Under the pieces are notes generated by a model. The model made no database searches and was not told the origin of the DNA. It worked only from the letters and a program-made list of their open reading frames with translations. A DNA stretch of 64,000 bases, taken from NCBI GenBank assembly GCA_018432315.1, contig JAHDLB010000018.1, positions 124,001-188,000 on the forward strand, written 5' to 3'. The position numbers were made by a program, and so were the translations under genes. This DNA is from Anaerolineae bacterium (GTDB taxonomy: Bacteria > Chloroflexota > Anaerolineae > Aggregatilineales > Aggregatilineaceae). Shown here piece by piece: positions 1-64,000 of the stretch; within the stretch, counting starts at the first letter, position 1; each line of letters opens with the position of its first letter.

Positions 1-1
1 G

Positions 2-2146
2 CCCGATCGCACCGTGCGCACGACCTGCCCGTACTGCGGCGTGGGATGCCAGATGGATCTGCACATCAAAGACGACACGATTTTTCGCGTCGGCGCCCCC
101 TTCGACACCGCGCCCAATTACGGCAACCTGTGCGTCAAGGGCCGCTTCGGCACCGACTTCACGACCCACCCCCGCCGTCTGAAGACTCCCCTGATCCGCA
201 CGGGCGGCCCCGGCGAATTCCGCGAGGCCACCTGGGACGAGGCGCTGTCGTTGGTCAGCGCGCAACTCAGCCGGATCGTGCGCGATCACGACGGTGATGC
301 CATCGCCACTTACGCCTGTGCCAAAGCCACCAACGAAGACAACTACGTGTTTCAGAAGTGGGTTCGGTCGGTGCTGCACACCAACAACATCGACCACTGC
401 GCACGGCTGTGTCACGCGGGCAGCGTCACCGGCCTCCAGCTCGCCATCGGCTCCAGCGCGATGAGCAACAGCATCGCCGAAATGGAACACCTCGACACGT
501 TCATCGTGACAGGCAGTAACACGACCGAAACCCACCCGGTGATCAGCCTCTTCTTGAAAAAAGCTGTCCGGCAAAACGGCGCAAAACTCATCGTCGTCGA
601 TCCGCGCCAGATCGAGCTGACCGACTTCGCCACGCTGTGGCTGCGCCAGAATCCCGGCACCGACGTGGCCGTCTATCAGGCGATGGCCCACGTCATCGTG
701 ACCGAGGAACTCTACGACGAGACCTTCGTCGGGGCGCGAACCGAGGGTTTCGCCGAATACGCGCAGTCGCTGGCATCGTTCACTCCCGAATGGGCCGAAC
801 AGGTCAGCGGCGTTCCCGCCAATGACATCCGCCAGGCCGCCCGCATGTACGCGACGGCCAACAGCGCGGCCATCTACTGGGGCATGGGCATCAGCCAGAG
901 CACGCACGGCACCGACAACGCGCTGGCCCTGGTCAACCTCGCCCTTCTGACGGGGCACATTGGGCGGCCCGGCACCGGGCTGAATCCGCTCCGCGGCCAG
1001 AACAACGTGCAGGGCTGTTCGGACAGCGGCGGACTGCCCAACGTCTACACCGCGTACCAGCGCGTCGACGATCCGGCGGTGCGCGCCCGGTTCGAGCAGG
1101 CGTGGCACACGCCACTGTCGCCCGACCCGGGCCTGACCGTCACCGAGATGATGGACGCCGCCCTCACCGGCAAGATCCGCGCGATGGTCATCCTCGGTGA
1201 GGATCCGCTGATGAGCGAGCCCAACATCGACCACGCCCGCCACGCTCTCGAAGCGCTGGACTTCATGGTGTGCATCGATATCCTGCCCAACCGCACCACC
1301 GATTACGCGCACGTCATCCTGCCCGCCGCCAGTTTTGCCGAGAAAGACGGCACCTTCACCAACAGCGACCGGCGCGTCCAGCGGGTGCGCCAAGCGCTGC
1401 CGCTGGTCGGGCAGTCCCGCCTGGACTGGGCGATCGTTTGCGACCTTGCCCGCCGGATGGAAGCCGAACTTGGCATCGAACATAGCGCCGGGTTCGACTA
1501 TCCCGACGCCGAAGCAATCTGGGAGGAAATGCGCCGCGTCACGCCCGATTTCTACGGGATCACGTATGCGCGCCTCGACCGGGAAAGCGGCGTTCACTGG
1601 CCCTGCCCCGCGCCCGATCACCCTGGCACGCCGTACCTGTTCGCCGACGATTTTCCACGTGGCAAAGGCAAATTCTGGGCGCTGGAGTACGGCACCGAGA
1701 GCGAGCTGCCCGACGACGAATACCCGTATCACCTCACGACGGGGCGCGTGCTGTTTCACTGGCATGGCGGCGCCCTCACCCGGCGCTCGAAGCTCGACGA
1801 CATCTTCCCCGAGCCCGTGCTCGAAATCCATCCCGACGACGCCCGCACCCTGGACGTCAGCACCGGCGACTGGATCGAGGCCGTTTCGCGCCGGGGCCGA
1901 ATCGTCTGCCGCGCCCTGGTGACGGGGCGCTCGCCTGCCGGGACGGTCTTCCTCCCGTTCCACTTTGCCGAGGCGGCGGCCAACCTGCTCACCTGGGAAA
2001 AGGTCGATCCCAGGGCGAAAATTCCGGATTTCAAGATGACGGCGGTCCGGCTCCGGAAAACCGAAGCGCCCGCCGCGCGCGAAGGCGCGGATACCCCGCT
2101 GCTGGAGCGCGGCGCGATCAAAGATCCCACCCAGCACGTTCACTAA
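2..2146 (+). CDS. fdhF: Formate dehydrogenase alpha subunit, molybdopterin type (5' end outside window)
   Basis: Molybdopterin oxidoreductase of the FdhF/FdhA family, which oxidises formate to CO2. The frame is open to the window edge and reads PDRTVRTTCPYCGVGC, so the start lies upstream and the GTG at 14 is unlikely to be the initiator. Numbering from that GTG, Cys5, Cys8, Cys12 and Cys40 form the N-terminal [4Fe-4S] motif. Cys133 followed by His134 (CARLCHAGS) sits where E. coli FDH-H has selenocysteine, so this is a Cys-type enzyme. The motifs GEDPLMSEPN, ILPAASFAEKDGTFTNSDRR and a C-terminal molybdopterin dinucleotide-binding domain (about residues 570-690) follow family order. The missing N-terminus could carry extra Fe-S domains, as in YjgC-type enzymes; this cannot be seen here. 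Family assignment is firm. Confidence 0.93.
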   Translation, partial: PDRTVRTTCPYCGVGCQMDLHIKDDTIFRVGAPFDTAPNYGNLCVKGRFGTDFTTHPRRLKTPLIRTGGPGEFREATWDEALSLVSAQLSRIVRDHDGDAIATYACAKATNEDNYVFQKWVRSVLHTNNIDHCARLCHAGSVTGLQLAIGSSAMSNSIAEMEHLDTFIVTGSNTTETHPVISLFLKKAVRQNGAKLIVVDPRQIELTDFATLWLRQNPGTDVAVYQAMAHVIVTEELYDETFVGARTEGFAEYAQSLASFTPEWAEQVSGVPANDIRQAARMYATANSAAIYWGMGISQSTHGTDNALALVNLALLTGHIGRPGTGLNPLRGQNNVQGCSDSGGLPNVYTAYQRVDDPAVRARFEQAWHTPLSPDPGLTVTEMMDAALTGKIRAMVILGEDPLMSEPNIDHARHALEALDFMVCIDILPNRTTDYAHVILPAASFAEKDGTFTNSDRRVQRVRQALPLVGQSRLDWAIVCDLARRMEAELGIEHSAGFDYPDAEAIWEEMRRVTPDFYGITYARLDRESGVHWPCPAPDHPGTPYLFADDFPRGKGKFWALEYGTESELPDDEYPYHLTTGRVLFHWHGGALTRRSKLDDIFPEPVLEIHPDDARTLDVSTGDWIEAVSRRGRIVCRALVTGRSPAGTVFLPFHFAEAAANLLTWEKVDPRAKIPDFKMTAVRLRKTEAPAAREGADTPLLERGAIKDPTQHVH

Positions 2147-2153
2147 CCATACG

Positions 2154-2173
2154 CCGGGGAGCGCGCTCCCCGG
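2154..2173 (+). terminator. Perfect GC palindrome after formate dehydrogenase
   Basis: CCGGGGAGCGCGCTCCCCGG is a perfect 20-base palindrome starting 7 bases after the stop codon. There is no U-tract behind it, so it is a hairpin of terminator type but not a canonical intrinsic terminator. Confidence 0.4.
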
Positions 2174-2180
2174 ATCGCAT

Positions 2181-2209
2181 TTGCACGAATGGTGCCCGGT
2201 TGCTAAACT
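2181..2209 (+). promoter_or_regulatory. Predicted sigma-70 promoter for the 2258-7258 genes
   Basis: TTGCAC and TAAACT are separated by 17 bases, about 50 bases before the start codon at 2258. It lies just after the palindrome that ends the previous gene, which fits a new transcription unit. Confidence 0.45.
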
Positions 2210-2257
2210 CGATAGGTTACCTTTCTCGCCTGTTTATTGCCGTGAGGATGGTGCGCG

Positions 2258-3043
2258 ATGAGGCAGCGATTGGGCACGTGCATAGCGGTGATCGTCCTCG
2301 TGATCGGGTGGACGGTGGGCGGCACCATCCGGCCAGCCGCCGCGCAAGAGCCGGAGGACATCTCAGCCGTGATTACCGCGCCGGCGGACGGTGAGCGTCT
2401 GTTCGGCCTGGTGACGATCACCGGCAGCGCGGCCCACCCGACAGCATTCGCTGCCTACACCCTGGAATACAAAGATCTTCGCGAGTTGGATTCTCCCTGG
2501 TTTCTCGTACAAGAGCGGGTCACTCAGCAGGTTCAAGATGGCGTATTGGGGGCCTGGAACACGATCATGGTCCCCGACGGGGTCTACCAGTTGCGGCTGC
2601 GCGTCTTCCTCGACGGCAATCAAAGCGTGGAATTCACCGTGAGCAACCTGCAGGTTGCCAACAGCGAGCCGACGCCCGTGCCGACGGTGGCTTCCGATCT
2701 GGCCGGGGCGAGCGTGGCGACGCCCACACCGGGCCCCTCGCCCACCTCGCCGGTCGAACAGCCGCCCAGCAACAACCCGGCGGGCGCCGAGATCACCGGG
2801 CTGGACGCGATCCCCGCCGCCGACAGCGAGCCCCCGTCCGCCAGCAGTGCAGGCTCGACCGGGAGCACGACGCGCATCAACGTGGACCGGGTGCGGAGCG
2901 CCTTTTGTTCGGGGGTCTACGTCGCGTTCGTCGCGTTCGGCGCCATGCTGGTCTACGTGATCGTTCGCCGCCGCACGCACGCCTACTCCCACCGCTACCT
3001 GTGGCAGTCTCGCGACGACTATCACGACGATTCCTACCAATAA
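2258..3043 (+). CDS. Secreted, C-terminally membrane-anchored Ig-like protein
   Basis: 261 aa, function not recognised. An N-terminal signal peptide (about residues 1-29, ending AAAQ) is followed by a beta-rich segment at about 35-130. Phrases such as ITAPADGERLFGLVTITGSA and MVPDGVYQLRLRVF resemble bacterial Ig-like folds. A Pro/Ser/Thr-rich linker spans about 130-205. A single membrane helix (about 213-236) precedes a basic and aromatic tail (RRRTHAYSHRY), which predicts an outside domain tethered to the membrane. It is the first gene of a run with pth (41 bases away) and mfd. Nothing links it functionally to them. Confidence 0.75.
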   Translation: MRQRLGTCIAVIVLVIGWTVGGTIRPAAAQEPEDISAVITAPADGERLFGLVTITGSAAHPTAFAAYTLEYKDLRELDSPWFLVQERVTQQVQDGVLGAWNTIMVPDGVYQLRLRVFLDGNQSVEFTVSNLQVANSEPTPVPTVASDLAGASVATPTPGPSPTSPVEQPPSNNPAGAEITGLDAIPAADSEPPSASSAGSTGSTTRINVDRVRSAFCSGVYVAFVAFGAMLVYVIVRRRTHAYSHRYLWQSRDDYHDDSYQ

Positions 3044-3084
3044 AGACGATGCGTTGGCTAACCAGAAGACGGGCGCAACACAAC

Positions 3085-3723
3085 ATGGGCGATCTGTATC
3101 TCGTCGCCGGCTTGGGCAACCCGGGCCGCGAATACGAAAACACGCGGCATAACGTCGGCTTCATGTGCGCGGATGCGCTGGCTCAGGCGCACGGGCTGGC
3201 GTTCGATCCCAAGAAACGTTCCAAGGCGCGCACTGCCACCGGCCACGTCGCCGGGCAGCGTGTCGTGATCGCCAAGCCGCAAACGTTCATGAACCTGAGC
3301 GGCAGCGCCGTCCAGGGACTGGCCGCGTTCTATAAGATTCCGCCCGAGCGCATCCTGGTCATCTACGACGACCTCGACCTGCCCGCGGGCATGCTGCGCA
3401 TCCGGCCCAAGGGCGGCTCTGGCGGCCACAAGGGTATGACCGACATCATCCGGCGCCTGGGCACGCAGGACTTCCCGCGCATCCGGTTCGGCATAGGCCG
3501 CCCACCCGGCAGAATGGACCCCGCGGCGTACGTCCTGCGCCCGTTCGATCGCGACGAACTCCCCCAGGTGCAGGACTCGATCGAGCGCGTGGTCGGCGCG
3601 GTCGAAACCTGGCTGCGCGAGGGGATCGACACCGCGATGAACCGCTACAACGGAACCGGCGATGACGCCGCGCCCTCGCCCGACCAGCCCGCCCAACCGG
3701 CCACGCCCGACTCGCTGAGCTAA
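3085..3723 (+). CDS. pth: Peptidyl-tRNA hydrolase
   Basis: Cleaves peptidyl-tRNA released by stalled ribosomes; cytoplasmic. 212 aa, with a Pro/Ala-rich tail beyond the usual length of about 190. The start ATG gives the family N-terminus MGDLYLVAGLGNPG; a longer in-frame ATG at 3049 would add 12 residues unlike the family. Asn12, catalytic His22 (NTRHNVG), Met69/Asn70 (TFMNLSG) and Asp95/Asp96 (IYDDLDLP) are present. The usual GGHNG loop reads GGHKG (Lys116), a substitution at the position of E. coli Asn114. It lies 7 bases before mfd, a pairing common in many bacteria, so co-transcription is likely. Confidence 0.96.
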   Translation: MGDLYLVAGLGNPGREYENTRHNVGFMCADALAQAHGLAFDPKKRSKARTATGHVAGQRVVIAKPQTFMNLSGSAVQGLAAFYKIPPERILVIYDDLDLPAGMLRIRPKGGSGGHKGMTDIIRRLGTQDFPRIRFGIGRPPGRMDPAAYVLRPFDRDELPQVQDSIERVVGAVETWLREGIDTAMNRYNGTGDDAAPSPDQPAQPATPDSLS

Positions 3724-3730
3724 CCTACGG

Positions 3731-6700
3731 ATGCCTGTCCCCATGCAACTAACCGGTCTGTTGGAACCGCTGCGCCGCTTGGCAGTCTATCAGGACGTGC
3801 TGCGCCGCATCCGCGATCGCCAGCCGCTCCCCGATCAGGCACTGCTGCGCGCCGCCCGGCCATTCCTGGTGGCTGCCCTCGCCCAGGACCTGAACTGCCC
3901 GGTGATCGTCCTGTCCGGGCGCGTCGACCGGGCGTACAACCTCACGGAACAACTTCCGGTGTGGGCGCCCGGCCTGCCGGTCCACCGTTTCGCCGAACCG
4001 ACCGCCATTTTCTACGAGCGCGCCGCGTGGACGAACTCGGTCATCCACAGCCGCCTGAGCACGCTGGCGGCGCTCGCCAAACCCGTTGGCGCGTCTGCCG
4101 CCGAGCCGGCGCCGCCGGTCGTCGTGGCCTCGGCCTACGCGCTGATGCAGAAAACACTGCCCGTCCGCGAATTCGTCGCGGGTTCGCGCGTCCTGCGCGT
4201 GGGGACCCAGGCCGAGCCGGACAAACTGCTGCGCTCGTGGCTGCAAGCCGGCTACATGCCCACCTCGATCGTCGTCGAGCCGGGGACCTTCAGCCGGCGC
4301 GGCGGCATCCTCGACATCTACCCGGTAGCGGCCCCGTGGCCCGTTCGCATCGAGTTCTTCGGCGACGAAATCGAGAGCCTGCGCCGCTTCAACCCAGGCA
4401 CTCAGCGCTCGTCCGACAGCATCGACCGGCTCGTGATCACGCCCGCGCGTGAAGCCCTGCCCCGCTACGCCCCCGCCGTGGCCGAACGGTTCCACGACTG
4501 GTTTGCATCGCAGCCGCCGCCGGATGAAGACGTGATCTCGACGCTGCCGGACGAAGAAGCGCTGGCGTCGGGCATGGCCTTCCCGCTGCTGGAGTTCTAC
4601 CTGTCGCACCTGTACACCCATCCGGCCAACCTGCTGAGCTATGCCCCTGCCGACAGCCTGATCATCGTCGACGACTGGGGCGCGCTGCGCGACAGCATGG
4701 CCGATCTCGAAGAACAGGCGCTCGCCATCCGGCGCGACCGGGCTGCCTCCAACCTGCTGCCGCCTGACAGCCCGCTCCCGTATCTGACCTGGGACGAGTT
4801 GCAGGATGAATTGTCCACACGGCAGGTCCTTCACCTGGGCACCAATCCAGACCTGCTTGCCCCGGAACACGACACCATCGGCGACCTGTTTTCGCCCAAT
4901 CCGCGGTACGGCGGCCAGCTCCGCCTGGTGATGGACGAGCTTCACAAGCTGAGAACGGCCCAGCACCAGACGATTGTCGTCAGCCAGCAGGCCCAGCGCC
5001 TCGCCGAGTTGTGGGGCGAGCAGCACGCCTACATCGCGCCCGTCACGCACATCGATCGCCTGCCCGACGAGGCTGCGCTGGCCTTCGTCGAGGGCTCGCT
5101 GGCCGAGGGGTGGGCGCTGGAGCAGGATCACCGTCGGATCCACCTGATGACCGAAGCGGAGATCTTCGGCTGGACGCGCCCCGAGCCGCGCCGCCGCCAC
5201 CAGGCGCGCGTGCTCCCGCCCGAGTCGAGCTTCTCCGATCTGGAAATCGACGACTATGTCGTCCATGTCGAATACGGGATCGGGCGCTTCGGTGGCCTCC
5301 AGCGGCGAACGCTCGACAACACCGAGCGCGAATACCTGATCATTCACTACGCCGGCGCCGACACGTTGTACGTGCCGATTCACCAGGCCGACCGGATCTC
5401 GCGCTACGTCGGGGCGGACGACTCGCCGCCCCAGCTCAACCGGCTGGGCACGCAGGAGTGGACCCGGACCAAAGAGAACACCCGGCGCGCCGTCGAAGAG
5501 GTCGCCCGCGAGCTGCTGGAGCTCTACGCCGCGCGCGAGCACGTGCAGGGCTATGCGTTCGCGCCGGACACGCCCTGGCAGCACGAGTTAGAGGCGTCGT
5601 TTCCTTACGTCGAAACCGACGATCAGCTCCAGGCGCTCAACGCCGTCAAGGAAGACATGGAGCGCCCTCGCCCCATGGATCGCCTGATCTGCGGTGATGT
5701 GGGATATGGCAAGACCGAGGTCGCTTTGCGGGCGGCCTTCAAAGCCGTGATGGACGGCAAGCAGGTCGCCATGCTCGTCCCGACGACCGTCCTGGCTCAG
5801 CAGCACTTCAACACCTTCGCGCGGCGCCTGCATCCCTTCCCGGTCAAGGTCGAGATGCTGTCACGCTTCCGCAGTCCCGCCGAGCAGCGCACGATCCTCT
5901 ACGAGCTGGCGGAAGGGAAGATCGACATCATCATCGGCACGCACCGCCTGCTTCAGCCGGATGTCCGGGTCAAAAACCTGGGCCTGCTGATCATCGACGA
6001 AGAACAGCGCTTCGGCGTCACGCACAAAGAGCAGCTCAAGCAGTTGCGCACCGAAGTCGACGTCCTGACGCTCACCGCCACGCCGATCCCGCGCACGCTC
6101 TACATGAGCCTGACCGGCATCCGCGACATCAGCATGATCCAGACGCCGCCCGAAGAACGGCTGCCCATCGTCACTCACGTCGGCATTTCCAACGACCGGC
6201 TGATCCGGCAGGCCATTCTGCGCGAGCTGGATCGCGGCGGGCAGGTGTACTTCGTGCACAACCGGGTGCAGACCATCGACACGGTCGCCGCCCGGCTGCG
6301 CCGCCTGGTGCCGGAGGCCGAGATCGTCGTCGGTCACGGCCAGATGGACGAACAACGCCTCGAAGCGGTCATGACGGCATTCGCGCGCGGCGATTTCGAT
6401 GTGCTGGTCTCGACGACCATCATCGAGAGCGGCCTGGACATCCCCAATGCGAACACGCTCATCGTCGATCGCGCCGACTGGTTCGGCCTCGCCCAGCTCT
6501 ACCAGTTGCGCGGACGCGTGGGGCGCGGCGCGCAGCAAGCCTACGCCTATTTCTTCCACCCGCGCGGCAGCCGCCTGACGCCCGAAGCGCGCGCCCGCCT
6601 CGATACGATCGGCGAGCAGACCGACCTGGGCACGGGCATGTCGATCGCCATGCGCGATCTTGAGATTCGCGGCGCCGGCGACCTGCTCGGCACGCGCCAG

Positions 6701-7258
6701 AGCGGTCACATCGCCGCCGTGGGATTCCACCTCTACACCCAGTTGCTGACTCAGGCCGTCCGGCACCTCAAGGGCGAAGGCGACATGCCGCAGTTCCCGG
6801 TCGCCACTGCCACCATGACCATCGACCTGCCCACCCCGGCCTACATTCCCACGACGTTCGTGTCCGAACCGGCGCTGCGCATTCAGCTTTACCGGCGCCT
6901 CGCCGAGATCGCCACGCGCGAGGGAATCGAAGACATGCGCGCCGAGCTGACCGATCGATTTGGCGAGCTGCCGCGGGCTGTCAACGGGCTGCTGTTTCAG
7001 TTGCACGTCAAGCTCCTGTCACAAGATGCCCACGTGAGCGCCATCGCCAGCGAAAACGGCCAGATCAGCATTCGCCTGCCCTATCTGGCGAGCACGGATC
7101 GCCCGGCGCTGCAGCAGCAGCTCGGCCACGATGTGCGCGTCAGCCGCACCGCTGTGTGGATGCCTTACGGCGCTCTCGACGAGCTGGAATGGCAGGGCAA
7201 CCTGCTGAACGTGTTGGAAAAACTCCAGTTGACCGCCGTACAAGCCACCGCCAACTAA
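3731..7258 (+). CDS. mfd: Transcription-repair coupling factor
   Basis: Superfamily 2 translocase that removes RNA polymerase stalled at DNA lesions and recruits UvrA. 1175 aa, normal for Mfd. An N-terminal UvrB-like region (about 1-340) is followed by a CarD-like RNA polymerase interaction domain near 500-570 ([16 protein letters not shown]). The translocase core has Walker A GDVGYGKT (Lys661), the DEEQ box starting at Asp756 ([10 protein letters not shown]) and TATPIPRTL. The helicase C lobe has [15 protein letters not shown] and the Q-rich [11 protein letters not shown] motif, and a TRCF C-terminal domain follows. ATG codons at 3731 and 3743 are both possible starts. The stop codon overlaps the A-run that acts as U-tract for the convergent degV terminator. 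Confidence 0.98.
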
Positions 7259-7288
7259 AAAACCCGCCGCCCACACGAGCGCCGGGTT
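7257..7288 (-). terminator. Intrinsic terminator of the degV operon
   Basis: On the minus strand an AACCCG/CGGGTT stem is followed directly by six T residues. It is placed about 95 bases after the degV stop codon and abuts the end of convergent mfd. Confidence 0.65.
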
Positions 7289-7319
7289 ATGACAATTGCA
7301 GTGGGATTGTGTGGAGTGG

Positions 7320-7373
7320 TGTGGGAAAACGAAGACCCTATTCTTTATCCCACATATCCCACGTTTTCCCACA
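7320..7373. repeat. 12-bp inverted repeat in a CCCAC-rich convergent intergenic region
   Basis: TGTGGGAAAACG (7320-7331) is the exact reverse complement of CGTTTTCCCACA (7362-7373), with a 30-base loop. The surrounding 130 bases carry further GTGGG and CCCAC copies. It lies between mfd and degV and could form a hairpin on either strand; its role is unknown. Confidence 0.6.
7345..7362. repeat. 18-bp repeat TTATCCCACATATCCCAC, copy 1
   Basis: Identical to 15278-15295 and itself made of two ATCCCAC units. It lies in the mfd/degV intergenic region. Function unknown. Confidence 0.7.
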
Positions 7374-7382
7374 TATATCCCA

Positions 7383-8237
7383 CTACTTTTCCCACTCTAC
7401 CACCACGCCCAGCGCGCCGGGCCCCACGTGCACCCCTAACACAGGTGTGATAAACGACACGTAGGACTCCTCTGGCTGGAACCGGGCCTTTGCCCGTTCG
7501 AGCAGGCGCTGCGCTTCGTCTTCGGCATCACCATGAATCGCCGCCACGCGCCGGATCGCACCGCCCCCCGCGCGCTGTGCGGCCACGGTAAGCATTTGTT
7601 CGACGGCGCGCTTGCGCGTTCGGACATTCTCCGCCGACGACACGATGCCGTTATCCAGCTCCAGGATCGGCTTGATATGCAGCGCAGACCCCAACAACAG
7701 GCGTGCGTTGCCGATTCGCCCGCCTTTGTGGAGATATTCGAGGCTGTCGATCGTGAAGATCAGCCGCTGCCGCACCATGGCCGACCGGATCACCTGCTCG
7801 ATACTATCCGGATCCGCCCCGGCGTCGCGCGCGTCCGCCCCTGCCGCCACCGGGAAACCCAACGCCCACGACGTTTGCAGCGTGTCGATCAGGCGAACTG
7901 GAAAATCCACCTGGGCGGCAGCTTGCACCGCCGAAGCATACGTGCCGCTCAGCTCGCTGGATATGACCGCGCAGATCACCTCGTCGGCCTGTTCCGCGTC
8001 ACGCGCCTTTTCGAACAGATCGACGAAATCCTGCACGGCAACCTGGGACGTCTTGGGCAGAGTCTTCGACGTCGCCAGCCGCTTGTAAAACGCGTTCGCG
8101 GAAAGATCGATCCCGTCGCGGAATGAGTCGTCGTCCCACAAAATATACAGCGGGGCCGTATAAATGCGGCGTTCGGCGGCCATATCCGCCGGGAGATTAC
8201 AGGTACTGTCAGTCACCAACGCGATACGTTTAGCCAC
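7383..8237 (-). CDS. DegV family fatty-acid-binding protein
   Basis: DegV proteins bind fatty acids; FakB members present them to the kinase FakA. The N-terminus (AKRIALVTDSTCNLP) and the loops TLPKTSQVAVQDF and ISSELSGTYASA are typical. 284 aa from the GTG at 8237. A strong Shine-Dalgarno GAGGAGG sits 9 bases before this GTG but directly touches the ATG at 8246, so the GTG is preferred. The stop of the upstream lipoprotein gene is 22 bases away, so this is probably the last gene of the folC operon, closed by the terminator at 7257-7288. No FakA-like kinase is visible nearby. Confidence 0.92.
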   Translation of the reverse strand: MAKRIALVTDSTCNLPADMAAERRIYTAPLYILWDDDSFRDGIDLSANAFYKRLATSKTLPKTSQVAVQDFVDLFEKARDAEQADEVICAVISSELSGTYASAVQAAAQVDFPVRLIDTLQTSWALGFPVAAGADARDAGADPDSIEQVIRSAMVRQRLIFTIDSLEYLHKGGRIGNARLLLGSALHIKPILELDNGIVSSAENVRTRKRAVEQMLTVAAQRAGGGAIRRVAAIHGDAEDEAQRLLERAKARFQPEESYVSFITPVLGVHVGPGALGVVVEWEK

Positions 8238-8259
8238 AGCAGGCATCCTCCTCGCCAAA

Positions 8260-9873
8260 TCAGGACTCTGAGCCAGGTCCCACCCAGCCAAGCAAACGGA
8301 TATCGCCCCTCAGCGAGCTGGTCACATTGCGCGCGCCATACCCGCTGGGTTGGGCAATATACAGGTCCAGGCGTCCGTCATCGACACCGGGCCGCGTCAA
8401 AATACCGGCATAGGCCAGCCACCGGCCATCCGGCGAATAACTCGGATCGCACGCCTGGGGCGAAGCCGGCGGTCCGTAGGCGATAGCGAGATCGCTGCGC
8501 GCCACAATCAGGCCATACGGGCATTGGTTGTTCCGGCCCGCGAACGCCACCCACTCGCCCCCCGGCGACCACGCCGCCGCAAACCCGAAGCGCGAGAACA
8601 GGTGGCGATCGGATGCCGCGATCACGCCGCCGTTGGAGTCCTTCAGAATCAGGCTCGCCGGTTCCGAAACGCGGTGGTACAGCGCGCGCTGCCCATCGGG
8701 TGACCAGGCCACGCTCAGGTTGAGGGAATCATCCGGATCGGAAATCTGCCGCACCGTGCCGGACTGGATATTCGCCAGCCAGATCTGCGATTCCGCAGAG
8801 AACGGATCGGACAGCCCCGTCGTGAACGTGACTTGCAAGTTGCTGACCCACCGGGGCGCGCCATCCACCCACATATCGGACACCTGCTGCACTTCACCGG
8901 TTTCGATATCCAGCACGAACAGGTTGCCACCTGGGAATGCTTTCCCATCAGCCGGCTCGTCACCGGGCAGCACCTGCTCGCGACCGGCGCAGGTACCCTC
9001 TTCTCCCGGCGCGTATGTCGGACATTCGCGACGATCCGATACAAACGCCAGCCGGCGTCCGTCCGGCGACCACGCGGGCCACAGGTCATACGCCCCGTGC
9101 GACGTCAGGTTCGAGAACCGCGAACCATCAGCCGACACGGTGTAAATGTCCACGGCGTAAGCCGTCGGCAGGGCAATTGCGAACTGCGAGCTGTCCGGCG
9201 ACCATACGGGACGATGATCGCCAATCCCGCGCGGATCGAGCGACGGCAGGTTGAACACGCGCAGGCTGATCTGCACGCCGAGATTCAGCAGATAGAGGCC
9301 ACCCTGCTGCGTCCCGCCATCCGTGAAAGTCGGCTCCAGGAAGTAAAGCAGCTTGTTGCCGTCCGGCGCCCAATAGACCCGGTCCTGCACGGTAGCCGGG
9401 AGATCGAGAATGGCGATCTTTTCGGCGGTTGCCGGGTCGACCAGGTACAGCGTCTGCTCTTCCGACTCGGGGATCGGCGTCTCGGGGTTGGTGCTGCCGC
9501 CGGTGCGCTCGTTGACGCTCAGAATCGCGTACCAGGGCCGATCCAACCCGTCCTGCAGTTCCGGCGGAATGCTGACCGTCGTCCACTGGTCGTTGGAGTA
9601 GGCAATCTCCGGATGCGGCGTCGCCGACGGAAGGGGCGTCATGCTCGGCGTCAGTGTGATGGTGGGCGTAGCGGTCGGCGTGGCGGTCCAATCCGGAGTC
9701 GGGGACGGCGTGACACTCGGCGTGACCGTCGGGCTGGCTGTCGGCGTGGACGAAGGTGTCAGTGTCGGTTCGGGAGTCGGAGTCGGCGTCGTCGACTCGA
9801 CGGCAAAATTGCAGGCCGACAGCAGCATAAGCAGGCCGGCTGCAACGATATGCGAGCGAATTCGTTTCACCAT
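8260..9873 (-). CDS. Lipoprotein with Thr/Pro linker and PD40/TolB-like beta-propeller
   Basis: 537 aa. The signal peptide ends in a lipobox (LLSAC), so the protein should be lipid-anchored outside the membrane. A low-complexity linker of Thr, Pro and Ser repeats spans about residues 25-85. The rest carries repeated WSPDG-type motifs (WAPDGNKLLYF, WSPDSSQFAIAL, WSPDGRRLAFVSD, WSPDGQRALYH, YSPDGRWLAYAG) typical of PD40/TolB propellers. The ATG at 9873 is preferred over the in-frame TTG two codons earlier. It lies within the folC-lon-degV run. Substrate or partner is unknown; extracellular ligand or protein binding is an inference. Confidence 0.85.
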   Translation of the reverse strand: MVKRIRSHIVAAGLLMLLSACNFAVESTTPTPTPEPTLTPSSTPTASPTVTPSVTPSPTPDWTATPTATPTITLTPSMTPLPSATPHPEIAYSNDQWTTVSIPPELQDGLDRPWYAILSVNERTGGSTNPETPIPESEEQTLYLVDPATAEKIAILDLPATVQDRVYWAPDGNKLLYFLEPTFTDGGTQQGGLYLLNLGVQISLRVFNLPSLDPRGIGDHRPVWSPDSSQFAIALPTAYAVDIYTVSADGSRFSNLTSHGAYDLWPAWSPDGRRLAFVSDRRECPTYAPGEEGTCAGREQVLPGDEPADGKAFPGGNLFVLDIETGEVQQVSDMWVDGAPRWVSNLQVTFTTGLSDPFSAESQIWLANIQSGTVRQISDPDDSLNLSVAWSPDGQRALYHRVSEPASLILKDSNGGVIAASDRHLFSRFGFAAAWSPGGEWVAFAGRNNQCPYGLIVARSDLAIAYGPPASPQACDPSYSPDGRWLAYAGILTRPGVDDGRLDLYIAQPSGYGARNVTSSLRGDIRLLGWVGPGSES

Positions 9874-9945
9874 GCGCAAAATTCCAACCCGGGTTATCCC
9901 GCGAGTACCGGCTCTATGACTGAATACTGCTCACGTTCAGGCTCA

Positions 9946-11412
9946 TCAAGACTGCTTCTTCAGTACGTAATACGATCCGCGCTTTTCGCCCATCTTGATC
10001 AAGATTCCACGGCTCACCAGGTCGGCGAAGTCGCGCCGGATCGTCTCCGAATGCACGTCAGGGCACAGTTCCTGCAGGTCCTTGTTGGTGATGCGCGCAT
10101 TCTTGCGGTTGATCAGAAAATCGAGCGCGTATTCCTGCCGCCGGTTGACCGGCTCGCCCCGGAACACGCCGCCGAACAGGGTCGGTTCCTCGTCGGTGTC
10201 GTCCACACCCGGCTTGTTGTACAGGGTCACGCGAAACCCGCCAGCTGTCTCGGCGAACTTGGGCTCCGGCAGGTTGACCTCGCGCATGAGCGCCAGCACA
10301 CGATCCACACCATACCCCAGCCGCTCGATGAACCCCATATCCGACAGAATCTGGACGATGGCCGAGTTGCGCGAGAAGCGCTCGTCGACAATGTTATCGA
10401 TCGTGACCGGCCCCGGCAACCCGCCCGGACTGGTGATCTCAAGGCGGTCGCTGAACAGGTACAGGCGAATACCGTCGCCCTGGATGCTGTAGTCACGGTG
10501 CGCCACCGCGTTCACGACCAGCTCGCGCACCGCTTTGAGCGGGTATTCCATCAACTCGGTGCGGGCCATGTACTCGCCCAACTGCACGCCCCGGCGCAGG
10601 TTGTCGATCAGGAACGTCTCGACGCGCTGGATCTGCTGGGGAAGTGTACCAACAATGTCCTGGCGCGTAAACACGTCACCCATCTCTTGCCCGGCGAACC
10701 GTGCGGCGGTGATCTCCGAGCCGCGAATGAACTGCTGCGGGTCTTTGCCAAACAGCAGAATGCCCGCGTTCGTCGGCCTCAGCTCGCCGTTGTATTTCAC
10801 CAGGCAGCCGCGCTTGAGCAGCACTTGCTCCGGCGAGACGCCCCCCATCCCGCCCAGATTCGCCGCATACGTCTCGACCTGCCCCCAATCGAGATCGTTC
10901 CGCGTCGCGTTGCGGGTCGGCTCGGCTTCGAACGTGACATCGCCTCGTTCCAGCAGCAGGCGGCGTAGCTCATCGGGCGGCAGCGGGTGATTGGCGCTGC
11001 CTCGCCGCGCCAGGTAGCGCCCCGACAGCGCGTACACGTAGGGCATCCCGCGCGGCACCTGAATGACGATCATCACCGTGCCGCGCACCCGAACGATTTG
11101 CGGAAGCGGGATGATCAGCGGCGGCTCGATCGACAGCGCCGCCTCCAACACGCGATCGATGGCGTTGGCCGTATCATCGACGCCGGCGGGCCGGTCGGCG
11201 CGGGGCATCACGCCCAGCAGCACCATGCCCCCTCGCGAGTTCGCCATGGCCGCCAGGGTTTCCGCGATGTCACTCACCGGCGCGCGACCGGGCAGCCAGT
11301 CGAGCACCTCGCTGCGCCCCGCCTCCAGGTACGCCAGGATATCCTTCTCTCCGATAGTCTGGGCCGCTTCGGGAAACCGGGAAGGTGTGAAGCCTACGTT
11401 TGATGATGACAT
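9946..11412 (-). CDS. AlbA_2 (Schlafen-type) / RecG-like ATP-binding regulator
   Basis: 488 aa. The N-terminus (about 10-140) resembles the AlbA_2 putative DNA-binding domain ([25 protein letters not shown]). The central and C-terminal part matches the RecG-like HATPase_c_4 family, with [27 protein letters not shown] followed by [14 protein letters not shown] helix-turn-helix-like tail ([31 protein letters not shown]) resembles DeoR-type winged helices. The ATG at 11412 has AGGGGG six bases upstream. It begins 14 bases after the lon stop, so the two are probably co-transcribed. Members are often annotated as transcriptional regulators; the target is unknown. Confidence 0.85.
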
Positions 11413-11426
11413 ACTGTTCCCCCTGG

Positions 11427-13844
11427 TCAAGCAGTTTGGGCGTCCGGATTCGACGGCTCGATGGGCGTTGGTGCCTGCCCTGGCAGCAGCGCCTGTTTGA
11501 GAACCTCATCCATGTGCGAAACCAATACGACGTTCAAGTCACGCAGCGTCTTTTTCGGGATCTCCTCGAGATCTTTTTCATTACGCTTGGGCAGCATGAC
11601 ATTCTTCACCCCGGCGCGGTGCGCAGTCAACAGCTTCTCCCGAATCCCGCCAACCGGCAGTACCCGCCCGCGCAGCGTGATCTCGCCGGTCATGGCGACG
11701 TCTCGGCGCACCTTGCGCTGAGTGAAGGCCGACACCATCGCCGTCGCCAGTGTGATTCCCGCCGATGGCCCCTCCTTCGGGATGGCGCCCTCCGGCAGGT
11801 GAACGTGAATGTCCAGCCGCTCGAACTCATCCGGATCGATTTTCAACTGCGCCGCCTGCGAGCGTGCGTAGCTCAGCGCCGTCTGGGCCGACTCCTGCAT
11901 GATGTCGCCCAGTTGCCCGGTCAGCATCAACATGCCCTTGCCCGGCATGAGCGTGACCTCGATCGCCATGATGTCGCCGCCGCCCTCGGTCCAGGCCAGG
12001 CCGGTCGCCACGCCGATCTCGTCGGCCTCTTCGGCCAGCGGCGAGATGAACTCCGGCGGCCCCAGGAATTTGTGCAGGCTGTCGGCGCCGATGCGTTTTT
12101 GCACGCGCTTGCCCTCGGCCACCCGCCGCGCGATCTTCCGGCAGACCTTGGCGATCTCGCGCTCCAGGTTGCGCACCCCCGCCTCGTACGTGTACTCGCG
12201 GCAGATCATCCGGATCGCGTTGTCCTCGAACCGGATGCCGCGCCCATCCAGGCCGTTTTGCTCCAGCTCGCGGGGGATGAGAAACTGCCGGGCGATGTGC
12301 AGCTTCTCTTCCTCGACGTATCCCGGAAACTCGATCACCTCCATGCGATCCAGCAAGGCGGGCGGGATCGGGTCTAGGTAATTCGCCGTCGTGATGAACA
12401 GCACTTTCGAGAGATCGTAGTTGACGTCCAGGTAGTGATCGGAGTAGGCGTAGTTTTGCTCCGGGTCCAGCACTTCCAGCAGCGCCGCCGCCGGATCGCC
12501 ACGGAAGTCCATGCCCAGCTTGTCGATCTCGTCCAGCATGAACACCGGGTTGATGGTCCCGGCCCGGCGCATCGTCTGGATGACGCGACCGGGCAGCGCG
12601 CCAACATACGTCCGCCGGTGCCCGCGAATCTCGGCCTCATCGCGCACGCCCCCCAGGCTCACGCGGACGAACTCGCGGCCCAGCGCCTTGGCGATGCTCT
12701 TGCCCAGCGACGTTTTTCCCGTGCCCGGCGGCCCGGCAAAGCACAGGATCGGGCTGCGCATCTTGTCCGCGGCGAGCTTGCGCACGGCGATATACTCGAT
12801 GATCCGGTCCTTCGCTTTGGGCAGCCCGTAATGCGCCTCGTCCAGCACCCGCGCCGCGTGCGCCAGGTCGAGATTGTCCTCCGTCATTTTGCTCCACGGT
12901 AGGTCCAGCAGCCAATCGAGATACGTCCGGATCACGCCGACTTCTGGCGCCATCGGCGGGATCATCATCAACCGCCCCAGTTCCTTCAGCGCCTTGTCCC
13001 GCACCTCGTCCGGCATATCGCTGCCGGTCAGCCGCTCGCGCAGATCGTTGAGTTCCTGCTGGAAAACATCCATTTCACCCAGCTCGTGTTGGATCACGCG
13101 CATCTGCTCCCGCAGCAGGATCTCGCGCTGGCTGCGGTCCACTTCCTGCCGCACCTGGGAATGGATGCTCTCCTCAAGCTCCAGGACCTCAAGCTCGCGC
13201 CCCAGCATGCCGCTCACCCGCCGCAGCCGCTCGACGGGATCGACCATCTCCAGGAGTTCCTGCTGTTCGGCCATGTTGAGGTTGAGCGTCGAGGCGATCA
13301 GGTCAGCCAGCCACCCCGGCGTCTCGACGTTCAACGCGTAGATGTAGGCTTCTTCCGGCAGTTGCGGGTTGAGATCGACGCACTTGTGAAACAGGGTCAA
13401 AGCCGCGCGCATCAACGCCGTGACTTCGCGGCTCTCGTCCGCGTCCTCGTTCACCGGTCGCGCCTTGACGCGAATCGATGGCGCCATCTGGACGAACTCG
13501 ACGATTTCGACACGCCGACGCCCCTGGGCCAGCACGCTGCTGTCACCGTCCGGCATGTGCATCAGGCGCCCCAACGCCATCTCGGTGCCAAACGTGTAGA
13601 AGTCCTCCGGGCTGGGCGCGGTGATGCTGCCGTCGCGCAGCGCCACGCCGATCACCGTTTCCTGGTGGATCTGAGCCTCGCCAATCGCGGCAACGTTTTG
13701 CTCGCGCTGGATCATCAAGGATGTCACCATGTTGGGAAACACGACCATATCCGACAGCGCAACCAGCCCGATCTCGATCAGGCCATCAGCGTCCGGCTCG
13801 GCTTCGCGGATCGTGTAGAAATCGTTTATCCCGTGTCCAATCAT
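11427..13844 (-). CDS. lon: ATP-dependent Lon protease
   Basis: Degrades misfolded and regulatory proteins in the cytoplasm. 805 aa, normal for LonA. An N-terminal substrate-binding domain (about 20-210) is followed by a coiled region, then the AAA+ module with Walker A GPPGTGKT near residue 375 and a Walker B-like [11 protein letters not shown]. The protease domain has the Ser694/Lys737 dyad (GPSAG and GGIREK), 43 residues apart as in E. coli Lon. The start at 13844 gives the normal N-terminus and lies 14 bases after the folC stop; an upstream in-frame extension would run into folC. Confidence 0.98.
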
Positions 13845-13858
13845 CAAGCGCTGCCTGC

Positions 13859-15250
13859 CTAACCCTGTTCCGCCGTGCGTGATGGCGCCGCCGGTTGTTG
13901 GATCGACGGAAGGATGTGCCCCACCGGCAGACCGCACACCGTCCGCATCTCGCCCACGATGAACAGCGATCCCGTCGTGCAGATCAACCCATCCGGCCCG
14001 ACCAGCTCCGACGCAAGCGACAGCGCCGCCTCGGCAGCGGGCGCCTTCACAATTGGGCGCTCGTACCCCCTGGCCCGCGCGCGCGCCGCGATCTCCTCGA
14101 CCGACAGCGCTCGCGGGTGCACCGCCTGTGCCGCCACCAGGTAATCGGCCAACGGCAGCAGGGCGTCGAACATCCCCTCGACATCCTTGTCCGCCGACGC
14201 GCCAAAGATGAACGCGATGGGCCGCTGCGGGAACAGGTCCGTCAGCGAAGCGGCCAGGAACCGCGCCGACGCGCCGTTATGCGCGGCGTCCAGCACCAGC
14301 AGGGGCGACCGCTGCACCACCTCGAGGCGTCCCGGCCAATCCACCCGGCGGAACCCGTCCCGGATCGCTTCGTCCGGCACATTCAACCCGGCGCGGCGAA
14401 CCCACTCGAGCGCGGCCAGCGCCACCGTCGCATTCAGCGCCTGGTGCTCGCCTGTCAGCGCCGTGCGATAGGTACCCTGCGGGCCGTCAGCCGGCCCGGC
14501 GACGAACGTCTGCCCGTCGCGCGCGCTGTCGCCTGCCGCGTACAACCAGTCGCGCCCCACCAGGGTGAACGGCGCGTGCGCTTCCTCCGCCAGCCCGACC
14601 AGCACGTCGAGCGCTTCGGCGGGCTGCGGCGCGCTCACCACCGGCACCCCTGGCTTGATGATGCCACCCTTCTCGCGCGCGATGGACGCCAGCGAATCGC
14701 CCAGCAGGTACGTGTGATCGTAGCTCAGGCTGGTGATCACCGAGACGACCGGCGTCACCACGTTCGTCGCGTCGAGCCTGCCCCCCAACCCGACCTCGAT
14801 CACGGCTGCATCGACCTGCTGCCGGGCGAAGAACAAAAAGGCGAGCGCCGTCGTCACCTCGAACCAGGTGATGTCCGGGATCGTCTCGATTGCCGGGCGC
14901 AGGTCGTTGACCAGGGCGATGAAATCCTCCTCACCGATCAACTGGTTGTTAACCCGGAACCGCTCGCGGAAATCCTGGAGGTGCGGCGACGAATACAACC
15001 CGATCCGCAGCCCTGCCGCCTGTAATGCCGCCGCGCACATAGCCCCTACCGAGCCTTTGCCCTTCGTCCCCGTGATGTGAATCACCGGGTACTGGCGGTG
15101 CGGATCGCCGAGCGCCGACAAGACCCGGCGCGGGCGCTCCAGGGTCATCACCTCAGGCGAATAGCGGACGTGCCGTTCAACCTCCCAGTTCACATAGCTG
15201 TACAGATAGTCGATCGCTTCGTCGAAAGTGCGCAGCGGGTCCGTTGTCAT
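13859..15250 (-). CDS. folC: Bifunctional folylpolyglutamate synthase / dihydrofolate synthase
   Basis: Adds glutamate to dihydropteroate and folates, an ATP-dependent Mur-ligase-type reaction. 463 aa. ATP-binding [11 protein letters not shown] near residues 58-68 and the following [15 protein letters not shown] are diagnostic. The Mur ligase central motif [14 protein letters not shown] and the C-terminal domain ([12 protein letters not shown]) are intact. GGAG lies a few bases before the ATG. It is the first gene of the minus-strand run folC-lon-AlbA-lipoprotein-degV. The 18-bp repeat copy at 15278-15295 sits 28 bases upstream of its start. Confidence 0.96.
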
Positions 15251-15277
15251 GGGTTCTCCGATCGTGTTTGGGTAAAA

Positions 15278-15295
15278 TTATCCCACATATCCCAC
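15278..15295. repeat. 18-bp repeat TTATCCCACATATCCCAC, copy 2
   Basis: Exact copy of 7345-7362, placed 28 bases upstream of the folC start codon in the divergent region with the 15468 gene. Could be a regulator site or a dispersed genomic repeat. Confidence 0.7.
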
Positions 15296-15467
15296 ATACT
15301 ACCGCTTAAATGACGACCATACAAGGGCTAACTTTCACACGGACCGGCGAACCCCGCCTGTCCAATGATTTTTCGACGCTCGCCTGACACCCCTCCCCCG
15401 CCGTGATCTCGGTGGTACAATCAATCAAGCCATGTCATAATCGCCGCGCCGTGCTGGAAGGGATCGC

Positions 15468-16859
15468 ATGAATACGCCGAAATTACTCACTCTGATCGTC
15501 GCCGTGATAACTGTGATCGTGGTGGGCGTTGCCGGATACATCATCCTGCGTCCCCCGGTCGCGCTGCTCTCCGGCGCCACCATCGACGCGACCGAGATTT
15601 CGCCTAACGCGGACGGAACCGACGATATCACAACGATCCGCTATTCCCTCGCGCGTCCGGCCCGCGTCAGCGTGTATTTCGACGGGCCGGACGGCGAGCG
15701 GTTTTACTTCCGGAAGGACCAGCGGCGCAGTTCCGGCGATTATGCGGTGCTGTTCAGTGGCATCGTGGACGGGTACCTCCTGCCGGGCGAGGACATTCCC
15801 GGCACCATCGAGCGCCGCCTGATTCCCAACGGGCTCTACCAGTGGACCATCGAAGCCGTTCGTGACGATGAAACCGAACAAGCCACCGGCCAGCTCGCCA
15901 TCGTCGACGCTGACAGCCAACTGCCGATCATCTCGGTGTTCGAAATTCACCCGCCGGTATTCACGCCCAACCAGGACGGCATCCGCGACCGGGTCAGCAT
16001 CAACGTCTATCTCGAGAAACCGGCCAACCTGAGCGTCTATCTCGAAGATGCGGAGGGCGAGCGTTATTACGTGCCCGAGCGCCAGGAAGGTCGCGAGCCG
16101 GGTGACATGGGCAGCCACGAATTCGACTATGATGCCGGTGTGGACCAGAGCATAGAGCCGCCGCCCGACGGCACGTATGACGTGTATGCTGTCGTGCAGG
16201 ACGACGAGGGCCAGCGGATCGTCCGCCAGAGCCAGGTCACGCTGCAGGATGGCGGACTGCCCCAGGTCGAGATCGTTCCCCAGGTGGCGGGAGCGGTCGT
16301 CTACTTCGGCGACATGCCCTACGACGACAGCTACTACACCAGCATGACCACCGAGGGCGAGGAAATCCCCCGGCCCCAAGGCGTGATATCGGATCGCACC
16401 ACGCTGACCATGGTCCAGGGCGATCTGCTGGTCTTCAAGCTGACGATCCACAACTACGGCGCGACGCCCATCCGCACGACCGGCCCCTTCCCCGGCACGG
16501 TTTACCAGTTCGACCAGCAGGCCAGCAGCCTGGGTGCCTATGAAGAGTCGGGCGCGTGGCGAGTCGGGATCAAATGCGACACGTCGCTGAGTGATTTCCC
16601 CTGGCGGTGGGCGCTGGCTCCCCGCGACGAAGTCGAGGAAGTATACGACGAAGAAACGGGCGAAACCTACTACTACCTCCAGCCGGGCCAGCAGGCCGAG
16701 GTGTGGGGCGCCATTCGTATGACCGAGCTGATCAACGCGCGCAATCCCCAGGATTGCTGGGCAGGGCTGATTCACGAGGATGTCGGCATCCCGGCCTTCC
16801 AGAGCCGGGTCGGCGCGCGAGAGATCAAGCTGGTGCCGCCGCCCGATGTGGACGACTGA
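15468..16859 (+). CDS. N-terminally membrane-anchored protein with FlgD-Ig-like domains
   Basis: 463 aa. One membrane helix (about residues 7-28) anchors an extracellular part. Two FlgD-type Ig-like modules begin with the motifs SPNADGTDD (about 45) and TPNQDGIRD (about 165), Asp/Asn loops of this family that often bind Ca2+. Each is followed by IRYSLARPARVSVYF- or NVYLEKPANLSVYL-like strands. The last 170 residues form an acidic domain not recognised. A Shine-Dalgarno AAGGGA precedes the ATG. Divergent from folC. Probable cell-surface structural protein; no enzymatic motif seen. Confidence 0.82.
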   Translation: MNTPKLLTLIVAVITVIVVGVAGYIILRPPVALLSGATIDATEISPNADGTDDITTIRYSLARPARVSVYFDGPDGERFYFRKDQRRSSGDYAVLFSGIVDGYLLPGEDIPGTIERRLIPNGLYQWTIEAVRDDETEQATGQLAIVDADSQLPIISVFEIHPPVFTPNQDGIRDRVSINVYLEKPANLSVYLEDAEGERYYVPERQEGREPGDMGSHEFDYDAGVDQSIEPPPDGTYDVYAVVQDDEGQRIVRQSQVTLQDGGLPQVEIVPQVAGAVVYFGDMPYDDSYYTSMTTEGEEIPRPQGVISDRTTLTMVQGDLLVFKLTIHNYGATPIRTTGPFPGTVYQFDQQASSLGAYEESGAWRVGIKCDTSLSDFPWRWALAPRDEVEEVYDEETGETYYYLQPGQQAEVWGAIRMTELINARNPQDCWAGLIHEDVGIPAFQSRVGAREIKLVPPPDVDD

Positions 16860-16927
16860 TCGCCGCTTGCCGCACGCCTGGAAGTGCTGTACCATGGTGG
16901 TTGCGTTGACAAAGCGGGAGGTGCACC

Positions 16928-18037
16928 ATTAACCGTCAAGCATCTGTCAAGCCGATCACCATTCTGCTGTTCTTGATCCTGGCGGCGCTTCTCGCGGGAT
17001 GTGGCGGTCAGGACGACGAGCCCGAGCCGACCTTGCGCCCGACAGCCATCCCGCCGACGCCCACGCCGCGCTCGACGGCACTGCCCGCTGTCCCTGAGGC
17101 GCCCGCCCTCGGCGAGCCGGGCCGCCCGATCGAGCTGCAAATCGTCCTGCCGGGCAGCCCAGGCGCAAACGCCATCACCACGAGCAACGAGCTTGAGGCC
17201 GAGCTGCTCAGACAGCTTGATCTCACCGTCGAAATCACCTTCGTGGGGGACGAATCGGCAGCCCTGAGCGCGATCTGCAACGGCAGCGTCAACGGCAACG
17301 CGTCCGCCGCCTGGATCAGCCCCTTCTCCCTGATCGTTGCGGAGAGCGAATGCGACGCCGTCCCCACCCTGGCGCTCGTCCACGGCACGTCCCCTCGCGC
17401 GCGGGCCGGCCTGTCCGCCGACATCATCGCCGCCGCGAGCATCGACAGCCTGGATCAGATCGCCGGGCAGCCGTTCTGCCGGCTCAGCAGCCAGGACCTG
17501 ACGACCTGGCTTTATCCGAGCCTGGTCCTGAGCGCCCAGGGAATCAACCCGCTGGCCGACCTGGGGCGCATCATCGATCGGACCGATGACCTCGCGCTGC
17601 TCCGGGCCGTTTACGGGGGCGACTGCGCCGCCGCGGCCTTGCCGGCAGGCGAGTTCGACGATCTGGTCGATGACCTGGTCGACGCCCTGGACGATGACGC
17701 CGTCTCCCGCGACGACATCCTGGATGCCGTCGAAGTTCTCGTTCCCGCCGGGGACACCGCCGCCCCGACGAGTCCGGAGACCTGGGACGGGTTCGCCGAG
17801 CACGTCATTCCCTTCGATGTGCTGGTCTTTCCGGCCAGCCACATGATTCCCGCCGATATGCGCGAAGCCCTCACCCAGGCCCTGGAGAGCTTCTTCGGGA
17901 GCCGCACGTCGGGCCGCCCCCGGTTGACAGCCTTGTTCGGCGAAGCGTCGCAGGTCCTGCCGGTCGAGCCTGAGGACTACGACGCATTTCGCAGCGCGAT
18001 CCGCCAGTCCGGTTGGAACATGGCCTTTCTGGAATGA
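16928..18037 (+). CDS. PhnD-like substrate-binding lipoprotein with probable ATT start
   Basis: 369 aa from the proposed ATT codon. The reading frame has no ATG, GTG or TTG that leaves a complete signal peptide: the first TTG (16973) would lose the basic N-region. GGGAGGTGCACC precedes ATT with ideal spacing, giving N-R-Q-A-S-V-K, a hydrophobic core and a lipobox LLAGC. The mature part resembles PhnD/phosphate-phosphonate binding proteins (IELQIVLPGSP, NGSVNGNASAAWISPFSLI, GQPFCRLSSQDLTTWLYPSL). No ABC permease or ATPase gene adjoins it, so transport is uncertain and sensing is possible. A 12-codon frame at 16894-16932 ends in ATTAA, overlapping the proposed start by one base. Confidence 0.78.
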   Translation: MNRQASVKPITILLFLILAALLAGCGGQDDEPEPTLRPTAIPPTPTPRSTALPAVPEAPALGEPGRPIELQIVLPGSPGANAITTSNELEAELLRQLDLTVEITFVGDESAALSAICNGSVNGNASAAWISPFSLIVAESECDAVPTLALVHGTSPRARAGLSADIIAAASIDSLDQIAGQPFCRLSSQDLTTWLYPSLVLSAQGINPLADLGRIIDRTDDLALLRAVYGGDCAAAALPAGEFDDLVDDLVDALDDDAVSRDDILDAVEVLVPAGDTAAPTSPETWDGFAEHVIPFDVLVFPASHMIPADMREALTQALESFFGSRTSGRPRLTALFGEASQVLPVEPEDYDAFRSAIRQSGWNMAFLE

Positions 18038-18053
18038 GCGCCGGATCGCGTCG

Positions 18054-19010
18054 ATGACACCCGACCTCGCCATCATTATCGTCTCGTGGAACACGCGGGA
18101 CCTCACGCTTGACGCCCTGCGCACGCTGTACGCCGACCTGGACGCACACGGCCCCGATGCCGCCGTGTGGGTCGTGGACAATGCGTCCAGCGATGGCACG
18201 CCCGACGCGATCCGCGAGCAGTTCCCCCGCGCGCACCTCGTCGCCAGCGACACCAACCTGGGCTTCGCCGGGGGCAACAACCACGCGCTGCGCCTGCTCG
18301 GTTTTGGTGATCGAGGGGTCCCGCCGGACGGTCCCAAAGCGGTCTACCTGCTCAACCCGGACACGCGCACCCAGCCCGGCGCGACACGCGCACTGTACGA
18401 CGCGCTGCTGTCACTGCCGAATGCAGGCGTGGTCGGCGCGCGGCTGAGCCATGCCGACGGCTCGTTCCAGCATAGCGCGTTCGGCTTTCCTGGGCTGGGC
18501 CAGCTCATCGTCGACCTGTTCCCGGTGCCAGGGCGGCTGCACGACAGCCGCTTCAACGGGCGTTACCCGCGCCACCTGTACGAGGCGGGCGCGCTGTTCC
18601 CCGTCGATCACACGCTGGGCGCGACGATGATGCTCCGCGCCGAGGTCATCGCCCAGACCGGCCTGTTCGACGAGCGGTACTTCATGTACTGCGAAGAGAT
18701 CGATTGGAGCAAGCGCATTCGTCGCGCCGGCTGGGAGATCTACTGCGTGCCGGCGGCGCACGTCGTGCACCTCGCCGGCCAGAGCACCGGCCAGATTCGC
18801 CTGCAGAGCATCGTCAACCTCTGGCGCAGCCGTCTCTTGCTGTTCGAGAAGTACGATCCGCCGCTCAAACGCGCCCTCGCGCGGCAGATCATCCGGTGGG
18901 GCATGCGGCGCAAGATCGCCGAAACGCGCCGCGCGTTCGCCGCGGGCGATCTCTCCGCCGCCGAACGCGACGCGCTGATCGACGCCTATCGTACCGTGCA
19001 AACCCTGTGA
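18054..19010 (+). CDS. Glycosyltransferase family 2, rhamnosyltransferase-like
   Basis: 318 aa GT-A enzyme transferring a sugar from a nucleotide donor, probably for cell-envelope polysaccharide. The N-terminal IIIVSWNTRDL strand, the WVVDNASSDGTPD loop and NLGFAGGNNHAL are characteristic. LLNPDTRT carries the metal-binding Asp region, and FDERYFMYCEEIDWSKRIRRAGWEIYCVP is the acceptor-side motif of WbbL-like enzymes. The start is 16 bases after the preceding lipoprotein. The next GT2 gene starts 10 bases downstream, so the two are probably co-transcribed. The acceptor sugar cannot be predicted. Confidence 0.93.
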   Translation: MTPDLAIIIVSWNTRDLTLDALRTLYADLDAHGPDAAVWVVDNASSDGTPDAIREQFPRAHLVASDTNLGFAGGNNHALRLLGFGDRGVPPDGPKAVYLLNPDTRTQPGATRALYDALLSLPNAGVVGARLSHADGSFQHSAFGFPGLGQLIVDLFPVPGRLHDSRFNGRYPRHLYEAGALFPVDHTLGATMMLRAEVIAQTGLFDERYFMYCEEIDWSKRIRRAGWEIYCVPAAHVVHLAGQSTGQIRLQSIVNLWRSRLLLFEKYDPPLKRALARQIIRWGMRRKIAETRRAFAAGDLSAAERDALIDAYRTVQTL

Positions 19011-19020
19011 GAGCCGCGCT

Positions 19021-19773
19021 ATGACCGTCACCCTGGCCGCCGTCATCCTGGCAAAAAACGAGGAAGCCCACATCGTCGAGTGCATCTCCAGCGTGCAGTG
19101 GGCCGATCGCGTCGTCGTCTTCGACTCGTTCAGCACGGACCGGACGGTGACACTCGCCCAGGACGCCGGGGCAGACGTCATTCAGAACCCGTTCGAGAAC
19201 TACGCGCAGCAGCGCAACGCCGCGCTCGACGCCGTGGACGCCGACTGGATCCTGTTCGTCGACGCCGACGAGCGCTCCAGCCCGGAACAAGCCGCCGAGA
19301 TTCGCGATCTGCTGCCTCGCGCCGAACACAACGGCTATTGGATTCCGCGCCACAACTACATCTTCGGCAAGCTCACCCGCCATACAGGCTGGTTTCCGGA
19401 TTACCAGATGCGGCTGTTGCGGCGCGGCAAAGCCCGATACGATCCGGAACGGCAGGTGCACGAGCTGGTGATCCTGGAGGGCGATCCGGGCTACCTCGCG
19501 GTGCCGTTCACGCATTTCAACTATACGAGCTTCCGCCAGTTCAGGGAAAAACAAAACCGCTATGTCCGGTACGATGCCCGGATTTTGCAGGAGCAGGGCA
19601 TCCGGCCCCGACCGCACAAGTTCCTCACCCAGCCGCTGCGCCAGTTCCTATGGCGGTTCGTTACGCTGCGGGGCTACCGCGACGGCTGGCACGGCCTGCG
19701 GCTGAGCCTGCTGATGGCGTGGTACGAGTTTCAGAAATACGTGCACCTGCGCCGGCTTTATCACGACTCCTGA
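19021..19773 (+). CDS. Glycosyltransferase family 2, WaaE/KdtX-like
   Basis: 250 aa. The N-terminus LAAVILAKNEEAHIVECISSVQWADRVVVFDSFSTDRT and the following ENYAQQRNAALD and DWILFVDADERS match the WaaE-type beta-glucosyltransferase group, whose metal-binding DAD motif is visible. The C-terminal half contains RHTGWFPDYQMRLLRRGKARY and basic aromatic stretches that may face the membrane. Its last 13 bases overlap the convergent 19761-20921 gene. Envelope glycan assembly is inferred; lipid A core synthesis is not implied, because the host may lack LPS. Confidence 0.92.
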   Translation: MTVTLAAVILAKNEEAHIVECISSVQWADRVVVFDSFSTDRTVTLAQDAGADVIQNPFENYAQQRNAALDAVDADWILFVDADERSSPEQAAEIRDLLPRAEHNGYWIPRHNYIFGKLTRHTGWFPDYQMRLLRRGKARYDPERQVHELVILEGDPGYLAVPFTHFNYTSFRQFREKQNRYVRYDARILQEQGIRPRPHKFLTQPLRQFLWRFVTLRGYRDGWHGLRLSLLMAWYEFQKYVHLRRLYHDS

Positions 19774-20921
19774 TCCGCCCCCTGCCCGGCCCGGCGGCGC
19801 GCTGCGACGATGTCCGCCAGCGCGTGCAACCCGCCCGCCACGACGCCATGCCCCCCCAGCAGCACGGGGATGGGCGCCTCAGCCGCCGCCCCGGTGAACG
19901 CTCGCACCCAGGGATCGGCGATTGCATCCGCGAGAAACAGGTCCGAGGCGAACCGGTCGGCATCGCCGGGATAGTGCCCGCTGGCCGCCATCAGCACCCG
20001 GCTATCGATGATGGCCGCATCGACGATCTGGCCGAGCTCGCGGAAGAAGCCCTCCGGCCCTACCAGGGCCAGCATTCGCCCCACCAGCGAGCGCACCTCG
20101 CCGCGATCGATGCGCTCGCTGGCGACCATCCCGCGCTCCTCGGAGAATACGCGTATCCAGCACTGGCTGGCGCTGCTCAGGGTGTGCCATGCCAGGGGCG
20201 ACACGCGCCCGATGACGGCCAGCCGGCCCCCGTCGCGCGCCGCCACCGCCACGACCGGCTCGACCGGGATGCGATCGAGCAGCGGGTCGGCCAGCGCCTG
20301 CGCCAGGTTCGGCGGACAGTCCGCATGTTTCCGGACCAGGGCCAGATCGGCGGGCGTGTCCAGGTCCATCCCGGCGGCGGGACGGACATCCGCCAGCACA
20401 CGCACGTCGAAAGCGCCGCCCTGCTGGAGCATCCAGGCGAGGCTGTTGTCCCGCGCGGCTTGCCGGATCACCGGCAGCGCATCGCGCGCGTCGCCGATCC
20501 CGATCCAGTCGCTGGAATGCAGGTTGTTGGTCAGCACGACCCGCCCGGGAAGGTCCGCGCCACGCTCCCCCGCCGGTTCGAGCAACCCGGCGCGTATCGC
20601 GCCAATCGCGCTGCGCGAAAGCAGCGGCGCGCTGCCCGCGCCAAAATACACCACCCGCGCCAGATCGTATGTCGCGATCAACCCGGCCAGCCGCTCGCCA
20701 AAGTGGAAAGGAGCCGCGTCCATATCGCGAATGACCCCACCCTGCTCAGGCAGCCAATCGAGATCTGGTCCGGCCACGATGACCGGCCCAAAGCCCGCGC
20801 CGGTCAGCACCGCCACCAGATCGAGCACGCTGGCGCGCAGCGCACGCCCCACCACCTGCTCCTGCGGCGTCGCCCCATGCGGCCCGGCCAGTATCACGGC
20901 ACCAACCGTTCCAACCTGCAT
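19761..20921 (-). CDS. NTP-transferase-like protein with unknown C-terminal half
   Basis: 386 aa. The N-terminal 200 residues look like a degenerate MobA/CofC-type nucleotidyltransferase. The first loop reads VILAGPHGATPQEQVVGRA in place of LAGGxGxRxG, the metal-site region reads VYFGAGSAPLLSRSAIGAI, and the domain ends with DLDTPADLALV, a common closing motif of these enzymes. Residues 200-386 are not recognised (GRVSPLAWHTL, DSRVLMAASGHYP). The ATG at 20921 has GGGAGGT nine bases upstream; a longer reading would run through the hpf terminator. Its 3' end overlaps the convergent glycosyltransferase by 13 bases. Substrate unknown. Confidence 0.7.
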   Translation of the reverse strand: MQVGTVGAVILAGPHGATPQEQVVGRALRASVLDLVAVLTGAGFGPVIVAGPDLDWLPEQGGVIRDMDAAPFHFGERLAGLIATYDLARVVYFGAGSAPLLSRSAIGAIRAGLLEPAGERGADLPGRVVLTNNLHSSDWIGIGDARDALPVIRQAARDNSLAWMLQQGGAFDVRVLADVRPAAGMDLDTPADLALVRKHADCPPNLAQALADPLLDRIPVEPVVAVAARDGGRLAVIGRVSPLAWHTLSSASQCWIRVFSEERGMVASERIDRGEVRSLVGRMLALVGPEGFFRELGQIVDAAIIDSRVLMAASGHYPGDADRFASDLFLADAIADPWVRAFTGAAAEAPIPVLLGGHGVVAGGLHALADIVAARRRAGQGADQES

Positions 20922-20944
20922 TGACTTCGACCTCCCTCGCCCAC

Positions 20945-20974
20945 AAAAAACCGGAGGAGACAACGCTCCTCCGG
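20945..20974 (-). terminator. Intrinsic terminator of hpf
   Basis: On the minus strand a 9-bp stem CCGGAGGAG/CTCCTCCGG with a 6-base loop is followed by six T residues. It lies 28 bases beyond the hpf stop and upstream of the next gene. A second hairpin (CCGATCA/TGATCGG, 20978-20994) precedes it. Confidence 0.85.
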
Positions 20975-21002
20975 CCCCCGATCATCGTGATCGGATGCTC
21001 AC

Positions 21003-21581
21003 TCAGACGACTTCAGGCTCCAACACACCGTAGTTTCCGTCTTCACGCCGGTACAGTACACCCAGCTTGGCCGACTCCGCATTATAGAATATGAAGAAGC
21101 TGTGCCCCAACAACTCCATTTGATCGATCGCCTCTTCTTCGCTCATCGGTATCAGCGACACCTGCTTGCGCCGGACAATCGCCGTCTTCCCTTCTTCCTC
21201 TTCCTCGACCTCTTCCAGCGGGGCAGGCTCCACCGCCGCCAGATCGGCATCGACCTCGGCATACCGACCGCCGCCCCGGCGCTTCCGCTTCCCCTTATAG
21301 CGTTCGATCTGGCGATACATTTTGTCGAGCGCGACGTCCAGTGCCGCGTAGATGTCCGGCTGGCGCTTGTCCTCCGCGCGCAGAATAACCCCGCGCGTAT
21401 TGCGCAAGGTGAGTTGGGCAATAGCCTGGTCCGATCCTTGTTTGCGGCGCTCAATGGCGAGGTCCACACGAACTTCCTGAATATTCGGCAAGTAGCGATC
21501 CAGCTTGCTCACTTTCTTTTCGACGTGCTCCTGCAAGCGAGGGGAAACGTCGACATTTCGGGTGTGGATCTTCAGTTCCAT
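21003..21581 (-). CDS. hpf: Long-form ribosome hibernation-promoting factor
   Basis: Dimerises or inactivates 70S ribosomes in stationary phase. 192 aa long form. The N-terminal S30AE domain (about 1-100) has MELKIHTRNVDVSPRLQEHVEKKVSKLDRYLP and YAALDVALDKMYRQIERYKGK. A charged linker rich in Glu follows (EEVEEEEEG, about 125-132). The C-terminal dimerisation domain reads MSEEEAIDQMELLGHSFFIFYNAESAKLGVLYRREDGNYGVL. The ATG at 21581 has AAGGAG eight bases upstream; upstream in-frame codons lie in the comF tail and are not needed. comF ends 28 bases before it. Confidence 0.96.
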   Translation of the reverse strand: MELKIHTRNVDVSPRLQEHVEKKVSKLDRYLPNIQEVRVDLAIERRKQGSDQAIAQLTLRNTRGVILRAEDKRQPDIYAALDVALDKMYRQIERYKGKRKRRGGGRYAEVDADLAAVEPAPLEEVEEEEEGKTAIVRRKQVSLIPMSEEEAIDQMELLGHSFFIFYNAESAKLGVLYRREDGNYGVLEPEVV

Positions 21582-21609
21582 GGCTTGCTCCTTTTGCCTG
21601 TAGAAAAAA

Positions 21610-22344
21610 TCATGCAGGTGAAACGGTCTCGCCAGAATATACAGCGCCCGCCACGGCCGCGCCGAACACCTGCGCGGCCCCGGCAGCGCGTAATGCCTCT
21701 GCACAAGCCCCCAGGGTAGCCCCCGTGGTCAACACGTCGTCAATCACTAATACACGTTTGCCGCACACAATTCCCGCATCGGCCACGAACGCCCCCGCCA
21801 CGTTGTCGCGCCGCTCGTGCATGGTCAGGTTCACCTGGCTTTCGGTAGCGCGAATGCGGCGCAGTGCAGCCGGATCGAATTCCCGCCCCATGCGTTGCGC
21901 AAGAAATCGCCCCAACAGCCCAGCCTGATTATACCCGCGCTCGTGCAATCGCGTTGAATGCAGGGGCACAGCCATCACCAGATCGATCGGCCAACCGGCA
22001 TCTTCCACCATCCCGGCCAGCAGCTCACCCAGCGGCCTGACCATCCGCACCTGCCGTTCGTACTTGAGCGCATGGATCGCCGCCCGAATGCCGCCCTCAT
22101 ATTCGACGCAGGCGCGCAGTTCGTCGAAGCCCGGCGCACTCCGGTCCTCCGCCGGTGTCGTTGCGGACAGGCAGTGAGAACACAAAAAACTCCCCACACG
22201 TTCGCAGCCCACGCAGTGCGGCGGAAAAACCAGATCAACCGCCACGGTGGCCGCCTGTCGCGCCAGGAGTTTGAAGCGTTGCAACGGCGACTCATCCTGG
22301 GCGGGCCAGGGCTGTTGGTCGTCGCCGATACGAATGTATGACAC
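21610..22344 (-). CDS. comF: ComF family phosphoribosyltransferase-like protein
   Basis: 244 aa from the GTG chosen here. N-terminal zinc-ribbon Cys pairs (PPHCVGCERVGSFLCSHC) are followed by a PRT domain with the PRPP loop VLVIDDVLTTGATL and the ComF motif GYNQAGLLGRFLAQRM. Relatives act in DNA uptake (ComFC) or are of unknown role (GntX). The start is uncertain: no good Shine-Dalgarno sits before the GTG at 22344, and a TTG at 22386 overlaps the tadC end by 14 bases. It lies directly after the Tad genes, which may supply a DNA-binding pilus; that link is inference only. Confidence 0.88.
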   Translation of the reverse strand: MSYIRIGDDQQPWPAQDESPLQRFKLLARQAATVAVDLVFPPHCVGCERVGSFLCSHCLSATTPAEDRSAPGFDELRACVEYEGGIRAAIHALKYERQVRMVRPLGELLAGMVEDAGWPIDLVMAVPLHSTRLHERGYNQAGLLGRFLAQRMGREFDPAALRRIRATESQVNLTMHERRDNVAGAFVADAGIVCGKRVLVIDDVLTTGATLGACAEALRAAGAAQVFGAAVAGAVYSGETVSPA

Positions 22345-22372
22345 TGAGCTCAAGCCGATTTCTGGATTGTTG

Positions 22373-23311
22373 TCAAAAGCTCCCAATCACGCCTGTATCC
22401 AACAGAATGATGATCGACGGCCCCAAGAGCACGATCCAGATCGAGGGAAAGATCAGCAGCACCATGGGAATCATCATCTTGACCGGGGCCTGCTGCGCCT
22501 TTTCCTGGGCACGCTGGCGCCGCTTCACGCGCATCTGGTCGGACTGAATACGCAGGATCTTGGCGACACTCACACCCAACTGCTCCGCCTGTACCAGCGC
22601 TGCCACGAAACTGGTCACGTCGGGCACGTCCATCCGGCGCGACATATCGCGCAGGGCTTCGCTGCGCCGCTTGCCGAGCTGGATCTCTTGCAGCACGCGT
22701 CCGAAGGCAATCGCCAGGTCGTTATCCCACTTCTCGTACACTTTGCCCATGGCCTGCTCGAAACCCAGACCCGCCTCGACGCAGATCGTGAGCAAGTCCA
22801 GCGCATCGGGCAGCGATTTGACGATGGAATCCTGCCGCCGGCTGATCTGGCTTTTGAGCTGTAGCACCGGGAGAAAATACCCCAGCGCCGCGCCGCCAAT
22901 CGTCCCCAGCACGCCTTTGACCGCCCCCCAGTCAGTCACGAAGAAGAACAGCATGAACGCCCCGATCCCCATGCCCAACGTCAGCGCGACACGCTGGCCG
23001 AAGAACGTCACAGGCTCCATCGTGGCCGACTTACCGGCCAGCTCGATCTGGCGGCGGATGCTCTCGATCTGGTTTTCGGGCGTAAACGTGACGGCAAAGC
23101 GCGCCAGCGCTTTGTACATCGGCACGATGACGCGCTCGCGCGTGCTCAGCGAAAGCTCGATCTCTTCGAGCGAGGCCGGCATGTCCCGGTCACCGTACTC
23201 CGACAATCGCCGCTGCAGCGGGTCTTCGCCTGTGTCCTCGCGCATGCCGACGAGCACAAGCCCGGCCAGAAGCACAACACCCACAAGGATGAGAGCAACA
23301 ATGGCTATCAC
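22373..23311 (-). CDS. tadC: Tad pilus assembly inner-membrane protein TadC (T2SF domain)
   Basis: 312 aa platform protein of the Flp/Tad pilus. An N-terminal membrane helix, two more around residues 110-150 and a C-terminal pair (MMIPMVLLIFPSIWIVLLGP) flank the T2SF domain, which has LPDALDLLTICVEAGLGFEQAM and RRSEALRDMSRRMDVPDVTSFV. It uses a GTG start with GGAG eight bases upstream. It begins 30 bases after tadB and is the last gene of cpaB-cpaE-tadA-tadB-tadC. Confidence 0.93.
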   Translation of the reverse strand: MIAIVALILVGVVLLAGLVLVGMREDTGEDPLQRRLSEYGDRDMPASLEEIELSLSTRERVIVPMYKALARFAVTFTPENQIESIRRQIELAGKSATMEPVTFFGQRVALTLGMGIGAFMLFFFVTDWGAVKGVLGTIGGAALGYFLPVLQLKSQISRRQDSIVKSLPDALDLLTICVEAGLGFEQAMGKVYEKWDNDLAIAFGRVLQEIQLGKRRSEALRDMSRRMDVPDVTSFVAALVQAEQLGVSVAKILRIQSDQMRVKRRQRAQEKAQQAPVKMMIPMVLLIFPSIWIVLLGPSIIILLDTGVIGSF

Positions 23312-23341
23312 GGTTGGTTCTCCCGTTCTTCCTGCAGTAGC

Positions 23342-24313
23342 CTAATAATCGATTTTCACGATCTTCTGGATGATCGCTGCGCCGGTCCCGATGAGGCCCA
23401 GCCCGCAGCCCAACATCGGCCAGCCGCACATACGGTTTTCGATCATGCCCCCCATATAGCCGGGACTGACGAAATACAGAAACACGGTCAGCAGGATCGG
23501 CAGCACCGAGATCACCCAGCCGGTGATGCGCCCCTGAGACGTCAGCACGCGGATCTCGCCATCCAGCTTGACCCGGTCGCGGATGGTGTGCCCGATCGAT
23601 TCCAGGATTTCGGCCAGGTTACCACCTACCTCGCGCTGGATATTCACCGCCGTATTCACCAGGTCCATGTTATCGTTCGGGAGCCGCGCCAGCAGGTGAT
23701 CGAGCGCGTCCTCCATCGGGATGCCAAGCTGGACTTCCTGCACCACGCGCTTGAACTCCGTTGCGGTTGGCTCAGGCGATTCCTTGGCGATGGCTTCCAT
23801 TGATTGGAGCACCGAATACCCGGACCGCAGCGCGTTGACCCACAGCGACAGCGTATCGGGCAGTTGCTCCTGAAAGGCGTTCAAGCGCTGGCTTTGCTTG
23901 CGAGCCACGTAAAACCGCGGGATGAATAACCCCGCGATCCCGGCGATGCCGCCGCCAATCGGCGTCCCGAACAAAAAGGTCCCGGCCACGGCAGCACCGA
24001 TCCCGGCGATGATATGCAGTGAGAAGTACTCGGCGACCGTCAGCTTGAGGTCGGCGCGGGCAAGCTGCACTCGCCACTTTTTCGCGAACTCCCGATCGGC
24101 CAGCGCCTTGTCCAGTCGCTGGGTGAGGATGCTGGGTTCCTCCGGCTGAACCTGAAATTCCTCGAACTCGGTCATCAGGCTGCCATATTCGGACGTGTAA
24201 CGCCCCAGGCGGTCCTCGATTTCTTCCTGGCGTTCGGAGCGAATGCTGATGATCCCCATGATGAGGATGATCACCGCCAATACACCGGCAGCACCTGCAA
24301 TTATGAGCTCCAT
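23342..24313 (-). CDS. tadB: Tad pilus assembly inner-membrane protein TadB (T2SF domain)
   Basis: 323 aa. The N-terminal helix (residues 2-24) is followed by a cytoplasmic segment and a pair of helices near 98-135 (GIGAAVAGTFLFGTPIGGGIAG). The T2SF domain has LPDTLSLWVNALRSGYSVLQSMEAIAKE and NMDLVNTAVNIQREVGGNLAEIL. Two more helices lie at the C-terminus. It forms the platform with TadC that couples the TadA ATPase to pilin assembly. GGGAGG precedes the ATG; tadA lies about 100 bases upstream. Confidence 0.93.
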   Translation of the reverse strand: MELIIAGAAGVLAVIILIMGIISIRSERQEEIEDRLGRYTSEYGSLMTEFEEFQVQPEEPSILTQRLDKALADREFAKKWRVQLARADLKLTVAEYFSLHIIAGIGAAVAGTFLFGTPIGGGIAGIAGLFIPRFYVARKQSQRLNAFQEQLPDTLSLWVNALRSGYSVLQSMEAIAKESPEPTATEFKRVVQEVQLGIPMEDALDHLLARLPNDNMDLVNTAVNIQREVGGNLAEILESIGHTIRDRVKLDGEIRVLTSQGRITGWVISVLPILLTVFLYFVSPGYMGGMIENRMCGWPMLGCGLGLIGTGAAIIQKIVKIDY

Positions 24314-24410
24314 GGCCGACTAGCCTCCCCTGCCCGGTTCCTGACTGCCTACTTTCATTGTATCAGCAAAACCCGGCGCGATTTGTTCACAACTCTGCAC
24401 GAAATCGCGA

Positions 24411-25808
24411 TCAATAGCGCGGAATGCCGATACCAAACACCGACGGCGGCAGGTGAATGCCTGCATCCTCGATCTTGTCGATGAATTTCGGACGCAGCCC
24501 GGTCGGGCGAATGCGGCCAATGACCTTGCCCGCCTCCAGCCCGGTCTGCTCGAACTCGAAGATATCCGACATCGTGATGATGTCGCCTTCCATGCCCTGG
24601 ATTTCGGTGATCTTGACGACCTTTCGCGTGCCGTCCCGCATACGGTCCTGGTGAACGATCATATCCACCGCCGAAGCAATCTGCTCGCGGATGGCGCGGA
24701 CCGGCAGGTCCATCCCGGCCATCAAGCACATCACTTCCAGGCGCGACAGCGTGTCGCGTGGGCTGTTGGAGTGCGCCGTTGTCAGCGAGCCGTCGTGACC
24801 TGTGTTCATTGCCTGGAGCATGTCCAGCGCCTCGCCCGCGCGGCATTCGCCGACGACAATCCGGTCGGGCCGCATACGCAGCGAGTTCACGACGAGGTCC
24901 TGAATCGTGATCGACCCGCGGCCCTCGATGTTGGGCGGGCGGCTCTCCAGCGAGACGACGTGCTCCTGCCGGAGCTGAAGCTCAGCCGCGTTTTCGATCG
25001 TGACGATGCGCTCATCGTTGGGAATGAAGCTGGACAGCACGTTGAGGAGCGTGGTCTTGCCCGACCCCGTACCGCCCGACACGATGATGTTCAGTCGCGC
25101 GATCACGCACGCGCGCAAGAACTCGGCGATCTCCGGCGTCATCGATCCAAACCGGATCAAATCCTCCACGGTGAAGGGGCGCCGCGAGAACTTTCGAATG
25201 GTGATCGTCGGCCCGCACAACGCGATCGGACGGATGACCGCATTCACACGCGAGCCGTCCGGCAGGCGGGCGTCGACGGTCGGTGAGCTTTCGTCGATGC
25301 GGCGGCCCAGCGGTGCGACGATACGATCCAACACGCGCAGCACATGATCTTCGTCCTCGAAGGTCACATTCGACCGGATCAGGTTACCCGCGCGCTCGAC
25401 ATACACGTTCTTGGGACCGTTGACCATGATCTCGGTCAACGTGTCATCGGCCAGCAGCGGCTCCAACGGACCAAAGCCGAGGATTTCGGCCACAATCGCC
25501 TCGAACAATCGCTGGCGCTCGCCGCGCGCCAGCACGATGCTCTCCTCGGCCAGAATCGCCGCAAAGAGCTCCTCGATGGCCGTGCGAACCTCGGGAGAAT
25601 GCGGGTCCACGTTCGTATCCAGCTCGGCCAGCAGTTTGTTCTGAACCCGCGTCTTCAAGTCCTGGTAATTGTTGGCAGAGGTGGGCGCGCCGGGTGCGCC
25701 GGGTGCCTGGGGCACCTGAGTCCGCTTGCGGACCTGCGCCAGTTTCGATTCGTTTCCCGGTTCGTCCCCACCCTGACCACCGCGTTCAATCCGTCGTAAC
25801 AACGACAT
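24411..25808 (-). CDS. tadA: Tad/Flp pilus assembly ATPase (CpaF/TadA)
   Basis: 465 aa secretion ATPase of the CpaF group that powers pilus extension and, in some species, retraction. A Gln/Pro/Gly-rich N-terminal stretch (about 30-45) precedes the N-domain (LLADDTLTEIMVNGPKNVYVER). Walker A is GGTGSGKT at 245-252, followed by the Asp box (ERIVTIENAAELQL), a Walker B region (MRPDRIVVGECRAGEALDML) and the His box (GHDGSLTTAHSNSPRDTL). GGAGG lies before the ATG. It starts 22 bases after cpaE. Confidence 0.97.
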   Translation of the reverse strand: MSLLRRIERGGQGGDEPGNESKLAQVRKRTQVPQAPGAPGAPTSANNYQDLKTRVQNKLLAELDTNVDPHSPEVRTAIEELFAAILAEESIVLARGERQRLFEAIVAEILGFGPLEPLLADDTLTEIMVNGPKNVYVERAGNLIRSNVTFEDEDHVLRVLDRIVAPLGRRIDESSPTVDARLPDGSRVNAVIRPIALCGPTITIRKFSRRPFTVEDLIRFGSMTPEIAEFLRACVIARLNIIVSGGTGSGKTTLLNVLSSFIPNDERIVTIENAAELQLRQEHVVSLESRPPNIEGRGSITIQDLVVNSLRMRPDRIVVGECRAGEALDMLQAMNTGHDGSLTTAHSNSPRDTLSRLEVMCLMAGMDLPVRAIREQIASAVDMIVHQDRMRDGTRKVVKITEIQGMEGDIITMSDIFEFEQTGLEAGKVIGRIRPTGLRPKFIDKIEDAGIHLPPSVFGIGIPRY

Positions 25809-25830
25809 AACATGACCTCCTCAATCCCAC

Positions 25831-27153
25831 TTACCCCGCCCCACCGAACAGCGCGCGGATGCCGCTTTTCGATCGTGCATCGGTTGGCTGTTCGGGCTGT
25901 ATCGCATCATCTTCCGACTCGACCGACCGGCGAATCAACTCCGCCAGGTCTACCATTTCCTGGCCTGGCGAGCGCGACTTCAGCTTCGCCACCAGCGGAA
26001 CACCCTGGTTGACTGCCGTGAGCACGGCGCGATCGTCAAGCGGAATGGTGGCTTTCACCGGGTGCTTGAGATGGTTCTCAATCGACGCCGTCGGCACCGT
26101 CCCCCGCCCGCGATCCTTGTCATTGCTGACGCGGTTCAAAACGAAGATAACCTTCTCGGACAGGCCGGCAGGCTGCGCGAGATGATCGAAGATATCGAGA
26201 ATCTTCCGCGTGTTCCTGATCGCCGGGATCGTCGGGTTGCAGACCAGCACGATACGCTCAGCCAGCTCGAACAGGTTGAGGGTCATATCGTCAAATTGGG
26301 GCGATGTATCGACAATGATGAAATCGTACCCGCCCGCCAGGGTCCTCACCAGCTCTTTGACCGACTCAGGCGAAATATCGTAGGCATCCTCCGGCTGTGG
26401 CGGCGCGACGAGCACCTTCAACCCGCTGCCGTGTGTCAGCAGCACGTTGTCGATCATCTCCTGGTCGAGATCGTGAATCGCCTTGGTGAGATCGGCAATC
26501 GTCGCCGGCGACTGAAGGTTCAGGAACGCATCGACGTCACCAAACTGCAAATTGCAGTCGATGAGCAGGACACGCGTATCCTGACGCATGAGCGCCGAGG
26601 CAACGTTGGTTGCCAGCGTAGTCACCCCGGCGCCGGCCTGCGGGCTGTAAACCACGATGATATGACCCGCCCCCGCGGTGGGGGTCAGACGATGGGCTTT
26701 GACCGGCTCGCCCTTGCTCTTGGCAACCGTGCTCATCTGCGCTTCTTGCAGGCGAACCGGCTCGTTCCGCTCGTACACGCGGCGAATGGTTGCGTACAAT
26801 TCTTCGCTTGAGATCGGCTTGGTCAGAAAATCGCGCGCGCCGGCCAACATGGCCTGCCGCAAGTACGCCGGTTCGCTCTGCACGGACATGATAACGACGG
26901 CAGCCGTACGCACCACCGTGCTGATAGCCTTGGTGGCCGTGATGCCGTCCATATCCGGCATGTTGATGTCCATCAAGACCACGTCCGGCCTGACCTGCCC
27001 GGCGATCTCAACGGCCTCGCGCCCGGTCCCGGCAGCGCCCACCACTTCGATGTCCGACTCGAATGCCAACAGTTTGCGAAGGTTCTCGCGAGTATCGGCA
27101 ATATCGTCGACGATAAGGACCTTTATGGTGTTTTTCTGAGAGCCACTACTCAT
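25831..27153 (-). CDS. cpaE: CpaE/TadZ-like pilus localisation protein: receiver plus MinD-like ATPase
   Basis: 440 aa. Residues 9-125 form an intact receiver domain (acidic DD at 16-17, phospho-acceptor Asp62, Thr near 89, Lys112). The MinD/ParA-like part starts near 163. Its P-loop reads SPQAGAGVTTLATN (170-183): the deviant-Walker signature lysine and the Walker A lysine are both absent, as in many CpaE/TadZ proteins. VLLIDCNLQFGDVDAFL and FIIVDTSPQFDDMTL follow. It should place the Tad machine at a cell site, with signalling input possible through the phospho-acceptor. Located between cpaB and tadA. Confidence 0.93.
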   Translation of the reverse strand: MSSGSQKNTIKVLIVDDIADTRENLRKLLAFESDIEVVGAAGTGREAVEIAGQVRPDVVLMDINMPDMDGITATKAISTVVRTAAVVIMSVQSEPAYLRQAMLAGARDFLTKPISSEELYATIRRVYERNEPVRLQEAQMSTVAKSKGEPVKAHRLTPTAGAGHIIVVYSPQAGAGVTTLATNVASALMRQDTRVLLIDCNLQFGDVDAFLNLQSPATIADLTKAIHDLDQEMIDNVLLTHGSGLKVLVAPPQPEDAYDISPESVKELVRTLAGGYDFIIVDTSPQFDDMTLNLFELAERIVLVCNPTIPAIRNTRKILDIFDHLAQPAGLSEKVIFVLNRVSNDKDRGRGTVPTASIENHLKHPVKATIPLDDRAVLTAVNQGVPLVAKLKSRSPGQEMVDLAELIRRSVESEDDAIQPEQPTDARSKSGIRALFGGAG

Positions 27154-27206
27154 CCATCCGTATCCTTCTAGGGTATCCCCACCTTAGCCCACACTCATCC
27201 TGGGTG

Positions 27207-27236
27207 ACGAGGGGAAGGGCGATTCCTTCCCCTCGT
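27207..27236 (-). terminator. 12-bp hairpin between cpaB and cpaE
   Basis: ACGAGGGGAAGG and CCTTCCCCTCGT pair perfectly around a 6-base loop. No T-tract follows on the minus strand, so it may be a partial terminator, an mRNA-stability or processing hairpin that lowers downstream pilus gene expression, rather than a full stop. Confidence 0.5.
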
Positions 27237-27249
27237 TGCTCCCTCTGGA

Positions 27250-28455
27250 TTATTCTTCATCCAGGCTCGACGCCAGGAAGCTGTACAGCGAACCGATATC
27301 GAACCGGCGAACGCTGGTGATAGGCGGTTCCAGCGCGAACTCCAGCGCGTTCGGCGGCGCAGCGTTGAAGTTGCGGATCATGTAATCCAGCGTGACCGGG
27401 TCCGTGTTCGTCACGGTGCGGTCGCCGGCCTGCCGCAGCGCCAGCGTGATCGGGATCTGCGAGTCGACGGCCCACGTCAGGACCAGCGCGTCCTGCGGCG
27501 ATACGCCCAGCGTGATGATCAGCGGCGTGTAGGGTGTCGCGCTGGCTGCGGGGGTGGGATTCTCGGTCGTGCCGGTTTCCTCACCGGGCGGCGGCGGCAC
27601 TGTGGCGATCTCCAACGGAGTCGGCGTCAGCCCGACGATCTGCCCATCCGGCGGGAAATAACCGACGTGGAGCACGAACGCATCCGTCACCGTCCGCTGC
27701 GTGACCAGCCGCGGGCGCTGCGACGGCTCGCTCGGCCCCAGCAACACGCCTTCAGGCGACAGCGTGCTCGCCTCCGTCCGGCCCTGGCGCGGCGCGCCAA
27801 TGCTCAGTTCGCCCGTCTCGAGCCGGGTGATCACCGAGTAGTTGTTCGGCAGGCGGGTCTGGAACTGGGGATCGACATCGACGAACAGGAACGACAGAAT
27901 GACGTCGACGAAGTCTCCATCCTGAATGCCATACGCAACCTGTCCGATCCCCGACGGGTCGAGCGGAATGGACACCGCCACCGCCTGGTACGGCAGGGCC
28001 GACAACAACGCCGCCGCATCCGAGCCAGAGGCCGCGATCTCGAACAGATCGTCGACTACCTGCCGGCGCAGCACCGGCGCTCCGCGCGGGATATCCGTCC
28101 GCGCGATCCGCCCCACCACGTCACCGATCTGGTCGGCAGTGAAGAAGTTGCCCGCTTCTGGGAGCGATTGCTCGGGCCATAATTGCGTTCCCACGCCATC
28201 GGCTGGGATCTTCAAGCCGCGGCTCAAGTCTTGGATGGCGATCACGATTTCCACCAGGTTCTGCTCGATCAAGCCAGACCCGTCACCGCTCGCCGGTGGC
28301 CTGCTGTCCTCGCCGGGAACGGGCGTCCCCTGGGCGGCACCGTCTACGACACCTTCATCAGTCTCCCCGTCGTCGCCGCCAGACAACAAGACAACCGCTG
28401 CGACCACAGCCAGCAAGATAATAGCGCCTATCAGGATAAGTACTCGGCCTCGCAT
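27250..28455 (-). CDS. cpaB: Flp pilus assembly protein CpaB/RcpC (SAF domain)
   Basis: 401 aa. An N-terminal membrane helix (about 3-25) is followed by a Gly/Asp/Pro-rich spacer. The SAF-type domain has IAIQDLSRGLKIPADGV, IARTDIPRGAPVLRRQVV and AVAVSIPLDPSGIGQVAYGIQDGDFVDVILSF. The Thr/Pro-rich section around 270-300 and the long C-terminal part are looser. The ATG at 28455 has GGGAGGAAG seven bases upstream and is preferred over an in-frame TTG at 28470. It opens the Tad operon. In diderms CpaB works with the secretin CpaC; no secretin, pilin or prepilin peptidase gene is present here. Confidence 0.88.
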   Translation of the reverse strand: MRGRVLILIGAIILLAVVAAVVLLSGGDDGETDEGVVDGAAQGTPVPGEDSRPPASGDGSGLIEQNLVEIVIAIQDLSRGLKIPADGVGTQLWPEQSLPEAGNFFTADQIGDVVGRIARTDIPRGAPVLRRQVVDDLFEIAASGSDAAALLSALPYQAVAVSIPLDPSGIGQVAYGIQDGDFVDVILSFLFVDVDPQFQTRLPNNYSVITRLETGELSIGAPRQGRTEASTLSPEGVLLGPSEPSQRPRLVTQRTVTDAFVLHVGYFPPDGQIVGLTPTPLEIATVPPPPGEETGTTENPTPAASATPYTPLIITLGVSPQDALVLTWAVDSQIPITLALRQAGDRTVTNTDPVTLDYMIRNFNAAPPNALEFALEPPITSVRRFDIGSLYSFLASSLDEE

Positions 28456-28534
28456 GGATCTTCCTCCCAAAAGGGTTGCGTATCGGCTGTCAATTTAACG
28501 CTGCCTCAATATTTCAGCGATGCGAATTAAGACT

Positions 28535-28562
28535 AGTGTAGTCTGATGCGAAAAAACTGCAA
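28535..28562 (-). promoter_or_regulatory. Predicted Tad operon promoter with palindrome over the -10
   Basis: On the minus strand TTGCAG and TACACT are separated by 16 bases, about 80 bases before cpaB. The perfect inverted repeat AGACTA-GTG-TAGTCT (28530-28544) covers the -10 and is a candidate operator. No matching regulator can be named. Confidence 0.4.
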
Positions 28563-28594
28563 CAGGCCCCTAGTCCTATCGATTAAGATGCGAG

Positions 28595-28629
28595 CGAGGG
28601 CGATGGCATGACCCCGCCAGACGCCCTCG
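28595..28629 (-). terminator. Hairpin downstream of the histidine kinase gene
   Basis: CGAGGGCG (28595-28602) pairs with CGCCCTCG (28622-28629), with an inner TGGC/GCCA stem. It lies 43 bases after the kinase stop. The T-tract is missing, so the call is tentative. Confidence 0.4.
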
Positions 28630-28671
28630 GCCCCCACCAGTAATCCATATCGAGCCCCCCACGTGTCGAAC

Positions 28672-29754
28672 TTATCCGGCGCATGGCAGCATGATCACGA
28701 AACGGCTGGTGTCATCCTCGGCGCTCGTGACCTCGATGCTGCCACCCACCAGTTCGATGCGCTCGCGCAGCGTTCGCAGTCCCAGCAAGTCCTCATGTGT
28801 GTCGTCGTAGAGGATTTCGTCGGGATCGAACCCGCGCCCGTCGTTCTCGATCGTTGCCTTGAGCCATTCCGGCCCGACGTCCAACACGATATTCAGCGTC
28901 TTGGCGCTGAGCTTGTCGCGCGCGTTCCCCATCACTTCCTGAATCGAGCGGAACATCATCACCTCGATATGAGCCGGGAGCCGCCGCTCGTCGCCCAGGA
29001 TATTGAGCTGGGTATCGATACCGGTCTTTTCCTCATATGCCTCGACGTACCGCCGGATAGTCGGTACCAGCCCCAGGTCGTCGAGCATCATCGGGCGCAG
29101 GTCGAAGATGAAGTCGCGAACCTTTTGGAAGGTTCCGCTCGCCGCCGTCTTGAGGTTGCTGAGTTCTTCACCGGCACGGTCCGGATTCCGGTCGAACAGG
29201 CGCTGGCAGATCTCGGCCTGCAAGATGAAATTCGTCAGCGACTGCGCCGGGCCGTCGTGCATCTGGCGGGCCAGCCGCTGGCGCTCGACCTCCTGCGCCT
29301 CGACGATGCGTACGATGGCCTGCGTCGAGAGGCTGCTGCCGTCCGGGCTCAGCACGTCGACGGTCCCCGGTGAAGTCGGCGCGGGCAGCCGGTCCGGCGT
29401 GATGCCCTGCACCAGGTTCAACAGCCGGCCCAACAACTGCTCGAAGTACTGGAGTTCTTCCTGGTTGCCTTTGAGCTTTTCGAGCTGCCCTTGCATGGTC
29501 AGCAGCCGGGTCTTGGCGTCGATCGAATCGTCGTAAGCCGCCTTGATGTCCGAGCGGGGAATCGTGTCGAAGTTGGCCTCTATCCGCCGAAATTGAATGT
29601 TCAGCGCCACGTTTTTCTCGCGCAGGCGGTCGACCTCAAGCTGGCTCTGTTCGATAAGCTGCTGGTTTTCGGCAAGACGCGTCTTGATCTTCTCGTATTC
29701 GTTACGAAATTCGAGCAGCAGTTCGTCCTTCGGGGTTGTCGCACCTTGCGCCAT
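28672..29754 (-). CDS. Soluble NarL-type sensor histidine kinase
   Basis: 360 aa with no membrane segment. Residues 10-110 are predicted coiled coil (Glu/Lys/Gln/Leu-rich), in place of a ligand-binding sensor. The HisKA_3 dimerisation box VERQRLARQMHDGPAQSL carries the phospho-acceptor His166. The HATPase domain has a degenerate N-box (QEVMGNARDKLSAKT), the G1 region NDGRGFDPDE and the GLRTLRERIELVGGSIEV motif. Architecture resembles DegS-like kinases. It begins 43 bases after the cognate-looking response regulator on the same strand. The signal sensed is unknown; an intracellular cue is inferred. Confidence 0.92.
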   Translation of the reverse strand: MAQGATTPKDELLLEFRNEYEKIKTRLAENQQLIEQSQLEVDRLREKNVALNIQFRRIEANFDTIPRSDIKAAYDDSIDAKTRLLTMQGQLEKLKGNQEELQYFEQLLGRLLNLVQGITPDRLPAPTSPGTVDVLSPDGSSLSTQAIVRIVEAQEVERQRLARQMHDGPAQSLTNFILQAEICQRLFDRNPDRAGEELSNLKTAASGTFQKVRDFIFDLRPMMLDDLGLVPTIRRYVEAYEEKTGIDTQLNILGDERRLPAHIEVMMFRSIQEVMGNARDKLSAKTLNIVLDVGPEWLKATIENDGRGFDPDEILYDDTHEDLLGLRTLRERIELVGGSIEVTSAEDDTSRFVIMLPCAG

Positions 29755-29797
29755 AGATCACTGTCCCTCGTTAGCTGCAATCACCGACCTGGTCGGA

Positions 29798-30538
29798 CTA
29801 TTCGCTATCATCATCCTCGTCCGGCACGGCTTTGTTGGTCCGCACCCAACCGCGGCGCAGCGCGTACACTGCCGCTTGAGTCCGGTCGCGCACATCGAGT
29901 TTTTTCAAGATGGATGTCATGTGGTTTTTGACAGTCTGGTGACTGATCCCCAGCCCCTGAGCGATTTCTTTGTTGCTCTTCCCCTGGGTTACAAATTGCA
30001 GAATTTCCATTTCGCGCGGGCTCAGCGGCACGAAATGCTCGCTGGGGTCCACCATGTACGGCCCGGTCGCCGCCTCGACTCCGGCATCCAGCCAGTGCTT
30101 CAGCCCGTCCGCGTCGAAGACCTTGTCGCCCACCACAAAATAGCCGTGCGCCGCTTTGCGCACCACATCGACCAGGATTTCCGGCTCGATGTCTTTCGGG
30201 CAGTACGCCGCTCCCCCCGATCGCATGGCGTGAAGCACCTGCTCCATATCGTCGTACGCCGTCAGCAGGACGATGGCCGTTGGCGAGTGATCGGCTTTGA
30301 GCCTGCTTGTCACTTGCAGACCGTTGATACCGGGCAGATTGATATCCAGCAGCAACACGTCCGGCTGCAAATCGTAAACGAGCTGAAGCGCCTGTTCCCC
30401 GCTCGCGCCTTCAGCAACGATCTGGATATCCTCTTCCGTGGCGAAAATATTGCGCAATCCTTGACGAAAAACGGGATGATCGTCAACGATCAACAACGTA
30501 ATTTTTCGCAGGGCATACTGCGCCTGGTTTTCATCCAT
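29798..30538 (-). CDS. NarL/FixJ-family response regulator
   Basis: 246 aa. The receiver domain (about 12-130) has Asp19/Asp20 (LLIVDDHPVFRQGL), phospho-acceptor Asp65 (LLLDINLPG), LLTAYDD and a Lys in the CPKDIEPE position. A LuxR-type helix-turn-helix at about 175-235 reads LSPREMEILQFVTQGKSNKEIAQGLGISHQTVKNHM. The ATG at 30538 fits the family N-terminus. It is transcribed first in a two-gene unit with the histidine kinase, from the promoter at 30607-30636. The adjoining Tad operon is a possible target, by position only. Confidence 0.95.
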   Translation of the reverse strand: MDENQAQYALRKITLLIVDDHPVFRQGLRNIFATEEDIQIVAEGASGEQALQLVYDLQPDVLLLDINLPGINGLQVTSRLKADHSPTAIVLLTAYDDMEQVLHAMRSGGAAYCPKDIEPEILVDVVRKAAHGYFVVGDKVFDADGLKHWLDAGVEAATGPYMVDPSEHFVPLSPREMEILQFVTQGKSNKEIAQGLGISHQTVKNHMTSILKKLDVRDRTQAAVYALRRGWVRTNKAVPDEDDDSE

Positions 30539-30606
30539 TTGGGAGACTGACACCTCAGTTTTGATTGAACGAACTGCAGACCCACACGATATGTTCCCCT
30601 TGTGCG

Positions 30607-30636
30607 AGTATACCATAGGACAGAATCCAGGAGCAA
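30607..30636 (-). promoter_or_regulatory. Predicted promoter of the two-component system
   Basis: On the minus strand TTGCTC, 18 bases, then TATACT preceded by TGG (extended -10 pattern). An AT-rich stretch lies just upstream. It is about 70 bases before the response regulator start. Confidence 0.55.
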
Positions 30637-30704
30637 GCAAGCATAAAATAGAATTAACTAAAAATTCACAAAACGCCGCGCGCGCCGTGTCACCGATCAG
30701 CCCC

Positions 30705-32312
30705 CTACCGGCAGCCTTCCGGCCATCGGAGCGCGTAAATCATCATGTTGCCTCCGCCCGCCGCCGGCGAGTACGGCGCGTTCGTGTCGAACAGCGGCTT
30801 GCGGATCGTCGCGCCGAGATCAGGATCGTACACCGTCTCGGTGCCCAGCCGGGGATCGTCCGGCGTGGCGGGCCGCTGGTCCGGCAGAACCATCAGATAG
30901 CGGGCATCGCGCTCACACATCAACTGCATCAGCGCTGCGTGATCGCGGATGATCGGCACGACTTCAGGGCTGACGAGTCCGGCCAGGTCCAGGATGGGCC
31001 GCGGCGCATAGTATCCAATCGCCCCGATGTCATGCACCGCCAGCAGCTCGTCGGGCGGCAGGTTCTCTCTCACCCAGTGCGCCGTATCCACCATCTCGGT
31101 GTTGATGATCCGCACGTCCCGGCCATACGTCTGCGCGCCGATCCCCCAGAACCCCACCATGATCGCGATCGCGGACAGCCCCAGGCTCCGCGCCAGAACG
31201 CGCCGGACAAACGCTCGCCGGTTGTTCCGGATCAGGATCAGGGTGCCCCCAACGCCGTATAGCAGCACGTGCGGCAGCACCGGGATCACGTAGCGCCCGT
31301 GCTGGTAGGGCGCGGGCAGTCGCAGCGCGTAGGCCGACACGTCGACGATGATCCAGGCCAGCGGGAGAAAATACAGGACGGCGCGCCGGTCCGACTGCGC
31401 GCGCGCCGCCAGCTCGCGCAGGGCCACAGCAGCACCCGGCAGCAGCACGAGCTGCCCGCCCGCCACCAGCGGCAGCAGCATGCGCACGTACCGTTCCAGC
31501 AGCGGCAGGTCCAGCGCGGGCGCGTTTTCGGCCTGCTTTGCGGATGCCGTGTTCGGCAGCAAACTGCCGTCGATGTGCAGGTTCAGCGCCAGATAGGGCG
31601 CCACACCAGCCAGCCAGCCCAGGGCCAGCCCGGCGCCCCACGCCCCATAGGTGCGCCACGCCCGGCGGGGATCGCCGAACGGCCCGGCGAGCAGCGCCAT
31701 CGCGCCGGCCAACGCGACCAGCCCGGCGCCTTCGGGCCGCGTCAGGGTGAGCGCCGCCCCGACTACGCCCAACAGCAGACCGCGCCCGAACAGCGCCCGC
31801 GACCTCTGCGACAGGTCGCCCAATTCGCGCCACGCGATCCACACCACCGCCAGGCTCAACGTGCTGAACAGCATCGTCTCCATGCCGGACGCCGCCGCCC
31901 AAACCAGGTGCCAGGCCGCCACCATCGCCAGGCCGGTCCACCCGCCAACCCACGGCAGCGCGGGGAACAACTGCTCTCCCGCCCGCGCCCCGATCCAGCC
32001 CGCCGCCGCCAGCGCCGCCGCGCCCAGGGCAAACGTCCACGCGAAAAAGCGAATGTTCAGTACGTACCCGACGGTCAGCAGGACCGAATACAGCGGCGAC
32101 GTCGACGCGACGCTCGGCTCGCCGGGCACGAATGCCCACTCGCCCCGCTCGGCGAGGTTGCGGGCGTACGTCTGGTGGATCCAGGAATCATCGAGCGGGA
32201 AGCCCACCTCGTGGATGATCGCCGACGCGATCACGTAGGCCGCGACGCCGGCCAGCGCCAGCAGGCCGATCAAGGCATCGCGGCGGAGAGGAGTTAGTCG
32301 GAACAACCTCAT
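30705..32312 (-). CDS. Multi-pass membrane protein, glycosyltransferase 39-like
   Basis: 535 aa with about ten membrane helices. The first outside loop reads VGFPLDDSWIHQTYARNLAERGEWAF, with the acidic pair DD typical of the GT-C catalytic loop. EPSVASTSPLYSVLL follows, matching the position of the HPPLYY-type segment. The C-terminal soluble part carries VDTAHWVRENLPPDELLAVHDIGAIGYYAPRPILDLAGLV. The start ATG overlaps the stop of the upstream gene (ATGA), so translation is coupled; an apparent 216-residue N-terminal extension in this frame overlaps that gene and is discarded. Likely uses a polyprenyl-phosphate sugar donor; acceptor unknown. Last gene of a six-gene chain. Confidence 0.8.
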   Translation of the reverse strand: MRLFRLTPLRRDALIGLLALAGVAAYVIASAIIHEVGFPLDDSWIHQTYARNLAERGEWAFVPGEPSVASTSPLYSVLLTVGYVLNIRFFAWTFALGAAALAAAGWIGARAGEQLFPALPWVGGWTGLAMVAAWHLVWAAASGMETMLFSTLSLAVVWIAWRELGDLSQRSRALFGRGLLLGVVGAALTLTRPEGAGLVALAGAMALLAGPFGDPRRAWRTYGAWGAGLALGWLAGVAPYLALNLHIDGSLLPNTASAKQAENAPALDLPLLERYVRMLLPLVAGGQLVLLPGAAVALRELAARAQSDRRAVLYFLPLAWIIVDVSAYALRLPAPYQHGRYVIPVLPHVLLYGVGGTLILIRNNRRAFVRRVLARSLGLSAIAIMVGFWGIGAQTYGRDVRIINTEMVDTAHWVRENLPPDELLAVHDIGAIGYYAPRPILDLAGLVSPEVVPIIRDHAALMQLMCERDARYLMVLPDQRPATPDDPRLGTETVYDPDLGATIRKPLFDTNAPYSPAAGGGNMMIYALRWPEGCR

Positions 32313-33862
32313 GGGACGCGCTCCGTCAGTTCGATCGCGAATACACGCTGCCCGCCGCTCAACACGCCCAACGGCACCAGGAAGGGGCGCGACTCGGCCC
32401 CACGATACAGGGCGTCGAATGGCGCGGTCCGGTTCTGGTCCAGCACGAGATGCGTCACGCCATACCGGGCGGCGATCTCCGGAACCACGTCCGGCCCCGA
32501 ATCCGGCACGACGACCCCGGCGTGCCCGGTGTGGTAATACAGCGCCGCCGGGTCGTTCACCATCAAGACAGCACCCGGAGGCAGGCCCGCCACAACGTCC
32601 TCGTAAAACGCGCCGTTGTCGTTCCACCCATCCAGCCGGGACGCGAACACCCCCACGCTGATCGCCACCGCCAGGACAACCGCCGCCGCGCCGAAAACCA
32701 TCTGCGCCTGCGTCCTGTTCCAGCGCCGCCGGAGCGCCGCCCAGGCGATCGCCTCGTCCAGCCCGATGATTCCCAGCGCGGCCCAGAAGGGGAGCAGCGC
32801 CGACGACGAATGGAACAGCCCGCCCCGGTAGCCGGGATACGCAAAGACAAACGTCATGACGAAATGGAGCGCCACCGCGTACAGCGTCACGCCCAGGGCC
32901 ACCGGTCGCCGCCGCTCGCGCCACAGGCCGAGCAGCACGAATGGCCCCAGCACGACCCACGTCTCCACCGCGACGAACGTGCCCAGATTGCTGCTCAGCG
33001 CCTCAATGCGCGACCGGGCGATATTCGCCAGTCCCCAATCCCAAAACGCCGCCGCGCTCGCGCCGGGCGGGTAGCTCACCAGCTCGTTGTAGCCGCGCAG
33101 CCAGATCGTCTGCGTTCCCCCGGTGGGCAGCGGTGTTCCGATCTCCGACACGTTGCGCGCAAACCACGGCAGCATGACCAGCAGATACGCGCCCAGCAGC
33201 GCAGCCAGCGCCCCGGCGACCTTCTGGCGGCTCAGGCGTCCTCCCGGCCACACCACGACTACCCCCGCCACACCGAGCAGCAGCACGCCATCCGCCCGCG
33301 CCAGGTGAGCCAGCCCTGCCGCCGCACCGCTCAGCGCGTACCAGCGCCAGGAGCCTGTCTCGCGGCCCCGGCCCATCGCGATCAGCGCGCCGGCGCCCAC
33401 ACAGCCGTACAGCGCGAAGGTGTCCGTGGTCGTCCAGAAGGGCGTGAAGAAGCCGCCGAACAACACGAGCAGAGCCGCGATCCACGCCCGGCGGCGCGTC
33501 TGCCCGATCGTCGCGCCCAGCCAGAACGCCATCACCACCAGCCCAGCGAAGCAGATCACGGACGGGGCCTGGGCAACGCCAAACGTCGCGCCGCCCACCG
33601 CCATCGCTGCCGCCGCCACCAGCGACTCAAGCGGCATCCAGTACGCATGGCTGGGCCCTGGCAGGCTCTCCGGCGCGTTGATGTACGTCCACACGTACGG
33701 GTCGGTCAGCCCGTCTCCCTCCACCAGCCGCTGCCCGGCATTGAAGTAGTAGTACGCGTCGGTATATCCCGGCTGCCGGATCGCCGCCGCCAGCAGCCCG
33801 CCCCACAGCAGGGCCAGCGCGAACACGACGCCGTAGGTGCGCGGGCTGATCCGTGTCTTCAT
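32309..33862 (-). CDS. Multi-pass membrane protein, GT39-like
   Basis: 517 aa, about ten helices. The first loop (RQPGYTDAYYYFNAGQRLVEGDGLTDPYVW) has the GT-C pattern with TDAYYY near the first outer Asp. SHAYWMPLESLVAAAAM occupies the place of the second loop. The C-terminal soluble part contains GLPPGAVLMVNDPAALYYHTGHAGVVVP and YGVTHLVLDQNR, a Rossmann-like end domain found in similar Chloroflexota membrane proteins. Its ends overlap both neighbours by 4 bases (ATGA), indicating translational coupling. Sugar and acceptor are unknown. Confidence 0.78.
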   Translation of the reverse strand: MKTRISPRTYGVVFALALLWGGLLAAAIRQPGYTDAYYYFNAGQRLVEGDGLTDPYVWTYINAPESLPGPSHAYWMPLESLVAAAAMAVGGATFGVAQAPSVICFAGLVVMAFWLGATIGQTRRRAWIAALLVLFGGFFTPFWTTTDTFALYGCVGAGALIAMGRGRETGSWRWYALSGAAAGLAHLARADGVLLLGVAGVVVVWPGGRLSRQKVAGALAALLGAYLLVMLPWFARNVSEIGTPLPTGGTQTIWLRGYNELVSYPPGASAAAFWDWGLANIARSRIEALSSNLGTFVAVETWVVLGPFVLLGLWRERRRPVALGVTLYAVALHFVMTFVFAYPGYRGGLFHSSSALLPFWAALGIIGLDEAIAWAALRRRWNRTQAQMVFGAAAVVLAVAISVGVFASRLDGWNDNGAFYEDVVAGLPPGAVLMVNDPAALYYHTGHAGVVVPDSGPDVVPEIAARYGVTHLVLDQNRTAPFDALYRGAESRPFLVPLGVLSGGQRVFAIELTERVP

Positions 33863-35106
33863 GATGCCACACTGCCCTCAGTGCCGGTCAGAATCGGCCC
33901 GGCGCGCCACCACATTCGCCGCGTGAGCCACAACACGGCCAGCACCAGGAACGGCACCGGTAGATACAGGGTCGGGTGCTCGAACTCGCCCTCGACCGTC
34001 AGCAGGAAATGAACCCACGGCACGACGAACAGCGCGCCCAGCAGGGCGGCGATCCACGTCCCGCCGGAGCGATTCCGCGCCGCCAGCCGCTTGCCGTAGA
34101 AGATCAGCGGCAGCGCGAACACGACGTAGTGCGGCGTTGCCGTCCGCACCGCCGACAGGTGCGTGATGGTCAGCGTGAGCACGACCGTCCACATCAGGCG
34201 TTCCTCGCGCCCCTGCACCAGCACCCCCGCCCACGCCCACAGCATCACGCCATACAGCGCGAGGTTGATCGCCCACTCGGCCACGTCACCCGCCCCCAGG
34301 TAGTGCTGCACCACGATCCAGACCGGCGCGCCGAACGCCGTATAGGACGGGTAGCGCCGGATCTGGTCGATCCAGTCGCCGAACCAGGACGGTTCCGCGA
34401 TGAAAGAGAGCGCCATCAAGCCGCCCCACACCACCACAAAACTGACCACGAACGACCGGCGCCAGCGCAGCCCCCACAGCAGCAGTAACGGCACCAGCAG
34501 GAAGCCCATCTGCGGCTTGAGCGTGGACAGGGCCAGCGCGCCCCCCGCCAGCCAGGGACGATCCCTGCTCAGCGCCCACAGCGCGAGCACCTGGATGAAG
34601 GCCACCACCAGCCCCGGCTGCCCCAGAATCAAGCCCCGCGCGGAGAAATAGTTGAGCAGCATCCACAGCAGCAGCGCCCCCAGCAGCCACGGGCGCGGTC
34701 GCCACCGGAACAGGTCGAGCAGCACGATCAGCGTCCCGATCAGACACGCCTCCAGCACGACCATCCAGATCGCGGATGCCCACGCGTAGCCGACGTACGC
34801 CAGCGGCCACAGCAGAAACACCGTGTAGAACGGGTAGGCGAAATAGCCCGGATCTTCGTCCTCAGCCGCCGGGCGGCCATAGATCCGCTCCTGGATGTTG
34901 GCGCTGGCCCGTTCGCCATACGGATTCAGCCCTTCGCGCCAATAGGAGCGAACGCCTTCCCAGCGCGACATGAAATCATTCTGTCCGGGATACGGCTCGG
35001 TCAGGAACGCGTGCGTTGCGATGACATTCCCCACCGCCAGCGCGATCAGCAGACCCACCGCCACGATGATCGGCAGTTTGGGTCGCGCGCCGCTCGAACT
35101 GCCCAT
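33859..35106 (-). CDS. Membrane glycosyltransferase, GT87 (DUF2029) type
   Basis: 415 aa, about ten helices. NDFMSRWEGVRSYWREGLNPYGERA (outer Asp and Trp), YFAYPFYTVFLLWPLAY and the later ARGLILGQPGLVVAFIQVLALWAL with LSTLKPQMGFLLVPLLL match the GT87 polyprenyl-phosphomannose-dependent mannosyltransferase family: the Gly-Gln and Lys-Pro motifs are diagnostic. It starts 12 bases after the 35119 gene with a G-rich Shine-Dalgarno nine bases before ATG. Probably mannosylates a surface glycan; that step is inferred. Confidence 0.85.
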   Translation of the reverse strand: MGSSSGARPKLPIIVAVGLLIALAVGNVIATHAFLTEPYPGQNDFMSRWEGVRSYWREGLNPYGERASANIQERIYGRPAAEDEDPGYFAYPFYTVFLLWPLAYVGYAWASAIWMVVLEACLIGTLIVLLDLFRWRPRPWLLGALLLWMLLNYFSARGLILGQPGLVVAFIQVLALWALSRDRPWLAGGALALSTLKPQMGFLLVPLLLLWGLRWRRSFVVSFVVVWGGLMALSFIAEPSWFGDWIDQIRRYPSYTAFGAPVWIVVQHYLGAGDVAEWAINLALYGVMLWAWAGVLVQGREERLMWTVVLTLTITHLSAVRTATPHYVVFALPLIFYGKRLAARNRSGGTWIAALLGALFVVPWVHFLLTVEGEFEHPTLYLPVPFLVLAVLWLTRRMWWRAGPILTGTEGSVAS

Positions 35107-35118
35107 AACCAGCGCCCC

Positions 35119-36660
35119 CTACTCAGGCCGGATGAAAAGCACGATCTGCAAGTCGTTGAAGGCCACCGTGCGCTCCTCGACGAACCGCTCGCGCAGCCAG
35201 CTCAGCGAATCGTATTGCGCATTCGCGGGATCGTCCTCGACCAGCCCGGCCATTTCATCCTCGAACTGCTCGAAGGCGACATACCACACGCGATCCGCCC
35301 CATTCACCGCGTCCTCGACCGACCGGGCTGCCATCAGCCCCAGCGTCGCCTGCGTGGGCACAGCCAGCGTATCCGAACCCGATCCCGGAATATCACGAAC
35401 GTACTCCTGTGGGAGGTCGCGGGCGTAATACACCATTGGCAGCGCCGTGATCTTGTTGCCGTGGAGCACGACGTCGCCGCGCTCAATCTGCCCACACAGA
35501 TAATCTGCCGCCTCGTCGAACGGCGGGTTGGGGAACGTGTCCCAGGTATAATGCGTGACCAGCCCAAAGACGACGATCACGCCCCACCCCGCCGCCAGCA
35601 GCCCGCCAATTGGCTTGGGCAGGCTTCCACGTGCGAACAACCACGCCAGCGCGCAGTAGAACATCACCGCCGACGGCAGCAGCGCGCGCGGCAGAAACAC
35701 GGGCTGGAAGACGTACGACGCAATCCACATCAACACCACCGGCGCGAACGCAAGCCATATCACCCAACCCAGCGGCAAGCGGTCCGGATCGGGCCCCGAT
35801 GCGCGCAGCACCTGCCCGGCACGGTACAGCACCAGCACACTGAGGATCGCCGCCAGCAGAAAGGTCGGCAGCCACCACGCCGCCGAGAAGTCGAGATTTA
35901 CCGACACGAACGACCGCAGCGCCAGCCAGATATGGAGCACGTTTGGTTTCTGCACCCAGTACTGGCGCAGCTTGCCGAGCTGGTCCGGCAGGTGCAGCAT
36001 CCACGGCAGGTAAATCGCCAGCGCCACGCCCGCCACCCACGCCGTCCGGACCAGCTCCCGGCGGCGGCGATACACGACGGGCAGCAGCCCCAGCGCCAGC
36101 AGGTAGAACGCAGCCAACTGCTGGGTGTACATGCCGAACCCGGCCAGGACGCCAAAGCCCAGCCAATACCCCGCGCGCCCCCGCTGCCAGGCTCGCCAGT
36201 ACAACCACGTCGCCAGCGTCAGCAGCAGCGCGAGCAGCGCGTACATGCGCGCCTCTTGCGAATACTGCACGTGAAACGGCGCAACAGCCGTCACGAAAGC
36301 CGCTGCCAGCCCGGCGCGATCGTCGGCAAACCAGTCGCGGGCCAGGCCGAACGCGGCGCCGACGGTCGCGACACCCAACAGCGCGCTGAACAGGCGCACC
36401 GCGAACGCCCCTTGACCGAACACGCCCATCCACCCATCGAGCGCGATGTAATACAGCAGCGGGTGCACGTCCGCCGCGCCGCCCTCCACCGGGGTCAGCG
36501 TGCCATCGACCATGGCATCCCAGCCCTTCTCGGCGAAGAGCACGGCGAAGGCCTCGTCATACCACAGCGTTCGCCCGCCGAGGTTCACCAGCCGCAGCGC
36601 CAGCGCCAGCAGCAGTATCAAGCCCAGCGCGCCCCAGGTCCGGCGCATCCCCTCAGGCAT
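35119..36660 (-). CDS. Membrane glycosyltransferase, GT39 (ArnT/PMT) type
   Basis: 513 aa. The strongest GT39 match of the cluster: LGGRTLWYDEAFAVLFAEKGW carries the catalytic DE loop, VHPLLYYIALDGWMGVFG the second loop, and TAVAPFHVQYSQEARMYALLALLLTLA the signature helix. About eleven membrane helices precede a C-terminal soluble domain. The ATG at 36660 has GAGGGG upstream and overlaps the previous gene by 8 bases. ArnT/PMT enzymes transfer sugars from lipid-linked donors on the outer face of the membrane. Confidence 0.88.
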   Translation of the reverse strand: MPEGMRRTWGALGLILLLALALRLVNLGGRTLWYDEAFAVLFAEKGWDAMVDGTLTPVEGGAADVHPLLYYIALDGWMGVFGQGAFAVRLFSALLGVATVGAAFGLARDWFADDRAGLAAAFVTAVAPFHVQYSQEARMYALLALLLTLATWLYWRAWQRGRAGYWLGFGVLAGFGMYTQQLAAFYLLALGLLPVVYRRRRELVRTAWVAGVALAIYLPWMLHLPDQLGKLRQYWVQKPNVLHIWLALRSFVSVNLDFSAAWWLPTFLLAAILSVLVLYRAGQVLRASGPDPDRLPLGWVIWLAFAPVVLMWIASYVFQPVFLPRALLPSAVMFYCALAWLFARGSLPKPIGGLLAAGWGVIVVFGLVTHYTWDTFPNPPFDEAADYLCGQIERGDVVLHGNKITALPMVYYARDLPQEYVRDIPGSGSDTLAVPTQATLGLMAARSVEDAVNGADRVWYVAFEQFEDEMAGLVEDDPANAQYDSLSWLRERFVEERTVAFNDLQIVLFIRPE

Positions 36661-37948
36661 GAGCACCCCTCGCCGTCACGCGCCGGTACAGGCCAACCGC
36701 CAGCCCGGCCAGCAGCCCTGTCCTAAGCAGGATCGTGAAGGCATACGGCAGGACCAGCGCCCCGCTGATCGCGCCACCCGTGTCGCCTGTGCGCATGAAG
36801 AACACCGGGTATTCCACGAAACAAAGCAGGTTCAGCACCAGGCACACCAGCACGCCGTCGCGCGTCGGAAAATTCAGCAGGATCAGCGGCGTCAGCGTGA
36901 CGATCCACTGCGGGCTCCAGCCGTGCGCCCACAGGAAAAAGAGCACCACGGTGAGCGAGAAGAACGCGACCACCCCCTGCTCGTCCTGGCGCAGTTTTCG
37001 CGTGTAGACGTACAGCCCGGCCAGCGCAAATGGAACCGTCCGGATCACTGCCGGGATCACCGGCTCGTTGCCATACGGCTCGAACGCGTTGTCGGCATCG
37101 AACCGGGTTTCCGGCCCGGTGAAACTGCCGGTCCGCATGTTGCCATCGACCAGCGCCCACACGCTCTGGTAGGACGCCTTGCTGAACTGCGCGAGCAGCG
37201 ACGCCCACGCCATTCGCCCACCCCACGCCAGCAGCCCGCCCAGCACAACCAGCACCACCCCCGCGGTGATCAGCGTGTAGCGCACGGCGCGCCGCCGGTC
37301 GTAGAAGCGCCACACCGCGGGCAGCACCAGGATCGGCGTGTATTTGGTCAACGTCCCCAGCGCTGCCAGCAGCGCCGACTCCCGGTCGCGCCCTTCCAGC
37401 AAAAACGCGAGCGCCGCCAGGATCAGGAAGGCGACCATCGTCTCGAACGTCCACCACGGGAAGATCAGCGGCGCCGCCAGGACGGCGTAAATCCACGGCA
37501 GCGCCACGCCAGCCGCCTCCCCGTGCAGGCGACCCCCCAGCCGGCGCAGCAGCAGCAGATTACCGACGTCGAACACCGTCATGATCAGGCCGAGCGCGGT
37601 CGCCCAGGCGGTGAAATCCACCTCGCCGCGCAGGCCCATCACCGCGTAGATCCCGCCGAACAGCGTGATCCAGACCGGCGGGAACTCGTGCCAGAAATCG
37701 CGGTACGGCAGCTCGCCCGCGTCGATCAGCTCGGCAAACTGGTAGTAGTAGCGCAGGTCGCCGAAGGTGCTGAGGCCGCGCTCGATCGTCGCCGGCACGA
37801 ATTCACCCGCGTCCAGTTCGTACACGTCGAACGCATACGGCTGGTACACCATCGCCATGACCAGCCGGAAGCCCACGAACAGGTACACCAGCAGGCGCAG
37901 ATCGGCCACCAGCGACGGCAGCCGCGTGCGATTCGTCTGCTCAGTCAT
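36653..37948 (-). CDS. Multi-pass membrane protein, GT87-like
   Basis: 431 aa from the ATG at 37948, which overlaps the upstream stop by 8 bases; a longer reading would run 77 codons into that gene. About ten helices. QPYAFDVYELDAGEFVPATIERGLS and LRYYYQFAELIDAGELPYRDFWHEFPPVWITLFGGIYAV give a GT-C first loop, and LLAALGTLTKYTPILVLPAVWRFY has the Lys-x-Pro motif of GT87/PIG-M-like enzymes. A C-terminal ARGAHA tail ends it. Donor and acceptor unknown. Confidence 0.8.
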   Translation of the reverse strand: MTEQTNRTRLPSLVADLRLLVYLFVGFRLVMAMVYQPYAFDVYELDAGEFVPATIERGLSTFGDLRYYYQFAELIDAGELPYRDFWHEFPPVWITLFGGIYAVMGLRGEVDFTAWATALGLIMTVFDVGNLLLLRRLGGRLHGEAAGVALPWIYAVLAAPLIFPWWTFETMVAFLILAALAFLLEGRDRESALLAALGTLTKYTPILVLPAVWRFYDRRRAVRYTLITAGVVLVVLGGLLAWGGRMAWASLLAQFSKASYQSVWALVDGNMRTGSFTGPETRFDADNAFEPYGNEPVIPAVIRTVPFALAGLYVYTRKLRQDEQGVVAFFSLTVVLFFLWAHGWSPQWIVTLTPLILLNFPTRDGVLVCLVLNLLCFVEYPVFFMRTGDTGGAISGALVLPYAFTILLRTGLLAGLAVGLYRRVTARGAHA

Positions 37949-39452
37949 GCGCGTCTTCTTCTCGAATCCGGACGAAGAGGGCCGATCGTTCGTCGTCAAA
38001 CTGCTGCTCGCGCCACTGCTCGGGTCGATCGCGCAGCGCCGTCGCCAGGAAGCTCTCGGCCTCGATGGCGACGAAATCGATGCGCTGCTCGTCGAGCCGC
38101 CGGTCCCACCCATCGCGCACGAACACGACACCGAGATAATCACGCAGGAACGCGTCATCGTACAGATCGGTTCGCCCATCGACGTACACCGGCACGTCCG
38201 GCGCCGCGAACATCAAGTAGCCGCCCCAGTTATACGAATTGAACATCAGCCCGTCAGGCGGCGTCTCGTCGAGGTAGGCCGCCAGTTCCACCGGCAGATA
38301 GGTTTCCTGGGCCTCGCGCACCGTGGTCGAATTCACCGCCGCGACGACCTTGACCAGCCCGCCCAGCGCAATCACCGCCAGCAGCAGCCAGTTGAGGCGC
38401 AGCATCCCCTTCGAGGCGCGCCGCACCGGGCGAATCTGCCAGCCGCGATCGGTGAGCCAGGAATCCACGTGACGCGAGAGCACCGGCGTCGCGGCGATGG
38501 CGAACACAGCGATATTGCGCCCCGCCATCAAGCCCATCATCGTCGTGCCGGTCACCAGCGCCAGATCGGTCCAGTCGATCCGCCGGCTGGACAGCCCCGC
38601 CGCCGCCAGCACGGCCAGCAGCAGCGCGGCGAACGGCCACGTCTGCGGCTGGTGGAAATCCGGCGATCCCCATTCCTGGATGAAATCCTGCAGCACGCCA
38701 ATACCCACCGTGCGGAACGGGTAGCCCAGCATTTGGATGCCGTAGGGATTGAGCGCCACCGCGGGCACCGACAGCGCCGTGATCACAACGAGCTTGCGAA
38801 GCCGTGCCCACCGGATCACGTGTTCGCCGGTGGGATTCATCAGATTGCCAATCACCTCACCGGCAATCGTCCCCAGCAGGAAGATGAACCCGATCGCGAA
38901 GCCGCCATGCATGTTCACCCACACGACGAACATCGGCGGGATGAGCCACAGCCGGTCGATCTGTCTGCGCTTGTACAGGTGAAGGAGGTAGAGCGTCAGC
39001 GCGCCCAGGACGAACGACACCATCTGTGGCCGCGGGGACCAGAAAACCGCCGCAGCCGCCGCGCCCAGCACGACGACGAAGGCCCTGACGTATGCGTTGC
39101 CCTCGCACATCAGGTAAACGAACACCATGCCCAGCGTCGCCAGCGCTGCCGTGAACAAAGCCAGCCCCACATTGCCGGACGCGCCGGGCGCACGCCCGTC
39201 CCCAAACAACTCGTAGACCCCATAGAGCAGCACCTGCGCGCCCCAACTGTGATCGATCCACTCTGCCCCGGCGCGGGTGTGCGAAAATGAGTCGCTGGTG
39301 GGAATGCTCGTATTTTCGATGATGTATTCGCCGCTGCGGATGTGCCACCACGTATCGGTATCGGTGGGAACGCGCACCGCCATGGCAAACAGGAGAATGA
39401 ACAGGATGGTGATGGTCAGGCGCTGGATCGTTAGCTGGCGAAAAAACGTCAT
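37941..39452 (-). CDS. Multi-pass membrane protein, GT-C-like, function unknown
   Basis: 503 aa, about ten helices. The first loop DTDTWWHIRSGEYIIENTSIPTSDSFSHTRAGAEWIDHSWGAQ is characteristic of a widespread unassigned membrane family. WSPRPQMVSFVLGAL and VWVNMHGGFAIGFIFLL follow. A soluble C-terminal part (LMFNSYNWGGYLMFAAPDVPVYVDGRTDLYDDAFL) resembles the end domain of other genes in this run. AGGGGG lies before the ATG. It is the first gene of the six-gene chain; an AT-rich stretch upstream with TATACT on the minus strand may hold the promoter, but no convincing -35 is seen. Confidence 0.75.
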   Translation of the reverse strand: MTFFRQLTIQRLTITILFILLFAMAVRVPTDTDTWWHIRSGEYIIENTSIPTSDSFSHTRAGAEWIDHSWGAQVLLYGVYELFGDGRAPGASGNVGLALFTAALATLGMVFVYLMCEGNAYVRAFVVVLGAAAAAVFWSPRPQMVSFVLGALTLYLLHLYKRRQIDRLWLIPPMFVVWVNMHGGFAIGFIFLLGTIAGEVIGNLMNPTGEHVIRWARLRKLVVITALSVPAVALNPYGIQMLGYPFRTVGIGVLQDFIQEWGSPDFHQPQTWPFAALLLAVLAAAGLSSRRIDWTDLALVTGTTMMGLMAGRNIAVFAIAATPVLSRHVDSWLTDRGWQIRPVRRASKGMLRLNWLLLAVIALGGLVKVVAAVNSTTVREAQETYLPVELAAYLDETPPDGLMFNSYNWGGYLMFAAPDVPVYVDGRTDLYDDAFLRDYLGVVFVRDGWDRRLDEQRIDFVAIEAESFLATALRDRPEQWREQQFDDERSALFVRIREEDAHD

Positions 39453-39521
39453 CGACGCCCCCTGCTGGCAAGAAGTGACTGGTTACATAGTATAATATTT
39501 CGTCTATTTTGTCTTCAGTTT

Positions 39522-41342
39522 TTATCGATCATCCACCGTGGGACCCGCCGTCACCAGCCGCAGATACGTGATCTCCAGATCGACGTCGTACCCCAGGCGC
39601 TCCTCCAGGGCCACCTCGGCGTAGCCAATCTGCTGCGATGACACCCATCGCCCGCTGCGGATAGTGGCCGTGACGGTATTCCCCTGAAGCTGGACCTCCG
39701 AGACCTCGCCATCGCCGAACTGCTCCTGCAACACGCGGCTCACGGTGCTGGTATCGCGCTCATTGCGGGTCACTTCGATGAAGGCCCGCGCCAGGGGCAC
39801 AGCCAGCAGCAGCAACACGGCGATTGACATCACCCACTGGCCCCAGGTCCAGGTGGCGCGCATTGGCCGGAGGCCCAGCCAGGCGAACACGGCAGCCCCC
39901 GCCAGGCTGATGCAGACGATGTTGGTCAGGAACAACAGCCCCGCCCCGGAGGCCAGCGTGTAATCGCCGAAGGCAATCGCCAGACCCACCGTGCACAGCG
40001 GCGGGACCAGCGCCGCCGCGATGGCAACGCCTGCCAGGGCGGATGGAATGTCTTTACGAGCCATGGCAAAAGCCCCGGCTACGCCCGACGCCAGCGCCAC
40101 GCCCATATCCAGCAGCGAAGGCTGCCCCCGCACCAGCATCTCAGGTGAGGATACATGCAGCGGGAAAACAAGGCCAATCCCGATCGCAACCACCAGCCCG
40201 ATTAGCACGCCGATCAGGGTAGTCACGGCAGCGGTACGCATCAGGCGCAGCCCGCCCTGGAGCAGCCCGACGGAAAAGGCCATCAGGGGAGACATGAGCG
40301 GGGCAACCAGCATCGCCCCAATGATGACCGCTGCGCTGTTTTGGAGTAAGCCGAACGCGGCCAGCAGCGACGAGACGAACATCAGCACCACGAAGTTGGT
40401 TTCTGACCGGCTCATCTCCATCGCGTTTCGCGCGATTTCGGTCCGCTCATTCGGCGTGAGCGTGGGAGAGAAACGCACCACGAGGCGATGGCGAAGGCGC
40501 TCGGTGAGCGACAGCCCTTCTTTGGTCGCGCGCTTGACCAGGATCACCGGGCCCGGCGCCTGCCGGAGAATCCGCTGGGTTGCGTCGCCGAAGATCCAGC
40601 GGTCGAGCGGACTCTGCTCATCGAATCCCAGCACGATCATGTCGCTCCGGTCCACGCGCGCCAGGATCCCGCTGACGATATCCGTCGCCCGCACGACCTG
40701 TCGCTCGACCTTGCGCGTGTCCGACAGCCCTGCCAGCGACGCCTCGATATACGCCAGTCCCATGACGTTGGACATATCCTGTTTGTCCTGCACGTAAACC
40801 GCTATGGGCTGGGCGTCGTATTCTTCGGCCAGCACCACGCCGAGACGTGCCGCCACCTTCGCTTTGTCGGACCCGTCCACCGGCATGATAACGTGCTCAA
40901 TGTCCTCCAGCTTGATCGGAGTCCCCGACGGGTTGCGGAACACGATCAGATCGCAGGGCGACGTCTGGGCCACGGATTCGACAATCGGGCCGAGATCCGC
41001 TTTGCCCCGCCCCCGCGCCTGAAACCCTAACACCATCAACTCAATGCCGTGCTCGCGCGCCGTGTCGAGAATGCCGCGCGCCACGCTCGCAGCCATATCG
41101 ATGACCAGCTCGACCGGCACCCCCGCCTCGGCCTCCTCAGCGACGATCTGCTCGATCGCCTCGATCGTCTCTTCGTCGCTTTCGCTGCCCGCGGGCACGA
41201 CCAGCAGCGCCACAATATGCCCTTCTTCCGGATCGGCCAGCCGGTCGGCCAGCCGGATCAGGTCGCGCGCTGTGTTCGGATTCGCCACAGGCACCAGCAA
41301 GCGCCGCACGTGCAACGCGTTCGAATCGTTCTGCTCACCCAT
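39522..41342 (-). CDS. UspA-UspA-DUF389 fusion membrane protein
   Basis: 606 aa. Two tandem universal-stress domains (about 13-138 and 148-275) precede a DUF389 membrane domain (about 300-520). The first USP has VRRLLVPVANPNTARDLIRLADRL. The second is fuller, with VIMPVDGSDKAKVAARLG and the closing nucleotide-loop motif GDATQRILRQAPGPVILVKR. DUF389 shows RFSPTLTPNERTEIARNAMEMSRSETNFVVLMFVSSLLAAFGL and AVIIGAMLVAPLMSPLMA, then several helices and a soluble tail. Relatives with DUF389 alone are common. Joining it to USP domains suggests a nucleotide- or stress-controlled membrane function, which is inference. Confidence 0.9.
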   Translation of the reverse strand: MGEQNDSNALHVRRLLVPVANPNTARDLIRLADRLADPEEGHIVALLVVPAGSESDEETIEAIEQIVAEEAEAGVPVELVIDMAASVARGILDTAREHGIELMVLGFQARGRGKADLGPIVESVAQTSPCDLIVFRNPSGTPIKLEDIEHVIMPVDGSDKAKVAARLGVVLAEEYDAQPIAVYVQDKQDMSNVMGLAYIEASLAGLSDTRKVERQVVRATDIVSGILARVDRSDMIVLGFDEQSPLDRWIFGDATQRILRQAPGPVILVKRATKEGLSLTERLRHRLVVRFSPTLTPNERTEIARNAMEMSRSETNFVVLMFVSSLLAAFGLLQNSAAVIIGAMLVAPLMSPLMAFSVGLLQGGLRLMRTAAVTTLIGVLIGLVVAIGIGLVFPLHVSSPEMLVRGQPSLLDMGVALASGVAGAFAMARKDIPSALAGVAIAAALVPPLCTVGLAIAFGDYTLASGAGLLFLTNIVCISLAGAAVFAWLGLRPMRATWTWGQWVMSIAVLLLLAVPLARAFIEVTRNERDTSTVSRVLQEQFGDGEVSEVQLQGNTVTATIRSGRWVSSQQIGYAEVALEERLGYDVDLEITYLRLVTAGPTVDDR

Positions 41343-41461
41343 AGGTCACCTGTATGACGCCCCCTGCCCCCGACAATGGTAATCTGGCCGGTCATCGCTG
41401 GTACGGTAAAATAAGGCTATCAGGCTCCGATTGTCCCACCGGGACTCAGCAAGGTCAAACT

Positions 41462-42247
41462 ATGTTCAACAAACACTCACTGACAGACTGGTTAGGCCGC
41501 CTACTGGGCCTGACGGAAACCGAGTCCAGCACCGAACACACGCGCGCAGTCAACACGCTCAGGGCGACCTACGGCCTGCGGCTGGTCGAGACCGATCCGA
41601 AAGGCAACGCGCGCGCGTGGCGCTCGTCTGAATTGAGTCTACTGCACGACACGCTGCGTTTGCTGGGCCCCACCTTTTACAGCCCGTTTGTCGATAATCC
41701 TATCCATCTTTGGATTGATCGCAATCCAGGCGGCGGCTCGTATGGCGATCACTGGCTGCGAATCGGCGAGCCGGGCGGCGACGAATCGATCCTGTACCGC
41801 ATTCTGCTCCACGAAGGCACGCACGCGTCCAACGAGTATCGCGGCTGGCCGTACGAAAACGAATTCTGCACCTGCCCCGGCCTGGACTGGCGCAAGGAGG
41901 GCGACACCTGGACCCACCCCCGCCAGCAAGGGCGCCCGCCGGAGCCCGGCGATTGGGAAACGCTGCCGGTCGATGCGCGCGATGTGAGTGTCGCCCCCGG
42001 CGAAGATCTTGCGGAGATGGTCCGCTATTTCGTCCACTCCGTCCGTGACGAGCGCGCCTGGCTCTGGCCGCTGGATCAGAGCAAGCCGCCGCTCTACCTG
42101 TGGGACACATCGCCCACGCGGTTTGTCTTCGTCCGTGACCACTTTCTGCAGCTTCCCGAGTCGCATCCCTGGTACCGGCGGCTCTCGCCTGAAGTGGAAG
42201 CCCGCGCCGCCGCCAACCTTGCCCGCCGGTCGCGGAGCCAGCCATGA
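41462..42247 (+). CDS. Putative zinc metallopeptidase (HEGTH)
   Basis: 261 aa, family not recognised. The motif LLHEGTHASNEYRGW supplies HExxH (His117-Glu118-His121). A downstream Glu185 in EDLAEMVRYFVHSV is a candidate third ligand, giving a gluzincin-like spacing of 64 residues. FCTCPG (136-140) adds two Cys. The ATG at 41462 has AAGGTC upstream. No signal peptide or membrane segment is seen, so it is probably cytoplasmic. Its stop overlaps the start of the P-type ATPase (ATGA), so the two are translationally coupled. Zinc binding and peptidase activity are predictions from the motif. Confidence 0.7.
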   Translation: MFNKHSLTDWLGRLLGLTETESSTEHTRAVNTLRATYGLRLVETDPKGNARAWRSSELSLLHDTLRLLGPTFYSPFVDNPIHLWIDRNPGGGSYGDHWLRIGEPGGDESILYRILLHEGTHASNEYRGWPYENEFCTCPGLDWRKEGDTWTHPRQQGRPPEPGDWETLPVDARDVSVAPGEDLAEMVRYFVHSVRDERAWLWPLDQSKPPLYLWDTSPTRFVFVRDHFLQLPESHPWYRRLSPEVEARAAANLARRSRSQP

Positions 42248-44688
42248 CCGGCACGCTGACCGAACACGCCCCGGTGGAGGCGCTCTCGCCCTCTTTCGCC
42301 GAGCACGGGCTGTCTGCCGACGAAGTCCAGCGGCGGCGCGCGCAGGGTTTGAGCAACGAGACCCCCGTCAAGTCGAGCCGGCCCACCTCCGCCATCCTGC
42401 GCGAGAACGTGTTCTCGCTCACCAACGTGATTCTGTTCGGAATCATGATCGTGCTGGTCCTGGTCGGCAAGCCGGGCGACGCGTTCGTCACCGGGGGCGT
42501 CGTGCTGTTGAACGTCGCGCTGGGCGTTTTTCAGGAGATTCGCGCCAAGCGCCAGCTCGACCGCATCGCCCTGCTCACCCGCCCGCGCGCCACGGTCATC
42601 CGCGACGGCGCGGAGCAGGCCGTCGATCCGTCCGAGATCGTCGCAGGGGACGCCCTGCTGATCCGTCCCGGCGATCAGATCGTGGTCGACGGCGCGCTGC
42701 TCACCCAGAAGCGCATCGACGTCGACGAATCGCTGCTCACCGGCGAGTCCGACCACGTGCCCAAGGAAGCCGGCGACGCGCTGCTTTCGGGCAGCTTCTG
42801 CGTGTCGGGCAGCGGCGTCTACGTCGCGGAAAAAGTCGGGGCGGCCAGCTTCGCCAACCAGCTCACCGCCGGCGCGCGCGAGTACCGGCGCGTGCTCACC
42901 CCGCTCCAGCGCCAGGTGAGCATCCTCGTCCGCCTGCTGGTGATCGTCGCCATCAGCCTCGCCATCCTGCTGATGTTGTCGTTCGCCATCGAGGACAAGC
43001 CGTTCGACCAGATCGTCCAGGACACGGCAGTCGTGATCTCGCTCGTCCCGCAGGGGCTGCTGCTCATGATCACGGTCGCCTATGCCCTGGGTGCCGTCCG
43101 CATCGCGCAGAAAGGCGCGCTCGTCCAGCAGATCAACGCGGTCGAGTCGCTGAGCAACGTCGATGTGCTCTGCCTGGACAAGACCGGCACCCTGACGACC
43201 AACCGCATCCAGCTTCGCCAGGTCATCCCGATCGACCGCGACGAAGACGAGATCAGGCGGCGCGCCGGTGACTTCGTGGCGAGCACGGGCCCCGTCAACC
43301 GGACCGCCGAGGCCATCGCCGCCGCCTGCCCCGGCCAGGCCCATACCGTCACGGTGGAGGTGCCGTTTTCGTCGGAATACAAATGGAGCGGCGCCACCTA
43401 TGCCGATAACGGGGCGCATCCGTGCAGCATCGTGCTCGGCGCGCCGGAGGCCCTGCTCCCGCACATCGACGAGGGACAGCTTCTCCAGCGCCACATCGAC
43501 ACCTGGACGGACCTGGGCCTGCGCGTGCTGCTGCTCGCCGACCACCCGGAGCCGCTCCAACGCCCGGAAAACGCCGCGCCGCGCCTGCCGGATCATCTCC
43601 GCCCGCTGGGCTGGCTCACCTTCACCGACGAGCTGCGCCCCGATGCCAAAGACGTGCTGAGCCAGTTCAGCCGCGCCGGAGTCACGATCAAGCTCATCTC
43701 CGGCGACAACCCGCAGACCGTCGCCGCCCTGGCCCAGCTCGCCGGCATCAGCCGGGATGTCAGCGTCGTCTCCGGGCTGGCGCTGGCCGAGATGACCGAT
43801 GCACAGTTCGTCGAGGCGGTCGAGCATTCGACCGTCTTCGGGCGCATCACGCCCGATCAAAAACAGCGCATCGTCCAGCACCTGCACGCGCACGGTCACT
43901 ACGTCGCCATGATCGGGGACGGCGTCAACGATGTGCTGTCGCTCAAGCAGGCGCAGATGGGCATCGCCATGGAAAGCGGCAGCCAGGCAACGCGCAGCGT
44001 CGCGGACATGGTGCTGCTGGGCGACCGCTTTGACGTGCTGCCCGAAGCGATCAAAGAGGGCCAGCGCATTCTCAACGGCATGCAGGATGTGATGCGGCTG
44101 TTCCTCACCCGGACGCTGTACGCCGCGCTGCTGATCGTCATCGCGGGTTTCATCGGCACCGAGTTCCCCTTCACGCCCAAGCACAACGCGATCCTGACCA
44201 CCCTCCCGGTGGGGCTGCCCGCGTTCGTGCTCACCATCTGGGCCCGATCGGGGCACCCGCAGAAGAATCTGCTCGCCTCCGTGGGCGAGTTCATCCTGCC
44301 CGCCGGATTCAGCATCACAGTTGCCACCCTGGTCGTATACCTGCTGTACCAGGACGAAACGCTCCAGCTTCAGCGAACGGTCCTCACGACCACGGCCCTA
44401 CTGTGCGGCCTGCTGCTGATCGTCTTCGCCGAGCATTCGGTCGAAGCGTGGGAGAGCAAACAGCCGCTTCGCTACAGCCTGCGCCGCATCGGGCTGGCGG
44501 CTGCTATGCTGGCGCTGTACGTGGCGATCTTCCCTGTTCGCACCGTGCGCGACTTCTTCGAACTCAACACCATGGCCTGGGCCGACCTGGGTATCGTCGT
44601 GCTGGCGGTCTTGGTTTGGGCGGTCATCGTGCGGGCGCTGTGGCGCTACGACGTATTCAAGCGGCTGTTGATCCCACCGGAGAACTGA
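42244..44688 (+). CDS. P-type (E1-E2) cation-transporting ATPase
   Basis: 814 aa. Actuator motif LLTGESDHVPK, phosphorylation site DKTGTLTTN (Asp312) and hinge GDGVNDVLSLKQAQMGIAM are intact. About ten membrane helices. The M4 motif reads SLVPQGLLLMITVAYALG: Gln and Leu replace the PEGL(P) of SERCA-type Ca2+ pumps, so ion choice is uncertain; general layout resembles the CtpE-type group. No N-terminal heavy-metal domain and no CPC motif, which argues against Cu/Zn/Cd export. Start coupled by ATGA to the metallopeptidase gene; a small acidic protein gene follows after 11 bases. Confidence 0.9.
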   Translation: MTGTLTEHAPVEALSPSFAEHGLSADEVQRRRAQGLSNETPVKSSRPTSAILRENVFSLTNVILFGIMIVLVLVGKPGDAFVTGGVVLLNVALGVFQEIRAKRQLDRIALLTRPRATVIRDGAEQAVDPSEIVAGDALLIRPGDQIVVDGALLTQKRIDVDESLLTGESDHVPKEAGDALLSGSFCVSGSGVYVAEKVGAASFANQLTAGAREYRRVLTPLQRQVSILVRLLVIVAISLAILLMLSFAIEDKPFDQIVQDTAVVISLVPQGLLLMITVAYALGAVRIAQKGALVQQINAVESLSNVDVLCLDKTGTLTTNRIQLRQVIPIDRDEDEIRRRAGDFVASTGPVNRTAEAIAAACPGQAHTVTVEVPFSSEYKWSGATYADNGAHPCSIVLGAPEALLPHIDEGQLLQRHIDTWTDLGLRVLLLADHPEPLQRPENAAPRLPDHLRPLGWLTFTDELRPDAKDVLSQFSRAGVTIKLISGDNPQTVAALAQLAGISRDVSVVSGLALAEMTDAQFVEAVEHSTVFGRITPDQKQRIVQHLHAHGHYVAMIGDGVNDVLSLKQAQMGIAMESGSQATRSVADMVLLGDRFDVLPEAIKEGQRILNGMQDVMRLFLTRTLYAALLIVIAGFIGTEFPFTPKHNAILTTLPVGLPAFVLTIWARSGHPQKNLLASVGEFILPAGFSITVATLVVYLLYQDETLQLQRTVLTTTALLCGLLLIVFAEHSVEAWESKQPLRYSLRRIGLAAAMLALYVAIFPVRTVRDFFELNTMAWADLGIVVLAVLVWAVIVRALWRYDVFKRLLIPPEN

Positions 44689-44699
44689 GGAGGGACGGC

Positions 44700-45032
44700 A
44701 TGCGCGAGCCCGCGTATATCACCATCGCCGACGACGGGCACCTGACTCTGTTCTGGGGAGATGGCACCGAGCCGGAACGAATCGCCATCCTGCGCGGCCC
44801 GCGACCGCCGGGCGGGCAGGCGCTCATCCGGGTCATCGAGGAGATGACAGCCTGGGCCACCGAAAACGGCTACGAGGTCATCGTGCCCGATCGCGACCTT
44901 GCCATCCCGCCCGTCGAGATCGCGATCTCGGACCAGGAGATCCAGACCTATCCCGAAGACGAGGTATACGACCTGCTCGACGACCTCTACGAGGCGGGCG
45001 GGTATGACGCAGACGATTTCGACGCGCGGTGA
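44700..45032 (+). CDS. Small acidic protein of unknown function
   Basis: 110 aa. No recognised domain; strongly acidic C-terminus (EIQTYPEDEVYDLLDDLYEAGGYDADDFDAR). The N-terminus AYITIADDGHLTLFWGDGTEPERIA looks like a beta hairpin. No signal peptide or membrane helix. GAGGAGGGA lies just before the ATG, and the gene starts 11 bases after the ATPase stop. It could be a cytoplasmic partner or regulator of the pump; this rests on position alone. Confidence 0.75.
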   Translation: MREPAYITIADDGHLTLFWGDGTEPERIAILRGPRPPGGQALIRVIEEMTAWATENGYEVIVPDRDLAIPPVEIAISDQEIQTYPEDEVYDLLDDLYEAGGYDADDFDAR

Positions 45033-45123
45033 GGTCGGCATGCATCGTTGGCTGTGTATTTTGTTCGGCAGGCGCGTACAATACACTGGAGACGGTTCGG
45101 CTCGATAGGATTTTTTGAACACC

Positions 45124-46551
45124 ATGGCTGTAGAGTCCCACACCAAACGGACCGGCTGGGGACGCGTCATCGCGGCGCTGTTTTATCGCGAAGGCACCAA
45201 CGTCTTCTCCGTGCTCCGCAACCAGGATTTCCGCAATCTCTGGACCGGCCAGATGGTCTCGTTCCTGGGCGACGCCCTGGCCTACAACACCATGACACTC
45301 GCCATCATCCGCATGGCGAACGACGCGGATGTCAGCTCCGGCAGGCTGTTGAGCGCCCTGTTCGTCCTCTCCGCCCTGCCGTCGCTGTTTCTGGGGCTGG
45401 TGGCGGGCACCATCGTCGACCGCGCCAACCGCAAGCACATCATGATCGGCGCCGACCTGATTCGCAGCGTCCTCGCGCTGGGATTTTTGCTGGTCGGCAA
45501 CGTCGATCAGGTCTGGATTTTCATCGCCGTGTCGGTGTGTCTCAGCACGGTCAGCACCTTTTTCTACCCGGCACGCACCGCCATGCTGCCGGCGATTCTG
45601 GGCAAAGATGAACTGCTCGCCGCCAACGCGCTGGCCCAACTGACGCACACCATGTCCTTTGTGGTGGGCGCCGCCCTGGCCGGTGTGATGGTTGGCATCG
45701 CGGGAGCAACCGCCCCGGCCTTCATCGTGGACAGCATCACCTTCCTCATTTCCGCGATATTCATCGCGCGGATCAGCGTGTCCGGCGCGCCACCGCAACG
45801 CGCCGCGGTCCCCGCCCCGGTCGTCCGGTCGATCTCGTGGATGGCCGACAGCGCGCGGACGCTGCGGACGATGTGGGGCGAGTTGGTGGTCGGCCTGCGC
45901 TATGTCGTGACCGACCAGGTCATGCGGGGCGTGCTGATCAGCTTCCTGGCCCTGATGCTCGGCCTGGGCGCGGCCAACGTCACCTTCGTCCCGCTCCTGA
46001 TCAACGAGTTGGGGATGCAGGAGGAGGGCCTGGGCCTCATCCGGTTCTCGCAAACGCTCGGGATTGTGCTCGGGAGCGCCCTGGTATCAACTTCGCTGGC
46101 TCAGCGCCACAAGGCCCGCGACCTGATCGGGCTGAGCATGTTGGCATTCGGCGTCACGACGATGATCGTATCGGTCGTCACCAGCTACGCGCTGATGGTC
46201 GCCGTCCTCTTCGCGGTCGGGTTGGCGCTGTCGCCGCCGCAGATCGTGGCCTCCACCCTGATGCAGCGCCACGTGCCCAGCGCCAAACTGGGGCGCGCCA
46301 GTGGCGCGCAGGGCACCATCGTGAACGTCGCCAACATTGCGTCGATGGGCGCCGCCGGCCTGCTGATGGATGAAATCGGCGCGCGCGAGGTCTTCATGGG
46401 CTCGGGGTTGTTGATCTTCGGGGCCGGGATCGTCTCGTGGCTGGTGCTGCGCGGCGTGGAAGACGTGCCCGACGATCCGGAGACTGACGAAATCCCCCTG
46501 CCCGCTGAAGGGCCGGTGCCGGTCACCAACACGACCGAAGCCCACACCTGA
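45124..46551 (+). CDS. MFS transporter, MFS_3/enterobactin-exporter-like
   Basis: 475 aa, twelve predicted helices. NQDFRNLWTGQMVSFLGDALAYNTMTLAI is the usual first segment of this exporter group. GTIVDRANRKHIMIGADLIRS is the loop 2-3 signature, and FYPARTAMLPAILGKDELLAANALAQ follows. A long loop splits the two halves near 225-260. The ATG at 45124 is chosen; a TTG at 45115 is closer to AGGA (4 bases) and is also possible. It lies 91 bases after the small acidic protein gene. Substrate unknown. Confidence 0.9.
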   Translation: MAVESHTKRTGWGRVIAALFYREGTNVFSVLRNQDFRNLWTGQMVSFLGDALAYNTMTLAIIRMANDADVSSGRLLSALFVLSALPSLFLGLVAGTIVDRANRKHIMIGADLIRSVLALGFLLVGNVDQVWIFIAVSVCLSTVSTFFYPARTAMLPAILGKDELLAANALAQLTHTMSFVVGAALAGVMVGIAGATAPAFIVDSITFLISAIFIARISVSGAPPQRAAVPAPVVRSISWMADSARTLRTMWGELVVGLRYVVTDQVMRGVLISFLALMLGLGAANVTFVPLLINELGMQEEGLGLIRFSQTLGIVLGSALVSTSLAQRHKARDLIGLSMLAFGVTTMIVSVVTSYALMVAVLFAVGLALSPPQIVASTLMQRHVPSAKLGRASGAQGTIVNVANIASMGAAGLLMDEIGAREVFMGSGLLIFGAGIVSWLVLRGVEDVPDDPETDEIPLPAEGPVPVTNTTEAHT

Positions 46552-46572
46552 GATCGCCGGCATCCACGCTGC

Positions 46573-46606
46573 AAAAAGGGCGGAACTCGCCGTTCGAGTC
46601 CCGCCC
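46573..46606 (-). terminator. Intrinsic terminator of the threonine-dehydrogenase-like gene
   Basis: On the minus strand a 12-bp stem with one mismatch (GGGCGGGACTCG/CGAGTTCCGCCC) is followed by five T residues, 10 bases after the stop codon. Confidence 0.8.
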
Positions 46607-46615
46607 CCATCCTCC

Positions 46616-47644
46616 CTACTCCGCCCCCCGGTACAGTTCGACAATCGTCGGGACCAGGTAATCGTTGAAGGCGTGGTCCGCGTCGTAGGTCGGACGCCAG
46701 CCCCAGTCCGCGCGCGCGGCGCTGTCGTCCAGGCCCAGCGGCCAGCTATCGACGATCCCCTGCCGCGCGTCCGACGGGCGAAACGTGATCTCAGCCTGCG
46801 GAAACGCGCGCTGCACCATCGCGGCCAGTTCCTCAGCGGACCGGCTGAAGCTCGTCACGTTGTACACCAGGCGGCTCAACGCCTCGCGTGGGGCCGCCGC
46901 CAGGGTCACCAGCGCGTGGATCGCGTCGGGCATCGCCATGAACGGGATCGTGGTGTCTTCGCGCACGAATGAGGCATAAGGCTTCCCCTGCGCCGCAGCG
47001 TGGATCATCTCCGGCGCGTAATCGCTGGTGCCGCCGGTGGGCATCGTCACCGCGCTGATCAGCCCAGGAAAGCGCACGCAGCGAAAATCGACGCCAATCG
47101 ACCGCGTGGCCGAAAGCTGCTGGTAATGCTGCGCATAGTACCGGCCCAGGTGCTCGCAGTACAGCTTGTTACAGCCGTACATGGTGATCGGGTTGAGGTA
47201 TTGATCCTCCCCAACCATCCCCGCGGCCTGCTTGGTCGCCACGTCCGGCAGGCCAAAGACGGCGATCGAGCTTGCATAGATGAACTTCACCGCCTGCCCG
47301 CGCGACTGGCTCTGATCGTGCGCCAGTTTCAGCAGATTGATCGTGCCCTGCACGTTCACCCGGTGGGCCGTTTCGGGGTGGAATTCGGAGCTGGTCGAGA
47401 GCAGCGCCGCGAGGTGGTAGATCGTATCGATCTCGTACTCGGTGGTCAGGGTTTCGAGCAGCTTGGTGTCGAGAATGTCGCCGATGATCAGCCGCTCCAC
47501 CATCGGCCTCAATGCCCGGTCCAGCTTGCGCACGTCCAGCGCCACGATCGACGGGCGCTCCGGCAGCGCGGCCAGCCGTTCGATCAGGCCATGGCCGACT
47601 TCGCCGTCCGCCCCGGTAATCAAAATCGTTCTTTTTCGAATCAA
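46616..47644 (-). CDS. NAD-dependent SDR, L-threonine 3-dehydrogenase-like
   Basis: 342 aa extended SDR. The NAD-binding loop is TGADGEVG (10-17); the catalytic set is Ser125/126, Tyr156 and Lys160 (MYGCNKLYCEHL). The C-terminal motif RQGIVDSWPLGLDDSAARADWGWRPTYD closely fits the SDR-type L-threonine dehydrogenase, which oxidises threonine to 2-amino-3-oxobutyrate; related UDP-sugar epimerases lack it. TTG start, with GGAAGG nine bases upstream. No 2-amino-3-oxobutyrate CoA ligase (kbl) gene adjoins it, so the pathway partner must be elsewhere or the substrate may differ. A promoter (47703-47732) and a terminator suggest a single-gene unit. Confidence 0.85.
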   Translation of the reverse strand: MIRKRTILITGADGEVGHGLIERLAALPERPSIVALDVRKLDRALRPMVERLIIGDILDTKLLETLTTEYEIDTIYHLAALLSTSSEFHPETAHRVNVQGTINLLKLAHDQSQSRGQAVKFIYASSIAVFGLPDVATKQAAGMVGEDQYLNPITMYGCNKLYCEHLGRYYAQHYQQLSATRSIGVDFRCVRFPGLISAVTMPTGGTSDYAPEMIHAAAQGKPYASFVREDTTIPFMAMPDAIHALVTLAAAPREALSRLVYNVTSFSRSAEELAAMVQRAFPQAEITFRPSDARQGIVDSWPLGLDDSAARADWGWRPTYDADHAFNDYLVPTIVELYRGAE

Positions 47645-47702
47645 GGTTTTTTTCCTTCCGTACAGAAATATCTAAACACCCGTCAAGTACTTATGCGCAT
47701 TC

Positions 47703-47732
47703 ATTCTACCGGCAGCTGCGAACAGCCAGCAA
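47703..47732 (-). promoter_or_regulatory. Predicted promoter of the threonine-dehydrogenase-like gene
   Basis: On the minus strand TTGCTG and TAGAAT are separated by 18 bases, about 60 bases before the TTG start codon. Confidence 0.4.
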
Positions 47733-47749
47733 GTGCCGGAATCGCCCAG

Positions 47750-47785
47750 AAAACAGCGGAGGGCAAGCCCGAAAGCTCGCCCTCC
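47750..47785 (-). terminator. Terminator of the B12-riboswitch-controlled gene
   Basis: GGAGGGC and GCCCTCC pair, with an inner AGC/GCT stem, 12 bases after the stop codon. Four T residues follow after a short G/C stretch on the minus strand. Confidence 0.55.
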
Positions 47786-47797
47786 CTGCCCCAACGC

Positions 47798-48739
47798 CTA
47801 TTCTACCACCGGCGCGGGCATCCACGCGTTCAGCGGAACCCCTTCGAGCGCCGGGACTACCGCAATCGTCGCCAGCAGGTTGGCATCCGGAAAAGCTGCC
47901 TGGTAAGCGAATGCCCCGTTCTCGAGTTGCATCCCGGCCAGCCAGTCCTGCGGATCGTTCCACTCCGCGAGGTCCGCGCCCGCCGCGACCAGCGCCTGGA
48001 TCACCAGCGCCGTCGAGTTCGTGTCGCTGTCGGTGCCGAAATCGCTCGGATTCTGGTACGGCCAGCCGCCGTCCTCGTTCTGGATGCCGCCAAGGTAGGC
48101 CAGCCCGGCATCGACCGCGTCCGCCTCGCCGGTGGGAACCAGCGCCTGGATGCACAGCGCCGTCGTGTTCGTATCCGGCGCCTCACCCGTCATGAAACCC
48201 CAGCCGCCTTCGGCGTCCTGCAAGTCGAGCAGCGCCGCGACGGCCCCATCGGGCAGCGCCGCGCCCGCGTTCTGAAGCCCGATCATGGCGGTGCAGTGTT
48301 CGAACGCGCCCATACCAAACAGGCCATCCTCGCTTTGCATCGCGAGCAGATCACCGGTCAGGTCGTGCCCGGCAAATGCTGCCGTATCCTTACCCACCGC
48401 CGCCACCGCGCTCAGAACTTTGGCGAGCGCGCCCACGCTGCCGGCTTCACCCCCGGCCACCTGCATCCCCAGAAATGCCAGCGGGTTCATCATCTCGCCC
48501 GTGAGATACGCGTTGGGATCCTCGCCCGCGGCCACCGCTGCCAGCACCACGTCCGCCGTCGCCGCGATGTCGCTCTCCGGCGCGAACCCGTTCGAGAAGC
48601 CGCCGTCTTCTTTCTGCGCCGACCGCAAGAACGCCAGCGCCTGGGCCGAGGGAGTCGCATCATCCTGGGCCATCGCCGGGAAGACCATCGCCAGCGCCAC
48701 ACACAGCGCCGCCGCCAGAAGCACAAACCGTTTTGCCAT
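47798..48739 (-). CDS. Secreted alpha/alpha-toroid (squalene-cyclase-like repeat) protein under B12 riboswitch control
   Basis: 313 aa. Sec signal peptide (about 1-25, ending AMA-Q) without lipobox. The mature part has about six helical repeats with QW-like motifs: QKEDGGF, QSEDGLF, QDAEGGWGF, QNEDGGWPY, QLENGAFAY. This is the alpha/alpha-barrel repeat of squalene/hopene cyclases, and also of the N-terminal domain of transcobalamin and intrinsic factor. No cyclase DxDD motif is seen, and there is no DUF4430-type C-terminal domain. AAGGAG lies seven bases before ATG. The leader has a cobalamin riboswitch and terminator, so expression should rise when B12 is scarce. Extracytoplasmic B12 capture is the inferred role; a salvage peptidase-like or unrelated role cannot be excluded. 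Confidence 0.82.
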   Translation of the reverse strand: MAKRFVLLAAALCVALAMVFPAMAQDDATPSAQALAFLRSAQKEDGGFSNGFAPESDIAATADVVLAAVAAGEDPNAYLTGEMMNPLAFLGMQVAGGEAGSVGALAKVLSAVAAVGKDTAAFAGHDLTGDLLAMQSEDGLFGMGAFEHCTAMIGLQNAGAALPDGAVAALLDLQDAEGGWGFMTGEAPDTNTTALCIQALVPTGEADAVDAGLAYLGGIQNEDGGWPYQNPSDFGTDSDTNSTALVIQALVAAGADLAEWNDPQDWLAGMQLENGAFAYQAAFPDANLLATIAVVPALEGVPLNAWMPAPVVE

Positions 48740-48772
48740 GTTGTTCTCCTTGATCAAGATTGCACTGCCAAC

Positions 48773-48803
48773 AAAAAAGCCTTCCTTGCAGATCAAGAAA
48801 GGC
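48773..48803 (-). terminator. Riboswitch expression-platform terminator
   Basis: A 10-bp stem (GCCTTTCTTG/CAAGGAAGGC, one G-U) with a 5-base loop is followed by six T residues on the minus strand. It lies between the cobalamin aptamer and the start codon, so it is the likely ligand-controlled switch. Confidence 0.85.
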
Positions 48804-48868
48804 GCCCGGCTAAGCTATTTTACGTGACATAGCCACCTCCAATCCGCGAGAGATGATCCATCAGGGTC

Positions 48869-48986
48869 GTTTCAGGCGGGTAATCTGGCTCTGCCACGAG
48901 GGCACTACAGTTGCGGGTCAGCACCGGACTTCGACCGGTTTCCCCCTGCTCAGGCCGCAGCTTCCGGGCTTGCGGCCACCTGAAAC
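48869..48986 (-). promoter_or_regulatory. Cobalamin riboswitch aptamer
   Basis: On the minus strand the P1 stem GTTTCAGG/CCTGAAAC closes the element (48979-48986 and 48869-48876). The core shows GGGGGAAACCGGTC, then GTCCGGTGCTGACCCGCAACTGTA (with the diagnostic CCCGCAACTGTA at 48906-48917) and the B12-box-like AGAGCCAGATTACCCGCC (48875-48892). Size about 118 bases, compact for the class. It should bind adenosyl- or another cobalamin and promote termination at 48773-48803. Confidence 0.92.
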
Positions 48987-49006
48987 AGCTATTCAATTGT
49001 GTGCGG

Positions 49007-49035
49007 AGTATACCTCACGCCGCGCCGCTAACCAA
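49007..49035 (-). promoter_or_regulatory. Promoter of the riboswitch transcript
   Basis: TTGGTT, 17 bases, TATACT on the minus strand. The -35 overlaps the acpS stop codon; transcription would start about 15 bases before the aptamer P1 stem. Confidence 0.6.
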
Positions 49036-49417
49036 TTTCCCCCTCCGTCTTGAAGCCGCCCAACGCCACCACGAACGCGATCGCGTGGTCCTGCGTGTGG
49101 CTCAGGCTGACCTCCCACGACGTCAGTCCCAGGTCCGCGGCCAGCCGTGCTGCCGCGCCGTGAAGCACGACCAGCGGGCGCCGCCGTTCGTCGGCGCAGA
49201 TCTCGATGTCCAGCCAGCGCACGTCTCCGATGCCGGTGCCCAACGCCTTGGCGACCGCTTCTTTAGCAGCAAAACGAGCCGCCAGACGCGCCGGCACGTC
49301 GTGGCACTGCTCGCGCTCGCTTGCCGTGAAGAAGCGCGCGTAGAACCGCTCGCCGTAATGTTCGGCGCCCTGGCGAATGCGATCCACCTCGATCATATCC
49401 ACGCCCACCCGCAGCAT
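49028..49417 (-). CDS. acpS: Holo-[acyl-carrier-protein] synthase
   Basis: Transfers 4'-phosphopantetheine from CoA to the acyl carrier protein. 129 aa, normal size. The N-terminus MLRVGVDMIEVDRI holds the Mg-binding Asp7, and RFAAKEAVAKALG holds Glu53; LSHTQDHAIAFVVA is the C-terminal motif. The ATG at 49417 overlaps the stop of the upstream M16 gene (TGATG), so it is translationally coupled. The terminal codons overlap the -35 of the riboswitch promoter. Confidence 0.96.
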   Translation of the reverse strand: MLRVGVDMIEVDRIRQGAEHYGERFYARFFTASEREQCHDVPARLAARFAAKEAVAKALGTGIGDVRWLDIEICADERRRPLVVLHGAAARLAADLGLTSWEVSLSHTQDHAIAFVVALGGFKTEGEIG

Positions 49418-50736
49418 CAATCACCCCGTTCCCCGACCTGCGCCGGTGCGTCGCCTGCCGGCAGCTCCGGCCCGGCAACGGCCAGCGCATACGCCTTCGG
49501 ATCGAGATAGCGCTGCGCTGCCGCCAGGATCTCATCGGCGGTCACCGCCTGGATGATCCCCGCGTACTCGCGCAGATAATCCAGGCCCAGCCCGTACCGT
49601 TCCATCGTCAGAATCGACGCCGCGACGCCCTCGTTGCTCTCCAACTGGAGCGGCAGGCGACCGATGAAATTGGCCTTGTTGTCCGCCAGTTCCTCATCCG
49701 TGACGAGCGTGCCGGTGATGCGCTCAAGCTCAGCGACGATGGCTCCCACCGCCTGATCGACGTTCTCCGGATTCACGCCTGCCACCACGCGCCACGATCC
49801 GGGCCCCAGACCACCATCCAACCGGCTGAAGCTGTAGTACGCCAGTCCGCGCTTCTCCCGGACCTCGGCGCCAATCCGCCCGTACATGCCGAACACGCCC
49901 AGGATGCTGTTCGCCAGATTGGCCGCCTGCCAGTCGTCCGCCAGCCGCGACGGGCCGGGAAAGCCCAGCACGATGTCCGCCTGGCTCTTGCCGGACATGA
50001 TCCGCGTCTGGGCGCGCACCGAGTGCGGCGCGGGCACGTCGGGCAGATCGGGTGTGCCCGGCTGGTCCGGGTTGTTCCAATCGCCAAAGCGGTCCTCGAC
50101 CCATTCGATCACGCTGGCGGTATCGACCGCTCCCACCACGACGAGCAGCATTCCGCGCGGCCCGTAGTGACGCTGGTGAAAGTCCAGCAGGTCATCGCGC
50201 GTGATCGCCGTGATAGTCTCGATCTGCCCGTCGGTCTGGCGGCTGTAGGGGTGTTCCGGCGGGTAGACGAGCTGGCGGAATATGTGCCCGGCCACGTAGC
50301 GCGTATCCTGCTCGTGGATCTTGATCCCGGTGACGATCTGCCCGCGCAGCCGCTCCACCTGGTCGCCAGGCAGCGCCGGGTTGCGGAGCGCGTCGGCCAG
50401 CAGGTCCAGCAGCATCGGCAGGTCCTCCGCCAGGCTCTTGCCGCCAAACCCGGCAGTGTGCCGCCCACCGCTGATCGACAGGCTCGCCCCGTTGCTCTCC
50501 AGCATCTCGTGAATGGTGGCGAAATCGCGCGAGCGGGTGCCGCGCAGCAGCGCCGAAGCCAGGAACGACGCCAGCCCGGCTCGCTCTGGGCTTTCGTACA
50601 GACTGCCGGCGTTGAGCGATCCGGCCAGCACCGCCGATCGCGCGTTATAGTTCTCGCGCACCAGCACGACGATGCCGTTGGGGAGCACCACCCGCGTGAT
50701 GTCATCGGCGCCGGGCAAAGCGTCATGGTTGCGCAT
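49417..50736 (-). CDS. M16 peptidase family protein without catalytic motif
   Basis: 439 aa. Overall sequence matches the insulinase/pitrilysin fold (VVLPNGIVVLVRENYNARSAVLAGSLNAGSLYESPERAGLA; FHQRHYGPRGMLLVVVGAVD; KSQADIVLGFPGPSR). The HxxEH zinc motif is replaced by SFLASALLRG, so it should be the non-catalytic partner of a heterodimeric M16 enzyme. The gene overlaps the catalytic partner by 14 bases and acpS by 1. The ATG at 50736 has AAGGGGAG upstream and is preferred to the GTG at 50751. No signal peptide is seen. Confidence 0.93.
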   Translation of the reverse strand: MRNHDALPGADDITRVVLPNGIVVLVRENYNARSAVLAGSLNAGSLYESPERAGLASFLASALLRGTRSRDFATIHEMLESNGASLSISGGRHTAGFGGKSLAEDLPMLLDLLADALRNPALPGDQVERLRGQIVTGIKIHEQDTRYVAGHIFRQLVYPPEHPYSRQTDGQIETITAITRDDLLDFHQRHYGPRGMLLVVVGAVDTASVIEWVEDRFGDWNNPDQPGTPDLPDVPAPHSVRAQTRIMSGKSQADIVLGFPGPSRLADDWQAANLANSILGVFGMYGRIGAEVREKRGLAYYSFSRLDGGLGPGSWRVVAGVNPENVDQAVGAIVAELERITGTLVTDEELADNKANFIGRLPLQLESNEGVAASILTMERYGLGLDYLREYAGIIQAVTADEILAAAQRYLDPKAYALAVAGPELPAGDAPAQVGERGD

Positions 50737-52027
50737 GGTTCTCCCCTTCACCGTCGGAGATCGGCACGAACCATCCTACCGTGCGCTGTGATGGTCGCAG
50801 GTACTGCCGCGCTGCCGCGTGCACGTCTTCCAGGGTCACTGCTTCCAGGTGTTCCAGGTAGTTCTCGTACCACCTATAGCTCGAGAAGTTCTCGGAGAAC
50901 GCCAGCCAGAACGCCTGGCCGGAGATGCTCTCGGTGCCATAGGCAAACAATGCCCTGGCCTGTTTCCTGGCCTTGTCCAGCTCGGGCTGCGTGACGCCCT
51001 CCATCACGATCCGCTCGATCTCCGCGTCCAGCGCCCCCTGGACCTCCTCCAGTGTGCGGCCATCGCGGGCGGTGACCACGATGCTGAACAGGTACGGATC
51101 GACTGACGGATACAACCCACCGCCGACCCCGGTCGCCAGCTCGGTCTCGACCAGCGCCTTGTACAGGCGCGACGTGCGGTTGCCCAGGCTGCTGCCGGGT
51201 GCGCTGGCCCCGGCGAGCATGCTATCCAGCAGGGTGAGCTTGAACCAGTCCGGATGGGTGGCTTCCGGCGCGCGATAGGCCGCGTACACGTACGACGCGT
51301 TGCCCTCACGCTCCACGCGCACCCTGCGCTCGCCCTGCTGCGGCGGCTCGGCGCGCGTCACCGGTGGGACCGGCGATCCGGCGGGGATTCCGCCGTACAG
51401 CGCCTCGATCCGGGCCAGCATCTCATTCGTCTCGAAATCGCCCACCGCCACCGCAATCGCGTTATTCGGCACGTAGTACGTGCGGTAGTGCGCGTAGAGC
51501 TCGTCGCGCGTCATCGTTTGCAGGTCCGCCATATCGCCGATGATCTGGTGGTGGTACGGGTGCACGCGAAATGCAGCGGCGCGCGTCTCTTCGTACAACC
51601 AGAATGTGGGCGAATTCTCCGACCCCTGCCGCTCGGAGATGATCACCGTGCGCTCGGACTCGACCTCGTCCGGATCGAACCGGGCGTTCATCATGCGGTC
51701 CGCTTCAGCCTCCAGCGCCAATTGGATGCGCCCGGCGGGCATGGTTTCGTAATACGCGGTGTAGTCGAACGAGGTCTGCGCGTTCCACATCCCGCCCTCG
51801 CGGTCGATCGCCTTATCGAGCGCGCCCGCGGGGAACCGGTCCGTTCCCTTGAACATCATATGCTCGACCCAATGCGACATTCCTGTCTGGCCGGTGCGCT
51901 CGTTGCGGCTCCCCACGCGATACAACACCCACCAGCTCACGACCGGCGCGGTATGCACTTCTTTCAGCAGCACGACCAGCCCGTTGTCGAGGATGTGCTT
52001 CGTCACCGGCCCTGCTCGATCGACCAT
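50723..52027 (-). CDS. M16 family zinc peptidase, catalytic subunit
   Basis: 434 aa. GMSHWVEHMMFKGT carries HxxEH (His52, Glu55, His56), and Glu132 in VIISERQGSEN fits the third zinc ligand about 76 residues further on. The rest (YVPNNAIAVAVGDFETNEML, RAPEATHPDWFKLTLLDSMLAG) is typical of processing-peptidase-like M16B enzymes. Together with the downstream inactive subunit it should form a heterodimer that degrades or trims short peptides. No signal peptide, so a cytoplasmic site is likely. Confidence 0.95.
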   Translation of the reverse strand: MVDRAGPVTKHILDNGLVVLLKEVHTAPVVSWWVLYRVGSRNERTGQTGMSHWVEHMMFKGTDRFPAGALDKAIDREGGMWNAQTSFDYTAYYETMPAGRIQLALEAEADRMMNARFDPDEVESERTVIISERQGSENSPTFWLYEETRAAAFRVHPYHHQIIGDMADLQTMTRDELYAHYRTYYVPNNAIAVAVGDFETNEMLARIEALYGGIPAGSPVPPVTRAEPPQQGERRVRVEREGNASYVYAAYRAPEATHPDWFKLTLLDSMLAGASAPGSSLGNRTSRLYKALVETELATGVGGGLYPSVDPYLFSIVVTARDGRTLEEVQGALDAEIERIVMEGVTQPELDKARKQARALFAYGTESISGQAFWLAFSENFSSYRWYENYLEHLEAVTLEDVHAAARQYLRPSQRTVGWFVPISDGEGENHAQP

Positions 52028-52068
52028 GTTGCTCTCTTCCTGTTCGCCCTTCCGGTGCTGAAGAGTTT

Positions 52069-52099
52069 AGCAGGGATGCCCGCCTGTGGCATCCCTGCT
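52069..52099 (-). terminator. 12-bp hairpin after ugd
   Basis: AGCAGGGATGCC and GGCATCCCTGCT pair perfectly with a 7-base loop, about 50 bases after the ugd stop. The minus-strand tail is TAAACTCTT, only weakly T-rich. Confidence 0.65.
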
Positions 52100-52146
52100 C
52101 GTTGATTCATCCGTTCCGCGAACGGGTCATATCGGGCTGCGATCGG

Positions 52147-53445
52147 TCAGTCGCCGCGACCGATCCCGCTGTACGTGAAGCCATGCGCCTTCATCTGTGC
52201 GGGATCGTACAAATTGCGCCCATCGACCATCACCGGCACGCGCATCGCGTTCTTGATCCGGTCCATGTCCAGGTTCTTGAACTCGTTCCACGGCGTCAAG
52301 ACGATCACCGCGTCGGCCCCCTTCACCAGCTCGTACGGATCGGCGGCAGTCTCAAGATACGGCATGGCGCGCTTGGCCCACTCCATCGCCGCGGGATCGT
52401 AGCCGCGCACCGTCGCCCCGTGCTCGTCCAGGTAATCGCCGATCGTGATCGACGGTGCCTCGCGCATGTCGTCCGTATCCTGCTTGAAGGCCAGCCCCAG
52501 CAGCGCAATCGTCCGGCCTTCCAGGCCATCGAGGTGCTCGTGGAGTTTCAGCAGCACGTGCCGCCGCTGGTAGGCGTTGATGTCCATCACGGCGTGCAGA
52601 AGCTGCGGGTGCTTGCCGTGCACCTGGGCCATGTGCGCCAGCGCCTTGACGTCCTTCGGGAAGCACGACCCGCCATAGCCCACGCCGGCTTCGAGGAAAT
52701 GATGCCCGATGCGCTTGTCGTAGCCCATCCCGCGCGCCACTTCTTTCACATCGGCACCCAGCGCCTCGCAGATGTTTGCGATCTCGTTGATGAAGCTGAT
52801 GCGCGTCGCCAGGAAGGCATTCGAGGCATACTTGATCATCTCCGCCGTGCGCAGGTCGGTCACCATGATCGGCGCGCGCAGCGGCAGGTGAAGCTGGGCC
52901 ACACGTTCCGCCGCGGTCGTGTCTTCCGAGCCCAATACGGTCCGGTCCGGGTTCATGAAATCGCGGATGGCCGACCCTTCGCGCAGGAATTCCGGGCAGC
53001 TCACCACGGCGAACTCGACCGGCGAGGGCTGTGTTTCGCGCACGATGTCGGCTACCCAGTCCCCGGTACCGACCGGCACGGTGGATTTGTTGATGATGAT
53101 CAGCGGGTGATCCATCACATTCGCGACTGATTCAGCCGCCATCCGGACGTATTGCAGATCGGCCTCACCGTCCACGCCTTCCGGCGTCCCGACGGCGATG
53201 AACACGAACTCCGCGTCCTTGATGGCTTCGTCGTAAGACGTGGTGAACACGAGGCGCCCGGCTCGCACGTTGCGCTCGACCAGCTCGGCCAGGCCCGGCT
53301 CGTAGATCGGCATAATGCCTTTCGCGAGGTTCTGGATACGCTCCTCGTTGATGTCCAGGGCAATCACCCGGTTCCCCAGGTCCGAGAAACACGCCCCGGT
53401 CACCAACCCGACGTACCCCACCCCAATGACGGTGATGTTCTTCAT
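52147..53445 (-). CDS. ugd: UDP-glucose 6-dehydrogenase
   Basis: Oxidises UDP-glucose to UDP-glucuronate with two NAD+, a precursor for acidic surface glycans. 432 aa. The NAD loop [13 protein letters not shown] is at 8-20, catalytic Cys261 lies in [10 protein letters not shown], and [21 protein letters not shown] and [18 protein letters not shown] are family signatures. The ATG at 53445 is the natural family start; upstream in-frame codons give no matching sequence. It precedes the M16 genes on the same strand but is separated from them by a hairpin. GT2 and GT39/87 genes elsewhere in the window are possible users of the product. Confidence 0.96.
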
Positions 53446-53482
53446 GTTCCCATTTTCCTCAGATACAGTGGACAATCTACCG

Positions 53483-53512
53483 CAAAACAACTGCTGTCGA
53501 GCAGCTATTTTG
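53483..53512 (-). terminator. Terminator of the FAD oxidoreductase gene
   Basis: On the minus strand CAAAATAGCTGCT-CGAC-AGCAGTTGTTTTG forms a hairpin that overlaps the stop codon and ends in a T-rich run. Confidence 0.55.
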
Positions 53513-54836
53513 TTCGCAAGTCATCAACCACCATCCGCGCCACTTTCCGGCCCATCTCGACGGCATAGTTGGTCCCCCGGTCCCACGGGTACACCTGGCT
53601 CATGCTCGCCAGGTACAACCCGGCCAGCGGCGTCCGGAGATCGGGCAGCGCCGCGGACTGGTTCACGAATGGAACGGGCTGGGCATAGCGCACCCGGAAC
53701 ACCCAGCGGGTCCGGATCCAATCGCGCGAAAAAGCGGGGTTGAACGTGCCAAGGACGCTCACAAAGCGGTCGACCAGCTCGTCCTCGGACAGCGAGAAGT
53801 ATTCGTGATCGGGCGGCACGTAATCGCCGCAGTACACCAGATGATCGCCGCCGTAATGCGCCCGGTCCATGTAGTTGGTATGTTCGACCAGCGCCAGAAA
53901 CGGGAATTTCGACTGCGATTTGTCGGGATGCTCGGATGGCAGGCTCAGCCAGTAGGTCCCATCAGTCAACAGTTGCTGCTTGAGCGCGAGGATCACGACC
54001 ACCGCGCCCATGCTTTTCAGCGCGCCAAGCTGCTGGCTGTAGGCTTCCGGCAGGTCGGGGACCAGCCGCTGCATAATCTGCGGGGAAGACGTGCTGATCA
54101 CGGCGTCGAAGTGCGCCGCGCCCGCGCCGCTATGCACGTCCAGGCCGCCGGTTTCCACCGGGGCGACGCATTCCACAGGCGCGTTCAGGTGAATCTGCGC
54201 GCCCTGCTCCCGGACACGATCCGCCAGCAGTTCCAGAAACGCCTGAAACCCGCCTTCGAACGTGCCCAGCCGCGGGGTGCGCTTGTACACGCGCGCCCAG
54301 AACCACGCCATATTGACCTTGTCGTAATGGTGGCCGAATTTGCCGATCAGCAGCGAGCGCCACAGCTTTTCGTAGGCTTCATCGCCCATGTATTTCCGCA
54401 GCCAGGCATCTGCCGTGACGCGCTCCATCGGCTGCCAGTTTTTGGTCAGCTTCAGGTACAGCCCGGCCAGTCCATAGCGCACCTTGGCCGGCCACGAGAT
54501 CGGCAGCCGGAGGTTGGCGAGCACGATGTTGGGCCGGTCCATCTGGAAGATCCGGCCATTCAACCACAGCGACGTGATGGGCCGCGGCAGCAGCACCCGG
54601 TCGGACGCGCCCAACTCGTCAATCAGGCCCAGCACGGCGTCGTCGTTGGCGAACCAGTGATGGTAGAACTTCTCCAGCGTCCAGTCCCAGCCGCTGTCCT
54701 TGAACCCTGCGGCCAGCCCGCCCACCTCGGCGCCCGCCTCGTAAATCACCACCTCGAAACCTGCCCGCGCCAGGTCATATCCCGCAGCCAACCCGGCTGC
54801 ACCGGCACCGATAATGGCTATGCGCTGCCCCGTCAA
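53505..54836 (-). CDS. NAD(P)/FAD-dependent oxidoreductase, amine-oxidase/UGM-like
   Basis: 443 aa. The N-terminal FAD loop is [29 protein letters not shown], followed by [49 protein letters not shown] and a C-terminal FAD closure [31 protein letters not shown] fit the protoporphyrinogen-oxidase/UDP-galactopyranose-mutase superfamily. TTG start: GAGGTGACAG precedes it and it overlaps the upstream stop (TTGA). Neighbouring flippase-like and ugd genes point to surface-lipid or glycan metabolism; the substrate is not assigned. Confidence 0.88.
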
Positions 54837-55903
54837 ACTGTCACCTCACCTTCGAGTGTCACGGCGCTATCCTGTTTCGTCGACTCGGCGACCACCTCGC
54901 GCGCGCGGTCGAAATCGCGCCAGCTCAGCCCCTGCCGGTACAGGTACCAGAAGCCCAGTAGGGTGATCGGCAGCCACAGCGCCGCATGCAGCACGAGTGT
55001 ATACGAGGCTGCCACCGTCTCGCGCACGCCGTACGCCTTGAGCGTTTCGATGCCGGGCGTGTCGAAGGTGCCGACATAGCCCGGCGAGGAGGGCAGCGTG
55101 GTCGCCAGATTCACGACTGCCGTCATAGTCATCAGGACGAAGAAGCTGACCTCGAAATCGAAGGCGTGCATCACGAACCAGTATTTGGTCGTCTCGGTCA
55201 GCCAGATGAACACGGACGATACCAGCGTCATCACCAGGTCGCGCGGGCGGCGCAAGTTCTCCAGGCCGAGCATGAAATGATCGGCCAGTCCCTTCATCGG
55301 CGCGCCGAGCCGCTGCGGCAGCAGGCGGTCGAAGAGCCACGTGTAAAGCTGTCGCATTCGCTCGGGGCGCAGCGCCATCACCAGGAACGTCATGAACGCG
55401 CCCCAGAAAAAGATCGTCGACACGATCACAACGTCCCGCAGCCAGTCGGCTTTGAAATCGGCAAAGGGCAGCGCGACGAACACGAAGAGCAGCATCACCA
55501 GCCCGTCGAAGATGCGCTCGACGATGATCGTCGCCAGGCTGGCCGGAATGCTGACCTCGTCGTTGCGCTTCAGCACGTACGCGCGGATCACCTCCCCGGC
55601 GCGAAACGGGTATACGTTGTTGCCCATGTACCCGATCACGACCACGGGGAAGAGGCGGCGCAGGGGGATTTCTTTCAGCGACCGCAGCAGGTAATGCCAG
55701 CGCCACGTCCGCCCCCACACGGCCAGGAAATACACCGCCACGCCTGGCACCAGCCAGCCAATCCGCGCGTTGCGCATGTCGTGCCACACATCCCCCAGGT
55801 GGAGTCCCCGCAGCCCGATCGCGAGAAAGATCACGCTCACGGCCACGCCGACGATCAGCGTTCCCCAGCGGCGGAGCGCTCGCATTAGCAGTCTACGCAC
55901 CAA
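54833..55903 (-). CDS. Flippase-like membrane protein (UPF0104/AglD, LPG synthase TM-type)
   Basis: 356 aa from the TTG chosen here; the exact start is uncertain, as ATG codons at 55933 and 55939 and a GTG at 55900 are also in frame. About eight membrane helices. YPFRAGEVIRAYVLKRNDEVSIPASLATIIVERIFDGLVMLL is the signature of the UPF0104 (AglD-like) family, and LPSSPGYVGTFDTPGIETLKAYG is the C-terminal motif. Relatives include the membrane part of MprF and proposed lipid or glycolipid flippases. Coupled by TTGA to the FAD oxidoreductase, suggesting joint work on a membrane-bound lipid substrate. Confidence 0.88.
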   Translation of the reverse strand: MVRRLLMRALRRWGTLIVGVAVSVIFLAIGLRGLHLGDVWHDMRNARIGWLVPGVAVYFLAVWGRTWRWHYLLRSLKEIPLRRLFPVVVIGYMGNNVYPFRAGEVIRAYVLKRNDEVSIPASLATIIVERIFDGLVMLLFVFVALPFADFKADWLRDVVIVSTIFFWGAFMTFLVMALRPERMRQLYTWLFDRLLPQRLGAPMKGLADHFMLGLENLRRPRDLVMTLVSSVFIWLTETTKYWFVMHAFDFEVSFFVLMTMTAVVNLATTLPSSPGYVGTFDTPGIETLKAYGVRETVAASYTLVLHAALWLPITLLGFWYLYRQGLSWRDFDRAREVVAESTKQDSAVTLEGEVTV

Positions 55904-56042
55904 ACAGGAGTCGTCCTTTCTGTGCAGGTTCATCGGCATGCGGCGGCGCATTCTAACGCAAACCCGCCCCCGGCGCATGTCGCACACCCATTTTACACGC
56001 GAATCGCGGCAATTCCGCATTTCGATACCGGGAACAACGCGA

Positions 56043-56076
56043 GAGCGGCGCTTATCTCGTTGCATAAACGCCGCTC
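56043..56076 (-). terminator. Hairpin after the SWIM gene
   Basis: GAGCGGCG/CGCCGCTC with an inner TTAT/ATAA stem, about 30 bases after the stop codon. No T-tract on the minus strand. Confidence 0.4.
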
Positions 56077-56104
56077 CCTTTCGAAGCTATGCAGTTGAGT
56101 GGAT

Positions 56105-56353
56105 CTAGGAATCCGTGCTCACCGGTGTGGGGAGCATCCCGGCAAGGATTTTCTCCAAAGCCATCGTATGGCTGCATACGGCACGCGAACGGAAGAAGCT
56201 GCAGTCGCAGGTCCAGGTTCCATTCTCATACGTCACTGAATGCGGGCTGTTTTCGCCGTCAAAGGTTACACTAAACGACACAAACCGGATCCGATCGCGT
56301 TCCTCCGCATAACGTCTGGCTTTTTCGATCTTGCCGATCATCCCGTGATCCAT
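56105..56353 (-). CDS. Mini SWIM zinc-finger protein
   Basis: 82 aa. Almost the entire protein is one SWIM module: Cys49-x-Cys51-x8-Cys60-x-His62 (TWTCDCSFFRSRAVCSHTMAL). The preceding strand pair FVSFSVTFDGENSPHSVTYENG is as in longer SWIM proteins. SWIM fingers bind DNA or proteins in SWI2/SNF2, MuDR and plant factors; here there is no attached domain. AAGGAGG lies seven bases before ATG. It stands alone between terminators (56043-56076 and 56391-56423). Its partner or target is unknown. Confidence 0.85.
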   Translation of the reverse strand: MDHGMIGKIEKARRYAEERDRIRFVSFSVTFDGENSPHSVTYENGTWTCDCSFFRSRAVCSHTMALEKILAGMLPTPVSTDS

Positions 56354-56390
56354 GTGGAGCCTCCTTACCTTAAGTGGACGACTTAGAGAC

Positions 56391-56423
56391 AAAAAAGCAC
56401 ACTGGGGCTAGCCAGCGTGCTTT
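56391..56423 (-). terminator. Intrinsic terminator of the PspC/LiaF-like operon
   Basis: On the minus strand AAAGCAC-G-CTGG pairs with CCAG-T-GTGCTTT (one mismatch) and is followed by T residues. It lies about 100 bases past the 56522 stop codon. Confidence 0.75.
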
Positions 56424-56521
56424 GCGGGAGCTGATTCGGTTGTATGGCTAAAGAAGCTCATAACGGGTTTGTCCTTGCCTTTAGGTCAGTATAAGAGATG
56501 TGCGAGGCAAAGTCAACACCC

Positions 56522-57427
56522 CTACAACAGCGCGCGAGGCTGTGCCACCGGCGCCAGATCGCGGACGTGCGTGACGCACAACACCCCCTCCAACGCCAGC
56601 GCCAGCCGCCCCGAATTGTCGACGTCGAGCGCGTGCGGCGCGTGCTGCGGCCAGGGCACGTCCTCCGGCAGTTGCAGCGACGGCGCCCGCGCCAGCACGT
56701 CCAGCGCCGGTTCCTGCGCCCTCAGTCGGAGCGTCGCATCATACGCGCGCACCATGCCGGACTCGCCGTCCGCCGTGACGAGGATTTCGCCATTCGGCGA
56801 GCAGGCCGCCGCGCTGATCCGCGGCAGGTCCGGCAGCCGGTGCCGTACGACGCCGCCCATCGTAACCGCCTGGACCCGGTTTTCTTCGACCACGAGCGCG
56901 AAGTCGCCACCATCCGGCACGGCCAGCGTGACCACCGCCTGCGGGTCGATCTCCATTGTGTATGTGCCGACGAACACGCCCTGCTGGTACATGTGCAGCC
57001 GGCCATCGTCACCAATGGCGGCCACCGTGCCCAACTCGCGATCGAACCCGACCCCGGACACCGTCGCCAATCCGTCACCGGACAGCACTGTCTGCTGCCC
57101 GTCCGCATCCAACACTAACTCGCGGCCCGGCGCGTGGTACAGCCGCAGACGGCCATCGTGCGAGGTATACACGCCGGTCTGCCCGGCCCAGGCGACCGGC
57201 AGGTATGCTCCGTTTGGGGCGACCAACTGCTCGAGATAAACGCGCCAGCCTTCGCTGCCCGGACGCGAGTCAGTCGCCGCGGTCAGCCGTCCATAGTATG
57301 CGCCGGTAGGCAGAGCGAAGAAGTCGATATCGCGGTCCGACAGCCACACCGCCAACTGCGGCGGGTTATCGCCAACCACCTTCACGATGTAGGGCCAATC
57401 GCCGCCCAAATCCAGACGCCAGTGCAC
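56522..57427 (-). CDS. Beta-propeller-like protein, function unknown
   Basis: 301 aa, rich in beta strands with repeated phrases of about 40 residues (GRLRLYHAPGRELVLDADGQQTVL, GRLHMYQQGVFVGTYTM, GEILVTADGESGMVRAYDATLRL). This looks like a degenerate WD40/PQQ-type propeller. No signal peptide or membrane helix. GTG start with GAGGGG a few bases upstream, 9 bases after the LiaF-like gene. It is the last gene of the PspC / LiaF-like unit. Its function is not recognised. Confidence 0.68.
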   Translation of the reverse strand: MHWRLDLGGDWPYIVKVVGDNPPQLAVWLSDRDIDFFALPTGAYYGRLTAATDSRPGSEGWRVYLEQLVAPNGAYLPVAWAGQTGVYTSHDGRLRLYHAPGRELVLDADGQQTVLSGDGLATVSGVGFDRELGTVAAIGDDGRLHMYQQGVFVGTYTMEIDPQAVVTLAVPDGGDFALVVEENRVQAVTMGGVVRHRLPDLPRISAAACSPNGEILVTADGESGMVRAYDATLRLRAQEPALDVLARAPSLQLPEDVPWPQHAPHALDVDNSGRLALALEGVLCVTHVRDLAPVAQPRALL

Positions 57428-57436
57428 GGGAGCCCC

Positions 57437-58378
57437 TCACCCCTGGTCGATGACCGTCAATGGCGCGCCGTTCTTCAACCACACGTCCAGGCTGATTTGA
57501 AACGCCTCCGTATTGGAGCGCTTGAGCTCGCCGTCCAGCAGCACGTCGTAGCGCAGCCTGTCGTACTCATACGATGGCGTGCCGCTTCCCGGCTGCAAGC
57601 CCACGATCAGCGCCATCTGCTCCGGCACGGTCAGCTCGATCGCGCCATCCCGCGTGGCGAGTTTGCCCTGCAGCGTATCCCGTTCGGGCAGCGCAATCTG
57701 GAGATCGCCCGCCTCGACGGACACGTCGATCTGCTGGACGCGCAGCGGCAGCAGGTCAACGACCGCGTCGCCCTGCGCGCTCTCGACCACAAGCTGCTGA
57801 ACGATCACGTCCGGCGAAAGCGTGATGGCGAGCGAACCGCGCCCGTAGTCCTCCAGCTTGGGGATCGCGCTCGGGTGCGTCTCGCGGATCGCCAGCGTGC
57901 CAACGTCGCCCTCGACGCTCCAATCCATGCTGACGTCGCTCTCGCGGCTGCCCGCGAATTCGGCGGCCAGGGTGCGCTCGCCACCCGGCCCGGCATCGAC
58001 GCTCACGCCCACCCGATCCACCTCGACGATCACGCGCACCTGCTGCACCTCGTCGGAGAGAAACTCCTCGAACGAAACGACATGGTCGGTGCGCAGCTCG
58101 TCAGCCTGGTTGGCGTAAGCCAGCCAGATCACGCCCCCCAGCGCGATCACCAGCAGGGCCAGGGCCAACAGGCTGATCTCGATCGACCGGCCCAAAACCC
58201 GCAGCCGCCGGCGGCCAAACAGGACATCCAGCCCAAACAGAAGGAACAGCGCGGGCCACGACCGCAGCAGCAGATCGCCCACCGCTTCGGGAAAAGCGCC
58301 GGCAATATGCAGCAGCCACACGCACCCAATCGCAATGATCAGGACCGGCCACATCACACTGCGTCGCGTGACCGTCAT
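57437..58378 (-). CDS. LiaF/LiaI-like membrane protein with adhesin-type beta domain
   Basis: 313 aa. Three N-terminal membrane helices (about 8-28, 36-55, 66-90) match the LiaI/LiaF-TM1 region (VMWPVLIIAIGCVWLLHIAGAFP, SWPALFLLFGLDVLFG). The soluble rest (about 105-313) is a repetitive beta domain of the DUF4097/adhesin type (VVVDLLPLRVQQIDVSVEAGDLQIALPERDTLQGKLATRDGAIELTVP). ATG at 58378, with GGAGG upstream, overlaps the PspC stop (ATGA). PspC and LiaF families both act in envelope-stress sensing; that role is inferred here. Confidence 0.83.
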   Translation of the reverse strand: MTVTRRSVMWPVLIIAIGCVWLLHIAGAFPEAVGDLLLRSWPALFLLFGLDVLFGRRRLRVLGRSIEISLLALALLVIALGGVIWLAYANQADELRTDHVVSFEEFLSDEVQQVRVIVEVDRVGVSVDAGPGGERTLAAEFAGSRESDVSMDWSVEGDVGTLAIRETHPSAIPKLEDYGRGSLAITLSPDVIVQQLVVESAQGDAVVDLLPLRVQQIDVSVEAGDLQIALPERDTLQGKLATRDGAIELTVPEQMALIVGLQPGSGTPSYEYDRLRYDVLLDGELKRSNTEAFQISLDVWLKNGAPLTVIDQG

Positions 58379-58785
58379 GCTGGCCTCCATAACTGCTTGA
58401 TCAACAGCACCAACCCAAACACGATGATCACCAGCGGCAAAAAGGCGTCGCCCTGTTCGCTGCTCAACACGCCCAGGTTGCGCGCCAGCACGATCATGCC
58501 CATGCCGATCACCGCGCCCCCGATCACGATCACCGTCTCAGGACTGGAAAGCGGCGCCCGCCCGCTGCGGCGTGGGTCGGGGAGATCGGCCAGCGTTTGC
58601 GGCGGCAGAATGAACCATAACGCGAGGTAGATCAGCAGCCCGGTGCCCGCCGTGAACACCCCCAGCACCACGAAAGCGGCGCGCACCCACCACGGATCGA
58701 CGCCGATGTAAGCGCCCAGCCCACCGCACACGCCCCCCAGCACGCGGTCGGTCAGGCTCCGGGTCAGCCGTTGATAACGTCTCAT
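58375..58785 (-). CDS. PspC domain envelope-stress protein
   Basis: 136 aa. The PspC domain (about 5-65) has LTRSLTDRVLGGVCGGLGAYIGVDPWWVRAAFVVLGVFTAGTGLLIYLALWFILP, with an Arg-rich start and one membrane helix. Two further helices (about 85-130) give it a three-helix layout. First gene of the unit with the LiaF-like and propeller-like genes, behind a good promoter. PspC proteins act as membrane-damage sensors with PspA; no pspA is visible nearby. Confidence 0.93.
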   Translation of the reverse strand: MRRYQRLTRSLTDRVLGGVCGGLGAYIGVDPWWVRAAFVVLGVFTAGTGLLIYLALWFILPPQTLADLPDPRRSGRAPLSSPETVIVIGGAVIGMGMIVLARNLGVLSSEQGDAFLPLVIIVFGLVLLIKQLWRPA

Positions 58786-58823
58786 GGATCAGAATCCTTG
58801 CTGACTTGGCAAGCTACTACGAC

Positions 58824-58851
58824 ACTATACCCGCTCCGGTCTGGCGCGCAA
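58824..58851 (-). promoter_or_regulatory. Predicted promoter of the PspC operon
   Basis: On the minus strand TTGCGC, 16 bases, TATAGT, about 40 bases before the PspC ATG. Confidence 0.5.
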
Positions 58852-58936
58852 GTATTGCCCGGCAGTTGCATTTGTCGGGGCAAGGTGCGAGAATGGAGGC
58901 GCACCGTTTTCCCCGCACTCACAGGAACTGCCACAC

Positions 58937-59797
58937 ATGGCGAAAATCGACTATCGCGCCATCGCTGATGTTGACTTCGACGCGTTTACGACCGCCTTCA
59001 ACCGGGCATACAGCGACTACTTTATGCCCATTGTCATGACCGCGCCAGCCTTTCGCGCGCTGATTGAGCGCGACGATCTGGACCTGAGCCAGTCGGTCGC
59101 CGCGCTGGATGGCGATTCTATCATCGGCACCGGCCTGTTGGGAATCCGCGACCGCCTGGGATGGATCGGCGGCATGGGCGTGATTCCCGAACGCCGCCGC
59201 CAGGGCATAGGCCGCCACATGATGCACTACCTGCTGGCCCGCGCCAGGGACATGGACCTGGCGTATGTGGACCTGGAAGTGCTGGAAGCCAACGAGGGCG
59301 CCTACGCCTTGTACCGCGAGTTGGGCTTCAACGATCAGCGCTTTCTGCTCACGTTCGATCGCGTGCCGGCGGAGCTACCCGTCGAGCCTTCGCCCCAGTT
59401 CCGGATCGAAGAACGCGCCACCAGCACGGTGCTCGAACATTACACCGCCTTTCACGACATCCCCAACTGCTGGCAGCGCGCGCTCCCGTCGCTGCAAGCG
59501 CTGGCGCCGCACGTCGACAGTTGGGCCGCGCTGGACGATGGCCGAATCGTGGGCTACGCGATGGGCTGGGCCAACGAGCACAGCGTGCGCCTCCTCGACT
59601 TTGCCACCAGCCCCCAGTCGGATCGCGCCACCGTGGCGCTCGCTTTGCTCGCCCATCTCCACCGGCAGAATCCACACGCGCACGGCAACTCGTACAACAT
59701 CGCCGAAGACGATCCGGTGCTGCCAGCCTTTACCGAGTTGGGCTACATCCTGTCCTTCCGCCAGATCGAAATGCGGATCGCGATCGGCAACCGCTGA
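58937..59797 (+). CDS. GNAT family N-acetyltransferase
   Basis: 286 aa, longer than a single GNAT fold. The N-terminal GNAT domain (about 1-150) has the acetyl-CoA loop IGGMGVIPERRRQGIGRHMMHYLLARA and the later YALYRELGF motif. The C-terminal half (about 155-286) looks like a second, degenerate acetyltransferase lobe (RATVALALLAHLHRQNPHAHGN, PAFTELGYILSFRQIEMRI). AGGAACTG is upstream of the ATG, though distant. Substrate unknown; a stand-alone gene. Confidence 0.9.
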   Translation: MAKIDYRAIADVDFDAFTTAFNRAYSDYFMPIVMTAPAFRALIERDDLDLSQSVAALDGDSIIGTGLLGIRDRLGWIGGMGVIPERRRQGIGRHMMHYLLARARDMDLAYVDLEVLEANEGAYALYRELGFNDQRFLLTFDRVPAELPVEPSPQFRIEERATSTVLEHYTAFHDIPNCWQRALPSLQALAPHVDSWAALDDGRIVGYAMGWANEHSVRLLDFATSPQSDRATVALALLAHLHRQNPHAHGNSYNIAEDDPVLPAFTELGYILSFRQIEMRIAIGNR

Positions 59798-59955
59798 CAG
59801 GTTTGGCGCGCGAACCTCTCTCGCCGCGCGTTTCGAACACCCCCAACGCCATCCAACCAAAGGGCAGGCGTCGGTTTGAATTCGCGTGATTTGCGCTAAA
59901 ATTGCCGCGTTTTTATCCGTGCTGGAACATACTGGACCACAAGAGTGAGGACAAG

Positions 59956-61662
59956 ATGCATCGTCTGCTGGCGAACATGCAACACGCTATAGGTACGACG
60001 CTCGTCATGATCATGGCCGTTGTGGGCGTGGCCGGTTCGGTGCAAGCCCAGGACGCCGATCCGGTTACGCTGCGAATAACCATGTCCGCTCCCGAAAACC
60101 TCGACCCGGTGCAGGTCTCGCGCTTCGATGCTCACGTGCAGGACCTGGTCGAGAACCTGTTCGTTGGGCTGACGCGCTATCACCCGGATACGCGCGACAT
60201 CGAGCCGGTGCTGGCCGAAAGCTGGACCGTCAGCGACGACGGCCTGCGCTGGACGTTCGAACTGCGCGAAGATGTCCAGTGGGTGCGCTACGACCCTGCC
60301 AGCGAGGAACTCATCGCCGTTCGCCCGGTTGTCGCCGGCGATTTCGTCTACGCCATTCAGCGCGCGTGCGATCCGCTGCGCCCCTCGCCGGTCACGCCCA
60401 ACCTGATGATCGTTCGCGGTTGTCACACCGTCGCCAACGCCTTCCCGGAAGTCATCAACGATCTGTTCATTGCGCGCGAGATCGGCGCCCGCGCAACCGG
60501 CCCACACACGCTCGAAATCGATCTCCTGTTCCCGTCGGCGTATCTCCCCTCGCTGCTCGCCACGCCCGAGCTGCGCCCCCTGCCCCGCGAAGCCGCTTCG
60601 CTGTCCGACGGGTGGGCGACCCGGCTGTCATCGATCATGACCACCGGCCCCTACGCGATCACCGGCTGGACGGCATCGACCATGCAGTTGGCCCGCAATC
60701 CCTACTGGCCCGACGACCTGGCGGGAAACATCGACCGCGTTGAGATCACCTTTGCCGGCGAGGGCACCAGCGCCCAGGCTGCCGTAGCCGCCAACCGCGC
60801 CGACATGGCCCGTTTGGCTCCCGAAGACGCCGCAGCGGCTCGCGCCGCCTATCCCGATCTGTATCACGCGACGCAGGGAAGCCTGCTCACCGTGATCGGG
60901 TTCTCGTACGATCGGGCGCTGGTCGACGTCACCGAAATCCGGCGCGCGCTCGCCCTTGCCCTGGACAAAACCGCCCTGGTCGACCAACTCCTGCCCGAAC
61001 AGGCACAGCCCGCCAGCCAGTTCACGCCCTCGTGGGTTGTCGCCGCGCCCGAAGCCGAGACGGCGCCCACCAGCCCCGCCCAGGCGCAGGTCGCGTACGA
61101 GGCCGCTGGTTTTCCCGGCTGCGCGGGCGTCCCCGAAACGCTGATCTTGCTGACGCCCCAGGGCGACCCACTGTGGGAAGAACTCGGCCCGGCGATCGTC
61201 GAGCAGTGGGCCGCTGTCCTGAACTGCCATCCCGGCCTGTTCGAGATCCGCCCCGTGCCGCGCACCCTGTTGATCGAGCTGAGCCACTCGGCCTACGATC
61301 CGGAACGCGTGACGCGCTCGCACATGTGGGTCGCCACGTGGAGCGCCGATTACCTCGACGCGAACGCCTGGATCAACGACGCGCTGCACTGCCGCTATGG
61401 CTACATCAAGCCCACGCGCGAGTGTGAGGCGGCAGATGCGCTGCTCGACCAGGCGGGCGTGACCGGCGACCTCGCCCAACGCGCCGACCTGTACGCCCAG
61501 GCCGAAGAGCGGTTCTTCGGCGCTCAAGGGAGCTTCCCGGTCATCCCGCTGTTCTTCTCGACGTCGTCCTGGCTCCAGCAGCCGTGGCTGGACGGGGTAA
61601 ATGCCAACGGCCCGGCCCGCTTCGATCTGTGGACGATCGACGCGGAAGCCCGGGCCGGTTGA
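59956..61662 (+). CDS. ABC transporter substrate-binding protein, family 5 (oligopeptide type)
   Basis: 568 aa. A signal peptide (about 1-30, ending QAQ) has no lipobox. Family motifs include LTRYHPDTRDIEPVLAESWTVSDDGLRWTFELREDVQW and VVAGDFVYAIQRACDP in the N-lobe, and ALALDKTALVDQLLPEQAQPASQF centrally. GAGGAC lies close before the ATG. A TTGAAT/TAAAAT pair with 15-base spacing upstream may be a weak promoter. No permease or ATPase gene adjoins it; the gene stands alone, so the transporter partner must be encoded elsewhere. Peptide or nickel as substrate cannot be distinguished. Confidence 0.93.
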   Translation: MHRLLANMQHAIGTTLVMIMAVVGVAGSVQAQDADPVTLRITMSAPENLDPVQVSRFDAHVQDLVENLFVGLTRYHPDTRDIEPVLAESWTVSDDGLRWTFELREDVQWVRYDPASEELIAVRPVVAGDFVYAIQRACDPLRPSPVTPNLMIVRGCHTVANAFPEVINDLFIAREIGARATGPHTLEIDLLFPSAYLPSLLATPELRPLPREAASLSDGWATRLSSIMTTGPYAITGWTASTMQLARNPYWPDDLAGNIDRVEITFAGEGTSAQAAVAANRADMARLAPEDAAAARAAYPDLYHATQGSLLTVIGFSYDRALVDVTEIRRALALALDKTALVDQLLPEQAQPASQFTPSWVVAAPEAETAPTSPAQAQVAYEAAGFPGCAGVPETLILLTPQGDPLWEELGPAIVEQWAAVLNCHPGLFEIRPVPRTLLIELSHSAYDPERVTRSHMWVATWSADYLDANAWINDALHCRYGYIKPTRECEAADALLDQAGVTGDLAQRADLYAQAEERFFGAQGSFPVIPLFFSTSSWLQQPWLDGVNANGPARFDLWTIDAEARAG

Positions 61663-61670
61663 GCGCAGAT

Positions 61671-61706
61671 GCAGGCGGGCGCCGCGAGTCCCGCCTGCGC
61701 GTTTTC
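61671..61706 (+). terminator. Intrinsic terminator after the solute-binding protein
   Basis: GCAGGCGGG and CCCGCCTGC form a 9-bp stem, followed by GCGTTTT on the plus strand. It also abuts the convergent 61707 gene. Confidence 0.7.
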
Positions 61707-62612
61707 TCAATTGGACCGCTGTGTGAAGTTGATCCGGTACGACGTCAGCGCCGTGACCCGCTCGCCGTCGACCGTGACTTCGCACGGCACAGCCTCGACG
61801 CTGCGCGGGTCCCCGGTCAGTCCGGGGACCATCACCGTATAGGTCCGCCCTTCGGTCATGCGGAAATCGGCATACCCGGCCTCACGCTCCGGCTTCAGGC
61901 CGGTGAAGAACGAATCGCGCTCGTTGCCGCTCCAGGTGACCGACACTTGGACGCCCGGCACGCCCTGCCCCAGCCGGTCGTATACGCGGATCTCAATCAT
62001 GCCCTCCGCCGCAGGATTGCAGAACGACTCGAGCCGCGATAGCACGTAACCACCGGCTGGTGGCGTGCGCGTTGGGATGATCTCGCCCGTCTGGGGAATG
62101 TCCGTCGGCACGGGTGGGGTCGGCGTCTTGGTGAGCGGCGGCGGCAGGGTCGGCGATGGCGTGGCCGAGGGCACCGGCGCGTTGAGCGTCACCGGCGCGG
62201 GAGTCGGGTACTGGCCATCCGCGCACCCGCTGGCGCCTTGTGGCCGGTAGAGCCCCTCCAGGGCGCGGATCACGCGGATGTCGCTGTTGGTGACGACCTG
62301 CCCGGTTTTGATCCGGTTGCAGGCAACGTCCGCCACCAGGCTCCACACGTCCTGATCGGGCCGCAGCGCGCGCAGCCGGTCGAACGCCAGCGCCAGGTCC
62401 TGGTTGGCCGTGTAGCTGAGCGCCACCGCGATCACGTAGTCTTCGCGGTCCGCGGCGCTCAACTGCCAGGGGGCCGTATTGCGCTCGATGACGGGATCGA
62501 TCTCCCAGGTATAGACCAGCGCGACGGCGATCCCAAAGGCGACGCCGAGCAGCAGCGCCCACCAGGACAATCCCCTCTCGGCTGGCTGACGATCGTCGGG
62601 GTCCATAATCAT
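61707..62612 (-). CDS. Membrane-anchored protein with Thr/Pro linker, paralogue of the adjacent gene
   Basis: 301 aa, function not recognised. One N-terminal helix (about 15-37; WWALLLGVAFGIAVALVYTWEI), an extracellular helical segment (about 38-110; ADREDYVIAVALSYTANQDLALAFDRLRAL), a Pro/Thr-rich linker (about 140-185) and a C-terminal beta domain (about 195-300; VYDRLGQGVPGVQVSVTWSGNERDSF). The ATG at 62612 overlaps the upstream stop by 1 base (TGATG), so it is translationally coupled. The first 100 residues resemble the 62612-63007 product. Confidence 0.78.
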   Translation of the reverse strand: MIMDPDDRQPAERGLSWWALLLGVAFGIAVALVYTWEIDPVIERNTAPWQLSAADREDYVIAVALSYTANQDLALAFDRLRALRPDQDVWSLVADVACNRIKTGQVVTNSDIRVIRALEGLYRPQGASGCADGQYPTPAPVTLNAPVPSATPSPTLPPPLTKTPTPPVPTDIPQTGEIIPTRTPPAGGYVLSRLESFCNPAAEGMIEIRVYDRLGQGVPGVQVSVTWSGNERDSFFTGLKPEREAGYADFRMTEGRTYTVMVPGLTGDPRSVEAVPCEVTVDGERVTALTSYRINFTQRSN

Positions 62613-63007
62613 CACTGAGTCGGGAACGGCACAGACGTGGGCACGGGCGTGGTGCGGTAGACTTCCATGATCGGCGTCAGTCGCCCCACCGCTTCGGCCA
62701 GCGCCACCATGGGGCTGATGGCCGGCACGTTGCTCTGGCTGATGTAGCGCTCGGTGAGGTCCTGAATGTAGTCGAACACGTTCGCCTTGCCCAGCGGCTG
62801 GAGCCGCGTCAGCGCGCCGTTCACGTCCCGATCGACCTGGTAGCCCTCGGCAACCATCACCGTATACTCTTCCTGGTAGCGAGGCGCGAGCGCCGCGATG
62901 GAGCTGTTGGTGTATTCGACCGGAAACTGCTCCCACCCGATGTAAACGCCGATTGCGATCCCGACCAGCACCCCAACCAACAACGATCCGATGTACCGCT
63001 TTGTCAT
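62612..63007 (-). CDS. Small membrane-anchored protein of the same domain type
   Basis: 131 aa. An N-terminal helix (about 4-23; YIGSLLVGVLVGIAIGVYIGW) with GxxxG-like spacing is followed by an outside helical domain (PVEYTNSSIAALAPRYQEEYTVMVAEGYQVDRDVNGALTRLQPLGKANVFDYI). It ends with a Pro/Thr-rich tail. The ATG at 63007 is preferred: longer readings run through the tRNA gene. First gene of a two-gene unit with its paralogue. Function unknown. Confidence 0.75.
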   Translation of the reverse strand: MTKRYIGSLLVGVLVGIAIGVYIGWEQFPVEYTNSSIAALAPRYQEEYTVMVAEGYQVDRDVNGALTRLQPLGKANVFDYIQDLTERYISQSNVPAISPMVALAEAVGRLTPIMEVYRTTPVPTSVPFPTQ

Positions 63008-63115
63008 TTTCGAGTCCCGTCCGGCTAGACCGTCACAGGTTCCCCTGTTATAATCCGCACGACGTGGATCATACAAGAAAACGCCGCAGAAACAAAGAGA
63101 CACGCAACGAGGCAC

Positions 63116-63143
63116 AAAAAAAGCCGGCACACGCGCGCCGGCT
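63116..63143 (-). terminator. Intrinsic terminator of tRNA-Leu
   Basis: On the minus strand AGCCGGC/GCCGGCT with an 8-base loop is followed by seven T residues, about 27 bases past the tRNA 3' end. Confidence 0.85.
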
Positions 63144-63169
63144 CCGGAGTCCTCAGGTGGAGTAACGAG

Positions 63170-63253
63170 TGCCGAAGGTGGGAGTCGAACCCACATGGGT
63201 TTTACCCCGCGCGATTTTGAGTCGCGTGCGTCTGCCAATTCCGCCACTTCGGC
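63170..63253 (-). tRNA. tRNA-Leu (CAA)
   Basis: 84 bases on the minus strand. The 7-bp acceptor stem GCCGAAG/CTTCGGC, D-arm TGGCGGAATTGGCAGACGC, anticodon loop CTCAAAA flanked by CGCGA/TCGCG (anticodon CAA at 63217-63219), long variable arm and T-arm GTGGGTTCGACTCCCAC are all present. Discriminator A; CCA is not encoded. A promoter and a terminator flank it, so it is a single-gene unit. Confidence 0.97.
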
Positions 63254-63266
63254 TGAGTACGGCGTA

Positions 63267-63295
63267 AGTATAAGCCGTTTCAGGCCATCCGTCAA
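63267..63295 (-). promoter_or_regulatory. Promoter of tRNA-Leu
   Basis: On the minus strand TTGACG, 17 bases, TATACT, with the -10 about 14 bases before the tRNA 5' end. Confidence 0.7.
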
Positions 63296-63334
63296 TGATT
63301 AACACACCAGGTTGGCCCCACAACTGACACGGGT

Positions 63335-63928
63335 ATGGACGAAAACAAGCTGATTCATGCAGCCCGACACGGCGATATCGACGCCTTCAACCGCCTGGTG
63401 TTGGCTTATCAGGACACAGCGTACACCGTCGCCTATCGCATCATCGGCGAGCCTGACGCCGCCGCCGACGCCACGCAGGAAGCGTTCATCTCGGCGTACT
63501 ACAAGCTCGATCAGTTCCACGGCGAACGGTTCAAAAGCTGGCTGCTGCGCATCGTCACCAACGCGTGTTACGACGAACTTCGCCGCCGCCAGCGGCGCCC
63601 CGCCGCGTCGCTGGACGGGCTGGAGAACGTCACCTTCCGGCCCGATCCGGACCTGAACCCGGTCCCCGAATCCCCCGAACAGCACGCCCAGCGCCGCGAG
63701 TTGAACCGGGCCATTCAGGACTGCCTCGACGCGCTGCCGGACGATCAGCGCGTGGTCGCCGTCCTGGTCGATGTCGAGGACTACGCCTACCAGGAAATCG
63801 TCGCGATCACCGGCCTGCCGCTGGGCACGGTCAAGTCGCGGCTGAGCCGCGCTCGCGCGCGGATGCGGGACTGTCTGCGCGCCGTGAGGGAACTTTTGCC
63901 GTCAGAATACCGTCTTATGGATGAATGA
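63335..63928 (+). CDS. ECF-type RNA polymerase sigma factor
   Basis: 197 aa. Region 2 (about 1-85) has DAFNRLVLAYQDTAYTVAYRIIGEPDAAADATQEAFISAYYKLDQF and WLLRIVTNACYDELRRRQRR. Region 4 (about 130-185) has LNRAIQDCLDALPDDQRVVAVLVDVEDYAYQEIVAITGLPLGTVKSRLSRARARMRDCL. This is the sigma-E/SigW-like layout. ATG at 63335; the Shine-Dalgarno is weak. A probable anti-sigma gene begins 22 bases after its stop, the usual partner arrangement. The stress signal is unknown. Confidence 0.95.
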   Translation: MDENKLIHAARHGDIDAFNRLVLAYQDTAYTVAYRIIGEPDAAADATQEAFISAYYKLDQFHGERFKSWLLRIVTNACYDELRRRQRRPAASLDGLENVTFRPDPDLNPVPESPEQHAQRRELNRAIQDCLDALPDDQRVVAVLVDVEDYAYQEIVAITGLPLGTVKSRLSRARARMRDCLRAVRELLPSEYRLMDE

Positions 63929-63950
63929 GTTTCGTGCTGGTTGATGAATC

Positions 63951-64000
63951 ATGACTGGAAACACCTTGCCCGACCGCGATCTTGAACTGCTCTCCGCCTA
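63951..64000 (+). CDS. Start of a probable anti-sigma factor (cut by window edge)
   Basis: Only the first 16 or so codons are visible (MTGNTLPDRDLELLSAY). The phrase LELLSAY is typical of the start of zinc-binding (zf-HC2) anti-sigma factors. Position right after the ECF sigma gene supports this. The identity rests on this short stretch and on context. Confidence 0.5.
   Translation, partial: MTGNTLPDRDLELLSA

Follow-up and report, generated by a model that had tools for sequence, protein, structure and literature searches.

A cobalamin riboswitch ahead of a secreted alpha/alpha-toroid gene in a Chloroflexota bacterium: candidate alpha half of a split, transcobalamin-like B12-capture system

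The riboswitch leader and the toroid gene

The window (the whole stretch of DNA that was analysed, 64,000 nucleotides) belongs to a Chloroflexota bacterium and carries on its minus strand a toroid gene preceded by a leader that holds a cobalamin aptamer and a terminator (Table 1). When the whole window was searched with the covariance model RF00174, the aptamer was matched over its full length and clearly over the gathering score (55.2 vs. 31.5 bits; E 5.3e-11). An earlier reading of this DNA, made from the sequence alone (the sequence-only reading), had placed a cobalamin aptamer here; its P1 (GTTTCAGG/CCTGAAAC), the core CCCGCAACTGTA and the B12-box-like AGAGCCAG were all found in the window sequence as written. 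The promoter that it proposed is likewise in the sequence, running from 49035 to 49007 and agreeing with 8 of 12 consensus positions by manual count, but it is unproven because it fell below the threshold of the consensus scan. The proposed terminator with six T residues was borne out by a 10-bp stem (48803-48779) followed by TTTTTT (-14.4 kcal/mol, z -4.0), in a scan that expects 1.6 such sites by chance in the window stretch. A hairpin with a T-run occurred in the leaders of all eight close relatives examined, two of them having only four T and being judged by eye. The cobalamin riboswitch leader contains a candidate expression platform (48803-48773), and switching would presumably be of the OFF type, in which B12 represses the toroid gene. 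The element that follows the aptamer (CATCTC...GAGGTG) possibly forms a short hairpin between aptamer and terminator, with a putative function of its own, and the string TCTCTCG[CT]GGANNGGAGGTG was common to the leaders of the window and eight relatives. A tiny frame, MSRKIA, with GGAGGTGG ahead of it, also lies between aptamer and terminator (48810-48830, minus strand); it is probably due to chance, since it was not evidently kept as a frame in the leaders of relatives.

Table 1. Features of the riboswitch-toroid locus in window coordinates
Feature	Position	Strand	Basis
Promoter-like site TTGGTT-17-TATACT, weak	49007..49035	(-)	sequence reading; under consensus-scan threshold
Cobalamin riboswitch aptamer (RF00174)	48858..48998	(-)	55.2 bits, model positions 1-189
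Post-aptamer element CATCTC...GAGGTG	48834..48855	(-)	pairing judged by eye
Intrinsic terminator, presumed riboswitch expression platform	48773..48803	(-)	scan and folding; equivalents in relatives' leaders
Alpha/alpha-toroid protein, 313 aa, SCO2321-like, without C-terminal membrane anchor	47798..48739	(-)	Pfam/NCBIfam matches, model
Signal peptide, about 25 residues	48665..48739	(-)	by eye; model helix 2-23
Terminator-like hairpin right behind the toroid gene	47758..47785	(-)	scan: 12 pairs, 8 GC

The toroid gene starts with ATG at 48739 and ends at 47798. Its product begins with a Sec signal peptide, recognised by eye, with cleavage near the AMA/QDD junction, and matched three toroid-type Pfam families (squalene-hopene-cyclase/prenyltransferase) over their cut-offs, in keeping with the earlier description of a secreted toroid behind a cobalamin riboswitch. 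The match to the NCBIfam family SCO2321_fam (NF053823) reached 98.2 bits over four stretches vs. a curated cut-off of 300. The AlphaFold2 model, built from 42 aligned sequences (pLDDT 93), displayed the alpha/alpha barrel that is characteristic of the transcobalamin family; the protein ends after the toroid, with no C-terminal beta domain in the same chain. Judging from the sequence, the protein would be secreted, with export not followed by anchoring. The neighbours of the gene are an acpS-like gene before it and an NAD-dependent epimerase gene after it, neither of them a transporter, as had been noted earlier. The hairpin right behind the gene is argued from its position and not from its existence, because the scan expects 1.6 chance sites per stretch.

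Fold comparisons placed the toroid nearest to class II terpene cyclases among solved structures (VIA Z about 26). Transcobalamin (TC:CD320, 4zrp_A) was matched by Foldseek at rank 37 (E 3.6e-5; TM-score 0.58 by query length) and had no row among the best 50 VIA matches listed. The fold comparison with transcobalamin that the sequence-only reading had envisaged therefore returned a match, but a more distant one than to the cyclases, so that a transcobalamin-like role could not be deduced from the toroid fold by itself. Pfam has a curated family of eukaryotic cobalamin-binding proteins; it was not among the hits of the window toroid up to E 1. Neither was a transcobalamin chain present in the 47 hits obtained up to E 10 in a sequence-profile search of the PDB.

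These matches raise the alternative of a toroid enzyme outside the cell, terpene-cyclase-like or glycan-acting, whose expression is tied to B12 status and which might for example free corrinoids from a matrix. Both the best fold and the best sequence matches were class II terpene cyclases, and glycan-acting toroid enzymes were also among the matches. The catalytic motif of class II terpene cyclases is DXDD. At the corresponding place, located by eye in the alignment, the ten rows of the window clade (the window and its nine closest relatives) all read D189-T190-N191-T192; in the 32 other rows position 191 was N in 28 and D in 4, and position 192 was T or S in 42 of 42 rows. The signal peptide and the transporter genes that adjoin relatives (described below) fit uptake better than catalysis. 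A terpene cyclase was rejected on the absent DXDD, the signal peptide and the context, and we consider an enzymatic role of any kind very improbable.

Homologous loci and the beta-domain partner

The toroid was present in 131 of 249 genomes of the class to which the window organism belongs, as found by protein search. Rfam matched a cobalamin aptamer, as RF00174 or the related RF01482, at 27 of the 29 best class loci other than the window's own, five of these scoring best as RF01482; two loci (L019 and L030) had no aptamer at the Rfam threshold. Among the loci of the window clade, 8 of 9 showed an Rfam cobalamin aptamer, the ninth beginning inside the gene. In a scan of named genome contigs, a full-length aptamer was detected 106-1410 bases ahead of the matched stretch at 73 of 80 named loci, which are the best 80 of 220. 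This last search used a home-made model (R1) for which the window aptamer and those of twelve homologue loci, 13 in all, had served as input, and the 73/80 is not independent, as the Rfam counts are, because some source contigs of R1 recur among the 80. The seven loci not counted had little or no upstream sequence (L095 and L110), a partial aptamer (L147 and L153) or none (L139, L156 and L165). The pairing of aptamer and toroid persisted down to about 35% identity and across differing gene neighbourhoods; homologues that lack the riboswitch and sit in unrelated operons, which would have spoken against the sequence-only reading, were thus not the rule. Three loci presented unusually long cobalamin aptamers of about 230-280 bases, a length from which we conclude that they hold large insertions, with toroid genes downstream (L121:6276-6554(+), L012:2696-2951(-) and L013:2691-2923(-)).

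The same persistence bears on the alternative that the toroid gene is a passenger with no relation to the riboswitch, which would have some other task here. The window and its nine closest relatives had no transporter neighbours within the DNA fetched, as would be expected of a passenger, but a linkage kept at such divergence and in different surroundings argues against it; this reading is disfavoured and we give it hardly any credence.

Around many homologues a recurrent set of genes was observed, in variable order: the aptamer, the toroid, a small secreted protein usually with a terminal hydrophobic helix, EcfT (CbiQ family), a double EcfA ATPase and an ECF S component. The gene maps are based on tblastn because four toroid genes, those of L033 (the window's own locus), L035, L036 and L059, escaped the gene caller, and the neighbour counts cover the DNA fetched, several loci stopping at a contig edge. 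Within these limits, an SCO2322-like gene was found at 60 and an EcfT or EcfS match at 54 of the 80 named loci (the best 80 of 220), and among 39 class loci other than the window's own, 33 had the small protein and 27 EcfT/EcfS. One ECF-type operon was confirmed with the Pfam families CbiQ, ABC_tran and ECF_trnsprt. For the toroid itself, the C-termini of 15 other distinct relatives were read: 8 ended in a hydrophobic helix, often behind an LPxTG-like segment, and 7 did not.

The small protein matched the NCBIfam family SCO2322_fam (NF040672) at E up to 1 in 26 of 27 members, so that toroid and small protein correspond to the SCO2321 and SCO2322 families; with the scores given here lying under the curated cut-offs (34.9 vs. 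85 for the first partner), the window toroid and the partners are remote relatives of these families. Pfam gave no meaningful domain in any of the 27 members up to E 5, sequence-profile searches of the PDB returned unrelated hits only, and the kinship of the partner with transcobalamin was seen by fold comparison only. The model of one SCO2322-like protein (L100, pLDDT 85) had as its best 15 rows 14 entries of the beta domain of transcobalamin, intrinsic factor or haptocorrin plus 3u7z, with Z 10.2-11.5, the next row falling to 5.5; Foldseek agreed on a transcobalamin-type beta domain. The beta-domain fold was therefore found, as a predicted structure, in the partner protein of relatives and not in the window protein.

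Toroid and beta domain occurred together in 109 of the 249 class genomes, with the toroid alone in 22, the beta domain alone in 7 and neither in 111, counts uncorrected for kinship and obtained by scoring at most 13 first-look candidates per genome in the beta search. A second version of this comparison leaves out 16 weak toroid hits, which were picked after the data had been seen. In view of the ECF neighbourhood and the predicted beta-domain fold, the toroid and its SCO2322-like partner resemble a bacterial transcobalamin that has been split in two. Naturally fused chains, which combine the beta domain with one toroid domain or several, were also observed (L053/L148, L070 and L068), in beta-alpha as well as alpha-beta order.

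The window clade, its candidate importers and the corrinoid supply of the window genome

In the toroid tree, the window and its nine closest named relatives (L088-L096, 55-67% identity) lay together on one side of a branch (support 98/68). Within the DNA fetched, L088-L096 had neither the small protein nor ECF genes beside the toroid, three of their contigs ending 1.9, 3.6 and 2.9 kb after the toroid gene (L090, L093 and L094, respectively). All ten proteins end after the toroid, without an anchor, and share C149 and C196, which appeared in 1 and 0 of the 32 other rows, respectively, and possibly form a disulfide. The window toroid is an off-shoot of the toroid (SCO2321-like), beta (SCO2322-like) and ECF arrangement widespread in the class.

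A beta domain was found in 5 of the 9 genomes of relatives in the clade and in none of the other four. In all five it forms the N-terminal part of a BtuF-like protein encoded between btuC and btuD; Pfam identified Peripla_BP_2 in the two such proteins tested, and FecCD and ABC_tran at one locus. RF00174 lay upstream of four of these five operons, whereas the fifth (L180) had no aptamer by Rfam or R1 in the 708 bases ahead of the btuC match. In three genomes (G249, G250 and G254), for each of which 113 of the 186-269 candidates were scored, RF00174 was found twice, at the toroid gene and at the beta-BtuF operon; in a clade genome where no beta domain was found (G255) an aptamer preceded a btuC-like frame truncated at a contig edge. 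The fusion of beta domain and BtuF points to a physical hand-over from carrier to importer. The earlier statement that the protein lacks a beta domain holds, and none was found in the window genome when all first-look candidates were scored, but the wider system does have the domain, separate or fused, including the BtuF fusions of these five genomes.

This distribution also bears on the alternative that the toroid assists B12 uptake as a docking or receptor subunit without binding corrinoid itself; binding would be left to the beta domain or BtuF, and the toroid would position these at the cell surface. In many ECF-type loci toroid and beta domain are encoded by different genes, some of the products ending in a hydrophobic helix. 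Attachment of the beta domain to BtuF also occurs, and the isolated beta domain of human transcobalamin has been solved with cyanocobalamin (PDB 5np4, by its title); all of this is compatible with such a role. On the other hand, the window genome and three genomes of the same order have retained the toroid although no beta domain was found in them, which would be surprising if the toroid did nothing but dock that domain, and we regard docking as the unlikely option, albeit the strongest of the rival ones.

As regards the importer, no CbiQ/EcfT was found in the window genome (5.69 Mb), which contains two strong FecCD systems. One of them (L077, contig C24) has the BtuF-BtuC-BtuD-like layout of a predicted importer; its permease is 38% identical to the permease of L063, and no riboswitch was detected at the locus by Rfam or R1. 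The other (L078) was rejected as a B12 importer because a Moco (Mo/W) riboswitch precedes it (RF01055, 61.1 bits, L078:9615-9797(-), contig C61), upstream of a Peripla_BP_2 protein, a FecCD permease and an ATPase. A third FecCD match (contig C35, 28.6 vs. 26.5 bits) was discarded, being part of an ABC-3-like set beside a Fur-like frame as judged by eye, and a fourth (contig C29) remained below the cut-off. In three genomes of the window's order (L063-L065), toroid, BtuF, BtuC and BtuD follow in a row after a gene named queG-like by eye; no aptamer was found there by Rfam or R1, and no beta domain. The toroid of L063-L065 continues at its C-terminus for about 100 further residues; the one such extension that was searched against Pfam gave no match. 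In the window genome, hand-over would be to the BtuFCD-like locus on contig C24.

No CbiC match was obtained in the window genome, and one (partial) match among the twelve genomes tested; five B12-binding domains in the window genome exceeded the cut-off. Together with its reductive-dehalogenase-like genes, this indicates that the genome probably depends on imported corrinoid. With 150 of 305 first-look candidates scored, the one other RF00174 match found in the genome was borderline (31.8 bits vs. the cut-off of 31.5; L079:7474-7553(-), contig C21) and lay between two such reductive-dehalogenase-like genes, which have PF13486 and 4Fe-4S domains. On account of these neighbours it was rejected as the marker of a transporter; if real, it would represent B12 control of a B12-dependent enzyme family.

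A proposed split carrier and its relation to known systems

Four observations combine to place the toroid in B12 acquisition: its riboswitch, its signal peptide, the genes that adjoin its relatives and the fusion of beta domain and BtuF. The explanation that we favour, with a probability of roughly three in four, is that the locus is a B12-repressed single-gene unit for a secreted, unanchored capture protein, the alpha half of a carrier, which would feed a BtuFCD importer encoded elsewhere. According to this explanation, low cellular cobalamin would let transcription pass the terminator, and the exported toroid would capture, or help to capture, corrinoid outside the membrane and deliver it to the importer, whose BtuF carries a beta domain in the five sister genomes, four of those operons being preceded by a riboswitch; in most relatives the partner is a separate beta-domain protein beside ECF importer genes. 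Corrinoid binding by the toroid is thus a prediction drawn from sequence and context. The transcobalamin-like capture role proposed by the sequence-only reading remains the best interpretation, owing to the riboswitch linkage and the context of relatives. The simplest mechanism by analogy would be a carrier split into alpha barrel and beta domain, with an importer of the ECF or BtuCD type. The window version may be the alpha half alone, which may bind corrinoid without a beta domain, have an unrecognised partner or do no more than dock to BtuF. Against the favoured explanation stand the terpene-cyclase-like fold, the lack of a Pfam cobalamin-binding hit, the failure to find a beta domain in the window genome and in four of the nine other genomes of the clade, and the lack of an aptamer at L077, L180 and L063-L065; moreover, release into the medium would waste protein unless it were retained at the surface.

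A bolder version, tentative and in our opinion rather doubtful, is that the window protein is a diffusible protein-based cobalophore, alpha-only, released when B12 is scarce, binding corrinoid without a beta domain and recognised by a BtuF importer. The clade would then have arisen when an ECF-linked toroid left its operon, and with it any anchor, and joined BtuCFD, the beta domain being fused to BtuF in the sisters and lost here. If this were true, a counterpart of the animal-type B12 carriers, made of halves that can be interchanged, would exist in bacteria.

An alpha/alpha barrel joined to a beta domain also makes up the animal carriers (transcobalamin, intrinsic factor and haptocorrin). 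Their beta fold is the one predicted for the SCO2322-like partner of relatives, and extracellular capture is the presumed task here too. In contrast to them, the present system is bacterial and riboswitch-linked, its halves are mostly separate genes or have the beta domain on BtuF, the alpha half alone was found in the window genome, and the toroid fold is nearer to terpene cyclases. BtuG of Bacteroides is also an extracellular B12-capture protein that adjoins B12 transport genes and feeds an importer, but it is a seven-bladed beta-propeller surface lipoprotein working with the outer-membrane BtuB (part of the text of PMC6143338). ECF-CbrT (PMC5997447, abstract) and BtuCDF represent the transporter types that are beside relatives or in their riboswitch-linked set, and the abstract on ECF-CbrT mentions no toroid or beta-domain partner (PMC5997447). 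The solved structure that the beta partner matched best (Z 11.5) was RUMGNA_00854 of Ruminococcus gnavus (PDB 3u7z), a bacterial beta domain already solved, annotated differently, as a 'putative metal binding protein'; that bacteria contain such beta domains is implied by this entry. The parts are therefore of known kinds, namely riboswitch, toroid, beta domain, and ECF and BtuCDF transporters. No description of a bacterial toroid/beta-domain B12 system, split transcobalamin or beta-BtuF fusion was found in the open literature searched, with subscription papers and preprints outside its scope, and the parts covered of PMC4350170, PMC2667541 and PMC12713380 contain no bacterial split transcobalamin or beta-BtuF fusion.

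How B12-requiring bacteria gather the rare vitamin outside the membrane is poorly known for many of them. The toroid/beta pair offers a concrete candidate function for two families that are named only after Streptomyces genes (SCO2321 and SCO2322), names that give no function; riboswitches, adjoining genes and a gene fusion link the two families to B12. With this pair, transcobalamin, intrinsic factor and haptocorrin also gain a relative, or a parallel, that can be tested.

Further riboswitches came to light in the window clade. Ribonucleotide reductase and MetE genes are the usual company of B12-repressed switches. In G256, the sole aptamer site found adjoins a magnesium-chelatase-like frame, as judged by eye, and in G252 two additional aptamer sites were located by eye beside ribonucleotide-reductase-like and MetE-like frames. 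These two cobalamin riboswitches of G252, on contig C7 (L188 and L197), are strong, with 129.5 and 121.1 bits.
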